Source of the DNA: Pseudomonas sp. FP198
GTDB lineage: Bacteria; Pseudomonadota; Gammaproteobacteria; Pseudomonadales; Pseudomonadaceae
NCBI RefSeq assembly: GCF_030687895.1
Contig: NZ_CP117452.1
Location: 4,766,501 to 4,830,500, forward strand
Direction of reading: 5' to 3'
DNA: 64,000 nt
The notes under the pieces were generated by a model. The model searched no databases and was not told the origin of the DNA. It worked only from the letters and a program-made list of their open reading frames with translations. Positions within the stretch are counted from its first letter, which is position 1. Each line of letters starts with the position of its first letter. Shown in pieces: positions 1 through 64,000 of the stretch. A program made the position numbers and the translations under genes.

Positions 1-634
1 TCAGCGGCTCGCGGCTGGGCGTGCAGGTGATCGCGATGTCAATGCCCTCAAGGGCAGCGTCGATGGAGCTGCAGGGCGTGACGGCAAGACCGCTGTCACG
101 CGCCAGTCCATCACTGAACGCCTTGGCCTTTTGCGCATCCCGCGCCCAGACCCGTACCTCGTCGATCGGCCGCACCAGGCGCAGCGCCTGGAGCTGCAAC
201 GCCGCCTGCTCGCCGGCCCCGATCAACGCCACGCTGCGGCTTTGCTCGCGAGACAGGCAACGCGCCGCCACCGCCCCGGCCGCAGCGGTGCGCACGGCGG
301 TGAGGTAGCCATTGTCGAGCAGCAGCGCCTCCAGCAGACCGGTACGCGCCGAGAGCAGCATCATCATGCCGTTGAGGCTGGGCAGGCCGAGCTTGGGATT
401 GTCGAAGAAACCCGGACTGACCTTGATGGCGAAGCGCTCCAGACCCGGCAGGTAAGCGGTCTTCACATCCACTTCGCCGTTGTGCTCGGGAATGTCCAGC
501 CGCAGGATCGGCGGCATCGCCACGGCCGCGGTGGCCAGCAGCACGAAGGCCTGCTCGATGGCGTCGATGCTGGCCAGGTCGAGGGCCACGCAACTGCGCA
601 GGTCGGCCTCGCTCAATAGGGTGACTTCACTCAT
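1..634 (-). CDS. eutC: EutC-like ornithine cyclodeaminase family protein (3' end outside window)
   Basis: The first 211 residues are visible, read leftwards from ATG 634; the C-terminus lies beyond the left edge. The protein belongs to the ornithine cyclodeaminase/mu-crystallin family: a substrate half carrying AIKVSPGFFDNP, then the start of the NAD-binding Rossmann domain with VALIGAGEQAALQLQAL (about residues 150-166). It starts 21 bp after the stop of the EutB-like dehydratase, and ehuBCDA and enuR follow, so it is EutC of ectoine/hydroxyectoine utilization. EutA-EutB-EutC are associated with converting hydroxyectoine to ectoine. By sequence alone it could be another cyclodeaminase; the assignment rests on context. 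Confidence 0.85.
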   Translation of the reverse strand, partial: MSEVTLLSEADLRSCVALDLASIDAIEQAFVLLATAAVAMPPILRLDIPEHNGEVDVKTAYLPGLERFAIKVSPGFFDNPKLGLPSLNGMMMLLSARTGLLEALLLDNGYLTAVRTAAAGAVAARCLSREQSRSVALIGAGEQAALQLQALRLVRPIDEVRVWARDAQKAKAFSDGLARDSGLAVTPCSSIDAALEGIDIAITCTPSREPL

Positions 635-655
635 AACAGGCTCCGTTGTGGGTTA

Positions 656-1627
656 TCAGGCGTTGGCGCCGGCGATCACGCGGGCATGTTGTTCGGTGTC
701 GACGTTGCGCCCGCTGACCACCACCACGATCGGTCCGCGCGGTTCGACCAGGCCGTCGAGCAACGCCGCGATGCCCACCACGGCGGCACCTTCGAGCACC
801 AGGCGTTCGTAGTGATAGGCGTGGCGCAGGGCATTGGCGATCGAGGCTTCCGAGAGCAAGTGCACGTCATCGGCCAACTGCCGGGTCATGGCGAAGGTGT
901 AGCGGTTGTCCAGGCCGATGCCGCCGCCAAGAGAGTCCGCCAGGGTCGGCAGTTCTTCGACTTCCAGCGGCTGGCCGGCGGCGAGGCTGGCGTGCATCGC
1001 GGCGCCTCGCGCCATGCTGATGCCGTGGACTTGAATGGCTGGATTGGCGCTTTTCAGGGCCAGGCCCACACCGGCGAACAGGCCGCCGCCGGACAATGGC
1101 ACCAGCACCTGGGCCACATCCGCCTGCTGTTCGAGGATCTCCAGGCCAAGGGTGCCTTGGCCGGCGATGATTGCGGGATGATCGAACGGCGGCAGGAAGG
1201 TCGCGCCCTGCTCGCGGGCGATGCGTTCGGCTTCGCGCTGGGCGTCGTCCTGGGACTGGCCGACGATGCATACCTCGGCACCCAGGTCGCGGATCGCTTG
1301 GACCTTGTTGGCCGGCACCAGGTTCGACAGGCAGATGATCGCCCTCACACCCTGTTGCGAGGCGGCATAGGCGAGCGCCCGGCCATGATTGCCGGTCGAT
1401 GCGGTGACCACGCCGCGGGCCTTCTGTTCGACGCTGAGCTGCGCCACGGCATTGCTGGCGCCGCGCAGCTTGAAGCTGCCGGTGACTTGCAGGGACTCCA
1501 GCTTGAGGGACACGGGCACGCCCATCAGTCGCGACAGGCTTGGGGAATACTCCATGGGCGTACGCCGCACCAGCGACTCGATGCGCTGGCGAGCGAGGTA
1601 GATGTCCTGAAGCTGCAACCCTGTCAT
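656..1627 (-). CDS. eutB: Hydroxyectoine utilization dehydratase EutB (PLP threonine-dehydratase family)
   Basis: 323 residues, a fold-type II PLP enzyme of the serine/threonine dehydratase family. The cofactor lysine is K53 in GSFKLRGASNA, the asparagine loop is TASTGNHGRA (about 95-104), and the glycine-rich phosphate loop is PLSGGGLFAGV (about 183-193). Length fits the catabolic dehydratase family without a regulatory ACT domain. It is transcribed leftwards with eutC (21-bp gap). The neighbouring ehu transporter and MocR regulator make EutB the natural call over a biodegradative threonine dehydratase. A motif shared with the enuR upstream region lies 62-78 bp upstream of its start. Confidence 0.88.
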   Translation of the reverse strand: MTGLQLQDIYLARQRIESLVRRTPMEYSPSLSRLMGVPVSLKLESLQVTGSFKLRGASNAVAQLSVEQKARGVVTASTGNHGRALAYAASQQGVRAIICLSNLVPANKVQAIRDLGAEVCIVGQSQDDAQREAERIAREQGATFLPPFDHPAIIAGQGTLGLEILEQQADVAQVLVPLSGGGLFAGVGLALKSANPAIQVHGISMARGAAMHASLAAGQPLEVEELPTLADSLGGGIGLDNRYTFAMTRQLADDVHLLSEASIANALRHAYHYERLVLEGAAVVGIAALLDGLVEPRGPIVVVVSGRNVDTEQHARVIAGANA

Positions 1628-1688
1628 GACCGCGTCCCGAGCCGATGTGTTGGGCGCAGTCTAAGAGGGCTGGATTGTGCTGATGAAT

Positions 1689-1705
1689 GTACTAGGGCAA
1701 TTTAG
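1689..1705. promoter_or_regulatory. Candidate EnuR operator or promoter element upstream of eutB
   Basis: The 17-mer TGTACTAGGGCAATTTA matches TGTCCTAGTGCAATACA at 3436-3452 in 13 of 17 positions. Both copies have the same orientation and lie about 62-64 bp before the ATG of a leftward gene (eutB and enuR). This is the arrangement expected of a regulator acting on both its own gene and the catabolic operon. It is inferred only; a conserved promoter sequence would look the same. Confidence 0.45.
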
Positions 1706-1735
1706 TGATGAAGTTCCAAAGTCACCACAGATCCC

Positions 1736-1825
1736 TGTGGGAGCGAGCTTGCTCGCGATGAGGCCCTCAGTTCCGACATCCCTGCTGGCTGTCAAACCGC
1801 TATCGCGAGCAAGCTCGCTCCCACA
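1736..1825. repeat. REPIN: inverted pair of REP palindromes
   Basis: Two copies of the Pseudomonas REP core (TGTGGGAGCGAGCTTGCTCG) face each other at 1736-1764 and 1799-1825 across a short spacer. The same family recurs in intergenic gaps throughout the window. With the next REPIN it fills most of the 350-bp gap between eutB and enuR (1628-1977), where no gene is visible. Confidence 0.93.
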
Positions 1826-1870
1826 GTCTGGACTGGCTCGCCCAGATTCAGAGGCCGCCGGAAATCCCCT

Positions 1871-1959
1871 TGTGGGAGCGAGCCTGCTCGCGAAAGCCGT
1901 CTACCCATCACATCAATGCTGGATGTGCTGCCGCCTTCGCGAGCAGGCTCGCTCCCACA
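1871..1959. repeat. REPIN: second inverted REP pair in the eutB-enuR gap
   Basis: Same REP family as the preceding pair but of the GAGCCTGCTC subtype: direct copy from 1871, inverted copy ending at 1959. The two tandem REPINs have different centre sequences (GCTTGC versus GCCTGC), so they are separate insertions rather than one duplicated unit. Confidence 0.93.
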
Positions 1960-1977
1960 GGATTATTGTTCGCGTTA

Positions 1978-3372
1978 TCAAAAATCATGAATCTGCGGAT
2001 ACTGGTTGAAGATCTGCCGCATGCCTATCAGTGCATGGCGCATTTCTTCATCGCTGCATTCGGCGCCAACGCAGACCCGCACCGCCCGTGGCCGCGGCGT
2101 GCCGCGCACGGTGAACGGATCGGGGGACGTGACGGCGATGTGCTTGTGCCGCAGCGCCCGTACCAGGCTGTCGACTTCCCAGTGGGGCGGAATGCCGATC
2201 CAAGCATTCAAGGCATGGGGATGCTGGGCCAAGACGTGCTCGCCCATGTATTCGGTGACCATCGCCTGGCGCCCGGCCAACAGGCGTCGTTGCAAGTGCA
2301 GCAATGAGTCGGCGCGACCGTCGCGGATCCAGCGGGCGGCAATCTCCGAGACCATCGGCGTGGCCATCCAACTGTTCACCCGCAGAATGCTCTCGGTACG
2401 CAACGCCAGGCGCTTGGGCACCACCAGGTAACCGATGCGCAAGCCCGTGAGCACCGACTTGGTCATGCTCGTGCAATAGAACGACAGCTCCGGCAGGTAA
2501 TGGCTAATGGGCGGCGCCCGGCGCTCGTCCAGCAACGGCCCGTAGACATCGTCTTCGATGATGTGCACGCCGAAGCGCCGGGCAATCTCGGCGATTTCCC
2601 GGCGGCGGGTGTCGGGCATCAGGCTGGTGGTGGGGTTATTGAGGTTGGGGGTGCACACCAGCGCGGTGATGCGCTCGTTGCTGCACATGTCCTCGAAATG
2701 CTCGGGATCGATGCCGTGGCGGTCGGTGTCCAGGCCCTTGAGGGTGAAACCCAGTACTTGGGAATTGCCGATCACACCGTGGTCGGTCAGCCCTTCGCAG
2801 AGCACTACATCGTCGGGACCGGCCAGGGAAGCCAGGGCGAGGAAGATGCCATGAGCCGCGCCGTTGGTAATCAAGACGTCGTTGCGATCGACCTTCAGCC
2901 CCTGCCGGCCGATCCATTGCGCCGCCGCTTCGCGATGGGATTCAAACCCCGCAATCGGACGAAACGCATGAATCCATGGCTGATCCTCTTCTGTGCTCAG
3001 CTCGGCGCAGGTGTCGCGCCAGAACTGATCGTGCTCGCGAGTGTGCAGGATCCGCGTGATGGAAAAATCCACCAGCGCCCGCTCGGGGCTGTCGAGTATG
3101 TAGGTGGCGACCCGGTCGCTCATGCGCCGCGAAACGAAACTGCCGCGCCCTACTTCGCAACGCACCAGCCCCTGGCGCTCCAGTTCCTTGTAGGCGTTGG
3201 TGACGGTCTGCACGCTGATGCCCATGGCGTCGGCCACTTGCCGTTGCGGCGGCAGGCGCTGGTCGTTGGCGAGGACGCCCTGTTCGATGTCGTCGGCGAT
3301 CGCCTGGACCAGAATCTTGTATTTGGATTCACCGCTGCGGGCGACGTCCAAGGCTGATTTCCACTTATCCAT
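1978..3372 (-). CDS. enuR: EnuR, MocR/GntR-type regulator of ectoine utilization
   Basis: 464 residues from ATG 3372 (MDKWKSALDVAR). The N-terminal GntR winged helix (about 15-85, with LPPQRQVADAMGISVQTVTN) is joined to a fold-type I aminotransferase-like domain. The PLP lysine is visible in SMTKSVLTGLRIGYL, and NLNNPTT and ED-VYGPL match MocR aminotransferase motifs. In ectoine clusters the MocR protein EnuR is a PLP-dependent repressor that responds to ectoine breakdown intermediates. It lies between eutB and the divergent ehuBCDA operon, as expected. Longer in-frame starts upstream exist but lack family support. Confidence 0.88.
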   Translation of the reverse strand: MDKWKSALDVARSGESKYKILVQAIADDIEQGVLANDQRLPPQRQVADAMGISVQTVTNAYKELERQGLVRCEVGRGSFVSRRMSDRVATYILDSPERALVDFSITRILHTREHDQFWRDTCAELSTEEDQPWIHAFRPIAGFESHREAAAQWIGRQGLKVDRNDVLITNGAAHGIFLALASLAGPDDVVLCEGLTDHGVIGNSQVLGFTLKGLDTDRHGIDPEHFEDMCSNERITALVCTPNLNNPTTSLMPDTRRREIAEIARRFGVHIIEDDVYGPLLDERRAPPISHYLPELSFYCTSMTKSVLTGLRIGYLVVPKRLALRTESILRVNSWMATPMVSEIAARWIRDGRADSLLHLQRRLLAGRQAMVTEYMGEHVLAQHPHALNAWIGIPPHWEVDSLVRALRHKHIAVTSPDPFTVRGTPRPRAVRVCVGAECSDEEMRHALIGMRQIFNQYPQIHDF

Positions 3373-3435
3373 AACGCTGCGACCCGCCTTTGTACTGGTG
3401 CGCCCAGCATTGCTCGGGCTTCGCGGCAAAGCAAT

Positions 3436-3452
3436 TGTCCTAGTGCAATACA
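3436..3452. promoter_or_regulatory. Candidate EnuR operator in the enuR-ehuB intergenic region
   Basis: TGTCCTAGTGCAATACA, the partner of the motif upstream of eutB. It lies 64-80 bp upstream of enuR and about 210 bp upstream of the divergent ehuB, so one site could serve autoregulation and transporter control. Not experimentally known from this sequence. Confidence 0.45.
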
Positions 3453-3660
3453 ATCGGCGCCGGGGCTTTTGTATGCTCGGTCCAAGGTCGTCATCCAGGC
3501 GGGCACACTGCCCCGATAAAAAGCCGGATCGACCTGTACCGGCGCTGTTACCGACTCAGGCCCCGCCCGGATCCGCCGCTGTACGCTTTGCTCTTGCCAC
3601 ACTGCCTCCTAACACAGAACCGTCCAGCGACGGATCCACAAGAAACAGGAGATTTTATCG

Positions 3661-4518
3661 ATGAGCAATTTTCCAACCAGCAGCTGCACGCCCCTGCGCC
3701 GCCTCTTGTTGACGTGTGCCGCGCTTGGCCTGGCCGGCAGCGTTCAAGCGGCCACCCTGGATACCGTCAAAAGCAACAGCAGCATCCGCATCGGCTATGC
3801 CAACGAAACGCCGTTTGCGTTCACCGAAACCGACGGCAGCGTGACCGGCGAATCGCCGGAGATCGCCAAGATCATCTTCGCCAGGATGGGCATCAAGCAG
3901 GTCAATGGGGTGCTCACCGAATGGGGCTCGCTGATTCCGGGCCTGCGCGCCGGGCGTTTCGACGTGATTGCCGCCGGCATGTACATTACCCCGGCGCGTT
4001 GCAAGCAAGTGTTGTTCACCGACCCGCAATACCAGTTGCCCGACGCCTTGCTCGTGGCCAAGGGCAATCCGAAAAAGCTCCACAGCTACGAAGACATCGC
4101 CAAACAACCGGACGTGAAGCTGGCGATCATGGCCGGTACGGTCAACCTCGCTTACGCCCGCGACTCGGGGGTCAAGGACGAACAGATCCTCCAGGTTCCC
4201 GACACCACGGCGCAACTGCAAGCGGTGCGCGCCGGTCGCGCCGATGCCGCCGTCGGCACACAACTGACCATGAAAGGCCTGGCCAGCAAGGGCGGCGACA
4301 AAGTCGAGGCGATGACCGAGTTCAAGGACGATCCGTCCCACATCGGCTACGGCGCCCTGGCCTTCCGGCCCGAGGACAAGGACCTGCGCGACGCGGTCAA
4401 CGCCGAGCTGAAGAAGTGGCTGGGCTCGGAGGAACATCTCAAGGCCGTCGCACCCTTCGGTTTCGACAAGTCCAACGTCACCAGCAAGACCGCGGCCGAG
4501 CTCTGCGCTCAGCCGTAA
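3661..4518 (+). CDS. ehuB: EhuB, ectoine/hydroxyectoine-binding periplasmic protein
   Basis: 285 residues with a Sec signal peptide (LRRLLLTCAALGLAGSVQA, cleavage near residue 30) and a bacterial SBP family 3 fold starting SSIRIGYANETPFAFT. GMYITPARCKQVLFTDPQYQ matches the EhuB signature well. It would bind ectoine and hydroxyectoine in the periplasm and deliver them to EhuCD. An AGGAG-type ribosome site precedes ATG 3661. First gene of ehuBCDA, divergent from enuR; an amino acid binding protein is the only serious alternative and the context argues against it. Confidence 0.9.
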   Translation: MSNFPTSSCTPLRRLLLTCAALGLAGSVQAATLDTVKSNSSIRIGYANETPFAFTETDGSVTGESPEIAKIIFARMGIKQVNGVLTEWGSLIPGLRAGRFDVIAAGMYITPARCKQVLFTDPQYQLPDALLVAKGNPKKLHSYEDIAKQPDVKLAIMAGTVNLAYARDSGVKDEQILQVPDTTAQLQAVRAGRADAAVGTQLTMKGLASKGGDKVEAMTEFKDDPSHIGYGALAFRPEDKDLRDAVNAELKKWLGSEEHLKAVAPFGFDKSNVTSKTAAELCAQP

Positions 4519-4596
4519 TCGACACTGGCGTGCCGAAACAGGCATGACGCGTACGCGTGATGCCTGTTCCCAGCTTCATCGGATACGGGTTGAACC

Positions 4597-5256
4597 ATGG
4601 GCGAATTACTTCCGTTATTGATTCAAGGGGCCTGGGTCACGCTCCAGGTGACATTCTTCGGCTCGTTGCTGGCGATCGTCGCCGCGGTGCTGGCGGCGCT
4701 CGGTCGACTGTCGCCGTGGCGTGCGTTGCGCTGGTTTTCGATTACCTATATCGAAGTGTTCCGTGGCACCTCGCTGCTGGTGCAGCTGTTCTGGCTGTTC
4801 TTCGTGCTGCCACTGCCGCCGTTCAACATCGAGCTGAGCCCCTACGCCGTGGCGATTGTCGGCCTGGGGCTGCACATCGGCGCCTACGGGGCCGAGGTGA
4901 TGCGTGGCGCGATCAGCTCGGTCGCCAAGGGGCAATACGAAGCCTGCACGGCGCTGAACTTCAGCAGCTTTACGCGCTTCAAGCGAATCATCCTGCCCCA
5001 GGCCTTGCTGGCGGCCATTCCACCGGGCACCAACCTGCTGATCGAGTTGTTGAAGAATACCTCGCTGGTGTCGTTGATCACCTTGTCCGACCTGAGTTTC
5101 CGGGCACGCCAACTGGACCAGGCGACGTTCCAGACCCTGGAAATCTTCAGCCTGGCGCTGGTGATGTATTTCATCCTCGCCCAGGCCATCAACCTGGGCA
5201 TGCGCCACGTCGAGCGTCGGCTGAGCCGGGGCCGGATGCGCGGAGGTCTGTCATGA
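4597..5256 (+). CDS. ehuC: EhuC, ectoine/hydroxyectoine ABC transporter permease
   Basis: 219 residues, a HisM/GlnP-type inner-membrane permease with about five hydrophobic spans. The family motifs FRGTSLLVQLFWLFFVLP (periplasmic side, about 50-67) and EACTALNFSSFTRFKRIILP (the EAA loop contacting the ATPase, about 112-131) are intact. Its stop overlaps the ehuD start by 4 bp (ATGA), giving translational coupling. It pairs with EhuD as a heterodimeric channel. Confidence 0.9.
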   Translation: MGELLPLLIQGAWVTLQVTFFGSLLAIVAAVLAALGRLSPWRALRWFSITYIEVFRGTSLLVQLFWLFFVLPLPPFNIELSPYAVAIVGLGLHIGAYGAEVMRGAISSVAKGQYEACTALNFSSFTRFKRIILPQALLAAIPPGTNLLIELLKNTSLVSLITLSDLSFRARQLDQATFQTLEIFSLALVMYFILAQAINLGMRHVERRLSRGRMRGGLS

Positions 5257-5909
5257 CGCTGTTCGATTGGTCCTACGCCGCACTGATCCTACCGGACCTG
5301 CTGCGCGCCTCCCTCAACACCGTGGGCATTACCCTGATCGGTTTCCTGATCGCGATCGTGCTGGGGCTGTTCCTGGCGATTGGCCGGCGCAGCCGCAAGT
5401 TCTGGTTGTCGTGGCCGGCCACGGCAGTGATCGAGTTCATCCGCAGCACGCCGTTGCTGATCCAGGTGTACTTCCTTTATTACGTGCTGCCCAACTACGG
5501 CCTGAGCCTGACGGCCATGCAAGTCGGCATCCTCGGCATCGGCCTGCATTACGCCTGCTACATCGCCGAGGTCTACCGCAGTGGCCTCGACGCCGTGCCA
5601 CGGGCGCAGTGGGAGGCGGTGACCGCACTGAACATCGCGCCGTACGACGCCTACCGCAACATCATCCTGCCCCAGGCGCTGCGGCCGATCGTGCCGCCGC
5701 TGGGCAACTACCTAGTGGCGATGCTCAAGGACACGCCGGTGCTGTCGGCGATCACCGTGGTGGAAATCATGCAGCAGGCCAAGAACATCGGCTCCGAACA
5801 TTTCCGCTACCTGGAACCGATCACCCTGGTCGGCCTGTTCTTCCTCGCCCTGAGCCTTGCCCTGGCTTGGCTGGTACGGCGCCTTGAAACGCGCATGGAG
5901 CTACGCTAA
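5253..5909 (+). CDS. ehuD: EhuD, ectoine/hydroxyectoine ABC transporter permease
   Basis: 218 residues, the second HisM-type permease, with EFIRSTPLLIQVYFLYYVLP and the EAA loop WEAVTALNIAPYDAYRNIIL. The start overlaps the ehuC stop. Its TAA stop overlaps a possible upstream ATG of ehuA (TAATG at 5907-5911). About five transmembrane spans are visible. Function follows from the operon: the channel for ectoine import. Confidence 0.9.
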   Translation: MTLFDWSYAALILPDLLRASLNTVGITLIGFLIAIVLGLFLAIGRRSRKFWLSWPATAVIEFIRSTPLLIQVYFLYYVLPNYGLSLTAMQVGILGIGLHYACYIAEVYRSGLDAVPRAQWEAVTALNIAPYDAYRNIILPQALRPIVPPLGNYLVAMLKDTPVLSAITVVEIMQQAKNIGSEHFRYLEPITLVGLFFLALSLALAWLVRRLETRMELR

Positions 5910-5983
5910 TGACTTTACCCCTGTCCACGCCCACCGATTTGTCCCGGCGCAGCACGCTGGCATCGCAGCAGGAGGCCCCGGCC

Positions 5984-6778
5984 ATGCAGATTCTGACACC
6001 GTCCCGGCCGATTGTGAGTTTCCAGGACGTGACCAAAAGCTATGGCAGCTTCACCGTGCTCGATCATTTGAACCTGGATGTCGCGCCCGGTGAAAAGGTC
6101 GCGATCATCGGCCCCAGCGGCTCGGGCAAGTCGACGCTGCTGCGGGTGCTGATGACGCTCGAAGGCATCGATCAGGGCCAAATCCGCATTGAGGACGACT
6201 CCCTCACCCACATGCCCAACCGCAACGGCGTGCTGGTTCCGGCCAATGACCGGCACATCCGCCGGGTGCGTGGCAAGATCGGCATGGTGTTCCAGAGCTT
6301 CAATCTGTTTCCCCATATGACCGCGCTGCAAAATGTGATCGAGGCGCCAGTGCAGGTGCTGGGCATGAACCCCAAGGAAGCCCGCGAGCGCGCCGCCGAC
6401 CTGCTCGAGCTGGTGGGCCTGGGCAACAAGCTCGACCATTACCCGTCGCAGTTGTCCGGCGGCCAGCAGCAGCGGGTGGCGATTGCCCGGGCGCTGGCGA
6501 TGCGCCCCAAGGTGATGCTGTTCGATGAAGTGACCTCGGCGCTTGATCCGGAATTGTGCGGCGAGGTGCTGAACGTGATCCGCAAGCTGGGCACCGAGCA
6601 CAACCTGACGATGTTGATGGTGACCCACCAGATGGGCTTTGCCCGGGAATTCGCCGACCGGGTATGCTTTTTCTACAAGGGCCAGATTCACGAACAAGGC
6701 ACCCCGGCGCAGATTTTCGAGCACCCGCAGCAGGAGCGGACGTGCGCGTTTCTGAGTGCGGTGAAAGAGGCTAACTAA
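5984..6778 (+). CDS. ehuA: EhuA, ectoine/hydroxyectoine ABC transporter ATPase
   Basis: 264 residues from ATG 5984 (MQILTPSRPIVSF). This start has a strong AGGAGG 8 bp upstream (5970-5975) and gives a usual-length polar amino acid transporter ATPase. The alternative ATG at 5909, overlapping the ehuD stop, would add 25 low-complexity residues. Walker A is GPSGSGKST, the signature is LSGGQQQRVAIARAL, and Walker B is VMLFDEVTSALDPEL. An EhuA/GlnQ-type insertion (NRNGVLVPANDRHIRRVRG) follows Walker A. Last gene of ehuBCDA. Confidence 0.88.
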   Translation: MQILTPSRPIVSFQDVTKSYGSFTVLDHLNLDVAPGEKVAIIGPSGSGKSTLLRVLMTLEGIDQGQIRIEDDSLTHMPNRNGVLVPANDRHIRRVRGKIGMVFQSFNLFPHMTALQNVIEAPVQVLGMNPKEARERAADLLELVGLGNKLDHYPSQLSGGQQQRVAIARALAMRPKVMLFDEVTSALDPELCGEVLNVIRKLGTEHNLTMLMVTHQMGFAREFADRVCFFYKGQIHEQGTPAQIFEHPQQERTCAFLSAVKEAN

Positions 6779-6798
6779 ACCTACCCAAGTGAACTCTG

Positions 6799-6932
6799 TT
6801 GTGGCGAGGGGATTTATCCCCGCTGGGCTGCGCAGCAGCCCCCCAAACAAGCAACTCGGAGTGTCAGGCTGAGTGGGTTGACCGTTTTGGGGCTGCTTCG
6901 CAGCCCAGCGGGGATAAATCCCCTCGCCACAA
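6799..6932. repeat. REPIN of the TGTGGCGAGGG family
   Basis: An inverted pair of about 44-bp units: each has TGTGGCGAGGGGATTTATCC, then a GCTGGGCTGC..GCAGC stem; left copy from 6799, right copy to 6932. It is a different REP class from the GGGAGCGAGC family. It lies downstream of ehuA, between convergent genes. Confidence 0.9.
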
Positions 6933-6951
6933 AGGGTCAAACGACAGCCAT

Positions 6952-6976
6952 AAAAAAAGGCCATGTTTCCATGGCC
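6952..6976 (-). terminator. Intrinsic terminator of the OmpA-like lipoprotein gene
   Basis: On the minus strand, GGCCATG-GAAA-CATGGCC (complement of 6959-6976) is followed by seven T (A run 6952-6958 on the plus strand). It sits 24 bp after the stop at 7000. Confidence 0.85.
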
Positions 6977-6999
6977 CCCGTTTCATAACCGTCCAGCGG

Positions 7000-7734
7000 T
7001 TATGGGTATTGCTGGTAAGTCTGCCCCTGCTGCTGCGGCGCCTGGTACTGCTGGCCAGGAATGGCCTTGAGGTTGACCTCGACGCGACGGTTTTGCGCAC
7101 GGCCGTTGACGTCGGCGTTGCTTGCCACCGGGTTGTCCGGGCCGGCGCCACGGGCCGAGAGGTTGGCGCCGCTGACACCTTGGGAGGTCAGGTAGGTCGC
7201 CACGCTCTGCGCGCGACGCTGGGACAGGTCCATGTTGTGCTGGCGGCTGCCGGTGCTGTCGGTGTAGCCGACGATCTCGATCTGGTTCTGGTTGAACTCC
7301 TTGAGGGAGTTGGCCAGGTTGTTCAGCGGCTGATAGAAGCTCGACGCGATGTTCGCCGAGTCGGTGGCGAAGGTGATATTGCCCGGCATGATCAGCTTGA
7401 TCTGGTCGCCCTGGCGCTGCACCTCAACGCCGGTATTGGCCATGCTGGCGCGCAATTTCTTTTCCTGCTGGTCCGCGTAGTAACCGTAGCCGGCCGCGGA
7501 AGCGCCCACCACCGCCGCGCCGATCAACGCACCCTTGCCCCGATTATCGTGGCCGATGGCCGCACCGGCCAATGCCCCGGCCAGGGCGCCGAGGCCGCCA
7601 TACTTGGCGGTTTTGCTCATGCCCGAAGATTCGGTAGAGGCCTGGCCCTGGTTGTCATAGGGGTTGGGCGACGCACAGCCGGACAACAGGGCCACGGCAG
7701 TAGCGACAACGATCAAGCGACGCGAGGTGAACAT
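7000..7734 (-). CDS. OmpA-family outer-membrane lipoprotein (YiaD-like)
   Basis: 244 residues. A lipoprotein signal ends in LLSGC (lipidated Cys20; Ala at +2 favours the outer membrane). A glycine-rich segment follows (about 46-85: GGLGALAGALAGAAIG), then the OmpA C-terminal peptidoglycan-binding domain (about 115-225) with YTDSTGSRQHNMDLSQRRAQ and NRRVEV. A glutamine-rich tail ends the protein. It probably tethers outer membrane to peptidoglycan, like YiaD. Monocistronic, with its own terminator. Confidence 0.85.
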   Translation of the reverse strand: MFTSRRLIVVATAVALLSGCASPNPYDNQGQASTESSGMSKTAKYGGLGALAGALAGAAIGHDNRGKGALIGAAVVGASAAGYGYYADQQEKKLRASMANTGVEVQRQGDQIKLIMPGNITFATDSANIASSFYQPLNNLANSLKEFNQNQIEIVGYTDSTGSRQHNMDLSQRRAQSVATYLTSQGVSGANLSARGAGPDNPVASNADVNGRAQNRRVEVNLKAIPGQQYQAPQQQGQTYQQYP

Positions 7735-7845
7735 GAAGATGCTCCTGGGTTTTCAGTCTGAGTTCCAAAGCATAGGCAATCGACTCTGGCTGGCGTTGGA
7801 ACGCGACAATCGTCAAAAATTCCGTCCCGTCGCGCTGCGCTTCGC

Positions 7846-7876
7846 CCGGACCGATCACCATGAGGCATCGGTCCGG
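7846..7876. terminator. Possible hairpin terminator after the argD-type gene
   Basis: A perfect 10-bp stem (CCGGACCGAT / ATCGGTCCGG, loop 11) lies just after the aminotransferase stop at 7888. There is no clear T tract, so it may be a weak or Rho-assisted terminator. Confidence 0.4.
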
Positions 7877-7887
7877 ACGAGGTAGCG

Positions 7888-9063
7888 TCACGCCTGCGCC
7901 AGGCAGCGGCTCACCCCTCTGACGATCATCTCGACTTCCCGCCCGTCAATCGTCAACGGCGGCAGCAGGCGAATGGTTTTGCCCCGGGTGACGTTGATCA
8001 GCAAACCATGATCCCGGGCGGCACAGAGGGTCAGGTCGCGAACCGGCTGCTTGAGTTCGATGCCGATCATCAAGCCTTGGCCACGAATATCCAGCACGTT
8101 CGGGTTGTCCGCCAGTTCGGCCCGTAGCCGGCTCAGCAACTGCGCGCCTTGGCGCTTGGCGTTCGCCAGCAGGCCTTGTTCCTCAATGATGTCCAGCACC
8201 GTGCAGCCGACCCGACAGGCCAGCGGATTGCCGCCGAAGGTGCTGCCATGGCTGCCGGGAGTGAACAGCCCGGCGGCCTTGCCGCGCGCCAGGCAGGCAC
8301 CGATGGGTACGCCGTTGCCGAGGCCTTTGGCGAGGGTCATCACGTCCGGCACGATGCCCTCGTGCTGGAACGCGAACCACTGCCCGGTGCGGCCGATGCC
8401 GGTCTGGATCTCGTCGAGCATCAACAACCAGGCGCGCCTGGTGCACAAATCCCGCAAAGCCTTCAGGTAACCCGGTGGTGCGAGTTGTACGCCACTTTCG
8501 CCCTGGATCGGCTCTACCAGGATCGCAACGATGCGCTCGCCGTGGGCTTGCTGGATTTTTTCCAACGCGCCGAGATCGCCGAATGGCACCTTGATGAAAT
8601 CACCTGGCAACCGATTGAAACCCAGCCGCACCGATGGCCCGTCGCTGGCGGACATCGTGCCCAGGGTGCGCCCATGGAAAGCGTTGTCCATCACCACGAC
8701 CAAGGGCTGTTCGACGCCTTTGTGCCAGCCATGCAGGCGGGCCAGCTTCAATGCGGTTTCATTCGCCTCGGCGCCGGAGTTGTTGAAAAACGCCCGTTCC
8801 ATCCCCGAGAGCTGGGTGAGTCTGTGGGCCAACCGCTGCTGCCAGTCGATGCTGTACAGGTTGGACGTGTGCAGCAGCAGGCTGGCCTGTTCGCTGATGG
8901 CCGCCACCAGCCGCGGATGGGAATGACCGACGTTGGTCACCGCCACGCCCGCCACCGCATCCAGATATTCGCGCCCGTCCTGATCCCACAGGCGGGTACC
9001 CAAGCCATGGGTGAAATTCAACGCCAAGGGTTGGTAAGTGCTCATCAGGCAGGCGGCAGTCAT
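7888..9063 (-). CDS. argD: Acetylornithine/succinylornithine-type aminotransferase (ArgD family)
   Basis: 391 residues from ATG 9063 ([17 protein letters not shown]), the start conserved in pseudomonad homologues; ATGs at 9078 and 9108 add little. Class III PLP aminotransferase: [16 protein letters not shown] (about 94-109), [15 protein letters not shown] (about 213-227), PLP lysine K246 in [12 protein letters not shown], and [12 protein letters not shown]. The family interconverts N-acetylornithine and the semialdehyde in arginine synthesis and also acts on succinylornithine or GABA-like substrates. Pseudomonads often have several paralogues, so this copy may be biosynthetic or catabolic. 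It is divergent from a LysR gene, a possible regulator. Confidence 0.8.
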
Positions 9064-9161
9064 GACATCTAGCTCCATCGGGTGGTTTTTTCCAGTATGG
9101 TTAGCCACCCCTACTGGATAAACCTCGCATTACTTCATTCATTTAAAAGCAGAGCTTGATA

Positions 9162-10082
9162 ATGGACCTGTTCCAGGCAATGACCGTTTACGTGAAAGTG
9201 GTGGAAACCGGCAGCCTGACCGCAGCGGCCCAGGCCTGCGAAATGTCCACGACGATGGTCGGCAATCACCTTCGGGCGCTGGAACAACGCCTGGGTGTGC
9301 GCCTGATCAACCGTACGACGCGTCGTCAGCGCTTGACCGAATTCGGCTCGGCCTACTATCAACGTTGCCTGGAAGTGATCGGGCTGGTTGCCGATTCCGA
9401 ACGCCTGGCCGAGCAGACCCAAGGCGATCCCAGCGGCACCTTGCGCATCACCGCGCCGCTGACCTTCGGCACGGAGCGCCTCGCCCCGGCACTGGCCGAA
9501 TACAGCCAGTGTTATCCGCAGGTCAAACTCGACGTTGTCTTGACCAACCAGCGTCTCGACCTGCTCGACCACGGCTTTGACGTCGCCATTCGCCTGGGCC
9601 CTGTCGATCCCAAGCTGATCGCTCGTCCCCTGATGGACTACACCTTGACCGTCTGCGCCTCCAAGACTTACCTGGCACGGCGCGGCACGCCGCAGAAACC
9701 CGAAGACCTGCAACAGCATGACTGCCTGTCGTTTGCCTATTCCGCCGGAGACGAGTGGCGTTTCGCCCAGGAGCACTGGCCCATCAACGGGCCGGAAGGC
9801 GAAATAAAAGTGCCGGTGCGCGGGCCGATGCTGATCAACAGCTCGTCGGGCCTGCACCGTGCGGCGCTGGCCGGCATGGGCGTGGTGATGCTGCCCGATG
9901 CATTGGTGGAGCAGGACCTGAAGAACGGAGACCTGGTGGCCCTCCTGCAAGGCTATCAATTGCCCCACCGCCCGATGAGCCTGCTCTACGCCCAGGATCG
10001 CTACCGTTTGCCGAAATTGCGTAGTTTTGTCGAGTTTGCGTTGGAACGGTGGGGGAGAAGTGTAGGTGAACCGCGACTCTAG
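9162..10082 (+). CDS. LysR-family transcriptional regulator
   Basis: 306 residues from ATG 9162 (MDLFQAMTVYVKVVETGSL). N-terminal winged helix (about 3-62) with AAAQACEMSTTMVGNHLRAL, then a periplasmic-binding-protein-like effector domain starting SGTLRITAPLTFG. It is of the PA-type LysR subgroup that often regulates a divergent target, here the argD-type gene 98 bp away. Ligand unknown. Confidence 0.85.
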   Translation: MDLFQAMTVYVKVVETGSLTAAAQACEMSTTMVGNHLRALEQRLGVRLINRTTRRQRLTEFGSAYYQRCLEVIGLVADSERLAEQTQGDPSGTLRITAPLTFGTERLAPALAEYSQCYPQVKLDVVLTNQRLDLLDHGFDVAIRLGPVDPKLIARPLMDYTLTVCASKTYLARRGTPQKPEDLQQHDCLSFAYSAGDEWRFAQEHWPINGPEGEIKVPVRGPMLINSSSGLHRAALAGMGVVMLPDALVEQDLKNGDLVALLQGYQLPHRPMSLLYAQDRYRLPKLRSFVEFALERWGRSVGEPRL

Positions 10083-10129
10083 AGTAGCCAAATAGGGCTA
10101 CTATTGCAGAAGTAGCTTTTTAAGGCTAC
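10083..10129 (+). repeat. Left 47-bp terminal inverted repeat of the SatD/DUF3307 cassette
   Basis: It is built of two palindromes: GTAGCC-N6-GGCTAC (10084-10101) and GTAGC-N8-GCTAC (10112-10129), 28 bp apart centre to centre. Its reverse complement aligns without gaps to 11523-11569, with about 35 of 47 bases identical and the outer blocks nearly perfect. It starts immediately after the LysR stop and ends 30 bp before the first cassette gene, so it could also act as an operator. Confidence 0.8.
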
Positions 10130-10159
10130 GTTGCGACATCCAATGATCGAGCAACTTCA

Positions 10160-10777
10160 ATGAAGCCAGAAGCGGTATTGACCGGTGATCTGATTCACTC
10201 GCAAAGCGCGGAGAATACGTTCGCGTATATCGCCCGCTTGGAAAAAACATTGGAGCGACTGGAAAAACGCTACAAAGCGAAAGCGGACGTCTTTCGAGGT
10301 GATGGTTTTCAACTTTTGCTGGACCGACCCGAACAGGCTTTCCATTGCGCCATCGCCTTGCGAGCCGCCTTGGTCGAGGCCAGCCCGGAAGGGGAACGTT
10401 GGGATGCACGCATCGCCGTAGGCATAGGCTCTGCACGTAAATCGCAGACATATCGGGAAGCATTCATTTTGTCCGGCCAGGGGCTCGACAGCATGAAAAA
10501 AAGCACGCTCGCGGTGTTCAGCACCCATCAGGAGTTTCAGGAGCGCGCGGGACTGGTGACAGAGTTCGTGGCCGCTGTACTGGAGGGCTGGACAGCTGTT
10601 GAAGCCCAGACCTACGCACTGCATTTGATTGAACAAACCGACCAACAAACTATCGCCCACATGCTGGGCAAATCCCGGGTCACTGTAAACAAAGCGCTGC
10701 AGCGCGCCCAGGCACGTCTACTGGATAAATACCTGGCAAGCACAAACCGGTGGATCAAGGAGCTGGCCCGTGATTGA
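10160..10777 (+). CDS. SatD-family protein with C-terminal helix-turn-helix
   Basis: 205 residues, resembling the SatD family. The N-terminal part shows the order AVLTGDLIHS (D10), VFRGDGFQLLL (D48) and ARIAVGIGSARK (83-94), then LSGQGLDSMKK (104-114). This order recalls class III nucleotide cyclase/palm domains, with two metal-binding aspartates and a VNxAAR-like segment. Residues about 162-186 (QQTIAHMLGKSRVTVNKALQ) form a sigma-region-4-like helix-turn-helix. It overlaps the DUF3307 gene by 8 bp. Base composition is more AT-rich than the neighbours. Cyclase activity is inference; the family's function is not established. Confidence 0.65.
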   Translation: MKPEAVLTGDLIHSQSAENTFAYIARLEKTLERLEKRYKAKADVFRGDGFQLLLDRPEQAFHCAIALRAALVEASPEGERWDARIAVGIGSARKSQTYREAFILSGQGLDSMKKSTLAVFSTHQEFQERAGLVTEFVAAVLEGWTAVEAQTYALHLIEQTDQQTIAHMLGKSRVTVNKALQRAQARLLDKYLASTNRWIKELARD

Positions 10778-11504
10778 AGCGTCAACGTTACTCGCTATTT
10801 TATTACTGGCACACGTGCTTCTAGACTTCTGGGTATCTAGCTATTGGACTATTGAAACCTCTGCAAGCCGCAAGCAAAAGGTCGTGTTCCACTTGGTGAC
10901 CTTCGGCGTTTATTTCGTAGTTTTTTCATTGCTGATGATCTTGTCGCGTGAAAACGGCGCTTTCGCTTGGAAGGCTGGGCTCATGATGTCAACCGCCAAG
11001 CTGTTAACCCTGATCCAAACTCCAACCTCATTCAAATCGCCGATATGGGCTTTACTGGCCAGACAAACTGTTCTGATTGCCAGTCTGGTCACGATCTGGC
11101 TGCTTTCCGAAAGCAATGCAGCGCATATTCAAGGCTCTCTGGCAGAACTGATTACCACGGCGAATATCACGATTGGCCTAGCTTATGTATTGATGCTACG
11201 TCCTGCTTCAGCATTGATCGGCACAATACTCAACCCGTGGATCAAAGAGATCGACACTGGCGGCTCACTGACCAACGCTGGGACATTGATCGGGTATCTG
11301 GAGCGGATACTTATTTTGACATTTGTTTTACTGGAACAATGGGAGGCCGTCGGCTTCCTCCTGACGGCGAAAAGCATCCTTCGCTTCAACGAAATCCAGA
11401 ACGCCAAGGTACGCTCCATCAGCGAGTACGTACTGCTGGGTACGCTGCTGAGCTTCACTTTAAGCATCGGAACGGGGCTGCTCGTTGCGTATATCACGAG
11501 ATAG
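10770..11504 (+). CDS. DUF3307 multi-pass membrane protein
   Basis: 244 residues from GTG 10770, with AAGGAG 7 bp upstream inside the preceding gene. Hydrophobic spans are visible near 5-23, 42-60, 92-110, 130-150, 172-195 and 218-240. The N-terminal LLAHVLLDFW and the C-terminal block GTLIGYLERILILTFVLLEQ followed by GFLLTAKSILRF are the recognisable DUF3307 features. It is translationally coupled to the SatD-like gene, implying equal expression and a shared function, perhaps as a membrane partner or effector. Function unknown; AT-rich relative to flanks. Confidence 0.7.
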   Translation: MIEASTLLAILLLAHVLLDFWVSSYWTIETSASRKQKVVFHLVTFGVYFVVFSLLMILSRENGAFAWKAGLMMSTAKLLTLIQTPTSFKSPIWALLARQTVLIASLVTIWLLSESNAAHIQGSLAELITTANITIGLAYVLMLRPASALIGTILNPWIKEIDTGGSLTNAGTLIGYLERILILTFVLLEQWEAVGFLLTAKSILRFNEIQNAKVRSISEYVLLGTLLSFTLSIGTGLLVAYITR

Positions 11505-11522
11505 AAACGCATCTTTCTTTAA

Positions 11523-11569
11523 GTAGCCTTAAAAAGGCACTTTCCGTTTTGTAGCCTAATTAGGCTACT
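11523..11569 (-). repeat. Right 47-bp terminal inverted repeat of the SatD/DUF3307 cassette
   Basis: Mirror image of 10083-10129. GTAGCC-N7-GGCAC (degenerate) at 11523-11540 is followed by the perfect palindrome GTAGCCTAATTAGGCTAC at 11551-11568, again 28 bp centre to centre. It starts 18 bp after the DUF3307 stop and lies about 100 bp upstream of the diguanylate cyclase gene. Confidence 0.8.
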
Positions 11570-11667
11570 TTTAAGACGTTATGTCCCACTAGTGACCCTA
11601 GAGCCCATCGGCTACTCTTCACCCTTGGAAGAGCATTTTGATATCAGGGCTGATTGAGGGAACGATG

Positions 11668-12681
11668 ATGGACGACGCCTCGAAGATCGATTTGCTGCGG
11701 TTCGATTTGTCCGATCTGGACGAAAACGTGCTGCACACCATCATGGAACTGGTCAGCGATGGCATCTGGGACTGGAACGCCAACACCGGCTTCGTCTATC
11801 GAAATCCCGGCTGGTACACGATGCTCGGTTATACGCCGCACTCCCTGAGCAACACCGTGCTGACCTGGGAGAGCGTGATCCACCCGGAAGATTATCCCCA
11901 CGTGATGGCGCTATTCGACGATTACCTCGAACAACGCGCCTCGAAGTACCAGGCCGAATACCGCTGCCGCGCCCAAGACGGCTCTTATATCTGGATCGAA
12001 GACCGCGGCTACGTGATCGCCCGCAACCCCGATGGCAGTGTTGCCCGCATGATCGGTGCCCATCGCAGCATCGACGACAAGAAGCGTCTGTTCGAACAAC
12101 TTGAACGGCGCAACAAGTCCCTCGAAGCCATCATCGAAGAACGCACCCGCGAACTGTCCCGGGTCAACGAGCAGTTGCAAATCCAGCTCGAGGAAAACCG
12201 CAGGCTCGCCGAAACCGACGCCCTTACGCTGGTCGCCAACCGCTATCGCCTGGAACAGGCGCTACCATTGGCCTGTGAACGTGCGCAGCGCTTTCGCGAG
12301 CCGTTGTCGCTGATTGCCATGGATGTCGACGACTTCAAGGACATCAACGATCGCTACGGCCATGCTTTCGGCGACGCGGCGCTGGTGCAAGTGGTACAGG
12401 CGGTCAAGCGCTGCGAGCGCGACGGCGATCTGCTGGTGCGCTGGGGTGGCGATGAATTCATCATGATCTTGCCCAACACCTCCAAGGCCGACGCATTCCT
12501 GTTGGCCGAAACCATTCGCCGCGGCCTGTCCGACCTGCTGCCGGTGGGCGATTTCCAGATCACCATGAGCTTTGGCGTGGTGCAACGCCGCGAAGACGAA
12601 CCGCAAGCAGCGCTACTGGATCGGGCTGACCAGGCACTGTATCGCTCCAAGATGGCCGGCAAGAATGTGATTTGTGATTGA
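11668..12681 (+). CDS. PAS-GGDEF diguanylate cyclase
   Basis: 337 residues. The second of two adjacent ATGs (11665, 11668) is chosen because AGGG lies 7 bp upstream. A PAS_3 domain (about 28-140: DGIWDWN, WESVIHPEDYP, RCRAQDGSYIWIEDRG) and a short coiled coil (140-180) lead into an intact GGDEF domain with active site RWGGDEF (260-264) and MDVDDFKDIND. An RxxD inhibitory site (R251-D254) lies exactly five residues before GGDEF. It should make c-di-GMP in the cytoplasm with product inhibition. No transmembrane segment; the PAS ligand is unknown. Confidence 0.88.
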   Translation: MDDASKIDLLRFDLSDLDENVLHTIMELVSDGIWDWNANTGFVYRNPGWYTMLGYTPHSLSNTVLTWESVIHPEDYPHVMALFDDYLEQRASKYQAEYRCRAQDGSYIWIEDRGYVIARNPDGSVARMIGAHRSIDDKKRLFEQLERRNKSLEAIIEERTRELSRVNEQLQIQLEENRRLAETDALTLVANRYRLEQALPLACERAQRFREPLSLIAMDVDDFKDINDRYGHAFGDAALVQVVQAVKRCERDGDLLVRWGGDEFIMILPNTSKADAFLLAETIRRGLSDLLPVGDFQITMSFGVVQRREDEPQAALLDRADQALYRSKMAGKNVICD

Positions 12682-12757
12682 ACGGGCAATGTCCGATTGG
12701 ATCCTCAGGCCGCTGCGGTGGTCATAGGCTGTAACTCTTGCAATCAGGTCCTCGCCA

Positions 12758-13501
12758 TTGCCGACTCGCCCTCTCTCCTCTTCGCCCGTGTTGGTGGGTT
12801 GCGCGGGCTGGTCGCTGCCAAGGGAGCAATGGCCCGCTTTTCCCCTTGAAGGCACCCATTTGCAGCGCTACAGCGGCCGCTTCCCGGCGGTGGAAATCAA
12901 CAGTTCGTTCTACCGCCCGCACCGTCCCGCCACCTATGCAAAATGGGCCGACAGTGTGCCGGCGGGCTTTCGCTTCTCAGTCAAGGTGCCCAAGCAGATC
13001 ACCCATGAGCGGCGCTTGCATGATTGCGAGGGGCTGGTGGATGAGTTCCTCGGGCAATGCTCGCAACTACGGGAGAAACTTGGTTGCCTGTTGATCCAGT
13101 TGCCGCCGTCGCTGGCCTTCGATAACACCCAGGCCGAGGGCTTTTTCAAAGCCTTGCGTGACCGTTACCAGGGCCACGCGGTACTCGAACCCCGGCACCC
13201 GAGCTGGCTCGCGCCACAGGCCATGGCACTGCTTGAGAAAGAGCGCATCGCCCGCGTCGCCGCCGACCCGTCGCCTCTGCCGGGCGGCGATCAACCGGCG
13301 GGCTGGGCGGGCGTGCGTTATTACCGGCTGCATGGCTCGCCGCGCATTTATTACTCTGCCTACGAAGACACCTGGCTGCAGCGACTGGCAGACCTACTGA
13401 AGGCTGCCCCGGACACGCCGACCTGGTGCATCTTCGACAACACCGCCAGCGGCGCCGCAACGCCCGATGCGTTGCGATTGCTGGAGCTGCTGCGCGACTG
13501 A
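12758..13501 (+). CDS. DUF72 (YecE-like) protein
   Basis: 247 residues, a TIM-barrel DUF72 protein: GCAGWSLP (14-21), EINSSFYRPHR, FRFSVKVPKQITH, LLIQLPPSL and YYRLHGSPRIYYSAY are the family blocks. No enzymatic activity is established for the family. Monocistronic, on the same strand as the diguanylate cyclase with a 76-bp gap. Confidence 0.85.
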   Translation: MPTRPLSSSPVLVGCAGWSLPREQWPAFPLEGTHLQRYSGRFPAVEINSSFYRPHRPATYAKWADSVPAGFRFSVKVPKQITHERRLHDCEGLVDEFLGQCSQLREKLGCLLIQLPPSLAFDNTQAEGFFKALRDRYQGHAVLEPRHPSWLAPQAMALLEKERIARVAADPSPLPGGDQPAGWAGVRYYRLHGSPRIYYSAYEDTWLQRLADLLKAAPDTPTWCIFDNTASGAATPDALRLLELLRD

Positions 13502-13621
13502 AATATCACCGGTGGCCGGTCCGACCGTGACAACACCGCCCGGGTCCAATAGATTAGGCGACCGAAAAAAGCCCCGTGCGTTTTCTCGCCATATCCCGCT
13601 AACAGAAGTAGTGAAATTTCA

Positions 13622-14326
13622 ATGTCCGATTCCAATACCGCTGAATCTGTAGTCTCCCTGTCGTCCAAAGCGGAATACGAAAACTCCATCAATCTTTCAC
13701 AGCATCTGCCCCAGGCCAAAAGCATCAGCGAAATGGTCCTCGATGCCTTCCAGTCGAACCGCGAAAGCGACCAGATCCGCGAACTGCGCACCGCCATTCG
13801 CCAGGCTCACGATGCGTTCGACGATGACAAGGCCTACGCACTGATGGGCCAGCTCAAGCAACTCAAGGACGCCGAAGCCGCCGACTTCGCCGCGCTGGAA
13901 GACCTCAGCAGCCGCTTCCCGATCAGCCGTATCCTTTCCAGCTACAAGGATGACCCGGCCTTCCAGGAACTGGTCTACGGCCTGGCCCTGAAAGTACTGA
14001 ACCAGACCCATCAGGCCATCAGCAACCCGAGCGGCAGCAAGGGCAAGGCCACGCGGGCCAAGAAGGAAGCCGAGGTATTTGTCATCAGCAAGGACGGCAT
14101 CAGCGTCACCCTGCCCTTGCGCACACCACGCTCCAAGCCGAACGTCGACCGCGAGGCCTTCGAATTCCTCGGCTTCAACTTCATCGGCGAAGGCGACGAA
14201 GCAGAGCTGGAAAGCGAAACCTTCCTGGACAACGACGGCACCGAACAGCCGGTCACCCGCAAAAGCATCGTCACCGCCTTGCAGCAGCAAAAAGCCTTCG
14301 ACGGCTACAGCATCGCCCAGCAATAA
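13622..14326 (+). CDS. Conserved hypothetical protein, function unknown
   Basis: 234 residues, soluble, acidic at the N-terminus. Residues 1-100 look helical (HLPQAKSISEMVLDAFQ, ELRTAIRQAHDAFDDDKAY). A lysine-rich linker (SGSKGKATRAKKEAE, about 140-154) leads to a beta-rich C-terminal part (VFVISKDGISVTLPLRTP). No catalytic motif was recognised. ATG 13622 follows an AACAGAAG region; codon use is like the core genome. It may bind nucleic acid through the basic linker, but this is speculation. Confidence 0.6.
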   Translation: MSDSNTAESVVSLSSKAEYENSINLSQHLPQAKSISEMVLDAFQSNRESDQIRELRTAIRQAHDAFDDDKAYALMGQLKQLKDAEAADFAALEDLSSRFPISRILSSYKDDPAFQELVYGLALKVLNQTHQAISNPSGSKGKATRAKKEAEVFVISKDGISVTLPLRTPRSKPNVDREAFEFLGFNFIGEGDEAELESETFLDNDGTEQPVTRKSIVTALQQQKAFDGYSIAQQ

Positions 14327-14344
14327 AACCCGAATCCGGGCCCT

Positions 14345-14432
14345 TGTGGGAGCGAGCCTGCTCGCGAATGCACCGTGTCAGTCAGCCTCAGTTCAACTGA
14401 CCCACCGCTTCGCGAGCAGGCTCGCTCCCACA
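14345..14432. repeat. REPIN (GGGAGCGAGC family)
   Basis: Direct REP TGTGGGAGCGAGCCTGCTCG from 14345 and inverted partner ending at 14432, between the unknown gene and the duplicated terminator. Confidence 0.92.
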
Positions 14433-14465
14433 GGAAGATCAACAGCGTCCTGAATATCAGCCATG

Positions 14466-14502
14466 AAAAAGCCCCTCGCTTCTCTCGAAGGCGGGGCTTT
14501 TT
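14466..14502. terminator. Bidirectional terminator, first copy of a 37-bp duplication
   Basis: Hairpin AAAAAGCCCC..GGGGCTTTTT around CTTCTCTCGAAGGC. The same 37 bp recurs at 15263-15299 with one mismatch, in direct orientation, on the other side of the toxin-antitoxin pair. It works for the leftward antitoxin transcript and for the rightward gene at 13622. Confidence 0.85.
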
Positions 14503-14518
14503 CATGGCTATCAGCTTT

Positions 14519-14833
14519 TCAAACAGCGCCAAGCCGTTCGACCATGTCCGGAAACTTCTCGACCAGCTTGATCAACAAAGCCGCCTGGGCGTTAGGCTTG
14601 GATTTTTCCTGCTCCCAGTTCCGGAGAGTGCCAGGGCTAGTCCTGATGCTCTTGGCAAAAACAGCTTGAGACATATGAAGCCGGTCGCGCAAAGCTACTA
14701 TTTCCTGGGCTGACACCTCGGGAACTGGTTTGTCTTCGACCGTTATCTGGCGAAGGGTAATCTTGCCCTCGCGGTGAGCGGCCATCTCTTCGACGCCTTG
14801 CATCATCTCGGCAAACAGATCGCGCTTTTTCAT
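14519..14833 (-). CDS. higA: HigA-2/NadS-like helix-turn-helix antitoxin
   Basis: 104 residues. The N-terminal region (about 1-45) is variable; the XRE-type HTH (about 42-95) contains EIVALRDRLHMSQAVFAKSI and TSPGTLRNWEQEKSKPNA. It neutralises the toxin encoded just upstream and should repress the operon by binding the palindrome at 15181-15203. Its start overlaps the toxin stop by 4 bp (ATGA), so toxin comes first as in higBA. The symbol is by family resemblance. Confidence 0.8.
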   Translation of the reverse strand: MKKRDLFAEMMQGVEEMAAHREGKITLRQITVEDKPVPEVSAQEIVALRDRLHMSQAVFAKSIRTSPGTLRNWEQEKSKPNAQAALLIKLVEKFPDMVERLGAV

Positions 14834-15174
14834 ATGGTACCTCGTACTTTCAACTCTGCTTCTATGGCGCGCTTGAGCGTCTTCTCTTGCTCGGAGGTGA
14901 GGTTTTCCAACTCGTCCTTGTCATAAATTGCGAACATCCAGAACTGACAGTCGTGCATAAGCCAGTAGTAAATGACTCGCAACCCACCTCGCTTCCCTTT
15001 GCCACGACGCCCATCGAACCAACGCAGCTTACGGAAGCCGCCGGTTCGTGGCATGACGTCACCGACCTCCGGATGCAGCAACATAAAGGACTGAAGGACG
15101 CGATACTCATCGTCAGTCAGGTAATGGCCGACCGTGGCGGTAAATGAAGTCGTTTCAAAAAATAGGGTTCGCAT
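14830..15174 (-). CDS. higB: RelE/HigB-type toxin
   Basis: 114 residues from ATG 15174 (MRTLFFETTSFTA). The C-terminal RelE/ParE-fold signature is clear: RKLRWFDGRRGKGKRGG (basic RNA-binding strand), RVIYYWLMHDCQFWMFAIYDK, then a terminal helix. Family members cut mRNA on the ribosome. The promoter region is an almost perfect palindrome just upstream. The pair is more AT-rich than the neighbours and sits inside duplicated terminator copies, so it is probably acquired. Confidence 0.8.
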   Translation of the reverse strand: MRTLFFETTSFTATVGHYLTDDEYRVLQSFMLLHPEVGDVMPRTGGFRKLRWFDGRRGKGKRGGLRVIYYWLMHDCQFWMFAIYDKDELENLTSEQEKTLKRAIEAELKVRGTI

Positions 15175-15180
15175 GGCAAA

Positions 15181-15203
15181 ACTATAGGCAATTTGCGTAT
15201 AGT
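15181..15203. promoter_or_regulatory. Palindromic operator of the toxin-antitoxin operon
   Basis: ACTATA-GGCAA-T-TTGCG-TATAGT is a 23-bp near-perfect palindrome (one mismatched pair) 7 bp upstream of the toxin ATG. The position fits autoregulation by the HTH antitoxin. Confidence 0.7.
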
Positions 15204-15262
15204 TCAACAACCGATAATCTATTGCGACGAATGACAACATGTTTCGATGCCGCGCAGCTACA

Positions 15263-15299
15263 AAAAAGCCCCGCGCTTCTCTCGAAGGCGGGGCTTTTT
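15263..15299. terminator. Bidirectional terminator, second copy of the 37-bp duplication
   Basis: Identical to 14466-14502 except for one base, same orientation, 797 bp apart. It lies 16 bp after the cyoE stop (leftward gene), so it ends the cyo operon. Confidence 0.85.
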
Positions 15300-15315
15300 G
15301 TGCAGCGTCTGAAGC

Positions 15316-16203
15316 TTAAGGCGCGTACGTCAGCAGCAGCTCACTCGGCACCTTGAAGTCCAAGGACATCATGACGCTCAGGGCGGTGATGGTGAAGATC
15401 GAGAACACGAACAGCTTGCGTGCCCAGACCGTGTCATCCACTGCCTTGTAGCCGGTCCAGGCCATGTACAGCCAGTACATGCCCATGGCGGCGGCGACGG
15501 CGAGGTAGCTCATGCCGGCGTAACCGCTGAAGGTCAGCATCAAGGTCGCCACGAGGAAGGCCAGGATGTAGAGCAGGATGTGCTTCTTCGCCACCTGGAT
15601 ACCGCGCTTGACCGGCAGCACCGGAATCGAGGCCGCCAGGTAGTCGTTGAAGCGGAAGATCGCGATGGCATAGGAATGCGGCATCTGCCACAGGCTGAAC
15701 ATCACCAGCAGCGTCAGCGCAGCCATGTCGAAGCTGTTGCTGACCGCGACATAACCGATCACCGGCGGCATCGCTCCCGACAGACTGCCCACCAGCGTGC
15801 CGTGAACCGACTTGCGCTTGAGGTACAGGCTGTAGAGCCCGACGTAGATCACAAAGCCGATCACCGCGAACAACGCTGCCAGCGGGTTGGCCACCCAATA
15901 CAACAGCGCCACGCCGGCCACGCCCAGCACCGTGGCGAATGCCAGAGCCAGTTGCACCGGAATCAGGCCTTGGACCAGCGCCCGGTTCTTGGTGCGTTCC
16001 ATCTTGATGTCGATGTCGCGGTCGATGCAGTTGTTGAACACGCAACCAGACGCCACCACCAGGGAAGTGCCGATCATCGCCGCCAGGAAGATGGCCAGAT
16101 CGACATGCCCTTTCGAGGCCAGGAAAAACCCGCCCGCCACAGAAAGCACGTTACCGAAAATGATCCCCGGCTTGGTGATTTGGATAAAGTGCTTCAGTGA
16201 CAT
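15316..16203 (-). CDS. cyoE: Protoheme IX farnesyltransferase (heme O synthase)
   Basis: 295 residues from ATG 16203 ([18 protein letters not shown]). UbiA-superfamily membrane prenyltransferase with about nine spans. The first Asp-rich motif is [15 protein letters not shown] (about 71-85), preceding [22 protein letters not shown] is the second family block. It adds the farnesyl group to heme B for the o3 site of CyoB. Last gene of cyoABCDE, 11 bp after cyoD. Confidence 0.96.
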
Positions 16204-16214
16204 TCGGACTTTCC

Positions 16215-16550
16215 TCAGTGCGCCATCATGTTGGAGTGGATGCTGAACATGATCCACAACGACAAGCCGACCAGCAGTACGATCACCAGCGCAGCGAAGA
16301 CGAACGCAATCACGTTGTTACGCTGGGCGGCCGAGCGGTCCAGGTGCAGGAAGTACACCAGGTGGACCAATACCTGGACCACGGCGAAGATCAGAATGAT
16401 CCACAGCGTCAGGCTCTTCGGCAGCGTTGGATACATCACCAGGCCGAACGGAATGACGGTCAGGATCACCGACAGGATGAAACCGATCGCGTAGGACTTG
16501 ACGCTGCCGTGGCCGGCGTCGTGGCCATCATGGGAATGAGCGTTAGCCAT
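16215..16550 (-). CDS. cyoD: Cytochrome bo3 ubiquinol oxidase subunit IV
   Basis: 111 residues with a histidine-rich N-terminus ([17 protein letters not shown]) and three transmembrane helices, the usual CyoD size and topology. It is needed for CuB/heme assembly in the complex. Adjacent to cyoC with no gap between stop and start. Confidence 0.95.
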
Positions 16551-17177
16551 TTACAGGGTCCCCATCAGATAAACAACGGTGAATACGCAGATCCACACCA
16601 CGTCCAGAAAGTGCCAGAACAGGCTCAGGCAGCTCAGGCGCGTCTTGTTGGTGGCGGTCAGGCCGTTTTTCTGGACCTGGTACATCATGATCGCCATCCA
16701 GATCAGACCGCTGGTCACGTGCAGACCGTGGGTGCCGACCAGGGTGAAGAACCCGGACAGGAAGCCGCTGCGGCTAGGGCCGTAGCCTTCGGCGATCAGG
16801 ATGTGGAACTCGTTGATCTCCATGGCGATAAAGCCGGCGCCCAGCAGGAAGGTCATTGCCAACCAGCCCAGTACCTGGGTTTTCTTGCCCTTGAACAACG
16901 CCAGCATGGCGAAGCCGTAGGTGATCGAACTGAACAGCAGCAGCGCGGTTTCGCCCAGTACATAAGGCAGTTCGAAGATGTCGTGGCCCGACGGGCCACC
17001 GGCGACGTTGTTAACCAGCACCGCGTATACCGCGAAGATCGACGCAAACAGAATGCAGTCGGTCATCAGGTAGAGCCAGAAACCGAATACGGTCATCTCG
17101 CCCGAGTCGTGGTGATGGTCATCGTGCCCATGGTCATGACCATGGGCGTGTCCAACATTGGTCACTAAGTTCGACAT
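16551..17177 (-). CDS. cyoC: Cytochrome bo3 ubiquinol oxidase subunit III
   Basis: 208 residues with five hydrophobic spans. A histidine-rich N-terminus ([15 protein letters not shown]) precedes [20 protein letters not shown], and [14 protein letters not shown] is the conserved heme-copper subunit III block. Three bp separate it from cyoB. Confidence 0.96.
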
Positions 17178-17180
17178 GGT

Positions 17181-19211
17181 TTAAGCCTGTTCCAACGAGG
17201 TTTCAACACGGGTGGCGGAGGCTGGGACTTTCCCGGCCGCGACCAGACGCTTGTGCTGCTCGGCTTCGATGCGCTCGATGACATCCACCGGCACCATGTA
17301 GCCCTGATCATCTCGGGCGGCATGGATGGTGAAATACACCACGGTGCCGACCAGGCTGGCGATGGCCAGCCACCAGATGTGCCAGATCATCGCGAAACCG
17401 AACACGGTCAACAGAGCCCCCATGACCACACCGGTAGCGGTGTTGTTGGGCATGTGGATCGGCGCGTACCTGGCCGGAGTCTGGTACGCGGTACCGTTTT
17501 CCTTGGCTTCGGTGAACGGGTCGATGGTTTCCGCTTTCGGCAGCACGGCAAAGTTGTAGAACGGTGGTGGCGAAGAAGTCGACCATTCCAGGGTATGGGC
17601 ATTCCACGGGTCACCGTGTTCGCACATGTTTTCCGGCTTCTTGCGGTCACGCACACTGACGTACAGCTGGATCAGCTGGCAGGCGATACCGACAGCGATC
17701 ATCACCGCACCGAACATGGCGACGTACAGGTACGGCACCCACTCAGGGTTGGTAGTGGCGTTCAGGCGACGGGTCATGCCCATGAAGCCCAGTGCATAGA
17801 GCGGCATGAACGCGACGAAGAAGCCCGAAATCCAGAACCAGAACGCAGCCTTGCCCCAACCTTCGTGCAGCTTGAAGCCGAACGCTTTCGGGAAGTAGAA
17901 CGCAAAGCCCGCGATGTAGCCGAACACGGCGCCGCCGATGATCACGTTATGGAAGTGCGCGATCACGAACAGACTGTTGTGCAGCACGAAGTCCGCACCC
18001 GGGATGGCCAGCAGTACGCCGGTCATGCCGCCGATGGCGAAGGTCACCATGAAGCCCAGGGTCCACAGCACGTGGCTGGTGAAACGCAGGCGGCCCTGGT
18101 AGATGGTGAACAGCCAGTTGAACAGCTTCACACCCGTCGGAATCGAGATCAGCATCGTCGCCAGGCCGAAGAAGGCGTTGACGCTGGCACCCGAACCCAT
18201 GGTGAAGAAGTGGTGCAGCCAGACCATGAAGCCCAGTACCGAGATCGCGCCGGAAGCGTAGATCATCGAGTGGTGGCCAAACAGTTTCTTGCCGGAGAAG
18301 GTCGAGATGACTTCGGAGAAAATACCGAACGCCGGCAGGATCAGGATGTACACCTCAGGGTGACCCCAGGCCCAGAACAGGTTGACGTACATCATCGGAT
18401 TTCCACCCAGTTCATTGGTGAAAATGTGGAAATCCATGTAGCGGTCAAGCGTCAGCAGAGCGAGTGTAGCGGTCAGGATCGGGAACGAAGCGACGATCAG
18501 CACGTTGGCCCAGGTGCAGGTCCAGGTGAAGATCGGCATGTCCATCAGCTTCATGCCAGGGGTACGCATTTTCAGCACGGTGGCCAGGAAGTTGACCCCC
18601 GTCAGCGTTGTCCCGAGCCCGGATAGCTGTAGCGCCCAGATGTAGTAATCCACCCCGACGCCCGGACTGTATTGCAGCCCCGACAGCGGCGGGTAGGCAA
18701 CCCAACCGGTCTTGGCGAATTCGCCGACACCCAGGGAAACGTTGATCAGCACCACGCCGGACACCAGCAGCCAGAAGCTCAGGGAGTTCAGGAATGGATA
18801 GGCAACGTCACGCGCGCCGATCTGCAGCGGCACAGCAAGGTTCATCAGGCCGGTGAAGAATGGCATCGCCATGAAGATGATCATGATCACACCGTGGGCG
18901 GTGAAGATCTGGTCATAGTGTTCAGGCGGCAGGTAGCCGGGCGAACCCTCGGTGGCCATGGCCAACTGGGTACGCATCATGATCGCGTCGGCAAAACCGC
19001 GCAGCAGCATGACCATGGCGACGATGATGTACATCACGCCGATCTTCTTGTGGTCGACCGAGGTCAACCATTCAGTCCACAGGTAGGTCCACTTCTTGAA
19101 ATAAGTGATACCCGCGAACAACGCCAGACCACCGAGCGCGATGATGGCGAGGGTCACCATGACAATCGGCTCGTGGAACGGGATCGCTTCCCAACTTAAT
19201 TTACCAAACAT
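17181..19211 (-). CDS. cyoB: Cytochrome bo3 ubiquinol oxidase subunit I
   Basis: 676 residues, the catalytic heme-copper oxidase subunit with about 15 spans. [16 protein letters not shown] supplies a low-spin heme ligand, [17 protein letters not shown] holds the CuB histidine and the cross-linked tyrosine, and the HH pair in [10 protein letters not shown] and the HFHNVIIGG ligands are intact. R-K-P region and quinol-site residues near the N-terminus ([15 protein letters not shown]) fit a bo3 quinol oxidase rather than an aa3 cytochrome c oxidase. It pumps protons while reducing O2. Confidence 0.97.
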
Positions 19212-19214
19212 CGT

Positions 19215-20162
19215 TTACTCCTCTGCCCCGGCAGCTGAATGCGAGCTCATGTCCATCCCTTCCATGTTGTGGGCCACTTCCTTGTCTTTCTTCTCGTGAT
19301 GCATCGGCTTGCCCGGATTCATCCCTTCATACTTATCGATGATGGTCTGGAACAGGTTCGGCGTGACCGACGAGTAGAGTTCGACAGGGTTGTTCTGGCT
19401 CGGCTTGGAAAGGGCTTCGTATTCAGCTTTTTCAAGCTGTTTAGGTGCCTTCTTCACTTCGTTTACCCAGGCGTCGAACTCTTCCTGGGTGGTGGCGGTC
19501 GCTTTGAACTTCATGCCGGTGAAACCCGCGCCGCTGTAGTTGGCGGAGATACCTTCAAGTTCGGTGTTCTGGTTGGCGATCAGGTGCAGCTTGGTCTGCA
19601 TGCCGGCCATCGCGTAGATCTGGCCGCCCAGGCCCGGGATGAAGAACGAGTTCATCACGGTGTCGGAGGTGACCTTGAAGTTGATCGGCGTGTGGGCCGG
19701 GAACACGATCTTGTTGACCGTGGCGATGCCTTGTTCCGGGTAGATGAACAGCCACTTCCAGTCCATCGAGACCACTTCGATGGTGATCGGCTTGACGTCG
19801 GAATCCAGCGGACGGTACGGGTCCAGGGCGTGGGTCGACTTGTAGGTGATGTAACCCAGGGCAATGATGATCAGTACCGGAATGGTCCACACCGCGATTT
19901 CGATCTTGGTCGAGTGGGACCATTTCGGCGTGTAGGTGGCACTGGTGTTGGACGCGCGATATTTCCAGGCGAACAGGAACGTCATGACGATAACCGGCAC
20001 GACGACCAGCAACATCAGCAGCGTGGCGGTGATGATCAGGTTTCGTTCATCCAGGCCGACCTGGCCCTTGGGATCGAGCAGGGTCATGTTGCAGCCTCCC
20101 AGCAGCAACGTGCCGAGCAGCGGCAACAAGCCTAGTAATCGGGGGTACCTGTTTTTACTCAT
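19215..20162 (-). CDS. cyoA: Cytochrome bo3 ubiquinol oxidase subunit II
   Basis: 315 residues from ATG 20162. Lipoprotein signal ending LLGGC (Cys24), two membrane helices, then a periplasmic cupredoxin fold. CuA ligands are absent, as expected for a quinol oxidase; HTPINFKVTSDTVMNSFFIP and GMQTKLHLIAN are CyoA blocks. The C-terminal tail is methionine/histidine-rich (HHEKKDKEVAHNMEGMDM), longer than in enteric CyoA but usual in pseudomonads. First gene of the operon. Confidence 0.96.
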   Translation of the reverse strand: MSKNRYPRLLGLLPLLGTLLLGGCNMTLLDPKGQVGLDERNLIITATLLMLLVVVPVIVMTFLFAWKYRASNTSATYTPKWSHSTKIEIAVWTIPVLIIIALGYITYKSTHALDPYRPLDSDVKPITIEVVSMDWKWLFIYPEQGIATVNKIVFPAHTPINFKVTSDTVMNSFFIPGLGGQIYAMAGMQTKLHLIANQNTELEGISANYSGAGFTGMKFKATATTQEEFDAWVNEVKKAPKQLEKAEYEALSKPSQNNPVELYSSVTPNLFQTIIDKYEGMNPGKPMHHEKKDKEVAHNMEGMDMSSHSAAGAEE

Positions 20163-20944
20163 CTCACGACCTCTAAAGCAGCTTGCGCAATGCAGTTGGG
20201 TTTTGATCGCCAACACTTCACCCTGCCAAGGGTTGGCATTTTCTTGGATTGAATAAGGGCTGCCCGTCGAACGTCAGACGCTGTTCGACACATCCTGGGC
20301 CAGCAGTGAGTTCTTATTCGTTGGTCAAAGGCCTGTTCAAGCCCAATTCCGTTTGGTGCGGGTAGTTGGAGGCACCGACACCTGGGGTCGCATGGGGCGC
20401 TGGCGCCCTTCGACCACTCTCGTGCTCAAGCCTGAGCCGGGTCGGAAAATCGGTGCGGGCGATTGTAGTGAGCTGCGGCGTTCGAGACCATGTCTTAACC
20501 CGAAATAATTTTTCTCCGATCCGGCAATAATCTGCCGCCGATATTGCAACGGGCCAGCATGTTATCGAAATTAATTCTCAACAAGAACCCCAAAAAACGT
20601 AAGGCTACTACGCCCGATTTAGACAGCTCGAGCAATTTACAGCGAGCTTTGACCCGCTTTAGACGCCCATTTTCCGGGGCCTTGGAGGCAACCCGCTGCG
20701 CTGTTAAAAATGCCTGCTCCAGACCGACTCGCAAGTGAAAGCGAAGGGCGATCAAGCGGTTTTTTTGTTGCAGAATGAGGCGACAATTCGGCCTTGGGAC
20801 GGCTGCGAGACAGCAGATATGTGACAACATGTCGCACATTGTCGCAGGGTGTTCCTGCCTCTGATCAAGACGCTGCCTCATCGACCCTGAAACGTAAAAC
20901 GCCCCGGTTCCGAAGAAGAACCGGGGCGTTTTTTTCACGATACT
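20163..20944. other. Long cyoA-dsbB intergenic region without a convincing gene
   Basis: About 780 bp. The cyo promoter must lie in the left part. The stretch 20500-20790 is AT-richer and holds a 64-codon plus-strand reading frame (20544-20738) without a good ribosome site or recognisable family, which I do not call. A strong plus-strand terminator ends the region at 20937, although no plus-strand gene is visible. Confidence 0.6.
20898..20937 (+). terminator. Strong intrinsic terminator between cyoA upstream region and dsbB
   Basis: AACGCCCCGGTTC / GAACCGGGGCGTT (13-bp perfect stem, loop CGAAGAA) followed by seven T on the plus strand. On the minus strand only a broken T tract follows (GTTTTACGTTTC), which may serve dsbB. 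The better direction implies a rightward transcript. Confidence 0.8.
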
Positions 20945-21454
20945 TCAGCGCAGCGCCTTGCGATTGCGCGACACCAGCAATGGCACCAGCACGACGGTAA
21001 GGACAAACGCCACCAGTGCCCATTGCGCCAGCGACAGGCCGAGGATCGGCGGGTACGGGGTGGAACAGAAACCATCGACCTGGAAGCCCAGCGGGAAAAT
21101 CTTCGCCAGCGGCAGGCTATCGACAATCGGCTGCAACACATCCACACCGCAACTGACCGCGGGGAAAAACTGGGTGTACACATGGTGCCCGGCCACCCCC
21201 GCCCCCGCCAGCGCGCAAAGCACGACAAGGCCTTCGAAGACCGTCAGGCTGCGGCGCGTGCGCATGGCCGCGCCGATGAAGGCGAAGATGGCGATCAGCA
21301 ACAACGCATAGCGCTGCAGGATGCACAGCGGGCATGGCGCTTCACCAAGCACTACCTGCAGATATAAAGCACCGCCGATCAGTCCCAGGCAGATCAACCC
21401 CAGCAGCACCAGATAGCGCCGCTCACGGCCCAGCCGCAGCATTTCCTCACTCAT
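20945..21454 (-). CDS. dsbB: Disulfide bond formation protein B
   Basis: 169 residues, four membrane helices. The quinone-proximal CPLC (C41, C44) and the second periplasmic pair C102 (VSCGVD) and C130 (DGFCSTPYPP) are present. DsbB re-oxidises DsbA and passes electrons to ubiquinone, which oxidases such as the adjacent cyo complex re-oxidise. The cyo-dsbB neighbourhood is common in pseudomonads. Confidence 0.94.
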   Translation of the reverse strand: MSEEMLRLGRERRYLVLLGLICLGLIGGALYLQVVLGEAPCPLCILQRYALLLIAIFAFIGAAMRTRRSLTVFEGLVVLCALAGAGVAGHHVYTQFFPAVSCGVDVLQPIVDSLPLAKIFPLGFQVDGFCSTPYPPILGLSLAQWALVAFVLTVVLVPLLVSRNRKALR

Positions 21455-21632
21455 TGCTTTTCCCTTTGATAGGCATGGATCGACGCGCGGCCTTGCGGCG
21501 ACCGGCGCGCTTTCGGATGGCCGAAGTCTACACGCAGATCGTGAACGAGCGCAGTCGGCAATGTGGAGGGAATAGACAGGAAAGAGGTTAAGCGGGGATT
21601 AATTCCAGGACAGCGGCAGTCATGCCACCGCT

Positions 21633-21723
21633 TTCGCGAGCAGGCTCGCTCCCACAGTTTCTGCGGTGGATAAAAATGTATGCCCCGCTACAAATCCACT
21701 GTGGGAGCGAGCCTGCTCGCGAA
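21633..21723. repeat. REP pair in tail-to-tail orientation
   Basis: Inverted REP (TTCGCGAGCAGGCTCGCTCC) ending 21655 and direct REP from 21700 to 21723, after the hmp stop. Confidence 0.9.
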
Positions 21724-21757
21724 CAAGGCAACCCGGTCACCCGGATTGCCCAGGCAT

Positions 21758-22939
21758 TTATTCCAAGGCAGCCGCCGGCCCGAAGAATTCATAGCGGCTT
21801 TGTCCCGGCGGTACGCCCAAGGCCTTGAGATGACGCCTGATGGCCGCCATGAAGCCCTTAGGCCCAAGGAAGTAGGCGTCCAGGTCTCGCTGCTCGGGCA
21901 ACCACTGCGCCAGTTGTTCCTCACTCAACAGCCCTACCTTGTCCGCCGCCGGCCCTGCGCCGTCGTGCTCGTCATAACAGTAGAAGCGCTTGAGTTGCGG
22001 GTGCCGCTTGGCCAGGTCGTCGATCCACTCGCGAAAGGCATGGACCTGGCCATTGCGCGCGCAGTGAATGAAATGCACCGGGCGCTCGGTTTGCAGCGCC
22101 GCTTGCAACATCGCCAGGGTCGGAGTGATGCCGACGCCGCCACTGATTAGCACTAGCGGCTTGTCGCTGGCGGTGAGGTAGAAATCTCCCGACGGCGGAA
22201 ACAGCTGGATGCTGCTGCCGACCTGGAAATGATCGTGCAGGTAATTGGACACCCGTCCGCCCGCCTCGCGCTTGACGCTGATGCGGTACTGGCCATTGTT
22301 CGCCAAGGCCGACAACGAATAGTTGCGGCGCACTTCTTCACTGTCCAGGACCAGCTTCATACCGATGTACTGGCCGGGCTCGGCCTGCAGGATCGGCCCC
22401 TTGTCCGCCGGTTCGAAGTAGAACGAAGTGATTTCCGCGCTTTCCGCCGCCTTGGCCGTCAGGATGAACTCACGTTCACCGCGCCAGCCGCCGGGTGCCG
22501 CCGCTTTGCGGTCATACAAGCTGGTTTCGGCGCCGATCAGAATGTCGGCCAACTGGTTATAGGCCGCGCCCCACGCCGAAATCACTTCAGGTGTAGCGAT
22601 CTCTTCGCCCAGTACCTCAGCGATTGCCCGCAGCAAGCAGGAGCCGACGATCGGGTAATGCTGTGGCTGGATCTGCAAGGCCACGTGCTTGTTGACGATC
22701 TTCGCCACCAGATCGCCCAACTGGTCGAGCTGATCGATGTGCCGCGCATACATCAATACACCGTTAGCCAGCGCACGCGGCTGGTCGCCGCTGGCCTGGT
22801 GAGCCTGGTTGAACAGCGGGCGCACTTGCGGGTACTCGGACAGCATCATGCGGTAGAAGTGAGTGATCAGCGCTTCCCCACCGCTTTCAAGCAAGGGGAC
22901 AGTGGAACGGATGATGGCGCGTTGTTCTCGACTCAGCAT
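21758..22939 (-). CDS. hmp: Flavohemoglobin, nitric oxide dioxygenase
   Basis: 393 residues: globin domain (1-140) with proximal heme His85 in NKHVALQIQPQHY, FAD domain with RNYSLS (FAD-binding RxYS) and AEPGQYIG, and NAD domain with LISGGVGITPTLAML and the terminal YEFFGP. It oxidises NO to nitrate using O2 and NADH. It is divergent from norR with NorR-type sites and a possible sigma-54 promoter between them. Confidence 0.96.
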   Translation of the reverse strand: MLSREQRAIIRSTVPLLESGGEALITHFYRMMLSEYPQVRPLFNQAHQASGDQPRALANGVLMYARHIDQLDQLGDLVAKIVNKHVALQIQPQHYPIVGSCLLRAIAEVLGEEIATPEVISAWGAAYNQLADILIGAETSLYDRKAAAPGGWRGEREFILTAKAAESAEITSFYFEPADKGPILQAEPGQYIGMKLVLDSEEVRRNYSLSALANNGQYRISVKREAGGRVSNYLHDHFQVGSSIQLFPPSGDFYLTASDKPLVLISGGVGITPTLAMLQAALQTERPVHFIHCARNGQVHAFREWIDDLAKRHPQLKRFYCYDEHDGAGPAADKVGLLSEEQLAQWLPEQRDLDAYFLGPKGFMAAIRRHLKALGVPPGQSRYEFFGPAAALE

Positions 22940-22980
22940 GGGTGACTCCTCGCGTGGTACAAATAACAGTTACCTAGGCC

Positions 22981-22997
22981 TATCAGTTTTCATGCCA
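22981..22997 (-). promoter_or_regulatory. Possible sigma-54 promoter of hmp
   Basis: On the minus strand TGGCATG-N4-CTGAT resembles the -24/-12 pattern (TGGCACG-N4-TTGCA), with a good -24 and a poor -12. Distance to the hmp ATG is about 40-58 bp, and the NorR-type sites lie upstream at typical enhancer distance. Confidence 0.4.
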
Positions 22998-23038
22998 CAA
23001 AATTTTCCCTTGTATTTCATATGCTTGAAGATGATGTA

Positions 23039-23094
23039 GTCATATCGACAAGACAGCACTTATAGTCTATATGACCAGATGGAGTCATTATGAC
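23039..23094. promoter_or_regulatory. Three NorR-type enhancer sites
   Basis: GT-N7-AC sites with a shared core: GTCATATCGAC (23039-23049), GTCTATATGAC (23065-23075) and GTCATTATGAC (23084-23094). E. coli NorR uses three GT-N7-AC sites. The third covers the norR start codon (ATG 23090), suggesting autorepression. Confidence 0.7.
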
Positions 23095-24643
23095 CGCAAC
23101 TTCCCTGCTGACCTCGCTATTGCCGCTGGTGGCCGACCTGTCCCGCGAACTGCCTGAAGGCGAGCGCTATCGGCGCCTGCTCGGAGCCCTGCGCAGCCTG
23201 CTGCCTTGCGATGCCGCCGCACTGTTGCGCCTGGACGGCGACTGCCTCGTCCCGCTGGCCGTGGATGGCTTGAGCACCGACACCCTGGGCCGGCGATTCC
23301 GGGTCAGTGAGCATCCGCGTTTCGAAGCTTTGCTGGCCAATCCGCAGCCCACCCGCTTCGCCACCGACAGTGACCTGCCCGATCCGTACGACGGATTGGT
23401 GGAAGGGCTGGATGAACATCTGGAGGTTCACGATTGCATGGGTTGCCCGCTGTTTGTCGATGAGCAGCCCTGGGGCTTGCTGACCCTGGACTCGCTGGAC
23501 CCGGAACGCTTCGAACCTATTGACCTGAGCGCCCTGCAAGCCTTCGCCAGCCTCGCCGCCGCCACCGTCAGCGCCGCCGAACGCATCGAGCGCCTGGCGT
23601 TGAGGGCAGAGGACGAGCATCGCCGCGCCGAGGTCTACCGTCAGGCCAGCGGCCAGCAGCAGCGCGACATGGTCGGCCAGAGCAAGACCCATAAACGCCT
23701 GGTGGAAGAGATCAAGCTGGTCGGGGGCAGTGACCTGACGGTACTGATCACCGGCGAAACCGGCGTCGGCAAGGAATTGGTCGCCCAGGCCATTCACGCC
23801 GCCTCCCACCGTGCCGACCAGCCGCTGATCAGCCTCAATTGCGCGGCGCTGCCCGACACGCTGGTGGAAAGTGAACTCTTCGGTCATGTTCGCGGCGCGT
23901 TCACCGGTGCCACCCAGGACCGGCGCGGCAAATTCGAGCTGGCGGATGGCGGCACGCTGTTCCTCGACGAGGTGGGCGAACTGTCCCTGACCGTCCAGGC
24001 CAAATTGCTTCGCGTGTTGCAATGCGGCCAGCTGCAACGCCTGGGCTCGGACAAGGAGCACCGCGTCGATGTGCGCCTGATTGCGGCGACCAACCGCGAC
24101 CTCGCCGAGGAAGTGCGCAATGGCCGTTATCGAGCCGACTTCTATCACCGGTTGAGTGTCTACCCGCTGCAAGTGCCGGCGCTGCGTGATCGCGGGCGCG
24201 ATGTGCTGCTGCTCGCCGGTTTCTTCCTGGAACAGAACCGCTCGCGCATGGGCCTGGGCAGCCTGCGCCTGACCAGCGACGCCCAGGCTGCGTTGCTGGC
24301 CTACGATTGGCCGGGCAACGTGCGCGAACTGGAGCACCTGATCGGTCGCAGCGCGTTGAAGGCATTGGGCAAGCATCCGGTTCGGCCGAAGATTCTCAGC
24401 TTGAGCGCCGATGATCTGGATCTGCCTCACGCAGTCCCGGAAAGTGCTCCGACCAACAGCCTCGCGCCAGCCTCCACGGTGACGGTTTCCGGTGACTTGC
24501 GCCAGGCCACGGAAGATTATCAACGGCAAATGATCAGCGCCTGCCTGGAACGCCATCAACACAACTGGGCCAGCGCTGCCCGGGAACTGGGCCTGGATCG
24601 GGCCAACCTGGGGCGGATGGCCAGGCGGCTGGGCCTCAAATAG
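23090..24643 (+). CDS. norR: NorR, NO-responsive sigma-54 activator
   Basis: 517 residues: GAF domain (about 20-165), AAA+ domain with GETGVGKE (222-229) and the sigma-54-contacting GAFTGA loop (269-274), and a Fis-type HTH at the end ([20 protein letters not shown]). The GAF iron-ligand region known from E. coli NorR is conserved: [15 protein letters not shown] and TLDSLDP. NO bound to the non-heme iron switches on ATPase activity, and the target is the divergent hmp. Confidence 0.94.
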
Positions 24644-24798
24644 TTTGCCAAGGGGACTTTTGTGGACCGCACTATCGTGATCCTCGCCATTGACAGTTTT
24701 TCGCCCTAAAGCCTGCCCCCGACAAGTCGATAACCCGTTATCAAAAGCTGTCTTGGCGATCTTCATGCTCGCCCCACCTTTTTCCACAGAAGGTTTTT

Positions 24799-25701
24799 AT
24801 GTCTTCCAACAAAGCCCGCGCAGATTCCCTTTCGCTTCTGCTGTTTACCTTGCGCAGCGGCAAGCTGATGGCAATCAACCTGCTCAAGGTCAGCGAAATC
24901 ATTCCCTGCCCGCCACTGACCAGACTGCCGGAGTCACACCCACACGTAAAAGGCATCGCCACGTTGCGCGGAATGTCGTTGTCGGTGATTGACCTCAGCC
25001 GCGCCATTGGCGAGCGGCCGCTGGAGGACCCGGACGGCGGGTGCCTGATCGTCACCGACGTCAGCCGCTCCAAGCAGGGCCTGCACGTCCAGGCGGTGAG
25101 CAAGATCGTGCATTGCCTGACCACCGACATCAAGCCGCCGCCCTATGGCTCCGGCGGTGTGCGTGCGTTCATCACCGGCGTGACCTCGGTGGACGGCACG
25201 CTGGTGCAAGTGCTGGACATCGAAAAAGTCATCCACGGTATCGCCCCGGCGCAAATCGAGACGGCGCCCACCGAGCTGAGCATGGAAGACGCCGAAGTCC
25301 TCGGTAACGCCCGAATCCTGGTGGTCGATGACAGCCAGGTGGCACTCCAGCAATCGGTGCATACCTTGCGCAACCTGGGCCTGCAATGCCACACCGCCCG
25401 CAGCGCCAAGGAAGCCATCGACTGCCTGCTTGAGCTGCAAGGCACGGCGCAGGAGATCAACCTGATCGTTTCCGACATCGAAATGTCCGAAATGGACGGT
25501 TATGCCCTCACCCGGACCCTGCGCGAAACACCCGACTTCGCTCACCTCTACGTGTTGTTGCACACCTCGCTCGACAGCGCCATGAACAGTGAGAAAGCGC
25601 GGCTGGCGGGCGCCAACGGGGTACTGACCAAGTTCTCCTCGCCGGAACTGACCAAATGCCTGATCACGGCGGCCAAGGCCGTCGCCGAACAAGGTCGCTG
25701 A
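24799..25701 (+). CDS. cheV: CheV-type chemotaxis coupling protein (CheW-REC)
   Basis: 300 residues. CheW-like domain (about 10-155: LLLFTLRSGKLMAINLLKV, VKGIATLRGMSLSVIDLSRA) followed by a receiver domain (about 172-298) with acidic pair D177/D178, phospho-acceptor D226 (IVSDIEMSEMDGY), T256 and K278 (LTKFS). It links receptors to CheA and may buffer phosphoryl flow. Not next to other chemotaxis genes, as usual for pseudomonad CheV paralogues. Confidence 0.9.
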   Translation: MSSNKARADSLSLLLFTLRSGKLMAINLLKVSEIIPCPPLTRLPESHPHVKGIATLRGMSLSVIDLSRAIGERPLEDPDGGCLIVTDVSRSKQGLHVQAVSKIVHCLTTDIKPPPYGSGGVRAFITGVTSVDGTLVQVLDIEKVIHGIAPAQIETAPTELSMEDAEVLGNARILVVDDSQVALQQSVHTLRNLGLQCHTARSAKEAIDCLLELQGTAQEINLIVSDIEMSEMDGYALTRTLRETPDFAHLYVLLHTSLDSAMNSEKARLAGANGVLTKFSSPELTKCLITAAKAVAEQGR

Positions 25702-25818
25702 ACCCGCCCGCATTCCGATGCGGGCGCCGAGTGCGCGAGGCTGCGAGTTCGCGGCCTCGATACCGTCCCAACCTCAGGCATACTCTTGCGCTGGCCTCCC
25801 GGAACAAGGATCTTGCCG

Positions 25819-26145
25819 ATGAAAGTACCCTGCCTGATTTTCTTCGCCCTCAGCGCCCTGGCTGCACAGGCCCATGCCTCCAGCTCCGATGCCTGGGCTG
25901 CCTATGACAAGAAAGTCCTTGCCAGTTGCATCAAGGCCAGCGGTCTGAAGAATGCCGAACCGGTCGGCAGCCCCGCGCAATTCGACGACCGGGTGGGCTA
26001 CACCGCGCTGTTGCTGCAAGGCCAGTACCCGCAAAAGCACATGAAAGGCGCGACCGGCACCGAGCTGTGCCTGTACCGCAAGAAAACCAAGAGTGCATTC
26101 GTGAGCGAATGGGACTCGATCCGCCCGACCGAAACCTCCCGATGA
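25819..26145 (+). CDS. Small secreted protein, function unknown
   Basis: 108 residues from ATG 25819, with AAGGA 9 bp upstream. Signal peptide KVPCLIFFALSALAAQAHAS (cleavage near residue 20) and a mature part of about 88 residues with two cysteines (LASCIKASG, ELCLYRKK), probably disulfide-bonded in the periplasm. DRVGYTALLLQGQYPQKHM suggests a small beta-rich fold. No known family was recognised. Confidence 0.7.
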   Translation: MKVPCLIFFALSALAAQAHASSSDAWAAYDKKVLASCIKASGLKNAEPVGSPAQFDDRVGYTALLLQGQYPQKHMKGATGTELCLYRKKTKSAFVSEWDSIRPTETSR

Positions 26146-26223
26146 ATGGCGCATAAATTGCTTCGCATGGCTTATCACGGCGTTTTTCTGTCGCCGCTCT
26201 AGCCAATCGCCTTCGGTCAATCA

Positions 26224-26973
26224 ATGAACACAACGTTTTCCTGCGTAGGGTGCGGTAAATGCTGCAACGGTCATCACGTTCCCCTGACGCTCGACGAAGC
26301 CAGGATGTGGGCGAATGATGGCGGCCAGGTGATTGTCCTGGTCGAGGCCTTCCTGCCCAATGGCCTCGGCCTGCCGGTGGCGCAACGCGAGCACGCCGAA
26401 CGGCGCTCGGCCGTAGTGCGCAGCGGCGCCAGCGAGGCCCGCGTGGCGATCACTTTCGCCGCCTACAACCCCGGTCCTTGCCATAATCTGGATGCTGACA
26501 ACCTGTGTCGCATCTATGAGCGTCGTCCGTTGGTGTGCCGCATCTATCCGATGGAAATCAACCCGCACATTCCACTCAACACCGCCGCCAAGGATTGCCC
26601 GCCGGAGTCGTGGGAAACGGGGCCGCAGCTGATCGTCGGCGGTCAATTGGTGGATCAGGAACTGGCCCGGTTGATCGAGCGCTCCCGCCAGGCCGACCGT
26701 GAGGAGATCGCCATCAAGGAGCGCATTTGCGTGTCCCTGGGCATCCACACCACCGCGCTGAAGGGCGACGGCTTCACCGCGTACCTGCCGAACATGGCGG
26801 CGTTTGCCGCCGCCATCGATCAGGCTCGCGCGCAGCCGATGGGCCAAGAGGCAGGTGAATGGCAGTTCCACTTGTCCGGTGATGACATTGCTCGTCAGGT
26901 CACCGACAGCGGCGCAAGTGTTGTCACCGAGGAGCCGGTCAACTACGCGTTTATTTCGCTGCGGGCTGCCTGA
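26224..26973 (+). CDS. YkgJ-family cysteine cluster protein
   Basis: 249 residues. N-terminal CVGCGKCC (C7, C10, C13, C14) followed by GPCHNLDADNLCRIYERRPL and VCRIYPMEI, the Fe/Zn-chelating pattern of the YkgJ/FliB-like family. The C-terminal 150 residues are less conserved. A metal-cluster protein of unclear role; flagellin N-methylase homology is distant and no flagellar genes are nearby. Confidence 0.8.
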   Translation: MNTTFSCVGCGKCCNGHHVPLTLDEARMWANDGGQVIVLVEAFLPNGLGLPVAQREHAERRSAVVRSGASEARVAITFAAYNPGPCHNLDADNLCRIYERRPLVCRIYPMEINPHIPLNTAAKDCPPESWETGPQLIVGGQLVDQELARLIERSRQADREEIAIKERICVSLGIHTTALKGDGFTAYLPNMAAFAAAIDQARAQPMGQEAGEWQFHLSGDDIARQVTDSGASVVTEEPVNYAFISLRAA

Positions 26974-27007
26974 CTGTGTAGAAAAGCCCCTGTGGAAGAA
27001 AGGTCCC

Positions 27008-27097
27008 TGTGGGAGCGAGCCTGCTCGCGATGGCGATTTATCTGCCGGCCTATCCGGTGACTGACACACCGCGATCGCGAGCAGGCTCACTCCCACA
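27008..27097. repeat. REPIN (GGGAGCGAGC family)
   Basis: Direct REP from 27008 and inverted copy to 27097. The right copy has CTCACTCCCACA instead of CTCGCTCCCACA, a decayed end, and a partial GCTCACTCCCA repeats just after it. Confidence 0.9.
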
Positions 27098-27209
27098 TAA
27101 GCTCACTCCCAAAAGGAAAAGCGTGGCGCTGGGATGCACTGTCCCTCTCGCCTAACCCGCGCCAGGAATGTTAGCGTGCTTGGTATTCTCCGCAGATGAG
27201 CCTTGCACG

Positions 27210-28181
27210 ATGAAAAAAACCGTACTTGCCTTCAGCCGTATCACGCCCCCCATGATCGAGCGCCTGCGCCAGGACTTCGACGTGATCGTGCCCAACCCGT
27301 CGAACGGCGACATCAATGCGCAGTTCAACGAAGCCCTGCCCCATGTCCATGGGCTGATTGGCGTTGGCCGCAAGCTCGGCCGCGAGCAACTGCAGCACGC
27401 CACGAAGCTGCAAGTGGTCTCCAGCGTGTCGGTGGGCTATGACAATTACGACCTGGCGTACTTCAATGAACGCGGGATCATGCTCACCAACACTCCCGAC
27501 GTGCTCACCGAAAGCACCGCCGACCTGGCGTTCGCCCTGGTGATGAGCAGTGCCCGGCGCGTCGCCGAACTGGACGCCTGGACCAAGGCCGGACAGTGGC
27601 AGGCGTCTGTCGGGCCACAGCTGTTCGGCAGCGATGTACATGGCAAGACCCTGGGCATCGTCGGCATGGGCAACATCGGCGCGGCTGTTGCCCGGCGTGG
27701 TCGGCTGGGGTTCAACATGCCGATCCTCTACAGCGGCAACAGTCGCAAGCCCGAGCTGGAAAACCAGTTGGGCGCACAGTTCCGCGAACTGGATCAGTTG
27801 CTGGCCGAAGCGGACTTCGTCTGCCTGGTGGTGCCGTTGAGCGAGAAGACCCGCCACCTGATCGGCCAGCGCGAGCTGTCCCTGATGAAACCGAGCGCCA
27901 TCCTGGTGAACATTTCCCGCGGTCCGGTGGTGGATGAGCCGGCGTTGATCGAAGCCTTGCAGAACAACCGCATCCGCGGCGCCGGGCTGGATGTCTACGA
28001 AAAGGAACCGCTGGCCGAGTCGCCGCTGTTCCAGTTGAAAAACGCCGTCACCTTGCCGCATATCGGTTCGGCTACCCATGAAACCCGTGAGGCCATGGCC
28101 AATCTGGCCGTGGAAAACCTGCGCAGCGCCTTGCTGGGCGAACGACCGAAGAACCTGGTCAACCCGCAAGTCTGGAAATAA
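27210..28181 (+). CDS. 2-ketogluconate/glyoxylate/hydroxypyruvate reductase (D-2-hydroxyacid dehydrogenase)
   Basis: 323 residues from ATG 27210. D-isomer 2-hydroxyacid dehydrogenase with NAD(P) fold GIVGMGNIGAAVARRG (about 150-165), VNISRGPVVDEPAL with the catalytic arginine upstream (SVSVGYDNYD region), and the catalytic His in LPHIGSATHETR. The closest match in memory is the GhrB/TkrA type reducing 2-ketogluconate, hydroxypyruvate or glyoxylate. It stands alone; no gluconate genes are in the window, so the substrate is open. Confidence 0.8.
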   Translation: MKKTVLAFSRITPPMIERLRQDFDVIVPNPSNGDINAQFNEALPHVHGLIGVGRKLGREQLQHATKLQVVSSVSVGYDNYDLAYFNERGIMLTNTPDVLTESTADLAFALVMSSARRVAELDAWTKAGQWQASVGPQLFGSDVHGKTLGIVGMGNIGAAVARRGRLGFNMPILYSGNSRKPELENQLGAQFRELDQLLAEADFVCLVVPLSEKTRHLIGQRELSLMKPSAILVNISRGPVVDEPALIEALQNNRIRGAGLDVYEKEPLAESPLFQLKNAVTLPHIGSATHETREAMANLAVENLRSALLGERPKNLVNPQVWK

Positions 28182-28199
28182 GCGGACCGAGTACTCACT

Positions 28200-28227
28200 G
28201 TGGCGAGGGAGCAAGCTCCCTCGCCAC
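28200..28227. repeat. Single TGTGGCGAGGG-family palindrome
   Basis: GTGGCGAGGGAGCAAGCTCCCTCGCCAC perfect palindrome of 28 bp between the reductase and the convergent exporter gene. It may also act as a transcript-end hairpin. Confidence 0.8.
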
Positions 28228-28251
28228 CGGATTCATACCGGACGTTATGGC

Positions 28252-29151
28252 TTAACGAGCCAGCGCGACTGTCGCGGCCACGGGGCGCGGCTTGCGAAAC
28301 ACCAACACGTTGCCCAGCATCACCAGCACCAGTCCGACCAGCGCCGGTGCCGTCCATTGATAACCCTCGACGAAAGCCGAGACATTCAACGCCACCACCG
28401 GGAACAGCACGGTGCAATACGCCGCCCGCTCCGGCCCCATGCGCCCTACCAGCGTCAGGTACGCGGTAAAGCCAATGACCGAACCCGGGATCACCAGGTA
28501 CAACAGCGAGCCGACGTAGCGCGTATTCCATTCCATCTCGAACGGGATGCCCTGGAACAGACACCACACCGACAGCATCGCGGCCCCGTAGGCCATGCCC
28601 CAGGCGTTGGTGGTCAACGGCTTGAGGCCGGCCTTCTGCTGCAGGCTCGACAGCATGTTGCCCGCCGAGAAACACAAGGTGCCCAACAGCGCCAGCGCCA
28701 ACCCGAGCAGTGTTTGTGGGCTCGCGCGGTGACCGGCCAGCTCCGGCCAGAACAACAACGCCAGCCCGAACAGCCCCAAGGCGCCGCCCAGCAACACGTT
28801 ACGGGCGATCCGCTGACCGAAGAACACCCGCGCATTCAAGGCGTTCCAAAGGGTCGCGGTGGAGAAGACCACGGCAACCAGGCCGCTGGGAATCCACTGG
28901 CTCGCGGTCAGGAAACACATGAAGTTGATGCAGAACAGGCACAGGCCCTGGGCGACGCAGATCAAATGACCGCGCCGGTTCATGACCTGCAGGCGTCGGC
29001 TGAGCAGGAGCATCACGAACAGGATCAGCGCGGCGAGGCCGAAGCGATAGACAATCGACACCGGAATGGCGACGACGCCCAACTGCAGTTTCAAAGCGAT
29101 CCAGGTGGTGCCCCAGATGAGCACGGTAAGCAGGTACAACGAAAGGTTCAT
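28252..29151 (-). CDS. EamA/DMT-family transporter
   Basis: 299 residues from ATG 29151 (MNLSLYLLTVLIWGTTW). Ten hydrophobic segments in two EamA repeats; conserved WGTTWIALKLQLG at the first helix, and SQWIPSGLVAVVFSTATLWNAL ending repeat one. These carriers export metabolites or amino acids. It is divergent from an AraC regulator 134 bp away, which may control it. Confidence 0.85.
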   Translation of the reverse strand: MNLSLYLLTVLIWGTTWIALKLQLGVVAIPVSIVYRFGLAALILFVMLLLSRRLQVMNRRGHLICVAQGLCLFCINFMCFLTASQWIPSGLVAVVFSTATLWNALNARVFFGQRIARNVLLGGALGLFGLALLFWPELAGHRASPQTLLGLALALLGTLCFSAGNMLSSLQQKAGLKPLTTNAWGMAYGAAMLSVWCLFQGIPFEMEWNTRYVGSLLYLVIPGSVIGFTAYLTLVGRMGPERAAYCTVLFPVVALNVSAFVEGYQWTAPALVGLVLVMLGNVLVFRKPRPVAATVALAR

Positions 29152-29285
29152 GGCGACGACTCCTGGCAATGACGGCCAGTCTCACGCCGATACCTGCCCG
29201 ACACTTGCGTAAACTTGCGGTTTTTATCAGGGACAGGCTGGCATGGGCGCGTCGAGGGAGTAGGATTCGAGCTGGAGAACCGATC

Positions 29286-30161
29286 ATGACCAGTCTGCAA
29301 ACCCTGCAAGTCTTCCAAGCCCTCAACAGCTCGCCCAACGCTCGCCTGGAGCACAGCGCCGAGCTCGGTGACGGCATGGCGGCGGCTTTGTGGAGCAACC
29401 ATCACGACGCCCGTGACTACGAGGCGCCAACCCACCATACGCTGTCGTGCTACATCGCCGGCGGCACCGGCACGTTTCGCCGCGAGCGTCCCGACACCAC
29501 GGGGGGGCCAGGCAAACTCTGCGTGTTGCCGGCCGGACATGAATCGGCCTGGGTCATCAACGGCGACATTCGCCTCGCCCACCTGTATTTCAGCCCCGAG
29601 CAATTCGCCCTGGGTTGCGTCACGTTGCTCGATCGCGAACCGCGCCAAGTGCAATTGCACGAGGCAACCTTTCTCGATGACCCGCGGCAGGCACAGCGCT
29701 TTCGACAATTGATCGAGCTGGACTGGGCCGAGCCCGCCGAACGCCTGCTCGGCACCAGCCTGGCCCATGAGCTGCTCAGCCACCTTCTGCTCAATCAGGT
29801 TGGCCAGCGCCAGGACCTGCGCCTGAAGGGTGGGCTGGCCGCGCACCAGCGACGCTTGCTGGTGGATTACATCGACGCTCAATTGGCCGAAGCCATCAGC
29901 CTTGGTCAACTCGCCGCGCTGTGTGCCCTGTCCGAATACCATTTCGCCCGGATGTTCCGCGAAACCTTCGGCCTGCCACCGCACCAGTACGTCCTGGCGC
30001 GGCGTCTCGCCCGGGCGCGGCATTTACTGCGCCATACCCTACAACCGTTGGGCGAGGTGGCCCTGGCCTGCGGATTTGCCAGCGCCAGCCATTTCACCAA
30101 CCGTTTTCGCCAGGCCCTGGGGGCAGCTCCCGGGGAGTATCGGCAGGCGTTTTTGCGCTAG
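29286..30161 (+). CDS. AraC-family transcriptional regulator
   Basis: 291 residues from ATG 29286. N-terminal cupin-like sensing domain (about 30-150: SCYIAGGTGTFRRERPD, LPAGHESAW) and two C-terminal HTH motifs (about 185-285) with LGQLAALCALSEYHFARMFR and ALACGFASASHFTNRFRQAL. It is divergent from the EamA exporter, which is the likely target. Inducer unknown. Confidence 0.85.
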   Translation: MTSLQTLQVFQALNSSPNARLEHSAELGDGMAAALWSNHHDARDYEAPTHHTLSCYIAGGTGTFRRERPDTTGGPGKLCVLPAGHESAWVINGDIRLAHLYFSPEQFALGCVTLLDREPRQVQLHEATFLDDPRQAQRFRQLIELDWAEPAERLLGTSLAHELLSHLLLNQVGQRQDLRLKGGLAAHQRRLLVDYIDAQLAEAISLGQLAALCALSEYHFARMFRETFGLPPHQYVLARRLARARHLLRHTLQPLGEVALACGFASASHFTNRFRQALGAAPGEYRQAFLR

Positions 30162-30169
30162 CGCGTCCA

Positions 30170-30195
30170 TGTGCGAGCGAGCCTGCTCGCGAAAG
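30170..30195 (+). repeat. Solitary REP
   Basis: GTGCGAGCGAGCCTGCTCGC, a single unpaired REP with one core substitution (GTGCG for GTGGG), just after the AraC stop. Confidence 0.8.
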
Positions 30196-30265
30196 CCCGA
30201 TCCGCTCCATAACCGAAACGAAACACTTATCTCGATTGCCGTTTCCCTCTGCGCGCCTCTACAAT

Positions 30266-30284
30266 GCGAACAATTCTTGTTCTC
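30266..30284. promoter_or_regulatory. Fur box upstream of fecI
   Basis: GCGAACAATTCTTGTTCTC resembles the pseudomonad Fur consensus (AAT-rich inverted repeat around ATTCT) and lies about 35-50 bp upstream of fecI, consistent with iron repression of the fec regulatory genes. Confidence 0.7.
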
Positions 30285-30317
30285 TAGCACAGCTTATCGC
30301 TGTCGGGATGTTCCTCG

Positions 30318-30806
30318 TTGCCGCCTGCACACACCGTCGAAGTGCTCTACAACGCCCACCACAGTTGGCTCAACGGCTGGTTGCGAAGAAAACTCGGGTG
30401 TCCCGACAGCGCCGCCGATCTGGCCCAGGACACGTTCATGCGCGTGCTGACCGTGCGCGATCCGCAGCCGGTCCTGGAACCCCGGGCCTTTCTCACCACC
30501 ATCGCCAAGCGCGTATTGTTCAACCATTACCGTCGCCAGGACCTGGAACGCGCCTACCTCGACACCCTCGCCCAGATGCCGGAGCAAGTGGCACCGTCGG
30601 AAGAGGAGCGAGCGATCATCTTGCAGACCCTTCTGGAGCTGGACCAATTGCTCGATGGACTGCCACGTGCGGTCAAAAAAGCGTTCCTGCTGGCGCAGAT
30701 CGATGGCCTGACCTACAACGAAATCGCCCGTGAACTGGGTATTTCTCTGGCGACGGTCAAGCGCCACCTGAACAAGGCAGCAATGCGCTGCTACTTCGCC
30801 CTGTGA
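30318..30806 (+). CDS. fecI: FecI-type ECF sigma factor
   Basis: 162 residues from TTG 30318; no in-frame ATG precedes it, and TTG keeps the family N-terminus (TVEVLYNAHHSWLNGWLRRK). Region 2 with DSAADLAQDTFMRVL and region 4 with LTYNEIARELGISLATVKRH are intact. It drives the downstream receptor gene when FecR relays ferric-citrate binding. It overlaps fecR by 4 bp (GTGA). The Fur box upstream makes it iron-repressed. Confidence 0.9.
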   Translation: MPPAHTVEVLYNAHHSWLNGWLRRKLGCPDSAADLAQDTFMRVLTVRDPQPVLEPRAFLTTIAKRVLFNHYRRQDLERAYLDTLAQMPEQVAPSEEERAIILQTLLELDQLLDGLPRAVKKAFLLAQIDGLTYNEIARELGISLATVKRHLNKAAMRCYFAL

Positions 30807-31762
30807 ACCCGTCGATGCCCAGCGCGCCGCACGTCAGCGCGCAAGTCGCCGAGCAGGCGGTGCATTGGCTGCTGGAAATGCAGCAAGGGCCACTCGATAC
30901 GCGCCAGCAGCAAGCCTGGGAACAATGGCTCAATGCACACAGCGAACATCGCCGCGCCTGGGAGCATATCCAGCGGGTCAACCAGCGGCTGCGCAATGTG
31001 TCTTCTCCGTTGGCCCATGCGACGCTCAACACACCGAAGTCGGCAACGCGGCGCCGGGCCCTGAAGATGCTGTTGCTGCTGGGTGCCGGCTCGGCCGTGA
31101 CCTGGGGCCTGCGTGAACGCCAGTTGTTGCCGCCATTGCTCGCCGATTACCGCAGCCCGGTGGGCGAGCGGCGTCGCCTGGCGCTGGATGACGGCAGCCA
31201 GTTGCAGCTCAACAGCGGCAGCGCGGTCGATATTCGCTTCGACGCTCAGCGCCGCCTGATCCGCCTGCTGGAAGGGGAACTGCTGTTGACCGCAGCCCAG
31301 GACCCACGCCCCCTGCAGGTGCTGACCGCCCATGGCCTGCTGGAAAGCCACGACGCCCGCTTCAATGTGCGTGAGTATGCAGACCACACCCAGGTCGCAG
31401 TGTTTGCAGGCCAGGTGGACATTCGCGGCAGGCACGGCCCGGCTTTTCTGCTGGGGGCCTCCCGACAAGCATCCCTTGGCGTCAACGGCACCGGTCCCGC
31501 CACGGCGCTTGACGCCAACAGCGGTGCCTGGGCGGAGGGCATGCTGGTCGCCGCGCACATGCGCCTGGCGGATTTCCTTGAGGAACTGGGCCGCTACCGA
31601 CGCGGCCAGCTGCACTGCGACAAGGCGGTCGCCAACCTTCTGGTCTCCGGAACTTATCCGCTGGACAACGGCGAGCGAATCCTCGATCTGCTGGAAATCA
31701 GCCTGCCGGTAAAAGTGCGGCGCTTCACCCGCTATTGGGTCACGGTCGAAGCTCGCGCTTGA
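30803..31762 (+). CDS. fecR: FecR-type anti-sigma/sigma regulator
   Basis: 319 residues from GTG 30803, coupled to fecI. N-terminal cytoplasmic DUF4880-like helix region (VAEQAVHWLLEMQQGP, about 14-65), one membrane helix (LKMLLLLGAGSAVTWGL, about 90-106), and a periplasmic FecR domain (LNSGSAVDIRFDAQRRLIRL onwards). It receives the signal from the FecA plug-side N-domain and activates FecI. Confidence 0.9.
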   Translation: MNPSMPSAPHVSAQVAEQAVHWLLEMQQGPLDTRQQQAWEQWLNAHSEHRRAWEHIQRVNQRLRNVSSPLAHATLNTPKSATRRRALKMLLLLGAGSAVTWGLRERQLLPPLLADYRSPVGERRRLALDDGSQLQLNSGSAVDIRFDAQRRLIRLLEGELLLTAAQDPRPLQVLTAHGLLESHDARFNVREYADHTQVAVFAGQVDIRGRHGPAFLLGASRQASLGVNGTGPATALDANSGAWAEGMLVAAHMRLADFLEELGRYRRGQLHCDKAVANLLVSGTYPLDNGERILDLLEISLPVKVRRFTRYWVTVEARA

Positions 31763-31873
31763 GCCCATGGCGGCCCACCCGCAAAAAAATGATTTGCCAG
31801 TGAGCCGTTTTCCACACCTCGGGTGACAGAGAAGGAAAGCCACTTCGATATAACCTTCTCGGGACTCCCATCC

Positions 31874-34213
31874 ATGCCGCAGCAACCCACCCGTCTCACC
31901 CCGCTCGCTCGCGCCGCGCGTCAACTGTTCCTCGGGGCCAGCTTGAGTTTCGTTGCACTGCCCGCCGTGCAGGCTGCAGAGGCCAAGGCCTATCACATCG
32001 CGCCGTCGTCGCTGGAAAACGCTCTCAATCAATTCGGTCGCGAAGCCGGCGTGTTGATCTCCTTCGGCTCGCAGCTGACCGGCGGCCTGCAGAGTCGCGG
32101 CCTGGAAGGCAGCTACAGCCCCGAGCAAGGGTTGAGTGCGCTGCTCGAAGGCACAGGCCTGCAAGCGCGGCCCGAGGGGGACAATGCTTTCAGCCTGCAA
32201 CCGGTCGGCAGCAGCGCGTTGGACATCGGTACCACGACCGTGGTCGGTGACTGGCTCGGCGACGCAGCGCCGACCAACGTCTTCGAACACGCGGGCGCTC
32301 GGGACGTTATCCGCCGTGAAGAATTCGAACGCCAGGGCGCGACCCAGGCCCGGGACGTGCTCAATCGCATTCCCGGCGTCAACGCACCGGAAAACAACGG
32401 CACCGGCAGTCATGACATGGCGCTGAATTTTGGTATCCGTGGCCTCAATCCGCGCCTGGCTTCCCGCTCGACGGTACTGATGGATGGCATTCCAGTGCCT
32501 TTCGCGCCGTACGGCCAACCGCAGCTGTCCTTTGCTCCCGTGAGCATGGGCAACATGGACGCGGTGGACGTCGTGCGCGGCGGCGGCGCGGTGCGCTACG
32601 GCCCGCAAAACGTCGGCGGCGTGGTCAACTTCGTGACCCGGGCAATCCCCGATGCGCCGACCGTCAAAGGCGGTTTCCAGACCGAGGCGAGCCCGTCCTC
32701 CAGCCACGATGGCTTCAAGACGTCCGCCAATCTGCTGGCCGGCGGCACCGCCGATAACGGCCTGGGCGGCGCCCTGTTGTATTCCGGCACCCGCGGCGGC
32801 GACTGGCGTGAACACAGCGACACGCAAATCGACGACCTGATCCTCAAGGGCAACTATCAACTGGACGAGGCCAACAGCTTCAACGCCATGGCCCAGTATT
32901 ACGAAGGCGAGGCCGACATGCCCGGCGGCCTGAACGTCGCCGACTACGACGCCGACCCGTACCAGTCCACCCGCCAGAAAGACCGGTTCTGGGGTCGTCG
33001 TACCCTGGTCAATTTCGGCTACCGCTACCAGCAGGACCGGCGAGAATTCACCGCCAACACGTTTTTCACCAAGACCTTGCGCAGCGGCTATCTGGACCAG
33101 GGCAGCTTCCTGTCGCTGTCGCCTCGTGAATACTGGGTACGCGGCCTGGAAACCCGTTTCGCCCAGGGCTTCGATCTCGGCCCGACCAGCCACGAGGTCG
33201 GCGTCGGCTATCGCTATATCAACGAAGCCGGCCATGAACTGCGTTATCGCACACCGATTGCCAGCAATGAGCTGCCGACCACCTCCAGCCGCAACGACCG
33301 CGATACCCGCGGCGGAACCGAAGCCAATGCATTTTTCATCGATGACCGGATCGATATCGGCAAATGGACGATCACGCCCGGCATTCGCTACGAAATGATC
33401 GAGTCGCAGCAAACCAACAACCTGACCAACGTGAAGTACAAGGGCGACTACAACACCGCCCTGCCAGCGCTGAATGTGCTGTACCACCTGACCGATGAAT
33501 GGAATCTGTATGCCAACACCGAAGGCTCGTTCGGCAGCGTGCAGTACAGCCAGATGCCCAACCGCGTCAGCAGCGGTGAAGTGAAGCCGGAGAAGGCCCG
33601 CACCTGGGAGCTTGGCACCCGTTATGACAATGGCAACCTGCGGGCAGAAATCGGCGCCTTCCTGATCAATTTCGACAACCAGTACGAAAGCAACCAGACC
33701 AACGATTCGGTGATCGCCCGGGGCGAGACCCGCCACCAGGGCATCGAAACCAGCATCAACTATGCCCTCGACGGCCTGAGCCCGGCGCTGGCCGGTTTTG
33801 ACGTGTACGCCACTTATGCCTACGTCGACGCCACCATCCGCGAAGACGGACCGAACAAGGGCAACCGCGTGCCATTCTCCTCCAGGCACAAAGGTACGCT
33901 GGGCGTGGGTTATACGGACGGGCCGTGGAAGCTGAACCTGGACAGCACCTACCAGAGCGCGCAGTTCGCCGACAACGCCAATACCCGCGCTGAAAGCGCC
34001 GATGGCAGCACCGGCAACATCCCCGGCTACATGCTGTTCAGCAGCCGCGCCGCCTATGACTTCGGCCCGCAACTGTCGGACCTGAACGTCGCGGTGGGCG
34101 TGAAGAACATCTCCAATACCCAATACTTCACCCGCTCGTTTGACGACAACAACCGGGGCAAGTATGTAGGGGAACCGCGCACGTTGTATGTGCAGACGTC
34201 CGTGGCGTTCTGA
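31874..34213 (+). CDS. fecA: FecA, TonB-dependent ferric dicitrate receptor
   Basis: 779 residues from ATG 31874. Signal peptide (about 1-36), a STN signalling domain (AYHIAPSSLENALNQFGREA, about 40-110), TonB box region TTTVVGDWLGD, plug (VIRREEFERQGATQARDVLN), and a 22-strand barrel ending in aromatic VQTSVAF. Stretches such as NGTGSHDMALNFGIRGLNPR and SRSTVLMDGIPVPFAPYGQP are practically those of E. coli FecA, so the substrate call is unusually firm. No fecBCDE transport genes follow in the window. Confidence 0.92.
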   Translation: MPQQPTRLTPLARAARQLFLGASLSFVALPAVQAAEAKAYHIAPSSLENALNQFGREAGVLISFGSQLTGGLQSRGLEGSYSPEQGLSALLEGTGLQARPEGDNAFSLQPVGSSALDIGTTTVVGDWLGDAAPTNVFEHAGARDVIRREEFERQGATQARDVLNRIPGVNAPENNGTGSHDMALNFGIRGLNPRLASRSTVLMDGIPVPFAPYGQPQLSFAPVSMGNMDAVDVVRGGGAVRYGPQNVGGVVNFVTRAIPDAPTVKGGFQTEASPSSSHDGFKTSANLLAGGTADNGLGGALLYSGTRGGDWREHSDTQIDDLILKGNYQLDEANSFNAMAQYYEGEADMPGGLNVADYDADPYQSTRQKDRFWGRRTLVNFGYRYQQDRREFTANTFFTKTLRSGYLDQGSFLSLSPREYWVRGLETRFAQGFDLGPTSHEVGVGYRYINEAGHELRYRTPIASNELPTTSSRNDRDTRGGTEANAFFIDDRIDIGKWTITPGIRYEMIESQQTNNLTNVKYKGDYNTALPALNVLYHLTDEWNLYANTEGSFGSVQYSQMPNRVSSGEVKPEKARTWELGTRYDNGNLRAEIGAFLINFDNQYESNQTNDSVIARGETRHQGIETSINYALDGLSPALAGFDVYATYAYVDATIREDGPNKGNRVPFSSRHKGTLGVGYTDGPWKLNLDSTYQSAQFADNANTRAESADGSTGNIPGYMLFSSRAAYDFGPQLSDLNVAVGVKNISNTQYFTRSFDDNNRGKYVGEPRTLYVQTSVAF

Positions 34214-34240
34214 TCCGGCCACGGTGGGATCGCGGAAACA

Positions 34241-34271
34241 AGACGGGCCTGCAATTGCAGGCCCGTCTGTT
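34241..34271. terminator. Bidirectional hairpin between fecA and the hibernation-factor gene
   Basis: A 28-bp perfect palindrome AGACGGGCCTGCAATTGCAG..GTCT (34241-34268), followed by GTTT on the plus strand and preceded by AAACA for the minus strand. It serves both convergent genes. Confidence 0.8.
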
Positions 34272-34296
34272 TGGTGGGTAATTTCAGTGACCGGGT

Positions 34297-34707
34297 TCAG
34301 CCGTTAAGCGCAGCCCGTTCGTTCTCGAGGAATTCTTCTTCCAGCATGGCATCAGCCAGTGCAATCGACTCGGTCTGGCCGTTGGTGGCGGCGCGCTTGC
34401 CGCGCAGTTTGCCAAACAAGTGTTCCAGCGCATGTTCCAGCTTCTCGGCTGCGCCGTCGAGCGCCAGCTCCAGGGTATCCGCCTTGTGCGTCACGGATAT
34501 CGGCTGGTGGCCCTTTGGCCGAGCCTCAATTTGGCAACGCAAATCATGGGGACCCGGCTTGTCACCGTTCTCATCCCCCAAATGAACCTCGACCCGTGTC
34601 AGGTCTTCTTCGTAACGTTCGAGCGTGCTTTCAATGGTAGTACGTACCCACTCCTCCAGTCGGATGCTGCCTTGAATATGGTTATCGCTGTTGACTTGGA
34701 TTTGCAT
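34297..34707 (-). CDS. HPF/RaiA-family ribosome-associated protein
   Basis: 136 residues. Sigma-54-modulation/HPF domain (about 1-105): MQIQVNSDNHIQGSIRLEEW, RVEVHLGDENGDKPGPHDLR and ALDGAAEKLEHALEHLFGKL. A 30-residue acidic tail (ALADAMLEEEFLENERA) extends past the short HPF length. It probably binds idle ribosomes, but it is not the rpoN-linked hpf gene and may have a stress-specific role. Confidence 0.8.
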   Translation of the reverse strand: MQIQVNSDNHIQGSIRLEEWVRTTIESTLERYEEDLTRVEVHLGDENGDKPGPHDLRCQIEARPKGHQPISVTHKADTLELALDGAAEKLEHALEHLFGKLRGKRAATNGQTESIALADAMLEEEFLENERAALNG

Positions 34708-35215
34708 AGTTCATCCCTTATTTCGGCTAGCTCGCCAGGGGCCAATCGACGTTAGCGCAACGGCCCCTTGAATACAGAGTCGGGCTGGCGGAAGAACAAT
34801 TCAACCCCCGAAAAAAGATAAATATTCATTTGCAAATAAAGCCGGACAACGAGCAACAGCGCTGTTAATGTCGGGAGTTGTCTCGCCCTGCCTGTTCGTT
34901 CCAATCCGCCTGCGTGCCCTGCACCGTCAGCGAACATCGGCCCGCCAGTGCCCCGAAACGGGCTACCGCCATAACCGCATTCCAGAGCATTGCGCGTCCA
35001 GGCGCCGTGATCATTGTCCGACAGTTTTTCCGGCATGCCCCTTGCTACCTCCCTTGCAGGAGGCGCCGCGGGCTGCGATCAGTGGGTCAGCCGCCTGCCC
35101 GCCCCGGGAATCTGGCGATGGATACGATCATGGAATGGCCGGTGGTCCGGTGTTGCGAACTAATCCCGATCATGGCCGGTCAACAACTGCACGTTCAATC
35201 AGGCGGTGACGCATC
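34708..35215. other. Intergenic region, no gene seen
   Basis: About 500 bp between divergent genes. The part next to the hibernation-factor gene is AT-richer (AAATATTCATTTGCAAATAA near 34820-34840) and probably holds its promoter. The remainder shows no supported reading frame or repeat. Confidence 0.6.
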
Positions 35216-35533
35216 ATGGACAACCCTTTTCAGATCATTACGGACGCCTTCGCGCCGCAATACCAGATCAACCTGAGCATCCAGGGCCTGGACGGCAGCA
35301 TCATGCTGACCTTGTCCAAGGCCGGGCGCGTCGTTGCCAAGCGCATGATCAGCGCGCAGCAGCGCAACGACCCGGAACGGCTCAAGCGCCTGGTGCAGAG
35401 CATTCAATTCGGCATTGCCATCGAGCAGGGCCACAGCGCCGTGGCCATCCTCGAAGCCATGACCGGCGGCGACAACATCAAGGTGCCGCCACCGCAGGCA
35501 CAGGGCCAGGCGTCCAGCGCCGCCGGTCTCTAG
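35216..35533 (+). CDS. DUF3509 protein
   Basis: 105 residues, the small Pseudomonas-restricted DUF3509 family (NPFQIITDAFAPQYQINLSI, LSKAGRVVAKRMIS). No function is assigned. Its stop overlaps the convergent psiE stop by 4 bp, so transcripts overlap tail to tail. Confidence 0.8.
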   Translation: MDNPFQIITDAFAPQYQINLSIQGLDGSIMLTLSKAGRVVAKRMISAQQRNDPERLKRLVQSIQFGIAIEQGHSAVAILEAMTGGDNIKVPPPQAQGQASSAAGL

Positions 35534-36030
35534 ATTTCGCCCTTCTCCACTTCGGCATGCTCGCTCGAACCCGCGCCGACCTTACGGTGCGGGTGTTCGA
35601 TCTTCACCGAGGGAAACTGCGACGAGGCGTAGCGCACCACCAGGATCGCAAACGCCAGCAGCAGGATGCCGCCGCACAAGTAGATGATGCCCAGGTCCGG
35701 CGGGCTGTGATGCGAGACGTTGGAAATCAGCAGGCGCGTCAACGCGGTGATCGCCACGTAGATGAGAAATCGCACCGGCATGTGATTGGTCTTGAAATAA
35801 ATCCCGACCATCGCCCCCAACTCCAGGTAGATGAACAGCAGGAGGATGTCGTCGATCTTGATATGACCCTCCTCGATCATCTGCAGGAACTCCATCACGG
35901 CGGCCCATGCCGTCACCGCACCGATGGCGAACAGCGCCAGGTAGTGGAAGGTCTCGACGAACAGGTTGCCCAGGGATTCGGCCAGTTGGTGGACATTCTG
36001 GCGCAGGTTCTCGGCCCAGTTGATTTTCAC
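35530..36030 (-). CDS. PsiE-family inner-membrane protein
   Basis: 166 residues with four membrane helices (about 27-50, 60-80, 88-105, 118-140) and the PsiE blocks ILLLFIYLELGAMVGIYFK and HMPVRFLIYVAITALTRLLI. Phosphate-starvation-inducible in E. coli; the role here is undetermined. No Pho box was identified. Confidence 0.85.
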   Translation of the reverse strand: MKINWAENLRQNVHQLAESLGNLFVETFHYLALFAIGAVTAWAAVMEFLQMIEEGHIKIDDILLLFIYLELGAMVGIYFKTNHMPVRFLIYVAITALTRLLISNVSHHSPPDLGIIYLCGGILLLAFAILVVRYASSQFPSVKIEHPHRKVGAGSSEHAEVEKGEI

Positions 36031-36264
36031 GATGTAGTTTCCTTAGGTCGACTCGACCGGATGATGCGGGTTGGACGTGACGGTTGTTCTGCATGCAGAA
36101 AAAAGGCCAGCGACCGGAATGAGATGGCACCGGGCTGGCATTCGACACGTTGGCGACATCAAGCGGCCCCGTCGCGGGCACGTTTGTTCTGGGCGACAAA
36201 CCTCGAAACCGGTCTACATTAAAAAGCCACTATTCAAAGCGTCAGGATTCGCTTATCCTTTGGC

Positions 36265-36280
36265 CTGTATATAAATACAG
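36265..36280. promoter_or_regulatory. LexA (SOS) box upstream of yebG
   Basis: CTGTATATAAATACAG matches the CTG-N10-CAG LexA consensus exactly, with an AT-rich centre. It lies 44 bp upstream of the yebG start and close to the expected promoter. Confidence 0.9.
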
Positions 36281-36323
36281 TAGTCACATACAAAACCAAA
36301 TGTGAAGGCATGTGAGGTGGTGA

Positions 36324-36584
36324 ATGGCCGTCGAAGTGGTATACCGCAGCAGCCGAGATCTGGAGCGATTGTTCATGGATAAAGCCGAAGCTGACCGTCA
36401 TGACAAAATGCTGGAACTCGCTGAATTGCTCGCCGAAGTGTTGCAAAAAGCGGTTCCATCGCTGAGCGAACAACAGGTTGAGGAAGCCGGCATCTACATG
36501 GCGAAGAATCGCGATGTGTTCGCCAAGGCATTCAAGAGCCAGCCAGACGCGTTGTCCGAACTGCTCAATCCGTCGGACGAATGA
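36324..36584 (+). CDS. yebG: YebG-family SOS-induced protein
   Basis: 86 residues, YebG family: MAVEVVYRSSRDLERLFMDK and AEADRHDKMLELAELLAEVL, then KNRDVFAKAF. A damage-inducible protein of unclear biochemical role. The perfect LexA box upstream supports both the call and its regulation. A long hairpin follows. Confidence 0.9.
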   Translation: MAVEVVYRSSRDLERLFMDKAEADRHDKMLELAELLAEVLQKAVPSLSEQQVEEAGIYMAKNRDVFAKAFKSQPDALSELLNPSDE

Positions 36585-36590
36585 TCAAAA

Positions 36591-36655
36591 AGATCGCAGC
36601 CTTCGGCAGCCCCTACACGGTGTAGGGGCTGCCGAAGGCTGCGATCTTTTTTTAT
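36591..36655 (+). terminator. Very long hairpin terminator after yebG, also a dispersed repeat type
   Basis: A perfect inverted repeat from AGATCGCAGCCTTCGGCAGC (36591) to its complement ending 36647, about 28 bp per arm, followed by seven T. The AGATCGCAGCCTTCGGCAG unit is a common intergenic repeat in fluorescent pseudomonads, here doing terminator duty for yebG. Its T tract abuts the leucine dehydrogenase stop (36652). Confidence 0.85.
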
Positions 36656-37673
36656 CGGTACAACAGACGCTCCGCGAGCTCGTCAGCCACCCTGGCCGGT
36701 GAGCGTTTTTCGGCCTGGGCATGGGCGAAGACTTCCGTAAGCCGGGGCACCGATCTTGGCGAGATGCGCCGTGATGGTCGGCAGCTCTTCGCCGCGGTGT
36801 TTCAAGGCAACATAGATCAGGCCGCCGGAATTGATCACGTAGTCCGGTGCATAGAGGATCCCACGTCTTTCCAACTGGTCGGCGACTTGCAGGTTGCTCA
36901 ACTGATTATGCGCCGAGCCGGCAACGGCCGAGCAGCGCAGTTGCGCCACGCTCTGGCTGTTGAGTACTCCGCCGAGGCCGCAGGGCGCCAGGATGTCGCA
37001 GGGAGTACTGAGCAGTGCGTCGTTGGCGATGGGATGGGCGCCCAGTTGTTCCATCGCCAGTTGCACTTTACCGGGGTCGATATCGCTGACCAGCAGTTCG
37101 GCGCCCGCCGCATGCAGTTGCTCGGCCAGCGCATAACCGACATTGCCCAAGCCCTGGATGGCCACCCGCAGGCTTTCCAGGTTGTCGCTGCCCAGGCGAG
37201 CCATGGCCGTGGCGCGGATCCCGGCGAACACCCCCATGGCCGCATGGGGCGCCGGGTCTCCTGCGGCAGTGGTGCTGGTGACATGGCGAGTCTGCTGGGC
37301 GATGCAGTCCATGTCCGCCACCGATGTGCCGCTGTCGATGGCGGGTAATGTAGCGGCCATCCAACTGCTCGATGCAGCGGCCGAAGGCTTCGAACAGCGC
37401 CGCCCGGCTTTCCACATGTGCCGGGCGCATGATGACCGCCACGCCCCCGCCCACGGGCAGGCCGGCCAGCGCCGCCTTGTAGCTCATGCCCTGGGCCAGG
37501 CGCACGGCGTCGGCAACGGCACTTTCGTCGTCGGGGTAGGAAAGATAACGACAGCCACCCAGTGCAGGCCCAGGACGGCTGCAATGAATGGCAATCACCG
37601 CCTTCAACCCGGTCGCCGGGTCTACGCTCAAGTGCAGCGATTCAAGGCGGGAGCTTTGCATGAGAGCAAACAT
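36652..37673 (-). pseudogene. Leucine dehydrogenase (Glu/Leu/Phe/Val dehydrogenase) with two frameshifts
   Basis: Reading left from ATG 37673: MFALMQSSRLESLHLSVDP, PGPALGGCRYL, and the catalytic-lysine region MSYKAALAGLPVGGG. Frame is lost near 37346, where ACCCGCC has one extra C. The second frame then gives IDSGTSVADMDCIAQQTRHV and the NAD fold IQGLGNVGYALAEQL. A second extra C in GCCCCGG near 36747 breaks the tail. Removing both Cs gives one uninterrupted 339-residue protein ending LLYR at 36652, the family's normal length. It deaminates branched-chain amino acids. Both lesions are single C additions in C runs, so assembly error is as likely as true decay. Confidence 0.88.
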
Positions 37674-37860
37674 CGACAGGCTCCCGAATCACTTTTTTGT
37701 CTGTCTCGCCAGTATAGGCGCGCGATCAAAAATTGCAGGAGCACGCCGGAATAACGCCGCATGATCCTCAGTCTTTTCGGCATAACCGGCTACCCCCTCT
37801 TTGCGAGACTGGACGAAACCTCGCGGCAGAGCTAAAACGAGGCATAGTCCGGAGACTGTG

Positions 37861-38664
37861 ATGAAACCGCGCCAAGCCTTTTTTGACTGTCTGCACCGCT
37901 CGCCCCCGGCACTGCTCGAAGCAGCCCTGTGGATCGCCGCCGAGCATGATCGTGAAGTGGACGTGCCAGCGTTATTGAAGGATTTCAGGGAGCTGCAGCA
38001 GAAAGTCAGCCACGGCCTGCCGATGCTGCCTGTCAGCGAACTGGGCCAACCCCTGCTTCGGCGCCTCAATGATCTGGGTTTTGCCCAGGACGACGCTACG
38101 CCGCTACGGCCTGGCGCGGCGCTGCTGGACAAGGTCCTGGTCCGCAAGCGAGGGCAACCGCTGGCTTTGGGCCTGATAGCCCTGGAATTGGCCAAGGGCC
38201 TGGAAATCCCGATGACCGGCGTCAATTTCCCCGGCCATTTCCTGCTGCGCGTACCTGGCGCGGACCACCTGCTCGACCCCTGCGGCGGCCGCCGCTTGTA
38301 CCCCAATGACTGCCGGGACTTGCTGCACCGCCAATACGGCGCCAACCTGCCGCTCAAGGCCGAGCACATGGTCTCTGCCGAGCCGATGCAGATGCTTCAG
38401 CGGCTGTCGCGCAACCTCAGGCAATTACATCTGGCCAACGACGACTACATCGCCGCGCTGGTCGATGCCGAACGGGTGCTGGAATTGGGTAACGCCAGCG
38501 CCGCCGACTACCTGGCCCGCGCCAGCCTCTACCAGCGACTCGATTGCCCCAATGCCGAACGTTTCGATCTAGAACATGCATTGATGCTCAGTGATGACCC
38601 GATCCAGCGGATCCGGCTGACCGAGCGGCTGGGGCATCTGCCACCGAATACAATTGTGCACTGA
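37861..38664 (+). CDS. SirB1-family transglutaminase-like/TPR protein
   Basis: 267 residues from ATG 37861 (MKPRQAFFDCLHRSP). SirB1 family: an N-terminal helical part, a transglutaminase-like core (LALGLIALELAKGLEIPMTG, VNFPGHFLLR) and C-terminal TPR-like helices (YIAALVDAERVLELGNASAA). Molecular function is not established. Convergent neighbour structure leaves it monocistronic. Confidence 0.82.
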   Translation: MKPRQAFFDCLHRSPPALLEAALWIAAEHDREVDVPALLKDFRELQQKVSHGLPMLPVSELGQPLLRRLNDLGFAQDDATPLRPGAALLDKVLVRKRGQPLALGLIALELAKGLEIPMTGVNFPGHFLLRVPGADHLLDPCGGRRLYPNDCRDLLHRQYGANLPLKAEHMVSAEPMQMLQRLSRNLRQLHLANDDYIAALVDAERVLELGNASAADYLARASLYQRLDCPNAERFDLEHALMLSDDPIQRIRLTERLGHLPPNTIVH

Positions 38665-38707
38665 AGAGGGCGCAAGGCTTGTGGACCTGCGGTGACACTT
38701 CTATCGC

Positions 38708-38800
38708 CATCGCGAGCAAGCTCGCTCCCACAGGGGATGAGTCAAACCCAAACTCCGTGATCAACCCTATCCAATGTGGGAGCGAGCTTGCTCGCGATGG
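38708..38800. repeat. REP pair (GGGAGCGAGC family)
   Basis: Inverted REP ATCGCGAGCAAGCTCGCTCC from 38708 and direct REP to 38800, between sirB1 and the convergent maiA. Confidence 0.92.
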
Positions 38801-38820
38801 CGGCGGACCGGTGTGTCAAT

Positions 38821-39459
38821 TCAGGCAGGTGTGTCCACCTGACTCGCCGGATGCGCTTGCTGGAACGCCGCATGCCCTGCCGCCAACGCCGCCACCCGAC
38901 GGATTCGTGGATACCCCTGCAACGACACATTGAAGCGCTCGGCGGCATACAGCTGCGGGATCAGGTAAACGTCCGCCAGGCCTGGCGCCGCGCCGAAACA
39001 ATAGCCGTCTTCGCCAATCAACTGCTCCACTGCGGCCAGCCCCTGGCTGATCCAGTGCCCGATCCACTCCGTCACCTGCGTTTCGTCGTGGCCCCACTGC
39101 CTGAGCTTGTTGAGCACGCTGACGTTGTGCAGTGGATGGATGTCGCAGCCGATCAGCGCGGCCACGCCACGCTCATGTGCGCGAAGCACGGGGTCACGGC
39201 TGAGCAACGGCACCTGTGGATAACGTTCCTCCAGGTACTCGATGATCGCAGGAGACTGGACCAGCAAAGCGCCCTCATCGGTACGCAGCGCGGGTACCCG
39301 CCCCTGGGGATTGATCTCCAGATAAGCCGGCTGGCGATGTTCGCCCCCGGGCGGCGCGATCAGGTTGACCGGCAGGGCCCGGTAATCCAGGCCTTTGAGC
39401 GCCAACGCGATGCGCACCCGATAAGACGACGTGGATCGGTAGTAGGTATAAAGCTCCAT
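38821..39459 (-). CDS. maiA: Maleylacetoacetate isomerase
   Basis: 212 residues, zeta-class glutathione transferase: N-terminal thioredoxin-like half with YYRSTSSYRVRIALALKGL (the SSxxR active-site motif) and QSPAIIEYLEERYP, and helical C-terminal half. It isomerises maleylacetoacetate to fumarylacetoacetate with glutathione. Third gene of hmgA-fahA-maiA, 9 bp after fahA. Confidence 0.93.
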   Translation of the reverse strand: MELYTYYRSTSSYRVRIALALKGLDYRALPVNLIAPPGGEHRQPAYLEINPQGRVPALRTDEGALLVQSPAIIEYLEERYPQVPLLSRDPVLRAHERGVAALIGCDIHPLHNVSVLNKLRQWGHDETQVTEWIGHWISQGLAAVEQLIGEDGYCFGAAPGLADVYLIPQLYAAERFNVSLQGYPRIRRVAALAAGHAAFQQAHPASQVDTPA

Positions 39460-39468
39460 TCCGCCCCC

Positions 39469-40773
39469 TCAATGCGCCGGCAAGACTCTGCCGCGGCATT
39501 CGCCGAAACCGATGGAGGCGGCACCTTCGCGGCCGCAACGGGCGCGCAGGATGATTTCGTCACCATCTTCGAGAAATTTGCGGACTTCGCCGGACGCCAG
39601 TTCGATCGGCTTTTTACCGCCCTCGGTGATTTCCAGCAGGCTGCCGAACTGACCATTTTCAGGCCCTGACAATGTGCCCGAGCCAAACAGATCGCCGGCC
39701 TGTAATTGGCAACCGTTGACGCTGTGGTGCGCGACCATCTGCGCCACAGTCCAATACATGTACCGGGTGTTGCTCAAGGTCAGGCGATGAGGCGCCAGGC
39801 CCTGCTCGCGCATGGATTCGGTCAGCAGCAGGACTTCCAGTTCGATATCAAAGGCTCCGCCAGCCTGGTCACGCTTGTCCAGCAGATACGGCAGCGGCTG
39901 GGGGTCGCCTTCCGGGCGTGCCGGCTGCGGGCGACGGAACGGCTCAAGAGCCTCGGCCGTCACCACCCACGGCGATACGCTGGTGAGGAAACTTTTCGAC
40001 AGGAAAGGCCCCAGCGGCTGGTATTCCCAAGCCTGGATATCCCGGGCCGACCAATCGTTGAGCAAGCAGAAACCGCCGATGTGCTCGGCCGCGTCGCCGA
40101 TGGCAATGGGCTCGCCGAGGGCATTGCCCTTGCCGATCCAGATACCCAGCTCCAATTCATAGTCCAGCCGCGCGCACGGGCCGAAGATCGGCTCGGCCTG
40201 GCCGGGCGGCAGCGTCTGGCCTTGCGGACGGCGCACATCGGTGCCGGACGGGCGAACCGTCGAAGCACGACCGTGATAACCGATGGGAACGTATTTGTAG
40301 TTGGGGAGCAGCGGATTGTCCGGCCGAAACAGCTTGCCGACATTCTGCGCGTGCTCGATGCCTACGTAGAAATCGGTGTAGTCATTGATTTTCGCCGGCA
40401 GGTGCATCTGGCAGTCCGCCGCCAGCGGCAGCAACCGCGCGCCTTGGGCCTGGATCGCCTCCCGTTGGGGGCTGTCCTCGCACAACAGTTCGAGCAATCT
40501 TTCGCGCAGGGCAACCCGGGCCTCGCGACCCAGGTCGAAAAAGGCGTTCAACTGGCCGCCCTGCATGGCCTCGACGGCTTCGGCCGCCTTGCCGTCAAAC
40601 AGGCCCGCCTGCAACGCGGCCTGCAGATCGAAGATCCGCTCACCAATCGCCACGCCGCTCCGGGGAGCTTCGCCAGCGACACTGAAGATGCCCAGCGGCA
40701 GGTTCTGCAGAGGGAAGTCGGCGTGACCGTTGGCGCAAACAACCCAGCTGAGGGTAGGGGAAACTTGGGTCAT
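39469..40773 (-). CDS. fahA: Fumarylacetoacetase
   Basis: 434 residues. N-terminal SH3-like domain, then the FAH catalytic domain with KINDYTDFYVGIEHAQNVGK (catalytic His and metal Asp/Glu), YELELGIWIGKGNALGEPI and FLLNDWSARDIQAWEYQPLG. It splits fumarylacetoacetate to fumarate and acetoacetate, ending tyrosine degradation. Three bp after hmgA. Confidence 0.95.
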   Translation of the reverse strand: MTQVSPTLSWVVCANGHADFPLQNLPLGIFSVAGEAPRSGVAIGERIFDLQAALQAGLFDGKAAEAVEAMQGGQLNAFFDLGREARVALRERLLELLCEDSPQREAIQAQGARLLPLAADCQMHLPAKINDYTDFYVGIEHAQNVGKLFRPDNPLLPNYKYVPIGYHGRASTVRPSGTDVRRPQGQTLPPGQAEPIFGPCARLDYELELGIWIGKGNALGEPIAIGDAAEHIGGFCLLNDWSARDIQAWEYQPLGPFLSKSFLTSVSPWVVTAEALEPFRRPQPARPEGDPQPLPYLLDKRDQAGGAFDIELEVLLLTESMREQGLAPHRLTLSNTRYMYWTVAQMVAHHSVNGCQLQAGDLFGSGTLSGPENGQFGSLLEITEGGKKPIELASGEVRKFLEDGDEIILRARCGREGAASIGFGECRGRVLPAH

Positions 40774-40776
40774 GGG

Positions 40777-42081
40777 TTATCTCCGGGTCGGGTCGAAAGT
40801 GACCGGCAGCGAGGCCCAGCAGGCGTCGTAGTCAGTTTGCAATTGTGCGCAGTCCAGGGCGAAACGGCTGGGACGCAGCACTTGGCTGGTCTCGAACATG
40901 AAGGCCATGGTGTTATCGATCTTCGTTGGCTTGAGCTCGGCATTGATCGCCTTGGTGCAGGTCTCGCCATCCGGGCCGTGGGCGCTCATGCAGCTGTGCA
41001 GCGACGCGCCGCCCGGCAGGAAGCCCTCGGCCTTGGCATCGTAGGCGCCCTGGATCAGGCCCATGAATTCATTCATCAGGTTGCGATGGAACCACGGCGG
41101 ACGGAAGGTGTTTTCCGCAACCATCCAGCGCGGCGGGAAAATCACGAAATCGAGATTCGCCAGGCCATGGACACTGGTCGGCGACGTCAACACGGTGAAA
41201 ATCGAGGGGTCGGGGTGGTCGAAGCTGACCGTGCCGATCGTGTTGAAACGTCGCAGGTCGTATTTGTACGGCACGTTGTTGCCGTGCCAGGCCACCACGT
41301 CGAACGGTGAATGATCCAGCTCGCAGGCCCACAGTTCACCGAGGAACTTCTGTACCAGCGTGGTCGGTTGCACGAGGTTTTCGTAATGGGCGACGGGGGC
41401 CAGGAAATCCCTTGGGTTGGCCAGGCCATTGCTGCCGATCGGACCGAGGTCCGGCAGGCGCAACGGCGCCCCGTGGTTCTCGGCGATGTAGCCGCGGGCT
41501 TGCGCGTCGAGCAGTTCGACACGAAATTTCAGCCCCCGAGGCAGCACGACAATTTCCAGCGGAGCCACTTCCAGTACACCCAACTCAGTGGCGATGCGCA
41601 GCCGCCCCAGTTGCGGCACGATCAGCCATTCACCATCGGCATTGAAGAACACACGCTCCATGGAGCGGTTGGCGCAGTAGTGATAGATGCTGATACCGGC
41701 GGGTTTGTCCGCACCGGCATTGGTCGCCATGCGCACCAGGCCGTCGATCAGATCGGTGGGCTCGGTGGGGATCTGCAACGGGCTCCAGCGCAGGCGATTG
41801 GGTGTCACCTCGCCCAGCGGGCCTCCGGCCAATTGCCGTTCCAACCTGGCGAAGGCCGGATGGTTGGCCGAAGGACGGATGCGGTACATCCAGGTTCGCC
41901 GCGCTTCGCTGCGGGCCATGGTGAAGGCGGTACCGGAAAACAGTTCGGCGTACAAGCCGTACGGGGCTTTCTGCGGAGAGTTCTGGCCAACGGGCAGTGC
42001 GCCGGGCAGCGCCTCGCTGGCGAATTCGTTACCGAAGCCAGACTGGTAAGCCAGGTCCGACGCCGTGGAATCGAGGTTCAT
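40777..42081 (-). CDS. hmgA: Homogentisate 1,2-dioxygenase
   Basis: 434 residues from ATG 42081 ([20 protein letters not shown]). Ring-cleaving cupin dioxygenase; the non-heme iron ligands lie in [19 protein letters not shown] and [10 protein letters not shown], and HGPDGETC is near the end. It opens homogentisate to maleylacetoacetate. First gene of the operon, divergent from hmgR over the palindrome at 42157-42171. Confidence 0.95.
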
Positions 42082-42156
42082 GGAGCCTCCTGAATACAGG
42101 ACTGGATGCGTCCCGTCGCTCCGTGGAGGAGCCTGGGCGCACCGGGTTATTTTTAT

Positions 42157-42171
42157 CGTAATCCGATTACG
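42157..42171. promoter_or_regulatory. Palindromic HmgR operator
   Basis: CGTAATC-C-GATTACG, a perfect 7-1-7 palindrome in the hmgA-hmgR intergenic region, with a further CGTAAT half-site about 6 bp to the right (42177 onwards). HmgR represses this promoter and is released by homogentisate in P. putida; the site is inferred from symmetry and position. Confidence 0.7.
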
Positions 42172-42242
42172 CATAACGTAATTTGCTCGACGACCACCGT
42201 CAAGCTATAAAGACGCCCATTCGCCTCCGGACCAGAACCTCC

Positions 42243-43037
42243 ATGGAAAACCCGCCCAGCAACGGTAAACAGAAAGTCCGCTCCGCTGAGGTCGGCACCG
42301 ACATCCTCAAGGCCTTGGCCGAACTGTCCCCTTCCACCTCGTTGTCACGACTGGCTGAACATGTGCAGATGCCGGCCAGCAAGGTTCATCGTTACCTGCA
42401 AGCCCTGATCGCGAGTGGCTTCGCCGAACAGAACAGCGCAACCAACCACTACGGCCTGGGCCGCGAAGCCCTGCGCGTGGGCCTGGCGGCGCTCAACGGC
42501 ATGGATGTGCTGCAAGTGGCCGCCCTGCCCTTGGCCGAATTGCGCGACGACTTGAACGAAACCTGTTTTCTCGCGGTGTGGGGCAATCACGGCGCGACCG
42601 TGGTGCGGATCGAACCCGCCGTGCGGGCCGTGACCGTGGTGACGCAACTGGGCTCGGTCCTGCCGTTGCTCAGCTCATCCACGGGATTGGTTTTCAGTGC
42701 CTACCTGCCGGAGCGCGAGACCATCGAGCTGCGCGAACAGGAGGTCCGCGCCACCACCGATCACGCCTTGGCCGATGACAATATTTACGCCGCCCTGCAG
42801 GAGCAGATCCGCAGTCGCGGCCTGCACCATGTGCATGGCTTGTTGATGCCCGGCATTGATGCCTTGTCCGCGCCGGTTTTCAACGCCATGGGCCAGGTGG
42901 CGGCAGTCATGACCATTGTGGGTCCGACCTCGCTGTTCCACGCCGACGAAAACGGCCCGGCGGCGCAGCGCCTGTTGACCGCGACCCGGGCCGTGAGCCG
43001 GCGCATGGGGTATGAGTCGGAGTCATCAGCCCAGTAG
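42243..43037 (+). CDS. hmgR: HmgR, IclR-family repressor of homogentisate catabolism
   Basis: 264 residues from ATG 42243 (MENPPSNGKQKVRSAEVGTD). N-terminal winged helix (about 15-75: LSRLAEHVQMPASKVHRYLQ) and C-terminal IclR effector domain (NETCFLAVWGNHGATVVRIE, GLHHVHGLLMPGIDALSAPV). Divergent from hmgA, hence HmgR rather than another IclR protein. It is convergent with the LuxR gene, 9 bp apart. Confidence 0.9.
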   Translation: MENPPSNGKQKVRSAEVGTDILKALAELSPSTSLSRLAEHVQMPASKVHRYLQALIASGFAEQNSATNHYGLGREALRVGLAALNGMDVLQVAALPLAELRDDLNETCFLAVWGNHGATVVRIEPAVRAVTVVTQLGSVLPLLSSSTGLVFSAYLPERETIELREQEVRATTDHALADDNIYAALQEQIRSRGLHHVHGLLMPGIDALSAPVFNAMGQVAAVMTIVGPTSLFHADENGPAAQRLLTATRAVSRRMGYESESSAQ

Positions 43038-43045
43038 GATATTCG

Positions 43046-45598
43046 CTAACTCATCACGCCCATGTTTTTCGCTTTTGCGACCGCTTGTGTCCGCCGCTGT
43101 ACGCCCAGCTTGCTATGGATCCGCCGCGCATGGGTTTTCACCGTGTGCAGCGAGATGAACAGGCGCTCGGCGATCTGCTGGTTTGAATGGCCCTGGGCAA
43201 TGAGTTCCAGTACTTCCAGTTCGCGCTGGCTGAGCAGCGTTTCTTCCGCCGCGCGTCCCGGCAGCTCGATCCGCTCCTGAGATTGCATCCAGTGCACCAG
43301 TTCAGGCTGGCGCATACGCAGCTCACCCAAGGCTTGCTGCGCCCGCCAACAGGCCACTTGCTTGAGCGCCTCCGGCGCGATCGATCCAAGAGAGGTGCGA
43401 TCGGCCGACAACCAGACGACCTCGGCCAGCGCCAACTGCAACTCCGTTTCCAATGCGTGCATTTCGCGCTGTCGTGCCTGGGCGATCATCGCCTGCAGGC
43501 GAGCCTGGGGCTCATGTGCCCGATGCAGGTAGACCTCGGCCAGCACCAGCAGATACTCGAGGCGCGGAATCAGTTCCAGGGTCGCTGGCGGCGCCTGCTT
43601 GGCCTGCGGCCCGTGGAAATGCCGCAAGACCCGGGTCAAGACTTCATGGGCAAGTTCCGGGCGCCCCTGCTGCAACCAGAATTGACAGCTGGTTTGCAGC
43701 AGCACGCCGCGATAGACCGTGTCGGGGATGTGTCGCTGCTGCATGATCCGCTCGGCGTCGCGCAGCTGCATGAAGGCTTCGCCATAATCACCCCGGTTGG
43801 CCGCCAGGCAAGCCTTGCCGAGAAAGCCGTAGAGCACTTGTTTGTCCTGGCTACGCAGGCCCGCCTCCAGGCCGGCCTGAAAGTGTTCGGCAGCCTGCTC
43901 GTCAGCCCCCATGCGTAACGCCAGGCGCCCACGTCGCAGGGCGATACGTCCCAGCAACGCGGAAAAATCCTGGCCTGGCCTGTCGAGCAGCACCTGGACG
44001 GCGCTCAACAAATGATCCGCCCGATGGGGCGCGCCGCGCTGCTCAAGCACCTGGGCGTGATCCAGTTCCAGCAATCCTTCGAACACCAGCGAACCATGAG
44101 CCCGGGCCAGGCACAGCGCCTGACGGTTGATCCATTGCGCGGACGCCAGCTCACCTTTGAGTAACGCCTGCTGCGTCTGGCCGATCAGGCACAGCACCTT
44201 GAGGGCCCAGGCGTGCGGTTCGAGGCCGGCTTCGGCCTGAAGGAAATGCTCACGCGCCGGTTCGCCCTCGCCGTCCAGATGCAGCAGCCAACCACGCAAG
44301 ACTTGCCATCGGGCAATCAGTTCTCGCTGTCGGCAGGCCAGCGGCTGTGGCGCGAACCTGCCCAATTGCTCGATGCACCGCTCGGCCTCGGCGAAACGTC
44401 CGGCACACAGCAAGGCTGCGGTAACCAGCCCCACCGATTGCGGCGTACCGAGGGACAACGCCTCGTCCTGCTGGTCATGCAGATTCAATAACAGCTGGAC
44501 GTTGTTGCCCTGCAAGACATGCTCGAAATTCAGATGCTGGAGGACACTCACGGCAGTCTCGAACTCCCCCGCTTGCATGGCCTGTTCGAATGCCATCGGC
44601 CAATCCTGTTCGGCGGCGAACCATTGGCAGGCGCGCCGGTGCCAGGAGCGCGCCTGGGGCCAGGGCTCGTCACGCACGAGGCGGGCCAGCGGAGGGAAAA
44701 TCTGCATCCATTCCGAAGACTGCGCCCACGGTTCGATGAAGCATCCCAGGTCCAGCAGCAAGGGAAGGCATTCGGCCCCCACCGTATCGCCGAACAGATG
44801 CTCGCAAAGCCGGGCATTGAAGCGCGGCAAATGCGCCAGCACGCGCCAGGCCTGCGCCAGCTCCGGGGACAAGGCGCCAAACAATTCATATTCGAGGTAG
44901 TCGGGTAAAGTCCCGGCACGCCCCGACGAAGCGTTGCTTCGCGCCCACTCGCAACGTTCGAGCAAGGCAAAGCGCACCCCGGCACACCAGCCACCACTGC
45001 GCTGAACCACCTCGCGGGCGGTGCGTGCGGCCAGTGGGCCGGGCAAATGCCCGAGCAATTGCTGAACATCCTCGGCGGTAAAAACCAGGGCTTGCGCGTC
45101 GAACTCGTGCAGTTCGTCGTCCAGCAACAAGCGCGGCCAGTTGCAGTGCGGGCGGCGACGGCCATTGAGCCACAGATGCAGCGCCGGACTGCTGGTGTTC
45201 AGCAAGCGGTCGAGCAATTGGTCGAGTGCGGGATTGGGCACCCGGCAATAATCATCCAGAAACAACCATGTCGGGGTTTGCAACCGTGCCAGGTGAGCCA
45301 ACAGGCTCGCCTCATCGACCACCGGCAATCCGAGGGCCTGGGCCAGGCACTCACAGAATTGCGCGACATCCATTGCCGCGCCCCCCAGCGGCAGCCAATG
45401 CAGCCGGCAGCCCGGGGGCGCTTGCAGGAAGCATTCAGCGAACAACGCGCTCTTGCCGCTGCCCGCCGGTGCGTAAAGCAGCTTTACCCGCGCCTCGGAA
45501 GCCAGCAACGACTCGCTCAGGGACCGGCGTGGCACATGCGTCGAAGACAGGCGCGGCAGCAGCCCGGGACGGTCCGGACACGGGGTCATGGCGGTCAT
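43046..45598 (-). CDS. Large ATP-binding LuxR (MalT-like) transcriptional activator
   Basis: 850 residues, LAL/MalT architecture: STAND-type NTPase at the N-terminus with Walker A YAPAGSGKSALFA (about 42-54) and LFLDDYCRVP, a long TPR-like helical middle (about 350-740), and a C-terminal LuxR HTH (LSQRELEVLELIAQGHSNQQ, IAERLFISLHTVKTHARRIH). Proteins of this kind next to DUF1329/DUF1302 genes control those genes and linked alcohol or ester metabolism in other pseudomonads. Inducer unknown here. Confidence 0.85.
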   Translation of the reverse strand: MTAMTPCPDRPGLLPRLSSTHVPRRSLSESLLASEARVKLLYAPAGSGKSALFAECFLQAPPGCRLHWLPLGGAAMDVAQFCECLAQALGLPVVDEASLLAHLARLQTPTWLFLDDYCRVPNPALDQLLDRLLNTSSPALHLWLNGRRRPHCNWPRLLLDDELHEFDAQALVFTAEDVQQLLGHLPGPLAARTAREVVQRSGGWCAGVRFALLERCEWARSNASSGRAGTLPDYLEYELFGALSPELAQAWRVLAHLPRFNARLCEHLFGDTVGAECLPLLLDLGCFIEPWAQSSEWMQIFPPLARLVRDEPWPQARSWHRRACQWFAAEQDWPMAFEQAMQAGEFETAVSVLQHLNFEHVLQGNNVQLLLNLHDQQDEALSLGTPQSVGLVTAALLCAGRFAEAERCIEQLGRFAPQPLACRQRELIARWQVLRGWLLHLDGEGEPAREHFLQAEAGLEPHAWALKVLCLIGQTQQALLKGELASAQWINRQALCLARAHGSLVFEGLLELDHAQVLEQRGAPHRADHLLSAVQVLLDRPGQDFSALLGRIALRRGRLALRMGADEQAAEHFQAGLEAGLRSQDKQVLYGFLGKACLAANRGDYGEAFMQLRDAERIMQQRHIPDTVYRGVLLQTSCQFWLQQGRPELAHEVLTRVLRHFHGPQAKQAPPATLELIPRLEYLLVLAEVYLHRAHEPQARLQAMIAQARQREMHALETELQLALAEVVWLSADRTSLGSIAPEALKQVACWRAQQALGELRMRQPELVHWMQSQERIELPGRAAEETLLSQRELEVLELIAQGHSNQQIAERLFISLHTVKTHARRIHSKLGVQRRTQAVAKAKNMGVMS

Positions 45599-45688
45599 TG
45601 TGCAAGGTCCCTTTTATTGTTGTTCCATCACCCTAGACCTGTGTCGAGCACCTTAGGAGAAATATTCAGCGCGCTGATTGCTGCTCAT

Positions 45689-45723
45689 AAAAAAATGACC
45701 GGCAGCTCAGCTGTCGGTCATTG
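45689..45723 (-). terminator. Intrinsic terminator of the DUF1302-DUF1329 operon
   Basis: Minus strand: AATGACCG-CAGCT stem (AATGACCGGCAGCT / AGCTGTCGGTCATT on the plus strand) followed by seven T (plus-strand A run 45689-45695). It separates the operon from the luxR-type gene downstream. Confidence 0.8.
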
Positions 45724-45747
45724 GTTTTGCTCAGGGTCTAGAGGGCT

Positions 45748-45795
45748 TTGGCGCCGCTTCGCGGCCCAGCGGGAGCAAGCTCCCTCGCCACGGGT
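45748..45795. repeat. Single REP of the TGTGGCGAGGG family
   Basis: GCGGCCCAGCGGGAGCAAGC..CCCTCGCCAC, one inverted unit without partner, between the terminator and the DUF1329 stop. Confidence 0.8.
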
Positions 45796-45811
45796 ATCTT
45801 GCCAAGACGAT

Positions 45812-47179
45812 CTAGCGAACCCCGCTCGACCGCAACGCTGCCGGCGTGTAGTCGGCTGCCCGAGCCTCGAACCCATAGACGTAGGCGTGCTTCTCTTCGT
45901 TTTTCATGCCCAGGGCAATGTAGCGGCCAGCGATGATGTCGTAGAGCGCTTCGAGTGTGTAGCCCGGGTTCTGATGGTCGTAATAGAACTGGGCATGCCC
46001 TTCGGCCACGCGCCACAACTGGCCGCGCCCGTCATAGTGGTCCACCAGTGCCGCTTGCCAGCTGTCCTCATCGATGTACATGTGGCGCTTGGCGTAGATG
46101 TGCCGCTCGCTGGGCTTGACCGTACCCACCACTTCCCAGACCCGGTGCAACTCGTAACGCGTCAGGTCCTGGTTGATGTGCCCGGCCTTGATCACGTCAT
46201 CGTATTTGAGGCTCGGTGAATCGAGTTTGTAGCTGTTGTACGGGATGTACATTTCCTTCTTGCCCACCAGCTTCCAGTCGTAGCGATCCGGGGCGCCGGA
46301 AAACAGGTCGAAGTTGTCGGAGGTACGCAAGCCGTCGGCAGCGGTGCCCGGGCCGTCATAGGCGACTTGTGGGGCACGACGCACGCGACGCTGGCCGGCG
46401 TTGTAGATCCATGCCAGACGCGGCTCCGTCACCTGGTCGAGCGTTTCATGCACCAGCAACACGTTACCGGCCAGGCGCGCCGGGGCCGTCACCTCTTGCT
46501 TGAAATAAGTCAGTACATTGCTGGCTTTTTCCGGATCGGCGTCCTTGATCAGGAACGGCACGGCGATCTCTTCTTCGAAGCGGATCGGCGTGAAGCTGCC
46601 GTTGGTCTGCGGTGTAGCCTGGGTGATGACGCGCCGCAGGTTGCCGCCGTGGTAGCGGGTGATGTGGTTCCACAGCACCTCCACGCCGGTCTTGGGAATC
46701 GGGAACGCGTAGTACCGGTTGCCGGTGAAGTTGGCCAGGCCGTTGCCGTCGTTGATGGCGTTCACGTTCAGTGCGCTACGTTTGGCCGCCTCATAGATCT
46801 CCGGCGGCAGGCCAACGCTGCGGTGGGTCGGGTAGACCGGAATCCGGTAGGTTTCCGGGTAGCGCTTGAACATCGCGACCTGGCCTTCGGAGAGCTTGTC
46901 CTTGTACTTGTCCACGGTCGCGGCGGTGATGGTGAACAGCGGTTTTTCACTGGCGAACGGGTCGGCGAGGAAGCCTTTGCTGTCCACGGCACCGGCATTC
47001 TTCGGGATACCGCCGGTCCAGGCCGGGATCGAGCCATCGGCGTTGCCGGCCTTTTCCGCGCCCAGCGGGGTGAGGCTGGTGCCCAGTTTGTTCGCTTCCT
47101 CCGGCGAGACCGCCGCCATCACGTTCGCGGCCAGCAGGCTCAGGGCCAGGGCACCGCATTGCAGGATCATCTTGCGCAT
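45812..47179 (-). CDS. DUF1329 secreted protein
   Basis: 455 residues with signal peptide (MILQCGALALSLLAANVMAA, cleavage near 22). DUF1329 family: EANKLGTSLTPLGAEKAGNA at the start, WNHITRYHGGNLRR and the terminal GYTLEALYDIIAGRY. A large soluble LolA/LolB-like envelope fold is likely. It is co-transcribed with the DUF1302 gene (22-bp gap), an almost invariant pair in gamma-proteobacteria implicated in handling hydrophobic substrates or esters. Exact activity unknown. Confidence 0.85.
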   Translation of the reverse strand: MRKMILQCGALALSLLAANVMAAVSPEEANKLGTSLTPLGAEKAGNADGSIPAWTGGIPKNAGAVDSKGFLADPFASEKPLFTITAATVDKYKDKLSEGQVAMFKRYPETYRIPVYPTHRSVGLPPEIYEAAKRSALNVNAINDGNGLANFTGNRYYAFPIPKTGVEVLWNHITRYHGGNLRRVITQATPQTNGSFTPIRFEEEIAVPFLIKDADPEKASNVLTYFKQEVTAPARLAGNVLLVHETLDQVTEPRLAWIYNAGQRRVRRAPQVAYDGPGTAADGLRTSDNFDLFSGAPDRYDWKLVGKKEMYIPYNSYKLDSPSLKYDDVIKAGHINQDLTRYELHRVWEVVGTVKPSERHIYAKRHMYIDEDSWQAALVDHYDGRGQLWRVAEGHAQFYYDHQNPGYTLEALYDIIAGRYIALGMKNEEKHAYVYGFEARAADYTPAALRSSGVR

Positions 47180-47201
47180 TGGGTTTTCCTTGTCAGCCAG
47201 A

Positions 47202-48995
47202 TCAGAAGTTCACGCCGAAGCTCAGCGCGAGGAAGTCGCGGTCTTCGAGAACGTTGTAATCGCCGCCGAAGAAATCGGTGTAGCTCAGGCTGGCGGTGTA
47301 CGTGTTGCGGTAATCGGCATCGACACCCACGCTGACTGCTTTGGCGCCTTCGTTGAACAAACCGTTGGGCCCATAGCCGGCCACGTCATGGGACCAGGAC
47401 AGGTTGGGCTTGAAGTTCACCCCGCCGATAACGTTGGAATAGTCGAGAATCGCCCGGGCGCGATAACCCCAGGAGGTCGAGGTGACAAAACCGTCGGTGT
47501 CGCCGTTGAAACCGTACTGGCCGTAGACCGAATCGCGTCCATAACGCAGCTCGTCCTTCGATTCGAGACCGCCGACATGGACGACCGCGGCCTCACCGAC
47601 CACGGTCAGGCGATCGGCGCCCAGCACCTGGTCGAAGAAGTGCGTCAGGGTGCTCTGGACCTGGGTCACTTCCTTGCGGCGGTAACCGGTGTTGTCCGCG
47701 CCCGGCGAAGTGGCGATCGGTGACGCGGCGCCTCCGGCGATCGGGTTCACCAAGGCCAGGGTCAGGTCGTTGGTATTGACCTGTACCGGTGCATTGGGGC
47801 GGTAACTGATTTCGCCGGTCCACGCCGTGCCTGTCGGCAACGTGGTGGAGAAACTGGCGCCGTACAGGCGGATGTCTTCAGGGTATTCGAGGTAATACCC
47901 TCCGCGCCCCAACATCACGCTTTGCGCCAGGCCCGCGCCGCTGCCAGGGGCGATGGCGTTTGCAGTCGCGACCATCCCCGGCAGCGCAGCCAGCGTAGAG
48001 AGCCCCGCCGTCGTGGTGCCAACGGTCGGCGTGCGGCTGTGATAATTCATGAAGTACAGGCCGTACTCGGTGTCATCGCCGAGCCAGCGCAACGCCGTGC
48101 CCCACTGACCGGAGTCCCGCGCATCGCGGTCACCGCCACGGGGAATGACCACGCCTTCGCTGGTCACCTGGATGCCCTGGCCGAACGCGTTGGTCAACGG
48201 CACGAAAGGTGCAATCGCCGGGCTGCCTACGGTATAGCCATCGGTGCAACCATCGGCGACCACATCGTTACCGAAGAAGGTGCCGCAGTTGTCCACAACC
48301 GTCTGGTCCCACTCCAGTTGGTAGAAACCTTCGACGGTAAGCTTGTCGGTCAAGCCCTGGGAGGCGAACAGCATGTTGACCGGGATCAGGCCTTCCTTGA
48401 TCTCCGCCCCCGGGCGACGGAACGCGGACACGTCCACCGGGTTGATGCTGTTGATGGAGTTGCCGATGAAGGTACTTTCGCCCCAACTGACCACCTGCTT
48501 GCCGGCGCGCACCGTGCCCGGCAGATCGGCGATGGAATAATTGTGATAGACGAAGGCATCGAGGATCTGCGCCCCCGACGACTTGGCGCCCTCCTTGCGG
48601 TTGCTGTCGCTGATGTCCTTGAACTCGCGGTTTTCGTCCTTGAGCTCGAAGTCGTACCAATACTTGCCACGGACAAACACGCCGGTGTCGCCGTACTTGA
48701 GTTCGAGGTCGTGGAGGCCCTTGAAGATTTTCGAGAAAGTCTCGCCTTTCCTGAAATTCAATCGGCCGTCGTCACCGGTGGAAGACTGGCCCGTACCGCC
48801 ATTGACGGTGCCGACCAGATCCCTGTCGGCATCGCGCATGCCCCAGCTCGCGCCAACCGACAGCGAGGAGTCGAACTGCCCCTCGATTTCGCCAATGTTG
48901 AATGAAACGGCCTGCGCCTGGGCACAGCAACCCAAGGCCACCGCGACGGCCAGCGCCTGCGGCTTGAAGATGGCGCGCATTGTTATTGTTGTCAT
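47202..48995 (-). CDS. DUF1302 outer-membrane barrel protein
   Basis: 597 residues with signal peptide (FKPQALAVAVALGCCAQAQA) and beta-barrel character: alternating aromatic strands, GKQVVSWGESTFIGNSINSI, PNLSWSHDVAGYGPNG, and terminal FLALSFGVNF. DUF1302 family, first gene of the pair with DUF1329. ATG 48995 or the internal ATG 48980 are both possible starts. Likely a channel or receptor for a hydrophobic compound. Confidence 0.85.
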   Translation of the reverse strand: MTTITMRAIFKPQALAVAVALGCCAQAQAVSFNIGEIEGQFDSSLSVGASWGMRDADRDLVGTVNGGTGQSSTGDDGRLNFRKGETFSKIFKGLHDLELKYGDTGVFVRGKYWYDFELKDENREFKDISDSNRKEGAKSSGAQILDAFVYHNYSIADLPGTVRAGKQVVSWGESTFIGNSINSINPVDVSAFRRPGAEIKEGLIPVNMLFASQGLTDKLTVEGFYQLEWDQTVVDNCGTFFGNDVVADGCTDGYTVGSPAIAPFVPLTNAFGQGIQVTSEGVVIPRGGDRDARDSGQWGTALRWLGDDTEYGLYFMNYHSRTPTVGTTTAGLSTLAALPGMVATANAIAPGSGAGLAQSVMLGRGGYYLEYPEDIRLYGASFSTTLPTGTAWTGEISYRPNAPVQVNTNDLTLALVNPIAGGAASPIATSPGADNTGYRRKEVTQVQSTLTHFFDQVLGADRLTVVGEAAVVHVGGLESKDELRYGRDSVYGQYGFNGDTDGFVTSTSWGYRARAILDYSNVIGGVNFKPNLSWSHDVAGYGPNGLFNEGAKAVSVGVDADYRNTYTASLSYTDFFGGDYNVLEDRDFLALSFGVNF

Positions 48996-49181
48996 GCGTC
49001 TTCCCCGGTGAGTGACAGAGCCTCCACCCTACTGCCCCACGTCATGGGCGATAAGCGCACCAAGGGGGTATTCGCGATGTACCTCCAAAGGATGACAGCC
49101 CTTGCGGGCCGTGCCTTTGCGTGGTGCATGAATGGACTGGATGAGAGGTTATCAACGGCGTGCATTTTCATCGCTGCGCCT

Positions 49182-49211
49182 GCACTGTTACATGCACTGC
49201 AACAGTGCATG
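49182..49211. promoter_or_regulatory. Compact inverted-repeat cluster upstream of the DUF1302 operon
   Basis: GCACTGTT (49182-49189) pairs with AACAGTGC (49201-49208), and CATGCACTG (49191-49199) pairs with CAGTGCATG (49203-49211), giving overlapping symmetric sites 190 bp upstream of the DUF1302 start. It could be an operator or enhancer for that operon; the regulator is unknown. Confidence 0.4.
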
Positions 49212-49258
49212 TCCGGATCCGAGCTGTTTCTCAAAACGTCCCATCCCTATGCTGGCCG

Positions 49259-49432
49259 GGCTTGCGGGACAACGGGCCTGCAAGCGCAAGCCGCCAGGCG
49301 TCCCTCGCGCCTGGCGCACCGTCATTCGGATGGATTGCGCATCAATCCATCGTCCCCGTGTCCACTGACGTTGATTTGTAGCTCCTTTACAACGTCACGT
49401 TTAGGCCGCTGCGTTTTGCAGCGGCCTTTTTT
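49259..49432 (+). ncRNA. Candidate structured non-coding RNA with intrinsic terminator
   Basis: Five successive perfect stems: 49259-49266/49285-49292 (8 bp), 49292-49300/49308-49316 (9 bp), 49329-49337/49343-49351 (9 bp, loop CGCAT), 49366-49373/49390-49397 (8 bp), and the terminator GGCCGCTGC/GCAGCGGCC at 49404-49426 with six T. No plus-strand gene precedes the terminator, so the RNA itself may be the product. The 5' end is unknown and no known RNA family was recognised. Confidence 0.45.
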
Positions 49433-49436
49433 ATTT
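49404..49436 (+). terminator. Intrinsic terminator without an upstream gene
   Basis: GGCCGCTGC-GTTTT-GCAGCGGCC followed by TTTTTTATTT on the plus strand only. It implies a rightward transcript in the 49.0-49.4 kb region. Confidence 0.85.
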
Positions 49437-49541
49437 CCGAATTATTTCCGTGGTGGAACTTCTTGTTTCCTACAGCATTGTCAGAAAGGCCCACCTGTCT
49501 GGCTAAAGCGTTTGAATTTATAGTTTTCGTCGTCGCCACGG

Positions 49542-49712
49542 ATGGCACTGCCCCAAACAACCATGCACGGATTCAATGCACATACCGCGACACTCGAAGA
49601 TTTTAAAGTCCACGATCACGAGTCATTGCTTTATACCTCCGATGCCTTAGCCAAAGCTGGACTACAGGATGAAAGAGATTATCAGAAGCTTCTGAAGGAG
49701 ATGTCGCAATGA
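49542..49712 (+). CDS. Tiny protein of a two-gene operon, function unknown
   Basis: 56 residues from ATG 49542 (MALPQTTMHGFNAHTATLED), or 49 from ATG 49563; a stop lies seven codons upstream. Its TGA overlaps the next ATG (ATGA at 49709-49712), which supports real translation. Acidic, helical-looking (SLLYTSDALAKAGLQDERDY, QKLLKEMSQ). No clear ribosome site and no family recognised. The small-then-larger arrangement recalls antitoxin or immunity pairs, but this is a guess. AT-rich relative to the genome. Confidence 0.5.
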   Translation: MALPQTTMHGFNAHTATLEDFKVHDHESLLYTSDALAKAGLQDERDYQKLLKEMSQ

Positions 49713-49975
49713 GCACTGTTGAGCAGATCGTTAAGAACGAGTCTTTGGAAGAGATCGTCACAGTCTTTGCGCTACTGAAGGCTTCTCCGCACTTAGACAT
49801 GATGATCAGGCGCCATAACCGTGAGCTGATACAACACGGGGAGCTTGAAATAACCTATAAAAACCTTTTCGAGGCGGGAATACTGACAAGGGGGGAAAAA
49901 GGTCTATGCCTAAAGGGACCAAACTGGAAAGCACCGAAATTCGTACTGGAAAAAAGATACGCCGAAAGCACTTGA
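49709..49975 (+). CDS. Small protein coupled to the preceding tiny gene, function unknown
   Basis: 88 residues with AAGGAG 9 bp upstream. Helical N-terminal half (VEQIVKNESLEEIVTVFALL) and a C-terminal part that could form a wing (GELEITYKNLFEAGILTRGE, GPNWKAPKFVLEKRY), giving a winged-helix-like impression. No family recognised. A GC hairpin (49991-50019) with a weak T tract follows. Low GC suggests horizontal origin. Confidence 0.6.
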   Translation: MSTVEQIVKNESLEEIVTVFALLKASPHLDMMIRRHNRELIQHGELEITYKNLFEAGILTRGEKGLCLKGPNWKAPKFVLEKRYAEST

Positions 49976-50304
49976 TCTAACCTGGTCTCAGGCCGTTGCC
50001 TCTCTATCTGGCGACGGCCTTTAATAGCCGACTGGATCTTTGGCACAAAATCAGAATCCCGTAAGAAAAAGTGATACGTAATACTCTGTCGGTTTTTTTT
50101 GCGTTACCGTCACGCTGCTACTTCGGTCATTAAGGATCACCATGCGCATTTCACAGTCCACCCAATAGATTCGCCCCTTTCATTAATGAACCCATTCCTA
50201 CAACAAAGCCCGAAACCCACTACACACGCTCAAATAATTCATCTGTTACGCTGAATTAAATCGCAGCGCCTCGCTTCGATTATCGACCAGTGAGTTATTT
50301 GATA
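49976..50304. other. AT-rich intergenic region before the amidase
   Basis: 330 bp. It contains the weak terminator hairpin GGCCGTTGCC/GGCGACGGCC (49991-50019), then AT-rich sequence with a T8 run near 50092-50099. No gene or repeat is visible. Confidence 0.6.
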
Positions 50305-51069
50305 ATGCAGATAAACAACACAAGCCATCGATCAAGGAAAGGCTACAACAGTCGCGTTCGCTTTCTTGTCTTCCATTACACCGCCGGCAACTTCGCCTCT
50401 TCGATAAACGCTTTGACCGGCCCGTCCGTGAGTGCTCATTACCTCATCCCGGATTTTGCCGATCCTACCTATTTGAAGGCGGGCTTCAAGGAGCCGCAGA
50501 TCTTCAATCTGGTGGACGAGCGCCAGCGGGCCTGGCATGCCGGGGTGAGCAGTTGGGGTAATCGCAGCAACCTGAACGACACTTCGCTCGGCGTCGAAAT
50601 CGTCAATCTGGCGACGGACAACCAAGGGCAATTTACCTTTCCGCCTTATGCGCCCCAGCAAATCGAGGCGATCGAATACCTGGCAACGGATATCCTCAAA
50701 CGCTATCCGGAAATCAGTCCGGTAAACGTGGTGGGGCACTCGGATATCGCCGCCGGGCGCAAGAGTGATCCTGGCCCGATGTTTCCCTGGCATGCGTTGT
50801 ATCTCAAGGGTATCGGCGCCTGGTTTGATGACCATGCCCAGAAGGCTTTCCTACAGGCCTATCAAACCAGCGGCGTGCCGACCCGCGAGCAATTGCTCGG
50901 TCTGTTCAGGAGGTATGGTTTCGATACGTCGGCCGCGACGACCAATGTTGGGTTCCAACGCCTGGTCCGCGCCTTCCAGTTGCATTTTCGCCCGACGAAA
51001 CATGACGGTGTGATGGACATGGAGACCGCTGCGAATCTCGCGGCCCTGGTGCAGAAGTACTTCCCCTGA
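50305..51069 (+). CDS. N-acetylmuramoyl-L-alanine amidase, AmpDh3-like
   Basis: 254 residues from ATG 50305 (MQINNTSHRSRKGYNSRVRF). Amidase_2 domain with zinc ligands H24 (VFHYTAGN), H145 and D155 (GHSDIAAGRKSDPGP) and catalytic E98 (SLGVEIVNLA), then a C-terminal peptidoglycan-binding domain (about 190-252, VGFQRLVRAFQLHFRPTKHD). No signal peptide. It is closer to P. aeruginosa AmpDh3, a secreted cell-wall amidase, than to cytosolic AmpD. No obvious immunity gene is adjacent. Confidence 0.85.
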   Translation: MQINNTSHRSRKGYNSRVRFLVFHYTAGNFASSINALTGPSVSAHYLIPDFADPTYLKAGFKEPQIFNLVDERQRAWHAGVSSWGNRSNLNDTSLGVEIVNLATDNQGQFTFPPYAPQQIEAIEYLATDILKRYPEISPVNVVGHSDIAAGRKSDPGPMFPWHALYLKGIGAWFDDHAQKAFLQAYQTSGVPTREQLLGLFRRYGFDTSAATTNVGFQRLVRAFQLHFRPTKHDGVMDMETAANLAALVQKYFP

Positions 51070-51111
51070 GCACGTTGCCGCGCCTGGCGCTCGCGTGCCC
51101 AGGGACGCGAT

Positions 51112-52023
51112 TCAAATGGCGTGACGCTGCAGGTTCGCCATCATTTCTTTCAAAGCTTCCAGGTTGTCGTTCGGGTGGACTGCGTTTTCGAAGTCGCAAA
51201 TCTGCTGCCAGTGAGCGGCGACGTCCTCGGGTGAAAATCCCTGGCGCGGATCGAAGCCGGCACCGAGGCTGCGCTCCCAGCGCACCTTGCCCATCCAGCC
51301 ACCGCCTACTTCGAACAATCCGGAAGTTTCCTGGCAGGCTTCGCTGGCCAGGTACACGACCAGCGGGCTGACGAGTTCAGGCTTGAGCTGCTCGAATACC
51401 TGCGGCGGGATCAGGCCTTCAGTCATACGGGTGCCGCCGGTGGGGGCGATGGCGTTGACGAGAATGTTGTTCTTGCGACCTTCGATAGCCAGGGTGCGAG
51501 TGAGGCCGTACAGGCCAAGCTTGGCCATGCCGTAGTTGGACTGCCCGAAGTTGCCATAGATGCCAGACGTGGAGGCGGTGAAGATCACTCGTCCGTAGTT
51601 CTGCTCGCGCAGGTGCGGCCAGGCGGCGCGGGTGACTTTATAGGCACCTTCGACATGGACACGGTAAACCAGGTCCCAATCGGCATCGTCCATCTTATGG
51701 AAGGTCTTGTCGCGCAGGATACCGGCATTATTGACGACCACGTCCACCCTGCCGAACGCGTCGAGGGCGTTTTGCACAAGCTTGTCGCCCTCGGTGACAG
51801 AGTCATGATTGGCTTCGGCAACACCACCGGCGGCACGGATTTCTGCCACCACCCGATCCGCTGCCGAGGCGTTGGCGCCCTCTCCCTGCGCCGACCCGCC
51901 GAGATCGTTCACCAGCACGCGCGCGCCGTGCCGGGCAAACAGCAGCGCATGAGCGCGGCCAAGGCCGCCGCCGGCTCCCGTGACGATCACGACTTTATCT
52001 TCGAAGCGCACAGATTCACTCAT
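51112..52023 (-). CDS. Short-chain dehydrogenase (3-hydroxyacyl-CoA dehydrogenase-like SDR)
   Basis: 303 residues from ATG 52023 (MSESVRFEDKVVIVTGAGGG). Classical SDR: VTGAGGGLGRAHALLFARHG (cofactor), NNAGI, catalytic S near FTASTSG and YGMAK (SNYGMAKLGLYG). VNDLGGSAQGEG after the second strand is typical of the peroxisomal multifunctional-enzyme type acting on acyl-CoA substrates. It is downstream of, and probably co-transcribed with, the hydrolase and aldolase genes. Confidence 0.85.
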   Translation of the reverse strand: MSESVRFEDKVVIVTGAGGGLGRAHALLFARHGARVLVNDLGGSAQGEGANASAADRVVAEIRAAGGVAEANHDSVTEGDKLVQNALDAFGRVDVVVNNAGILRDKTFHKMDDADWDLVYRVHVEGAYKVTRAAWPHLREQNYGRVIFTASTSGIYGNFGQSNYGMAKLGLYGLTRTLAIEGRKNNILVNAIAPTGGTRMTEGLIPPQVFEQLKPELVSPLVVYLASEACQETSGLFEVGGGWMGKVRWERSLGAGFDPRQGFSPEDVAAHWQQICDFENAVHPNDNLEALKEMMANLQRHAI

Positions 52024-52149
52024 GGGCAGAACTCCAGCAGGCCGATAGGACATTGGCACGAGTGTCCGGCACAAGTCGGCAGGCCACAATCAACTGGGCT
52101 CAGAGTGAATGGTGGGCGATAAGGTGAGGGGATGATGCCAGGCAATCGG

Positions 52150-53052
52150 TCATGAACAGGCCATTTGCCTGATCGGCGCCGCGATGATTTCGCGAAATGC
52201 CAGGTAATGCTTGAGTACCTGAACAGGTGCCTCGGTGTGTGGATAGTGGCCAATGTCAGGCAACAGCACCGTGTCGGCGTTCGGAATCAAGGCCTCGTAA
52301 CGCGCCACCATATGCGCACCGGAAATCGGATCGATTGCCCCGTCGATGACCCGCAACGGCACTTCGCCGCGCTGCATCGCCTGCACCCAACGGTCGCGTT
52401 GCATCCGTCGTTCGGGAATATAGGCGATGAGTTTGTGCATGATCCGCGGCCCGTGATGGGTTTCGACCAGGCTCCAGTAATCATCCATCTCGCTTTCGGT
52501 CGGGCAAGTCCTGGGGCCGAAAATCCGTTGAAAACTCTTCACCAGTCCGTCCCTGGAGAAGGCCCGGCCTATCAGCCAGCCCAAGGGGCTGAGCAACAAT
52601 TTCTGCATCAGCACCGGACGATGGGTCTCGGGGAACAGCCCACCATTGAGAAAGACACAACTGGCGACGTCGGCGCGCGCCTCGCTGTGCCGGGAAATCA
52701 ACTCCTGGGCCACGCTGTCGCCATAATCGTGGGCCAGCACATGAACTCCCTGCGTCACATTCAAATGCGTCAGCAACGCTTGCTGCAGATCGGCCTGATC
52801 CAACAGGCTATAGGCGTGATCCACGGGTTTATCGGAGTCACCGAAACCGAGCATGTCGCAGGCGATCACCCGGTAACGCTGCGCCAGCGGCTGCCACAGG
52901 TAGTGCCAGTCCCAACTGGCGGTAGGGAACCCGTGGATGAGCAACAGAGGCTCGCCGTGGCCCGCCACCCAATAGCGGATGGCGTGCCCCCGAAACATGA
53001 AGGTCTGCCCGCGCTGGCGCCAGATACGCAGCGGAATCTGGACCATGGGCAT
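52150..53052 (-). CDS. Alpha/beta hydrolase with an aspartate nucleophile
   Basis: 300 residues. Alpha/beta fold: LLLIHGFPTASWDW (oxyanion HGFP), the nucleophile elbow AHDYGDS with D109 instead of serine, a cap domain (about 135-215), acid residue near DGAIDPISG, and catalytic His in LPDIGHYPHTEAP. Aspartate nucleophiles are typical of epoxide hydrolases and haloalkane dehalogenases. ATG overlaps the aldolase stop (TGATG), so coupled. Confidence 0.82.
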   Translation of the reverse strand: MPMVQIPLRIWRQRGQTFMFRGHAIRYWVAGHGEPLLLIHGFPTASWDWHYLWQPLAQRYRVIACDMLGFGDSDKPVDHAYSLLDQADLQQALLTHLNVTQGVHVLAHDYGDSVAQELISRHSEARADVASCVFLNGGLFPETHRPVLMQKLLLSPLGWLIGRAFSRDGLVKSFQRIFGPRTCPTESEMDDYWSLVETHHGPRIMHKLIAYIPERRMQRDRWVQAMQRGEVPLRVIDGAIDPISGAHMVARYEALIPNADTVLLPDIGHYPHTEAPVQVLKHYLAFREIIAAPIRQMACS

Positions 53053-53834
53053 CAGCTTTTATAACCCGGATCTTGCTGATCGAGTTTGCGCAGCAAGGCC
53101 GGCCAGGCCAGCGCGCCACCCATGCCTTGGGCGCTTCGGGTCACCCCGGCAACCATCGCCCGGGCACCGGCCAGCACCTGGGGCTCGATCACGATCAACT
53201 CGGCGCCGCCGGTCTGCGCCAGGACCTGGATGTCACAGGATCGCTGGAAAATGAACATCATCAGGAAGGTATCGGCGATGGTGCCGCCACAGGTCAGCAG
53301 ACCGTGGTTGTGAAGCATCAGGAAATTACTGTCGCCCAGGTCCGCTTGCAGGCGGGCCTTCTCTTCAGGATTGAGGGCGACCCCTTCGTAAGGGTGATAC
53401 GCCAGGCTCGACAGCACGAACAGCGATTGCTGGCTGATCGGCAGCACGCCCTGTTCTTGCGCCGATACCGCGACACCGGCGGCCGTGTGGGTGTGCAGCA
53501 CACACATCACATCGTGCCGCACCTCGTGCACCGCACTGTGAATGGTGTAACCCGCCGGGTTTATCTCATAGGGGCTGGGCATCAGCTTGTTGCCGGCCTG
53601 GTCGACCTTGACCAGGCTCGACGCGGTGATTTCATGGAACATCAACCCGAACGGATTGATAAGGAAATCTTCGGTGCCGGGGACCTTGGCGGAGATATGG
53701 GTAAAGATCAGATCGTCCCAGCCGTGCAGCGCGACCAGCCTGTAACAGGCGGCAAGATCGACGCGGGTTTGCCATTCGGCGGCGCTGACCTGATCCTTGA
53801 TGCCGGGTGTCGATTGAATGGGCGTCACGCTCAC
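53052..53834 (-). CDS. Class II aldolase/adducin family protein
   Basis: 260 residues from GTG 53834 with AGAGG upstream. Zinc histidines sit in VLHTHTAAGVAVS and MLHNHGLLTCGG; AACYRLVALHGWDDLIFTHI and FLINPFGLMFHEITASSLVK are family blocks. Members are fuculose-phosphate aldolase-like or decarboxylases. With the SDR and epoxide-hydrolase-like protein it forms a three-gene catabolic unit of unknown substrate. Confidence 0.85.
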   Translation of the reverse strand: MSVTPIQSTPGIKDQVSAAEWQTRVDLAACYRLVALHGWDDLIFTHISAKVPGTEDFLINPFGLMFHEITASSLVKVDQAGNKLMPSPYEINPAGYTIHSAVHEVRHDVMCVLHTHTAAGVAVSAQEQGVLPISQQSLFVLSSLAYHPYEGVALNPEEKARLQADLGDSNFLMLHNHGLLTCGGTIADTFLMMFIFQRSCDIQVLAQTGGAELIVIEPQVLAGARAMVAGVTRSAQGMGGALAWPALLRKLDQQDPGYKS

Positions 53835-54000
53835 GGTTATGACCTCTGGCTTCTTGTTATGGTGGAGGCGTATCCAACCTCCATGAACAGAAAACCAGTC
53901 TAGTCAGCTCCGCCAGGGCCGGTAGTTGCATTGGCAGCCAGCTTACTGACCGAGCGGGTCATCAGGCGAACATCTGCGATCAGTGCCGGCCACCCTTCCA

Positions 54001-54456
54001 TCAATGGCGCAATGCAGCGATCAATTCGCCCAGCCAGGGCTCGGCATCGCTTTCCGGCGTCACACTCTCACTGGCATCCAGGCGTAACATGGGCAGCACC
54101 TCGTGCACGCCCAGCTCGGCGAACAATTCGTGCATCTGCTCGCCACCACCGCAGAACGTATCGCCATAGCTGGCATCCCCGAGGCCGATCACCGCACCGG
54201 GCAGGCCGCGAAACGACGCGGGCAATTGGTCGCGAATCGTCGAATACAATGGCATCAGGTTGTCCGGCAGCTCGCCCATGCCGGTAGTGGACGTTATGGC
54301 CAGCAACGCCTGCGGGCCAAACGCCTGGATATCCGCCAGGGTTGCCCGCGGATTGTGGAATGTCTGGAAACCGGCGTCATCAAGCAATTTGGCGGCATGC
54401 CGGGCGACTTCTTCGGCGGTGCCGTATACGGAGCCGGAAAGGATGGCGACTTTCAT
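54001..54456 (-). CDS. MioC-type flavodoxin
   Basis: 151 residues from ATG 54456 (MKVAILSGSVYGTAEEVARH). FMN phosphate loop SGSVYGTAEE (7-16), ring loops TSTTGMGELPDNL and GLGDASYGDTFCGGGEQM: short-chain flavodoxin of the MioC/sulfite-reductase-like type. An electron carrier; its reductase is not in the window. Confidence 0.88.
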   Translation of the reverse strand: MKVAILSGSVYGTAEEVARHAAKLLDDAGFQTFHNPRATLADIQAFGPQALLAITSTTGMGELPDNLMPLYSTIRDQLPASFRGLPGAVIGLGDASYGDTFCGGGEQMHELFAELGVHEVLPMLRLDASESVTPESDAEPWLGELIAALRH

Positions 54457-54612
54457 CAATCTGATCCTGAAGCGGAATAAAGAGCCGCAATGGTAGCAGG
54501 CTGAACAGTGATGCCGGGATTGATTCTCAACAACCGATAATGGCAAGTGGACATCTCCCAGGGTTCTTCTAGAATGCAGCGCACGCAGGGATGACCATTG
54601 CTGGAGGCCTTC

Positions 54613-55089
54613 ATGATTAATGCTCACTTGATGCAGTTGGTGATCAGCGCTTCGAACGACGGGATCGTCATCGCCGAAAAGGAAGGCGACGAAGACAATA
54701 TCCTGATTTATGTAAACCCGGCGTTTGAACGGCTGACCGGCTACAGCCGCGACGAGATCCTCTACCAGGACTGCCGTTTCCTGCAGTCCGGCGATCGCGA
54801 TCAACCGGCCCTGGAGCATATCCGCATGGCCTTGAAGCAAGGCGGATCATGCCGACAGGTCCTTCGCAACTATCGCAAGGACGGCACGCCGTTCTGGAAT
54901 GAGCTGTCGTTGTCGACCGTGAAAAACCAGGCTGACGGGCACACTTATTTCGTCGGCGTGCAGAAGGACGTGACAATTCAGGTGAAGGCTCAACAGCGAA
55001 TCGCCCAACTCGAAAAGGAGTTGGCTGAAGCACGGGAGACTATTGCGCGCCTGGATGCGACGAACGGCGCAAACAAAACGGCGAATTAA
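54613..55089 (+). CDS. Short LOV blue-light receptor (PpSB1-LOV-like)
   Basis: 158 residues from ATG 54613, GGAGG upstream. A single LOV core (about 15-120) and a C-terminal helix (about 125-155, coiled-coil-like QRIAQLEKELAEARETIARL). The photoactive C54 lies in DCRFLQ (53-58), where D replaces the commoner N/G as in PpSB1-LOV. FMN contacts R55, Q58, N86, N96 and Q117 are in place. It forms a flavin-cysteinyl adduct in blue light. No output domain, so a partner protein is needed: the LitR-like regulator at 55899 is a good candidate. Confidence 0.9.
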   Translation: MINAHLMQLVISASNDGIVIAEKEGDEDNILIYVNPAFERLTGYSRDEILYQDCRFLQSGDRDQPALEHIRMALKQGGSCRQVLRNYRKDGTPFWNELSLSTVKNQADGHTYFVGVQKDVTIQVKAQQRIAQLEKELAEARETIARLDATNGANKTAN

Positions 55090-55141
55090 CGGTCAGTCTC
55101 TAGAATCACCCGTGAACTCGCACATATTTTTCGAGCACCAT

Positions 55142-55747
55142 ATGCAGCGCGACGCCCTTCTTACCCAGGATGAGCTGGATTTCATCCGGACCATGCAGCA
55201 CAGCCCGCAGTTGAACGAGCGGGATGTCACGTCGAGCTTGCTGGTAAACGGTGGGTCGCAGATCCGTGATCTTTTGACGCGCCTGGCGGCAAACGAGCAA
55301 GTCACGTTGCAAGCCAATTTCGAAAACCAGCAGATGACCTTTCCGTTGCATCTGGTGGAAGACGAATTCCATGCCATGCACCTGCGCCTGGGTGTGCCGA
55401 GCATCTATGAGGACGGACCGAAGGTCCGCCCATGGCGCCTGACGCTCGAGGCACCGGTTGCGCTGGAAAATGCCAAGGGTCAGCCGGGACCTCTGTGGGT
55501 GCACGAGGTCTCTTGCAAGGGCGTCCTGCTGGAAATTCGCAACCGCACCAAACCGCCAAAACAGTTCGCGTTGTGGTTCAGCCCTTCAGGCTACGAGAGA
55601 ATTTCGCTTCGCGGTACGTTCGAACGGGAAACCGATCAGGGCCTGTACGCCTACCATCTGAATCAGCATGACCAGGACGAAACCGAGCGCCTGCGTCAGT
55701 ACATCCTCCAGCAACATCGTCTGACCCATCCGGCGATGCACCTCTAG
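55142..55747 (+). CDS. Conserved hypothetical protein, possibly PilZ-like
   Basis: 201 residues from ATG 55142; a GTG at 55112 would add ten. Soluble, beta-rich: VTLQANFENQQMTFPLHLVE looks like a YcgR-N-type strand pair, and LWVHEVSCKGVLLEIR resembles the second strand block of a PilZ domain without the full RxxxR...D/NxSxxG c-di-GMP motif. Helical tail ETERLRQYILQQHRL. It lies between the LOV gene and the LitR-like gene. Function unknown. Confidence 0.6.
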   Translation: MQRDALLTQDELDFIRTMQHSPQLNERDVTSSLLVNGGSQIRDLLTRLAANEQVTLQANFENQQMTFPLHLVEDEFHAMHLRLGVPSIYEDGPKVRPWRLTLEAPVALENAKGQPGPLWVHEVSCKGVLLEIRNRTKPPKQFALWFSPSGYERISLRGTFERETDQGLYAYHLNQHDQDETERLRQYILQQHRLTHPAMHL

Positions 55748-55749
55748 TC

Positions 55750-55885
55750 TTTGTACGAAAAGTGCCTGCGCGACGATCAGGCTGCGTTGAAAACAGGCTC
55801 GGAATGCTCATTGACAACCAGTCAACTCCGCTTCCTCGCCTGTTTTCGCCTTGCCTGATCGCCGCTCGGCGACTTTTCGTACAAA
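55750..55885. mobile_element. 136-bp MITE-like hairpin element
   Basis: Perfect 14-bp terminal inverted repeats TTTGTACGAAAAGT (55750-55763) and ACTTTTCGTACAAA (55872-55885), with pairing arms extending about 50 bp (GATCAGGC and GAAAACAGGC blocks on both sides). No coding capacity. The layout is that of a non-autonomous element or dispersed repeat between two convergent genes. It may also stop transcription. Confidence 0.75.
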
Positions 55886-55898
55886 CCCTAGCAAGCCA

Positions 55899-56858
55899 TC
55901 AAGTATCCAGGTTGCCCGCCAGAAATTGACGCAAGCGTTGGCGCATCAGCATGCCCTCATTTCCCAGGCAAGCGATGGAAGAGCCTGCCAGGCTTTCCTG
56001 CGCCAGGTCGGACGCATCGCCGGCGAGCATGACCGGGCAATCCAGGCTCATCGCCAGTTTGTTCAGGCGCTTGGGCAGCTCCGCGGCCGGCGCATGATTG
56101 GAAACCAGTACCAGTGCCAACGGCTTGATCTTCTGGCAAATCAGGGTCAATTCGTCAAAGGGTTGGCCGACAGTCATGACCCTGACATCCACCTCCGCCC
56201 TGGAGATGAATAGCGTCGTGACCAGCAACTCCAATTCCCGGCATTGGCCGGCTATGGCGCTGACCAGGACCCGGCGCGACGAAGTTTCGCGCTTCAGCAA
56301 GAGTCGTTGCATGACACGCGAGCGCAAGAAACCGTCGAAAAACAGCCACTCACTGGTCTGCCCGAACTCATGTTGGCGTTGGAGCAATGCTCGCCAGAGC
56401 GGCATCAGGATGTCCTGGAAGACGACCGGTGCCGTATAGCTGGAAAAAATCTGTCCATAGACCCGATCCAGCTCCACATCGTCAAAGTTGCCGACTGCTT
56501 CAGCCACGAGCTGTTGCCACTGGGCGTAATCGGCGCGCACCAGATCGGGCGAAATGAACCTGGAGGCTGGCTGCACCGACTCGGTCCTGGCGAGAATTTT
56601 TCCCACCTTGCTAACCGCTACCCCGCGTTCGATCCAGGCGAGAATGCTGCGAACCTTTTCGATATCGCTCAATGAATACAGGCGGTGCCCGCTTTCGGTG
56701 CGTGTGGGCTGGATGAGGCCGTAGCGCCGCTCCCACGCGCGCAACGTCACCGGATTCACGCCCGTCACCCGTGCCACTTCGCGGATGGGAAACAAGTCCT
56801 CGCTTTTCAAAGCCACGGCGGCCTGAAACGCAAGGTTCTCTTCGATGATCACGCTCAT
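55899..56858 (-). CDS. MerR-family LitR/PplR-like regulator without B12-binding motif
   Basis: 319 residues. MerR HTH (about 20-90: FPIREVARVTGVNPVTLRAW, TESGHRLYSLSDIEKVRSIL), a helical middle, and a cobalamin-binding-like fold (about 190-310: RVLVSAIAGQCRELELLVTT). The ExHxxG cobalamin motif of class I LitR/CarH is replaced by GQCREL, the mark of class II LitR. In P. putida such a protein (PplR) works with a short LOV protein as a blue-light switch. It is divergent from the gene at 57079. Confidence 0.82.
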   Translation of the reverse strand: MSVIIEENLAFQAAVALKSEDLFPIREVARVTGVNPVTLRAWERRYGLIQPTRTESGHRLYSLSDIEKVRSILAWIERGVAVSKVGKILARTESVQPASRFISPDLVRADYAQWQQLVAEAVGNFDDVELDRVYGQIFSSYTAPVVFQDILMPLWRALLQRQHEFGQTSEWLFFDGFLRSRVMQRLLLKRETSSRRVLVSAIAGQCRELELLVTTLFISRAEVDVRVMTVGQPFDELTLICQKIKPLALVLVSNHAPAAELPKRLNKLAMSLDCPVMLAGDASDLAQESLAGSSIACLGNEGMLMRQRLRQFLAGNLDT

Positions 56859-56946
56859 TCCGAAGGCTTACCCGGCTCGAATTGGATCCCAGTTTACTCC
56901 TCACCGGGGATGTCTTTACAAGGGAGATGGCGGGCCATATTCGAAT

Positions 56947-56980
56947 TTGTAGTTTCCTACCCTACAAGGAATAATCCTTG
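56947..56980. promoter_or_regulatory. Candidate operator between the LitR-like gene and the monooxygenase-like gene
   Basis: Two overlapping inverted repeats: TTGTAG-N9-CTACAA (56947-56967) and CAAGGA-ATAA-TCCTTG (56965-56980). They lie in the 220-bp divergent intergenic region, where a MerR-type regulator would control both genes. No footprint is known to me for this exact site. Confidence 0.5.
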
Positions 56981-57078
56981 CTTGCCTTCAGGCATCGAAC
57001 GCCGCCCCCTTACCCTGGGGCCGTTCCTCAAGCGAATCTCCTACCCGGAGTGCCGCAACCGTAACATGGAGATACAAA

Positions 57079-57639
57079 ATGTCTGCCTCCCCCGTCACGT
57101 TGATGGTTGCCCGCCGCGTCGCCAATGGCCGCTATCAGGACCTGATCGCCTGGTTGCGTGAAGGCGAGCAATTGGCGACCGACTTCCCCGGCTACCTGGG
57201 CTCAGGCGTACTTGCGCCGCCGCCCGAAGACGACGAATTCCAGATCATCTTCCGTTTCGCCGATGAGCAGACCCTGCATGCATGGGAACATTCGGCTTCG
57301 CGCACGGCTTGGCTGGGACGCGGCAGCGAGCTATTTGCCGACCCATCCGAACATCGTGTGCGCGGCATCGACGGCTGGTTTGGCGCCGCCAACCAGCGCC
57401 CGCCGCGCTGGAAACAGGCGGTGGCTATCTGGCTGGCGTTTTTTCCGGTTTCGTTATTGTTCAATTTCCTGCTGGGGCCATTACTGGGTGAACTGGGCCT
57501 GTTGAGCCGGGTGCTGATCAGCACGCTCATCCTGACGCCGCTGATGGTGTATCTGTTTATCCCGTTATCGACCCACTTGCTGGCGAACTGGCTCGCCGGC
57601 CCACCGCAACGACCAGTGCCGGCGACGCAGAATCATTGA
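57079..57639 (+). CDS. Antibiotic-biosynthesis-monooxygenase-like protein with membrane tail
   Basis: 186 residues. N-terminal ABM ferredoxin-like domain (about 5-95: VTLMVARRVANGRYQDLIAW, FRFADEQTLHAWEHS) and two C-terminal membrane helices (about 113-133, 141-165: AVAIWLAFFPVSLLFNFLLG). Enzymatic activity is unproven for this membrane-anchored form. Divergent from the LitR-like gene, hence a likely light-controlled target. Confidence 0.8.
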   Translation: MSASPVTLMVARRVANGRYQDLIAWLREGEQLATDFPGYLGSGVLAPPPEDDEFQIIFRFADEQTLHAWEHSASRTAWLGRGSELFADPSEHRVRGIDGWFGAANQRPPRWKQAVAIWLAFFPVSLLFNFLLGPLLGELGLLSRVLISTLILTPLMVYLFIPLSTHLLANWLAGPPQRPVPATQNH

Positions 57640-57770
57640 TGCAGCATGCCATCAGCTTCAAGAGCTATCCCTGTGGGAAATTGGCAATGCATTCACTGGA
57701 TCGGTCGCCAATAGGTAGACGGTATCCGGCACTGTTATAGTTTTGCTTCCGCCGCAAACCGAGCCGCCCC

Positions 57771-58475
57771 ATGCCTACCGCTCCGATCCTCATCACCGGC
57801 GCAGCCCAGCGTGTCGGCCTGCACTGCGCCCGTCGGTTGCTGGAAGACGGGCATCCGGTCATCGCCACCTATCGCACCGAACGCCCGGGCGTGCAGACGC
57901 TACGGGACTCAGGGGCCACGGTGCTGTTTGCCGACTTTTCCAGTGAAGCGGGAATCCTTGCCTTCATCGAACAACTCAAGCAGCACACCGACCAGCTACG
58001 CGCCATTGTGCATAACGCCTCGGCCTGGCTGGCCGAAACTCCAGGCGATGAGGCGGCCGCTTTCAGCGCAATGTTTGGCGTGCACATGCTCGCGCCCTAC
58101 CTGATCAACCTGCAGTGCGCCGAACTGCTGCAACGCTCGGTGCCGGCCGATATCGTGCACATCAGTGATGACGTGACGCGCAAGGGCAGCAGCCGGCACA
58201 TCGCCTATTGCGCCACCAAGGCCGGGCTCGAGAGCCTGACCTTGTCGTTTGCGGCAAAATACGCACCCGCCATCAAGGTCAACGGTATCGCCCCGGCCCT
58301 GCTACTGTTCAATCCCGACGACGATGCGGCCTATCGGGCCAAGGCCCTGGCCAAATCCGCGCTGGGTTTCGAGCCGGGCAGTGAAGTGATCTACCAGAGC
58401 CTGCGTTATCTGCTGGACAACCCCTACGTCACCGGCACGACCCTGACCGTCAACGGTGGGCGGCACATCAAATAA
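57771..58475 (+). CDS. folM: Dihydromonapterin reductase
   Basis: 234 residues, SDR fold: ITGAAQRVGLHCARRLLEDG (cofactor), HNASAW, and catalytic YCATKAG. FolM reduces dihydromonapterin to tetrahydromonapterin, with side activity on dihydrofolate. It leads folM-folE-folX (18-bp gap to folE), a pathway-coherent operon. Confidence 0.9.
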   Translation: MPTAPILITGAAQRVGLHCARRLLEDGHPVIATYRTERPGVQTLRDSGATVLFADFSSEAGILAFIEQLKQHTDQLRAIVHNASAWLAETPGDEAAAFSAMFGVHMLAPYLINLQCAELLQRSVPADIVHISDDVTRKGSSRHIAYCATKAGLESLTLSFAAKYAPAIKVNGIAPALLLFNPDDDAAYRAKALAKSALGFEPGSEVIYQSLRYLLDNPYVTGTTLTVNGGRHIK

Positions 58476-58493
58476 TTGTTCCGAGGAAGCGCA

Positions 58494-59051
58494 ATGGCCC
58501 TGTCGCCCGAGCATTACCGCGAGATCCTGATCGGCCTGGGCGAAGACCCGGAACGCGAAGGCCTGCTGGATACACCGGTGCGGGCCGCAAAGGCCATGCA
58601 GTACCTTTGCCATGGCTATGAACAGAGCATCGAACAGATCGTCAACGGCGCCCTGTTCGCCTCCGACGGCGATGAAATGGTGATCGTCGCCGACATCGAA
58701 CTCTATTCGTTGTGCGAACATCACCTGCTGCCCTTCATCGGCAAGGCCCATGTAGCTTATATTCCTACGGGCAAGGTCCTGGGGCTGTCGAAGATCGCCC
58801 GGCTGGTGGACATGTTCGCCCGTCGCCTGCAGATCCAGGAAAACCTCACCCGGCAAATCGCTGACGCAGTGCAGCAGGTCACCCAGGCCGCCGGCGTTGC
58901 GGTGGTGATCGAAGCCCAGCACATGTGCATGATGATGCGCGGTGTCGAAAAACAGAACTCGACGATGAACACCTCGGTGATGCTCGGCGCCTTTCGCGAG
59001 TCCAGCACCACGCGCCAGGAGTTCCTGCAATTGATTCGACGGAGCCAATAA
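58494..59051 (+). CDS. folE: GTP cyclohydrolase I
   Basis: 185 residues from ATG 58494 with GAGGAAG upstream. Type IA enzyme: [19 protein letters not shown], zinc ligands in [20 protein letters not shown] (C74, H77) and the second cysteine in [16 protein letters not shown]. It makes dihydroneopterin triphosphate, the start of monapterin and folate routes. Pseudomonads carry more than one folE; this copy serves monapterin. No gap to folX. Confidence 0.94.
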
Positions 59052-59432
59052 ATGCCACAACTTCAGCCCGCCATGGCGCGCATCAAGGTCAAGGACCTGC
59101 GCCTGCGTACGTTCATTGGCATCAACGAGGACGAGATCCTCAACAAGCAGGATGTGTTGATCAACCTGACCATCCTCTACGCGGCCCAAGAGGCGGTGCG
59201 CGATAACGACATCGACCACGCCCTGAACTACCGCACCATCACCAAGGCAATCATCGCCCATGTGGAGGGCAACCGTTTCGCCTTACTCGAACGCCTGACC
59301 CAGGAACTGCTCGACCTGGTCATGGCCAACGAATCAGTGCTGTACGCTGAAGTCGAAGTCGACAAGCCGCATGCCTTGCGATTTGCCGAGTCAGTGTCGA
59401 TTACGCTGGCGGCAAGCAGGGCTGCTTCGTAG
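59052..59432 (+). CDS. folX: Dihydroneopterin triphosphate 2'-epimerase
   Basis: 126 residues, FolB/FolX tunnelling fold: [37 protein letters not shown] and [15 protein letters not shown]. The context with folM and folE fits FolX rather than FolB. It gives dihydromonapterin triphosphate, the precursor of the tetrahydromonapterin used by phenylalanine hydroxylase in pseudomonads. Confidence 0.9.
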
Positions 59433-59440
59433 CAGCCAAA

Positions 59441-59512
59441 AGCTTCAAGCTGTAAGCTTCAAGCCTGAACAACGCAAACCCACCAGCAGCTTGAAGCCTG
59501 CCACTTGAAGCT
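59441..59512. repeat. GCTTCAAGC dispersed hairpin repeat
   Basis: Arms AGCTTCAAGC..GCTTCAAG (59441-59463) and CTTGAAGC..CTTGAAGCT (59490-59512) pair with about 18 of 23 bases. An unusual intergenic repeat type distinct from the REPs, between folX and the DUF1244 gene. Confidence 0.7.
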
Positions 59513-59529
59513 GTCTCGTAGAGATCCTC

Positions 59530-59826
59530 ATGAACGATCAACAACGCCTCGAACTCGAAGCCGCCGCCTTCCGCCGGCTGGTTGCCCATCTGGACAGCCG
59601 CAAGGATGTGCAGAACATCGACCTGATGAACCTCGCCGGTTTCTGCCGCAACTGCCTGTCCAAGTGGTACAAGGCTGCCGCCGACGAGCGTCAGGTCGAG
59701 GTCAGCCTCGACGATGCCCGCGAAGTCGTCTACGGCATGCCCTATGCCGAATGGAAAGCTCAATACCAGAAAGAAGCCAGCGCCGAACAGCAAGCGGCGT
59801 TCGCCAAAGGAACTCCCGATGCCTGA
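59530..59826 (+). CDS. DUF1244 protein
   Basis: 98 residues, DUF1244 family: AAAFRRLVAHLDSRKDVQNI, DLMNLAGFCRNCLSKWYKAA with the conserved Cys pair, and YGMPYAEWKAQYQ. Function unknown. Its stop lies inside the hopJ start region (8-bp overlap), so the two are coupled. Confidence 0.88.
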   Translation: MNDQQRLELEAAAFRRLVAHLDSRKDVQNIDLMNLAGFCRNCLSKWYKAAADERQVEVSLDDAREVVYGMPYAEWKAQYQKEASAEQQAAFAKGTPDA

Positions 59827-60157
59827 CCTGAACACCTTCCGCGCCAGCCTCAAGAGTGGCGAACATGTATTTGCCGATACCCTGGCCTTTGTCGCCGATG
59901 GCTACGATTACCAGCCCCAGGCTTTTAACAACGGTGGCGTCGAGAACGCCGCCGGGCAGAACGAAGGTTCGTGCAAGACCCTGGGCCTGGCGTTGCTTGA
60001 AGGCCTGAGCGATGAAGAAGCGCTCCTGGCGTTTGGCGAGCATTACCGTTCGGTACTGGCCACGCCCGAAGGCAGTGATCACGGCAATATCCGCGCGTTG
60101 ATGGTCCATGGTCTCGCCGGCGTGAAGTTCGAGGCGCAGCCGCTGCAACGGCGCTGA
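59819..60157 (+). CDS. HopJ-family protein
   Basis: 112 residues from ATG 59819, overlapping the DUF1244 gene; AAGGAA 8 bp upstream. HopJ type III effector-family fold: YDYQPQAFNNGGVENAAGQN, EGSCKTLGLALLEGL, LLAFGEHYRSVLATPEGSDH. Despite the name it is widespread outside pathogens, and nothing here points to type III secretion; a housekeeping role is likelier. Confidence 0.85.
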   Translation: MPDLNTFRASLKSGEHVFADTLAFVADGYDYQPQAFNNGGVENAAGQNEGSCKTLGLALLEGLSDEEALLAFGEHYRSVLATPEGSDHGNIRALMVHGLAGVKFEAQPLQRR

Positions 60158-60169
60158 CCATCCCGCTCT

Positions 60170-60301
60170 TGTGGCGAGGGAGCTTGCTCCCGCTGGGCTG
60201 CGCAGCAGACCCTAGCAGTCAGACTTAATTTGCCTGACACACCGAGACATCAGATTTTAGGGCTGCTGCGCAACCCAGCGGGGATAAATCCCCTCGCCAC
60301 A
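60170..60301. repeat. REPIN of the TGTGGCGAGGG family
   Basis: Left unit TGTGGCGAGGGAGCTTGCTC from 60170 and right unit ending CCCCTCGCCACA at 60301; the two units differ in the loop (AGCTTGCTCC versus GGATAAATCC), so they are not recent copies of one another. Confidence 0.9.
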
Positions 60302-60432
60302 GGGGCTCAAGACGCCAGGCACTTATCCACATCCCGACTTTTATGATTGACCCGGCAACTTTATTTCGTTTGCCGGGCACCTCTCCCCGCGGCTTAGATA
60401 AAGGCAATATTTCTTCCTCCGAGCCGTCATCC

Positions 60433-61683
60433 ATGAGCCGCGAAAGCATCAGCCAATCGATTTCCTTCGTTCATCCCGTCAGCCTCGACCATGGAAAAAA
60501 CGCCGAAGTCTGGGACACGGATGGCAAGCGCTACATTGATTTTGTCGGCGGCATCGGCGTGCTGAATCTCGGCCACTGTCATCCGCGTGTCGTCGAGGCG
60601 ATTCGCGAGCAAGCCACCCGGTTGACCCACTATGCGTTCAATGCCGCACCGCACCGGCCTTATCTCGAATTGATCGAGCGCCTGGCAAGATTCATCCCGG
60701 TGGACTATCCGGTTAGCGGCATGCTTACCAACAGCGGCGCCGAGGCAGCGGAGAACGCCTTGAAAATCGTCCGCGGCGCCACGGGGCGCACCGCCGTGAT
60801 CGCGTTTGATGGCGGCTTCCACGGCCGGACCCTGGCCACCCTCAACCTCAACGGCAAGGTTGCGCCCTACAAACAGAAAGTCGGTGTCCTGCCCGGGCCG
60901 GTCTATCACCTGCCCTATCCCAGCCAGGACAACGGCGTGACCTGTGCCGAAGCCTTGAAAGCCATGGACCGGCTGTTCAGCGTTGAGATCGACGTAAACG
61001 ACGTAGCCTGTTTCATCGTCGAGCCGGTGCAGGGCGAAGCCGGATTCCTGACGATGGACATAGCCTTCGCCCAGGCGCTGCGCCAGTTCTGTGACGACAA
61101 GGGCATCGTGTTGGTCATCGATGAGATCCAGTCCGGTTTCGGCCGTACCGGCCAACGTTTTGCATTTTCGCGGCTGGGCATCGAACCGGACCTGATCCTG
61201 CTGGGCAAGAGCATCGCCGGCGGTGTCCCGCTGGGGGCGGTGATGGGACGCAAAGCCCTGATGGACAACCTGCCCAAGGGCGGCCTCGGCGGCACCTATT
61301 CTGGCAACCCTATCGCCTGCGCTGCCGCGCTGGCGACCCTGGACGAGATGACCGACGCGAACCTGCGGGCCTGGGGCGCACGCCAGGAAGAGGCCATAGT
61401 GAGCCGCTACGAATCCTGGCGCCGTCGCGGGCTGTCCCCCTATCTGGGGCGGTTGACCGGAGTCGGCGCCATGCGCGGCATCGAACTGGCCCACGCCGAT
61501 GGCACTCCGGCGTCGGCTCAATTGACGCAATTGTTGGCGGCGGCACGGGACTCGGGCTTGCTACTGATGCCCAGCGGCAAATCCCGGCACATCATTCGGC
61601 TGCTGGCGCCGTTGACGACCGAGCCGGCGGTGCTGGAAGAGGGATTGGATATTCTCGAGGCGTGCCTGGCGAAACTGGGCTGA
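60433..61683 (+). CDS. Class III aminotransferase, 2-aminoadipate/4-aminobutyrate type
   Basis: 416 residues from ATG 60433 (MSRESISQSISFVHPVSLDH). PLP class III: LTNSGAEAAENALKIVRGAT, VLVIDEIQSGFGRTGQRFAF, PLP lysine in LLGKSIAGGVPLGAV, and GGTYSGNPIACAA. The N-terminus and overall sequence resemble the P. putida enzyme acting on 2-aminoadipate in lysine catabolism; gabT-like 4-aminobutyrate activity is the alternative. Stands alone after a REPIN. Confidence 0.82.
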   Translation: MSRESISQSISFVHPVSLDHGKNAEVWDTDGKRYIDFVGGIGVLNLGHCHPRVVEAIREQATRLTHYAFNAAPHRPYLELIERLARFIPVDYPVSGMLTNSGAEAAENALKIVRGATGRTAVIAFDGGFHGRTLATLNLNGKVAPYKQKVGVLPGPVYHLPYPSQDNGVTCAEALKAMDRLFSVEIDVNDVACFIVEPVQGEAGFLTMDIAFAQALRQFCDDKGIVLVIDEIQSGFGRTGQRFAFSRLGIEPDLILLGKSIAGGVPLGAVMGRKALMDNLPKGGLGGTYSGNPIACAAALATLDEMTDANLRAWGARQEEAIVSRYESWRRRGLSPYLGRLTGVGAMRGIELAHADGTPASAQLTQLLAAARDSGLLLMPSGKSRHIIRLLAPLTTEPAVLEEGLDILEACLAKLG

Positions 61684-61710
61684 ATACGGTCCCCTTGCCT
61701 ACACAGCCCT

Positions 61711-61800
61711 TATGGGAGCGAGCTTGCTCGCGATAGCGTCAGATCAGCCGACATCGATGTTGACCGACACACCGCTATCGCGAGCAAGCTCGCTCCCACA
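61711..61800. repeat. REPIN (GGGAGCGAGC family)
   Basis: Direct unit TATGGGAGCGAGCTTGCTCG from 61711 and inverted unit ending at 61800; the left unit has TATGGG for TGTGGG. Confidence 0.92.
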
Positions 61801-61828
61801 TTGGTTTCAGCAGCAGATATCGGGCAAT

Positions 61829-61856
61829 AAAAAACCGGCCGAAGCCGGTTTTTTTT
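61829..61856. terminator. Bidirectional terminator between the aminotransferase and trxB
   Basis: AAAAAACCGGC-CGAA-GCCGGTTTTTT hairpin, flanked by an A run on the left and T run on the right, so active for the leftward trxB and the rightward aminotransferase. Confidence 0.88.
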
Positions 61857-61866
61857 GCCCGATGGA

Positions 61867-62871
<1,005 letters not shown>

Positions 62872-63140
62872 CTATGCGGCGGGAATAAAAAAGGACTGTG
62901 GATGCACTTGGGGAAGGCTTGGGTTCGACAGTCCTGAAAAAGATTGGGTGCAGCGTATCGAGGGAGCGAAGATTAAGGAAATACGGTTTAACAATCCAGC
63001 TCATAGGTGAGCTCTATCCGCGGCAGCGCTCCCGATAGTTGCGATCCTGCGCTAAACCTTTGTTACACACCGTGTCGTGGCTTTCGCGCATCGGGCAAAG
63101 CCGGTAAGGTCGGCGCGTCCACCTACCCTCGGAGCCACCT

Positions 63141-63899
63141 ATGCCCGCCGCCCCTGTCCTGTCCGGTCCGCAATATTTGCGAGAAGGACTCAAACTGGTC
63201 CTGAGCCCAAGCCTGCGCCTGTTTGTATTGTTGCCGCTGGCGATCAATCTGGTGCTGTTCGTCGGGCTGGTCTACCTCGCCGGCCACCAGTTCAGCCTGT
63301 GGGTCGACACGCTGATGCCGTCGTTGCCGGATTGGCTGAGTTTTCTCAGTTACGTGCTCTGGCCACTGTTCGTCGTCCTTGTCGTACTGATGGTGTTTTT
63401 CAGCTTCACCATGCTCGCCAATATCATTGCTGCGCCCTTCAATGGCTTTCTCGCCGAGAAAGTCGAGGTAGTGGTTCGCGGCACCGATGATTTCCCAGCG
63501 TTCAGTTGGGGCGAGCTGGTTGCGATGATCCCGCGCACCCTGGCCCGGGAGGCGCGCAAGCTCGGCTATTTCCTGCCCCGGGCCCTGGGGCTGTTCGTGC
63601 TGTCGTTCATCCCGGTGATCAATATCGTCGCCGCACCGCTGTGGCTGCTGTTCGGCATCTGGATGATGGCGATCCAGTACATCGACTACCCGGCGGACAA
63701 CCACAAACTGGGCTGGAACGAGATGCTCGCCTGGCTGCGGGAAAAACGCTGGCAGAGCCTGGGCTTCGGCGGCAGCGTTTACCTGGTGTTGCTGATCCCC
63801 TTCGTGAACATCCTGATGATGCCGGCGGCGGTGGCCGGGGCGACGTTGTTCTGGGTGCGCGAACAAGGTGCCGAGACCGCTCTGGCCCGTCAGGGTTGA
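63141..63899 (+). CDS. cysZ: CysZ sulfate uptake protein
   Basis: 252 residues, membrane protein with four to six hydrophobic spans: [40 protein letters not shown] and [20 protein letters not shown] are CysZ blocks. It provides sulfate for cysteine synthesis. GGAGCCACC precedes the ATG. Divergent from trxB, whose product also supports assimilatory sulfate reduction through thioredoxin. Confidence 0.92.
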
Positions 63900-63962
63900 G
63901 CCGTCACAAATCCATCATCCTGGCGTCACAATGACGAAACGGCCCCGGTCGACACTGGGGTC

Positions 63963-64000
63963 ATGACCACACTCCTGCACGTTACCCTCGTCACCGAAAC
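63963..64000 (+). CDS. Start of a probable family-4 glycosyltransferase (cut by the window edge)
   Basis: Only MTTLLHVTLVTET is visible. This opening (HxTLVTET, followed in relatives by FPPEINGV) is that of the GT4 glycosyltransferase usually found next to cysZ in pseudomonads. It starts 63 bp after the cysZ stop. Identification rests on 12 residues plus synteny. Confidence 0.5.
   Translation, partial: MTTLLHVTLVTE

Follow-up and report, generated by a model that had tools for sequence, protein, structure and literature searches.

Between a LysR gene and a diguanylate cyclase gene of Pseudomonas sp. FP198 lies a cassette of two overlapping genes, enclosed on both sides by paired palindromes. 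It raises the question of what these palindromes do: they could be operators of the cassette, ends or recombination sites of a mobile unit, or signals in its RNA. We examined the locus in a window of 64,000 nucleotides, the whole stretch of DNA analysed here, and compared it with related genomes, plasmids and viral contigs. We propose, with a probability of roughly 60%, that the cassette is a self-regulated two-gene operon, in which a SatD-like regulator would bind the paired palindromes and a DUF3307-like membrane protein would be the output. The features of the locus are as follows.

10084..10101, no strand: upstream palindrome 1 (GTAGCC-N6-GGCTAC), 0 mismatches
10104..10109, + strand: candidate -35 TTGCAG in the 10-bp spacer, proposed from the alignment of 26 upstream sites
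10112..10129, no strand: upstream palindrome 2, 1 mismatch
10127..10132, + strand: candidate -10 TACGTT at the end of palindrome 2, proposed from the same alignment of 26 upstream sites
10160-10777, + strand: satD-like gene (ORF list; fold search, HTH)
10676..10705, + strand: presumed recognition-helix codons (residues 173-182; residue 177 is codon 10688-10690)
10770-11504, + strand: DUF3307-like gene (ORF list, Pfam, structure model)
11523..11540, no strand: downstream palindrome 3, degenerate
11551..11568, no strand: downstream palindrome 4, 0 mismatches

The layout given in a preliminary description of this DNA holds in the window: two genes on the + strand overlap by 8 bp and are flanked by paired palindromes, with LysR upstream and a PAS-GGDEF diguanylate cyclase downstream. 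The cassette is indeed AT-richer than both flanks, its GC content in 500-bp windows being 0.48-0.56 (10000-11749) against 0.59-0.63 (9000-9999) and 0.60-0.61 (11750-12999). The 47-bp inverted repeats of paired GTAGCC palindromes are likewise real, the remaining, fourth palindrome (at 11523, palindrome 3 of the list) being degenerate. The arms of the inverted repeat span 10074-10129 and 11523-11578 (56 nt, 71% complementary). Palindrome centres within a pair are 28 bp apart, and the downstream pair (palindromes 3 and 4) carries 3 mismatches in 24 positions.

With up to 2 mismatches, GTAGCC-N6-GGCTAC has 8 matches in the whole window, against 1.8 expected, and 0 of 100 shuffles gave as many. A lone palindrome is nothing special, since the host genome contains it (at most 1 mismatch) at 23 places and the reversed pattern at 26, which is background. 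The pair, at up to 3 mismatches, occurs in the host genome at 2 places, both flanking the cassette; the reversed control occurs at 0.

Residues ~1-121 of the SatD-like protein adopt the nucleotide-cyclase/GGDEF/Cas10-palm fold, so that structure comparison bears out its earlier description as nucleotide-cyclase-like; the C-terminus is an HTH. Residues D10 and D48 are invariant in 44 of 44 aligned sequences, and the GDGF motif aligns with the GDGF of Ma1120. The fold and this motif are common to class III nucleotidyl cyclases (Ma1120) and the GGDEF/Cas10 palm domains; in contrast to these, the SatD-like protein is a small predicted palm domain fused to a C-terminal HTH. The partner is probably a multi-pass membrane protein, and its model consists of helices only.

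The gene order is that of SatD (PF16264)/DUF3307 (PF11750) gene pairs, and both labels are carried by relatives at 38-40% identity (P0100 and P0185, for instance), whereas the window proteins themselves score under the curated Pfam gathering cut-offs (17.7 vs 29 bits for SatD, 15.0 vs 23 bits for DUF3307). A passage of one paper cites SatD with secretion and acid tolerance (PMC10326533). In an excerpt of another, a DUF3307 domain is listed as the best hit for ORF187 of the jumbo Ralstonia phage RsoM2USA (PMC8504454).

We then compared 35 satD loci, 25 from the window's family (10 found by a genus search, 15 by a family search) and 10 from an order-level search. Weak or partial matches had been excluded before this count: G085 and G106, L088-L094 at order level, and L093 and L190-L193 at family level. 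An upstream pair is found in 31 of the 35 loci, with a spacing of 28 bp in 26 and of 29 bp in 5. The criterion was at most 4 mismatches over 20 scored positions, arm base 1 being left free, a level that no more than 3 of 100 Markov shuffles attained. No upstream pair appears at that criterion in L078, L081, L083 (best spacing 24) and L086.

A downstream pair (28 bp) follows the DUF3307-like gene in 18 of the 25 family loci; in 12 of these 18, the stop codon of the second gene lies inside the first downstream palindrome. It occurs in 0 of the 10 loci outside the family and is absent from 7 of the 25 within, where only the upstream pair was found. Because only the upstream pair is present outside the family and in those 7 family loci, the palindromes are not simply the ends of an element.

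The arms come in four types, GTAGCC, GTAACC, TTAGCC and ATAGCC, at times mixed within one site. We classed a locus as G if at least 3 of its 4 upstream half-sites start with G, and as A/T if at most 1 does. Asparagine or threonine at residue 177, in the presumed recognition helix, goes with G as arm base 1 in 19 of 19 scored loci, and histidine goes with A/T in 11 of 11; L087 combines serine with A/T arms. Four of the 35 loci are unscored for arms, and one of them, L083 (asparagine, with ATAGC arms by eye), would break the rule. Histidine is found in two separated clades of the tree, on which the N/T versus H label needs 3 changes, one of them at L083, whose placement the tree program marks as unsure. 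The covariation mostly follows clades, and within one genus the arm type tracks the satD clade.

This covariation of the arms with residue 177 is our main evidence that the SatD-like protein reads the palindromes. Together with the conserved position upstream of satD, it gives good support to a reading that had been put forward only as an alternative, in which the palindromes are operators for the first protein's HTH. As judged from sequence, the palindromes are most likely the SatD-like protein's own operators. A clade-specific double operator of this kind predicts which protein pairs with which DNA, and makes targets readable from sequence.

The 26 upstream sites with 28-bp spacing also suggest a promoter. 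Their spacer carries T-T-G at 24, 22 and 20 of 26 sites, and a T follows palindrome 2 in 23 of 26; the mirror positions are less conserved (14 of 26, the last T 10 of 26). This points to a candidate -35 in the spacer and a candidate -10 (TACttT) where palindrome 2 ends. In loci of the GTAACC clade, the -10 likely lies further downstream. A consensus promoter scan of the upstream region yielded no 9-of-12 promoter.

In the operon we propose, the SatD-like protein would bind the paired palindromes through its C-terminal HTH, the step that the comparison of loci supports, and probably with one dimer on each of the two dyads. The upstream pair would overlap the operon promoter, so that the bound protein would repress the operon. 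The N-terminal cyclase-fold domain may sense or make a nucleotide and, under stress, free the DNA or signal to the partner, with the DUF3307-like membrane protein as the presumed output. In part of the family, the downstream pair could serve as a second binding site, forming a loop or an insulator.

Several bacterial groups contain relatives of the SatD-like/DUF3307-like pair, which is patchy in its occurrence. The genus search matched 10 of 298 genomes: 8 full length (host included), one remnant (G085) and one weak (G106). The family-level search gave a match in 21 of 298 genomes and the order-level search in 17 of 341, several of them weak. Distant SatD relatives are present on 16 of 72,556 plasmid records, and DUF3307 is annotated as the next gene in all 4 plasmid regions read (pEC34A, pPFL, pDW108 and pM138.1). 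A satD search of phage records gave no match, and a literature search on the pair found no function for it.

On pEC34A (L095), a mobilizable E. coli plasmid of 3770 bp, the SatD-like and DUF3307 genes are two of five annotated genes. Six Klebsiella plasmid records match SatD, five of 3770 bp and one of 4424 bp. On pDW108 of Enterobacter kobei (L097), the pair lies near genes matching GajA and GajB (Gabija), with an IS3 transposase between. In viral contig L195 (5983-10155), a distant SatD-like/DUF3307 pair is followed by one ORF and then by a phage integrase gene, which is encoded on the opposite strand.

A tentative possibility, which can be combined with the self-regulated operon, is that the pair forms an anti-phage system like Pycsar or Panoptes: the cyclase-fold protein would make or sense a cyclic nucleotide, and the membrane protein would kill or block the infected cell. 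The palm/cyclase fold, the conserved Asp of its GDGF motif, the presumed membrane partner and the patchy occurrence are in line with it. So are three distant pairs: one on a 3.8-kb plasmid, one next to GajA/GajB on a second plasmid, and one close to the integrase gene of a viral contig. Pycsar combines a cyclase with a transmembrane effector, an architecture resembling the cyclase-fold protein and membrane partner seen here; the HTH and operators set the SatD-like system apart. Panoptes, the system whose effector was compared here, also has two genes, OptS and OptE, for a palm-fold protein and a membrane protein, and OptS (9pd0) is among the Foldseek matches of the SatD-like protein, at rank 40. 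OptE is described in PMC12657218 as having two TM helices plus a soluble domain rich in beta structure; set against that description, the all-helical model of the partner here lacks the S-2TM-beta effector organization of Panoptes. The words helix-turn-helix and SatD have 0 occurrences in the same paper.

Other observations speak against an anti-phage system. A PADLOC scan of the window proteins returned only CARF3, weakly (E 0.002), and a scan of the viral-contig pair matched no model. The chromosomal neighbours of the cassette are aminotransferase, LysR, GGDEF and DUF72 genes, with no defence genes among them, and SatD is cited elsewhere, in the passage mentioned above, as an acid-tolerance protein (PMC10326533).

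Paired sites also occur away from satD, in two sets. The first is in the genus itself, where the GTAGCC pair occurs in 10 of 398 genomes (16 sites; control 0). Six of the ten have two sites each, at satD loci; the other four (G112, G124, G173, G239) have one site and no satD. These single sites lie between LysR and DUF72 genes, where G010 carries the cassette, and the sequence of G112 continues the flanks outside both G010 sites. They differ from one another (L043-L046) at 0 of 24 arm positions and at 2-11 of 22 centre and spacer positions. Between G124 and G173 there are 7 differences in the 22 centre and spacer positions, as against flanks that are 92-93% identical. Among 28 further LysR matches, not all of them established orthologues, 27 have no pair even at 5 mismatches in 24, and L064 has one such weak match. 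G085 holds a satD remnant with decayed sites, and in G068 the locus has neither cassette nor site.

A comparison of syntenic relatives had been proposed as a check on mobility: four genomes have one paired site and no cassette at the same spot, which lends mobility partial support. Neither of the observations that were to refute mobility, fixed presence of the pair or palindromes genome-wide without the genes, was made, although palindrome pairs do occur in phages. These comparisons suggest that the cassette can drop out while one site stays behind, presumably when the two similar sites recombine. Homologous deletion between two similar 46-bp sites suffices for this, hence a recombinase is not needed.

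The second set is viral. Exact scans of viral contigs found 59 GTAACC, 6 GTAGCC, 1 TTAGCC and 0 ATAGCC pairs, and two scrambled pairs gave 0 and 0. Each of the 65 GTAACC/GTAGCC regions has one clear pair (L151 has a second at up to 6 mismatches), and a satD search in these 65 regions found none. Of 54 upstream ORFs found, 46 stop 10-11 nt short of the site, and the next start codon lies 12-13 nt after it in 55 of 56. Twelve families cover the 54 upstream ORFs. The largest has 37 members, and its one scanned member (L112) is a C5-methylase. Single linkage gives 4 groups of downstream ORFs, with 48 of 56 in one, possibly over-merged. The L170 site separates RecT, RecE, queuine tRNA-ribosyltransferase and PAPS-reductase genes from excisionase and integrase genes.

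The contigs L110-L174 are temperate-phage-like and share a conserved linker, which is intergenic, flanked by variable genes and equipped with one paired palindrome; two such linkers, searched in phage records, gave no match. The sole TTAGCC viral pair (L194, 4371-4416) lies just downstream of HipA-like and HTH genes, and no SatD was found there.

Similar sites exist in the genus. The RTAACC pair matches 5 of 398 genomes, of which G237 (3 mismatches) was set aside as chance. The others carry the GTAACC pair away from satD: G068, G085 (three), G152 and G235. The linker is common to the G068, G085 and G235 sites and the viral ones; a C5-methylase gene stands beside the G068 site, and a RecT gene is near that of G152. 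Three of these four genomes have a satD of the GTAACC clade (G085 a remnant only), and the four are relatives, for which reason we rejected this co-occurrence as an independent test. A scan around G235 (95 genomes, mostly overlapping the earlier scan) found only G235 itself. Centre-to-centre pairing, which reaches 4.17 of 6 in the 23 host sites fitting the exact arm pattern against 3.18 in shuffles (0 of 1000 as high), was rejected as a general rule, the viral sites being low (1.58).

Intact arms in four genomes without satD, and phage sites with no satD beside them, call for a further binder, unless these sites are of recent origin or work differently. The phage sites may be bound by the host SatD-like protein or by a phage protein, or act in some other way. 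It is unlikely, in our judgement, that another regulator, of host or phage, binds the sites and that the operon is just one of its targets. The satD-less sites in phages and in the four empty loci would agree with it, the latter with intact arms; yet in the 398 genomes of the genus every GTAGCC pair lies either at a satD locus or at the empty spot, and within one genus the arm type tracks the satD clade.

The self-regulated operon may be tied to phage by an operator common to temperate phages. One such link, which we consider improbable, is a phage alarm. The SatD-like protein would have evolved to read a double palindrome kept in the early region of temperate phages. The many site copies of an incoming and multiplying phage would titrate the SatD-like protein off the host promoter, or the SatD-like protein on the phage site would block the early operon, and the membrane effector would be released; satD clades would then read different phage site types (GTAGCC or GTAACC). 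A single operator design common to a palm-fold/membrane bacterial operon and to temperate phages is unexpected. Should the shared sites prove functional, they would give cells a novel means of sensing phage DNA, or give phages one of reading a host regulator.

It is rather improbable that the palindromes work as RNA hairpins. In that role they would be terminators that insulate, or signals for RNA processing, on either side of a horizontally acquired operon and within a phage operon. The two window sites fold strongly (z -4.3 and -3.3), as does one viral site (z -3.8), T-rich tracts follow the palindromes, and the viral site stands 12-13 nt before the next start in nearly all ORFs found (55 of 56). 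But the arm letters are conserved beyond what pairing asks for, and track the HTH residue; the 28/29-bp spacing also speaks against hairpins, an Rfam search found no match for the palindrome sites, and only the degenerate third of the four window palindromes has a terminator-like score.

Decidedly unlikely, too, are recombination sites, at which a trans-acting enzyme would move the cassette and leave the single site as excision product, and through which phages would swap gene modules. Four genomes do carry a single intact paired site at the spot where a close relative has the cassette between two sites, and the viral site lies between variable genes (12 upstream families among 54 ORFs, in 65 contigs). 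Single-site centres and spacers vary more than flanks while the arms stay fixed, as repeated excision or exchange would give. Against this, the cassette encodes no recombinase, the downstream pair is found in 0 of 10 loci outside the family, loci without any site exist, the arm/HTH covariation is not expected of a recombination site, and homologous deletion between the similar 46-bp sites accounts for the single ones with no enzyme involved.

We rejected an insertion sequence or transposon, as there are only two genes between the repeats and neither matches a recombinase in Pfam, and a REP/REPIN repeat, which has many dispersed copies per genome, as the paired site occurs in the host genome at this locus only and single palindromes are at background. 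The proposal of a mobile or modular unit stands in part: the pair is patchy, loci with a single site and with none exist, and distant pairs lie on plasmids and near a viral-contig integrase, but the cassette has no recombinase of its own.

Finally, the PAS-GGDEF gene (window 11638-12681) stands next to LysR in six of the ten LysR loci examined closely, in genomes that lack a palindrome pair, and it is absent between the site and the DUF72 gene in G010; it is for these reasons a neighbour of the cassette and not a member of the unit.
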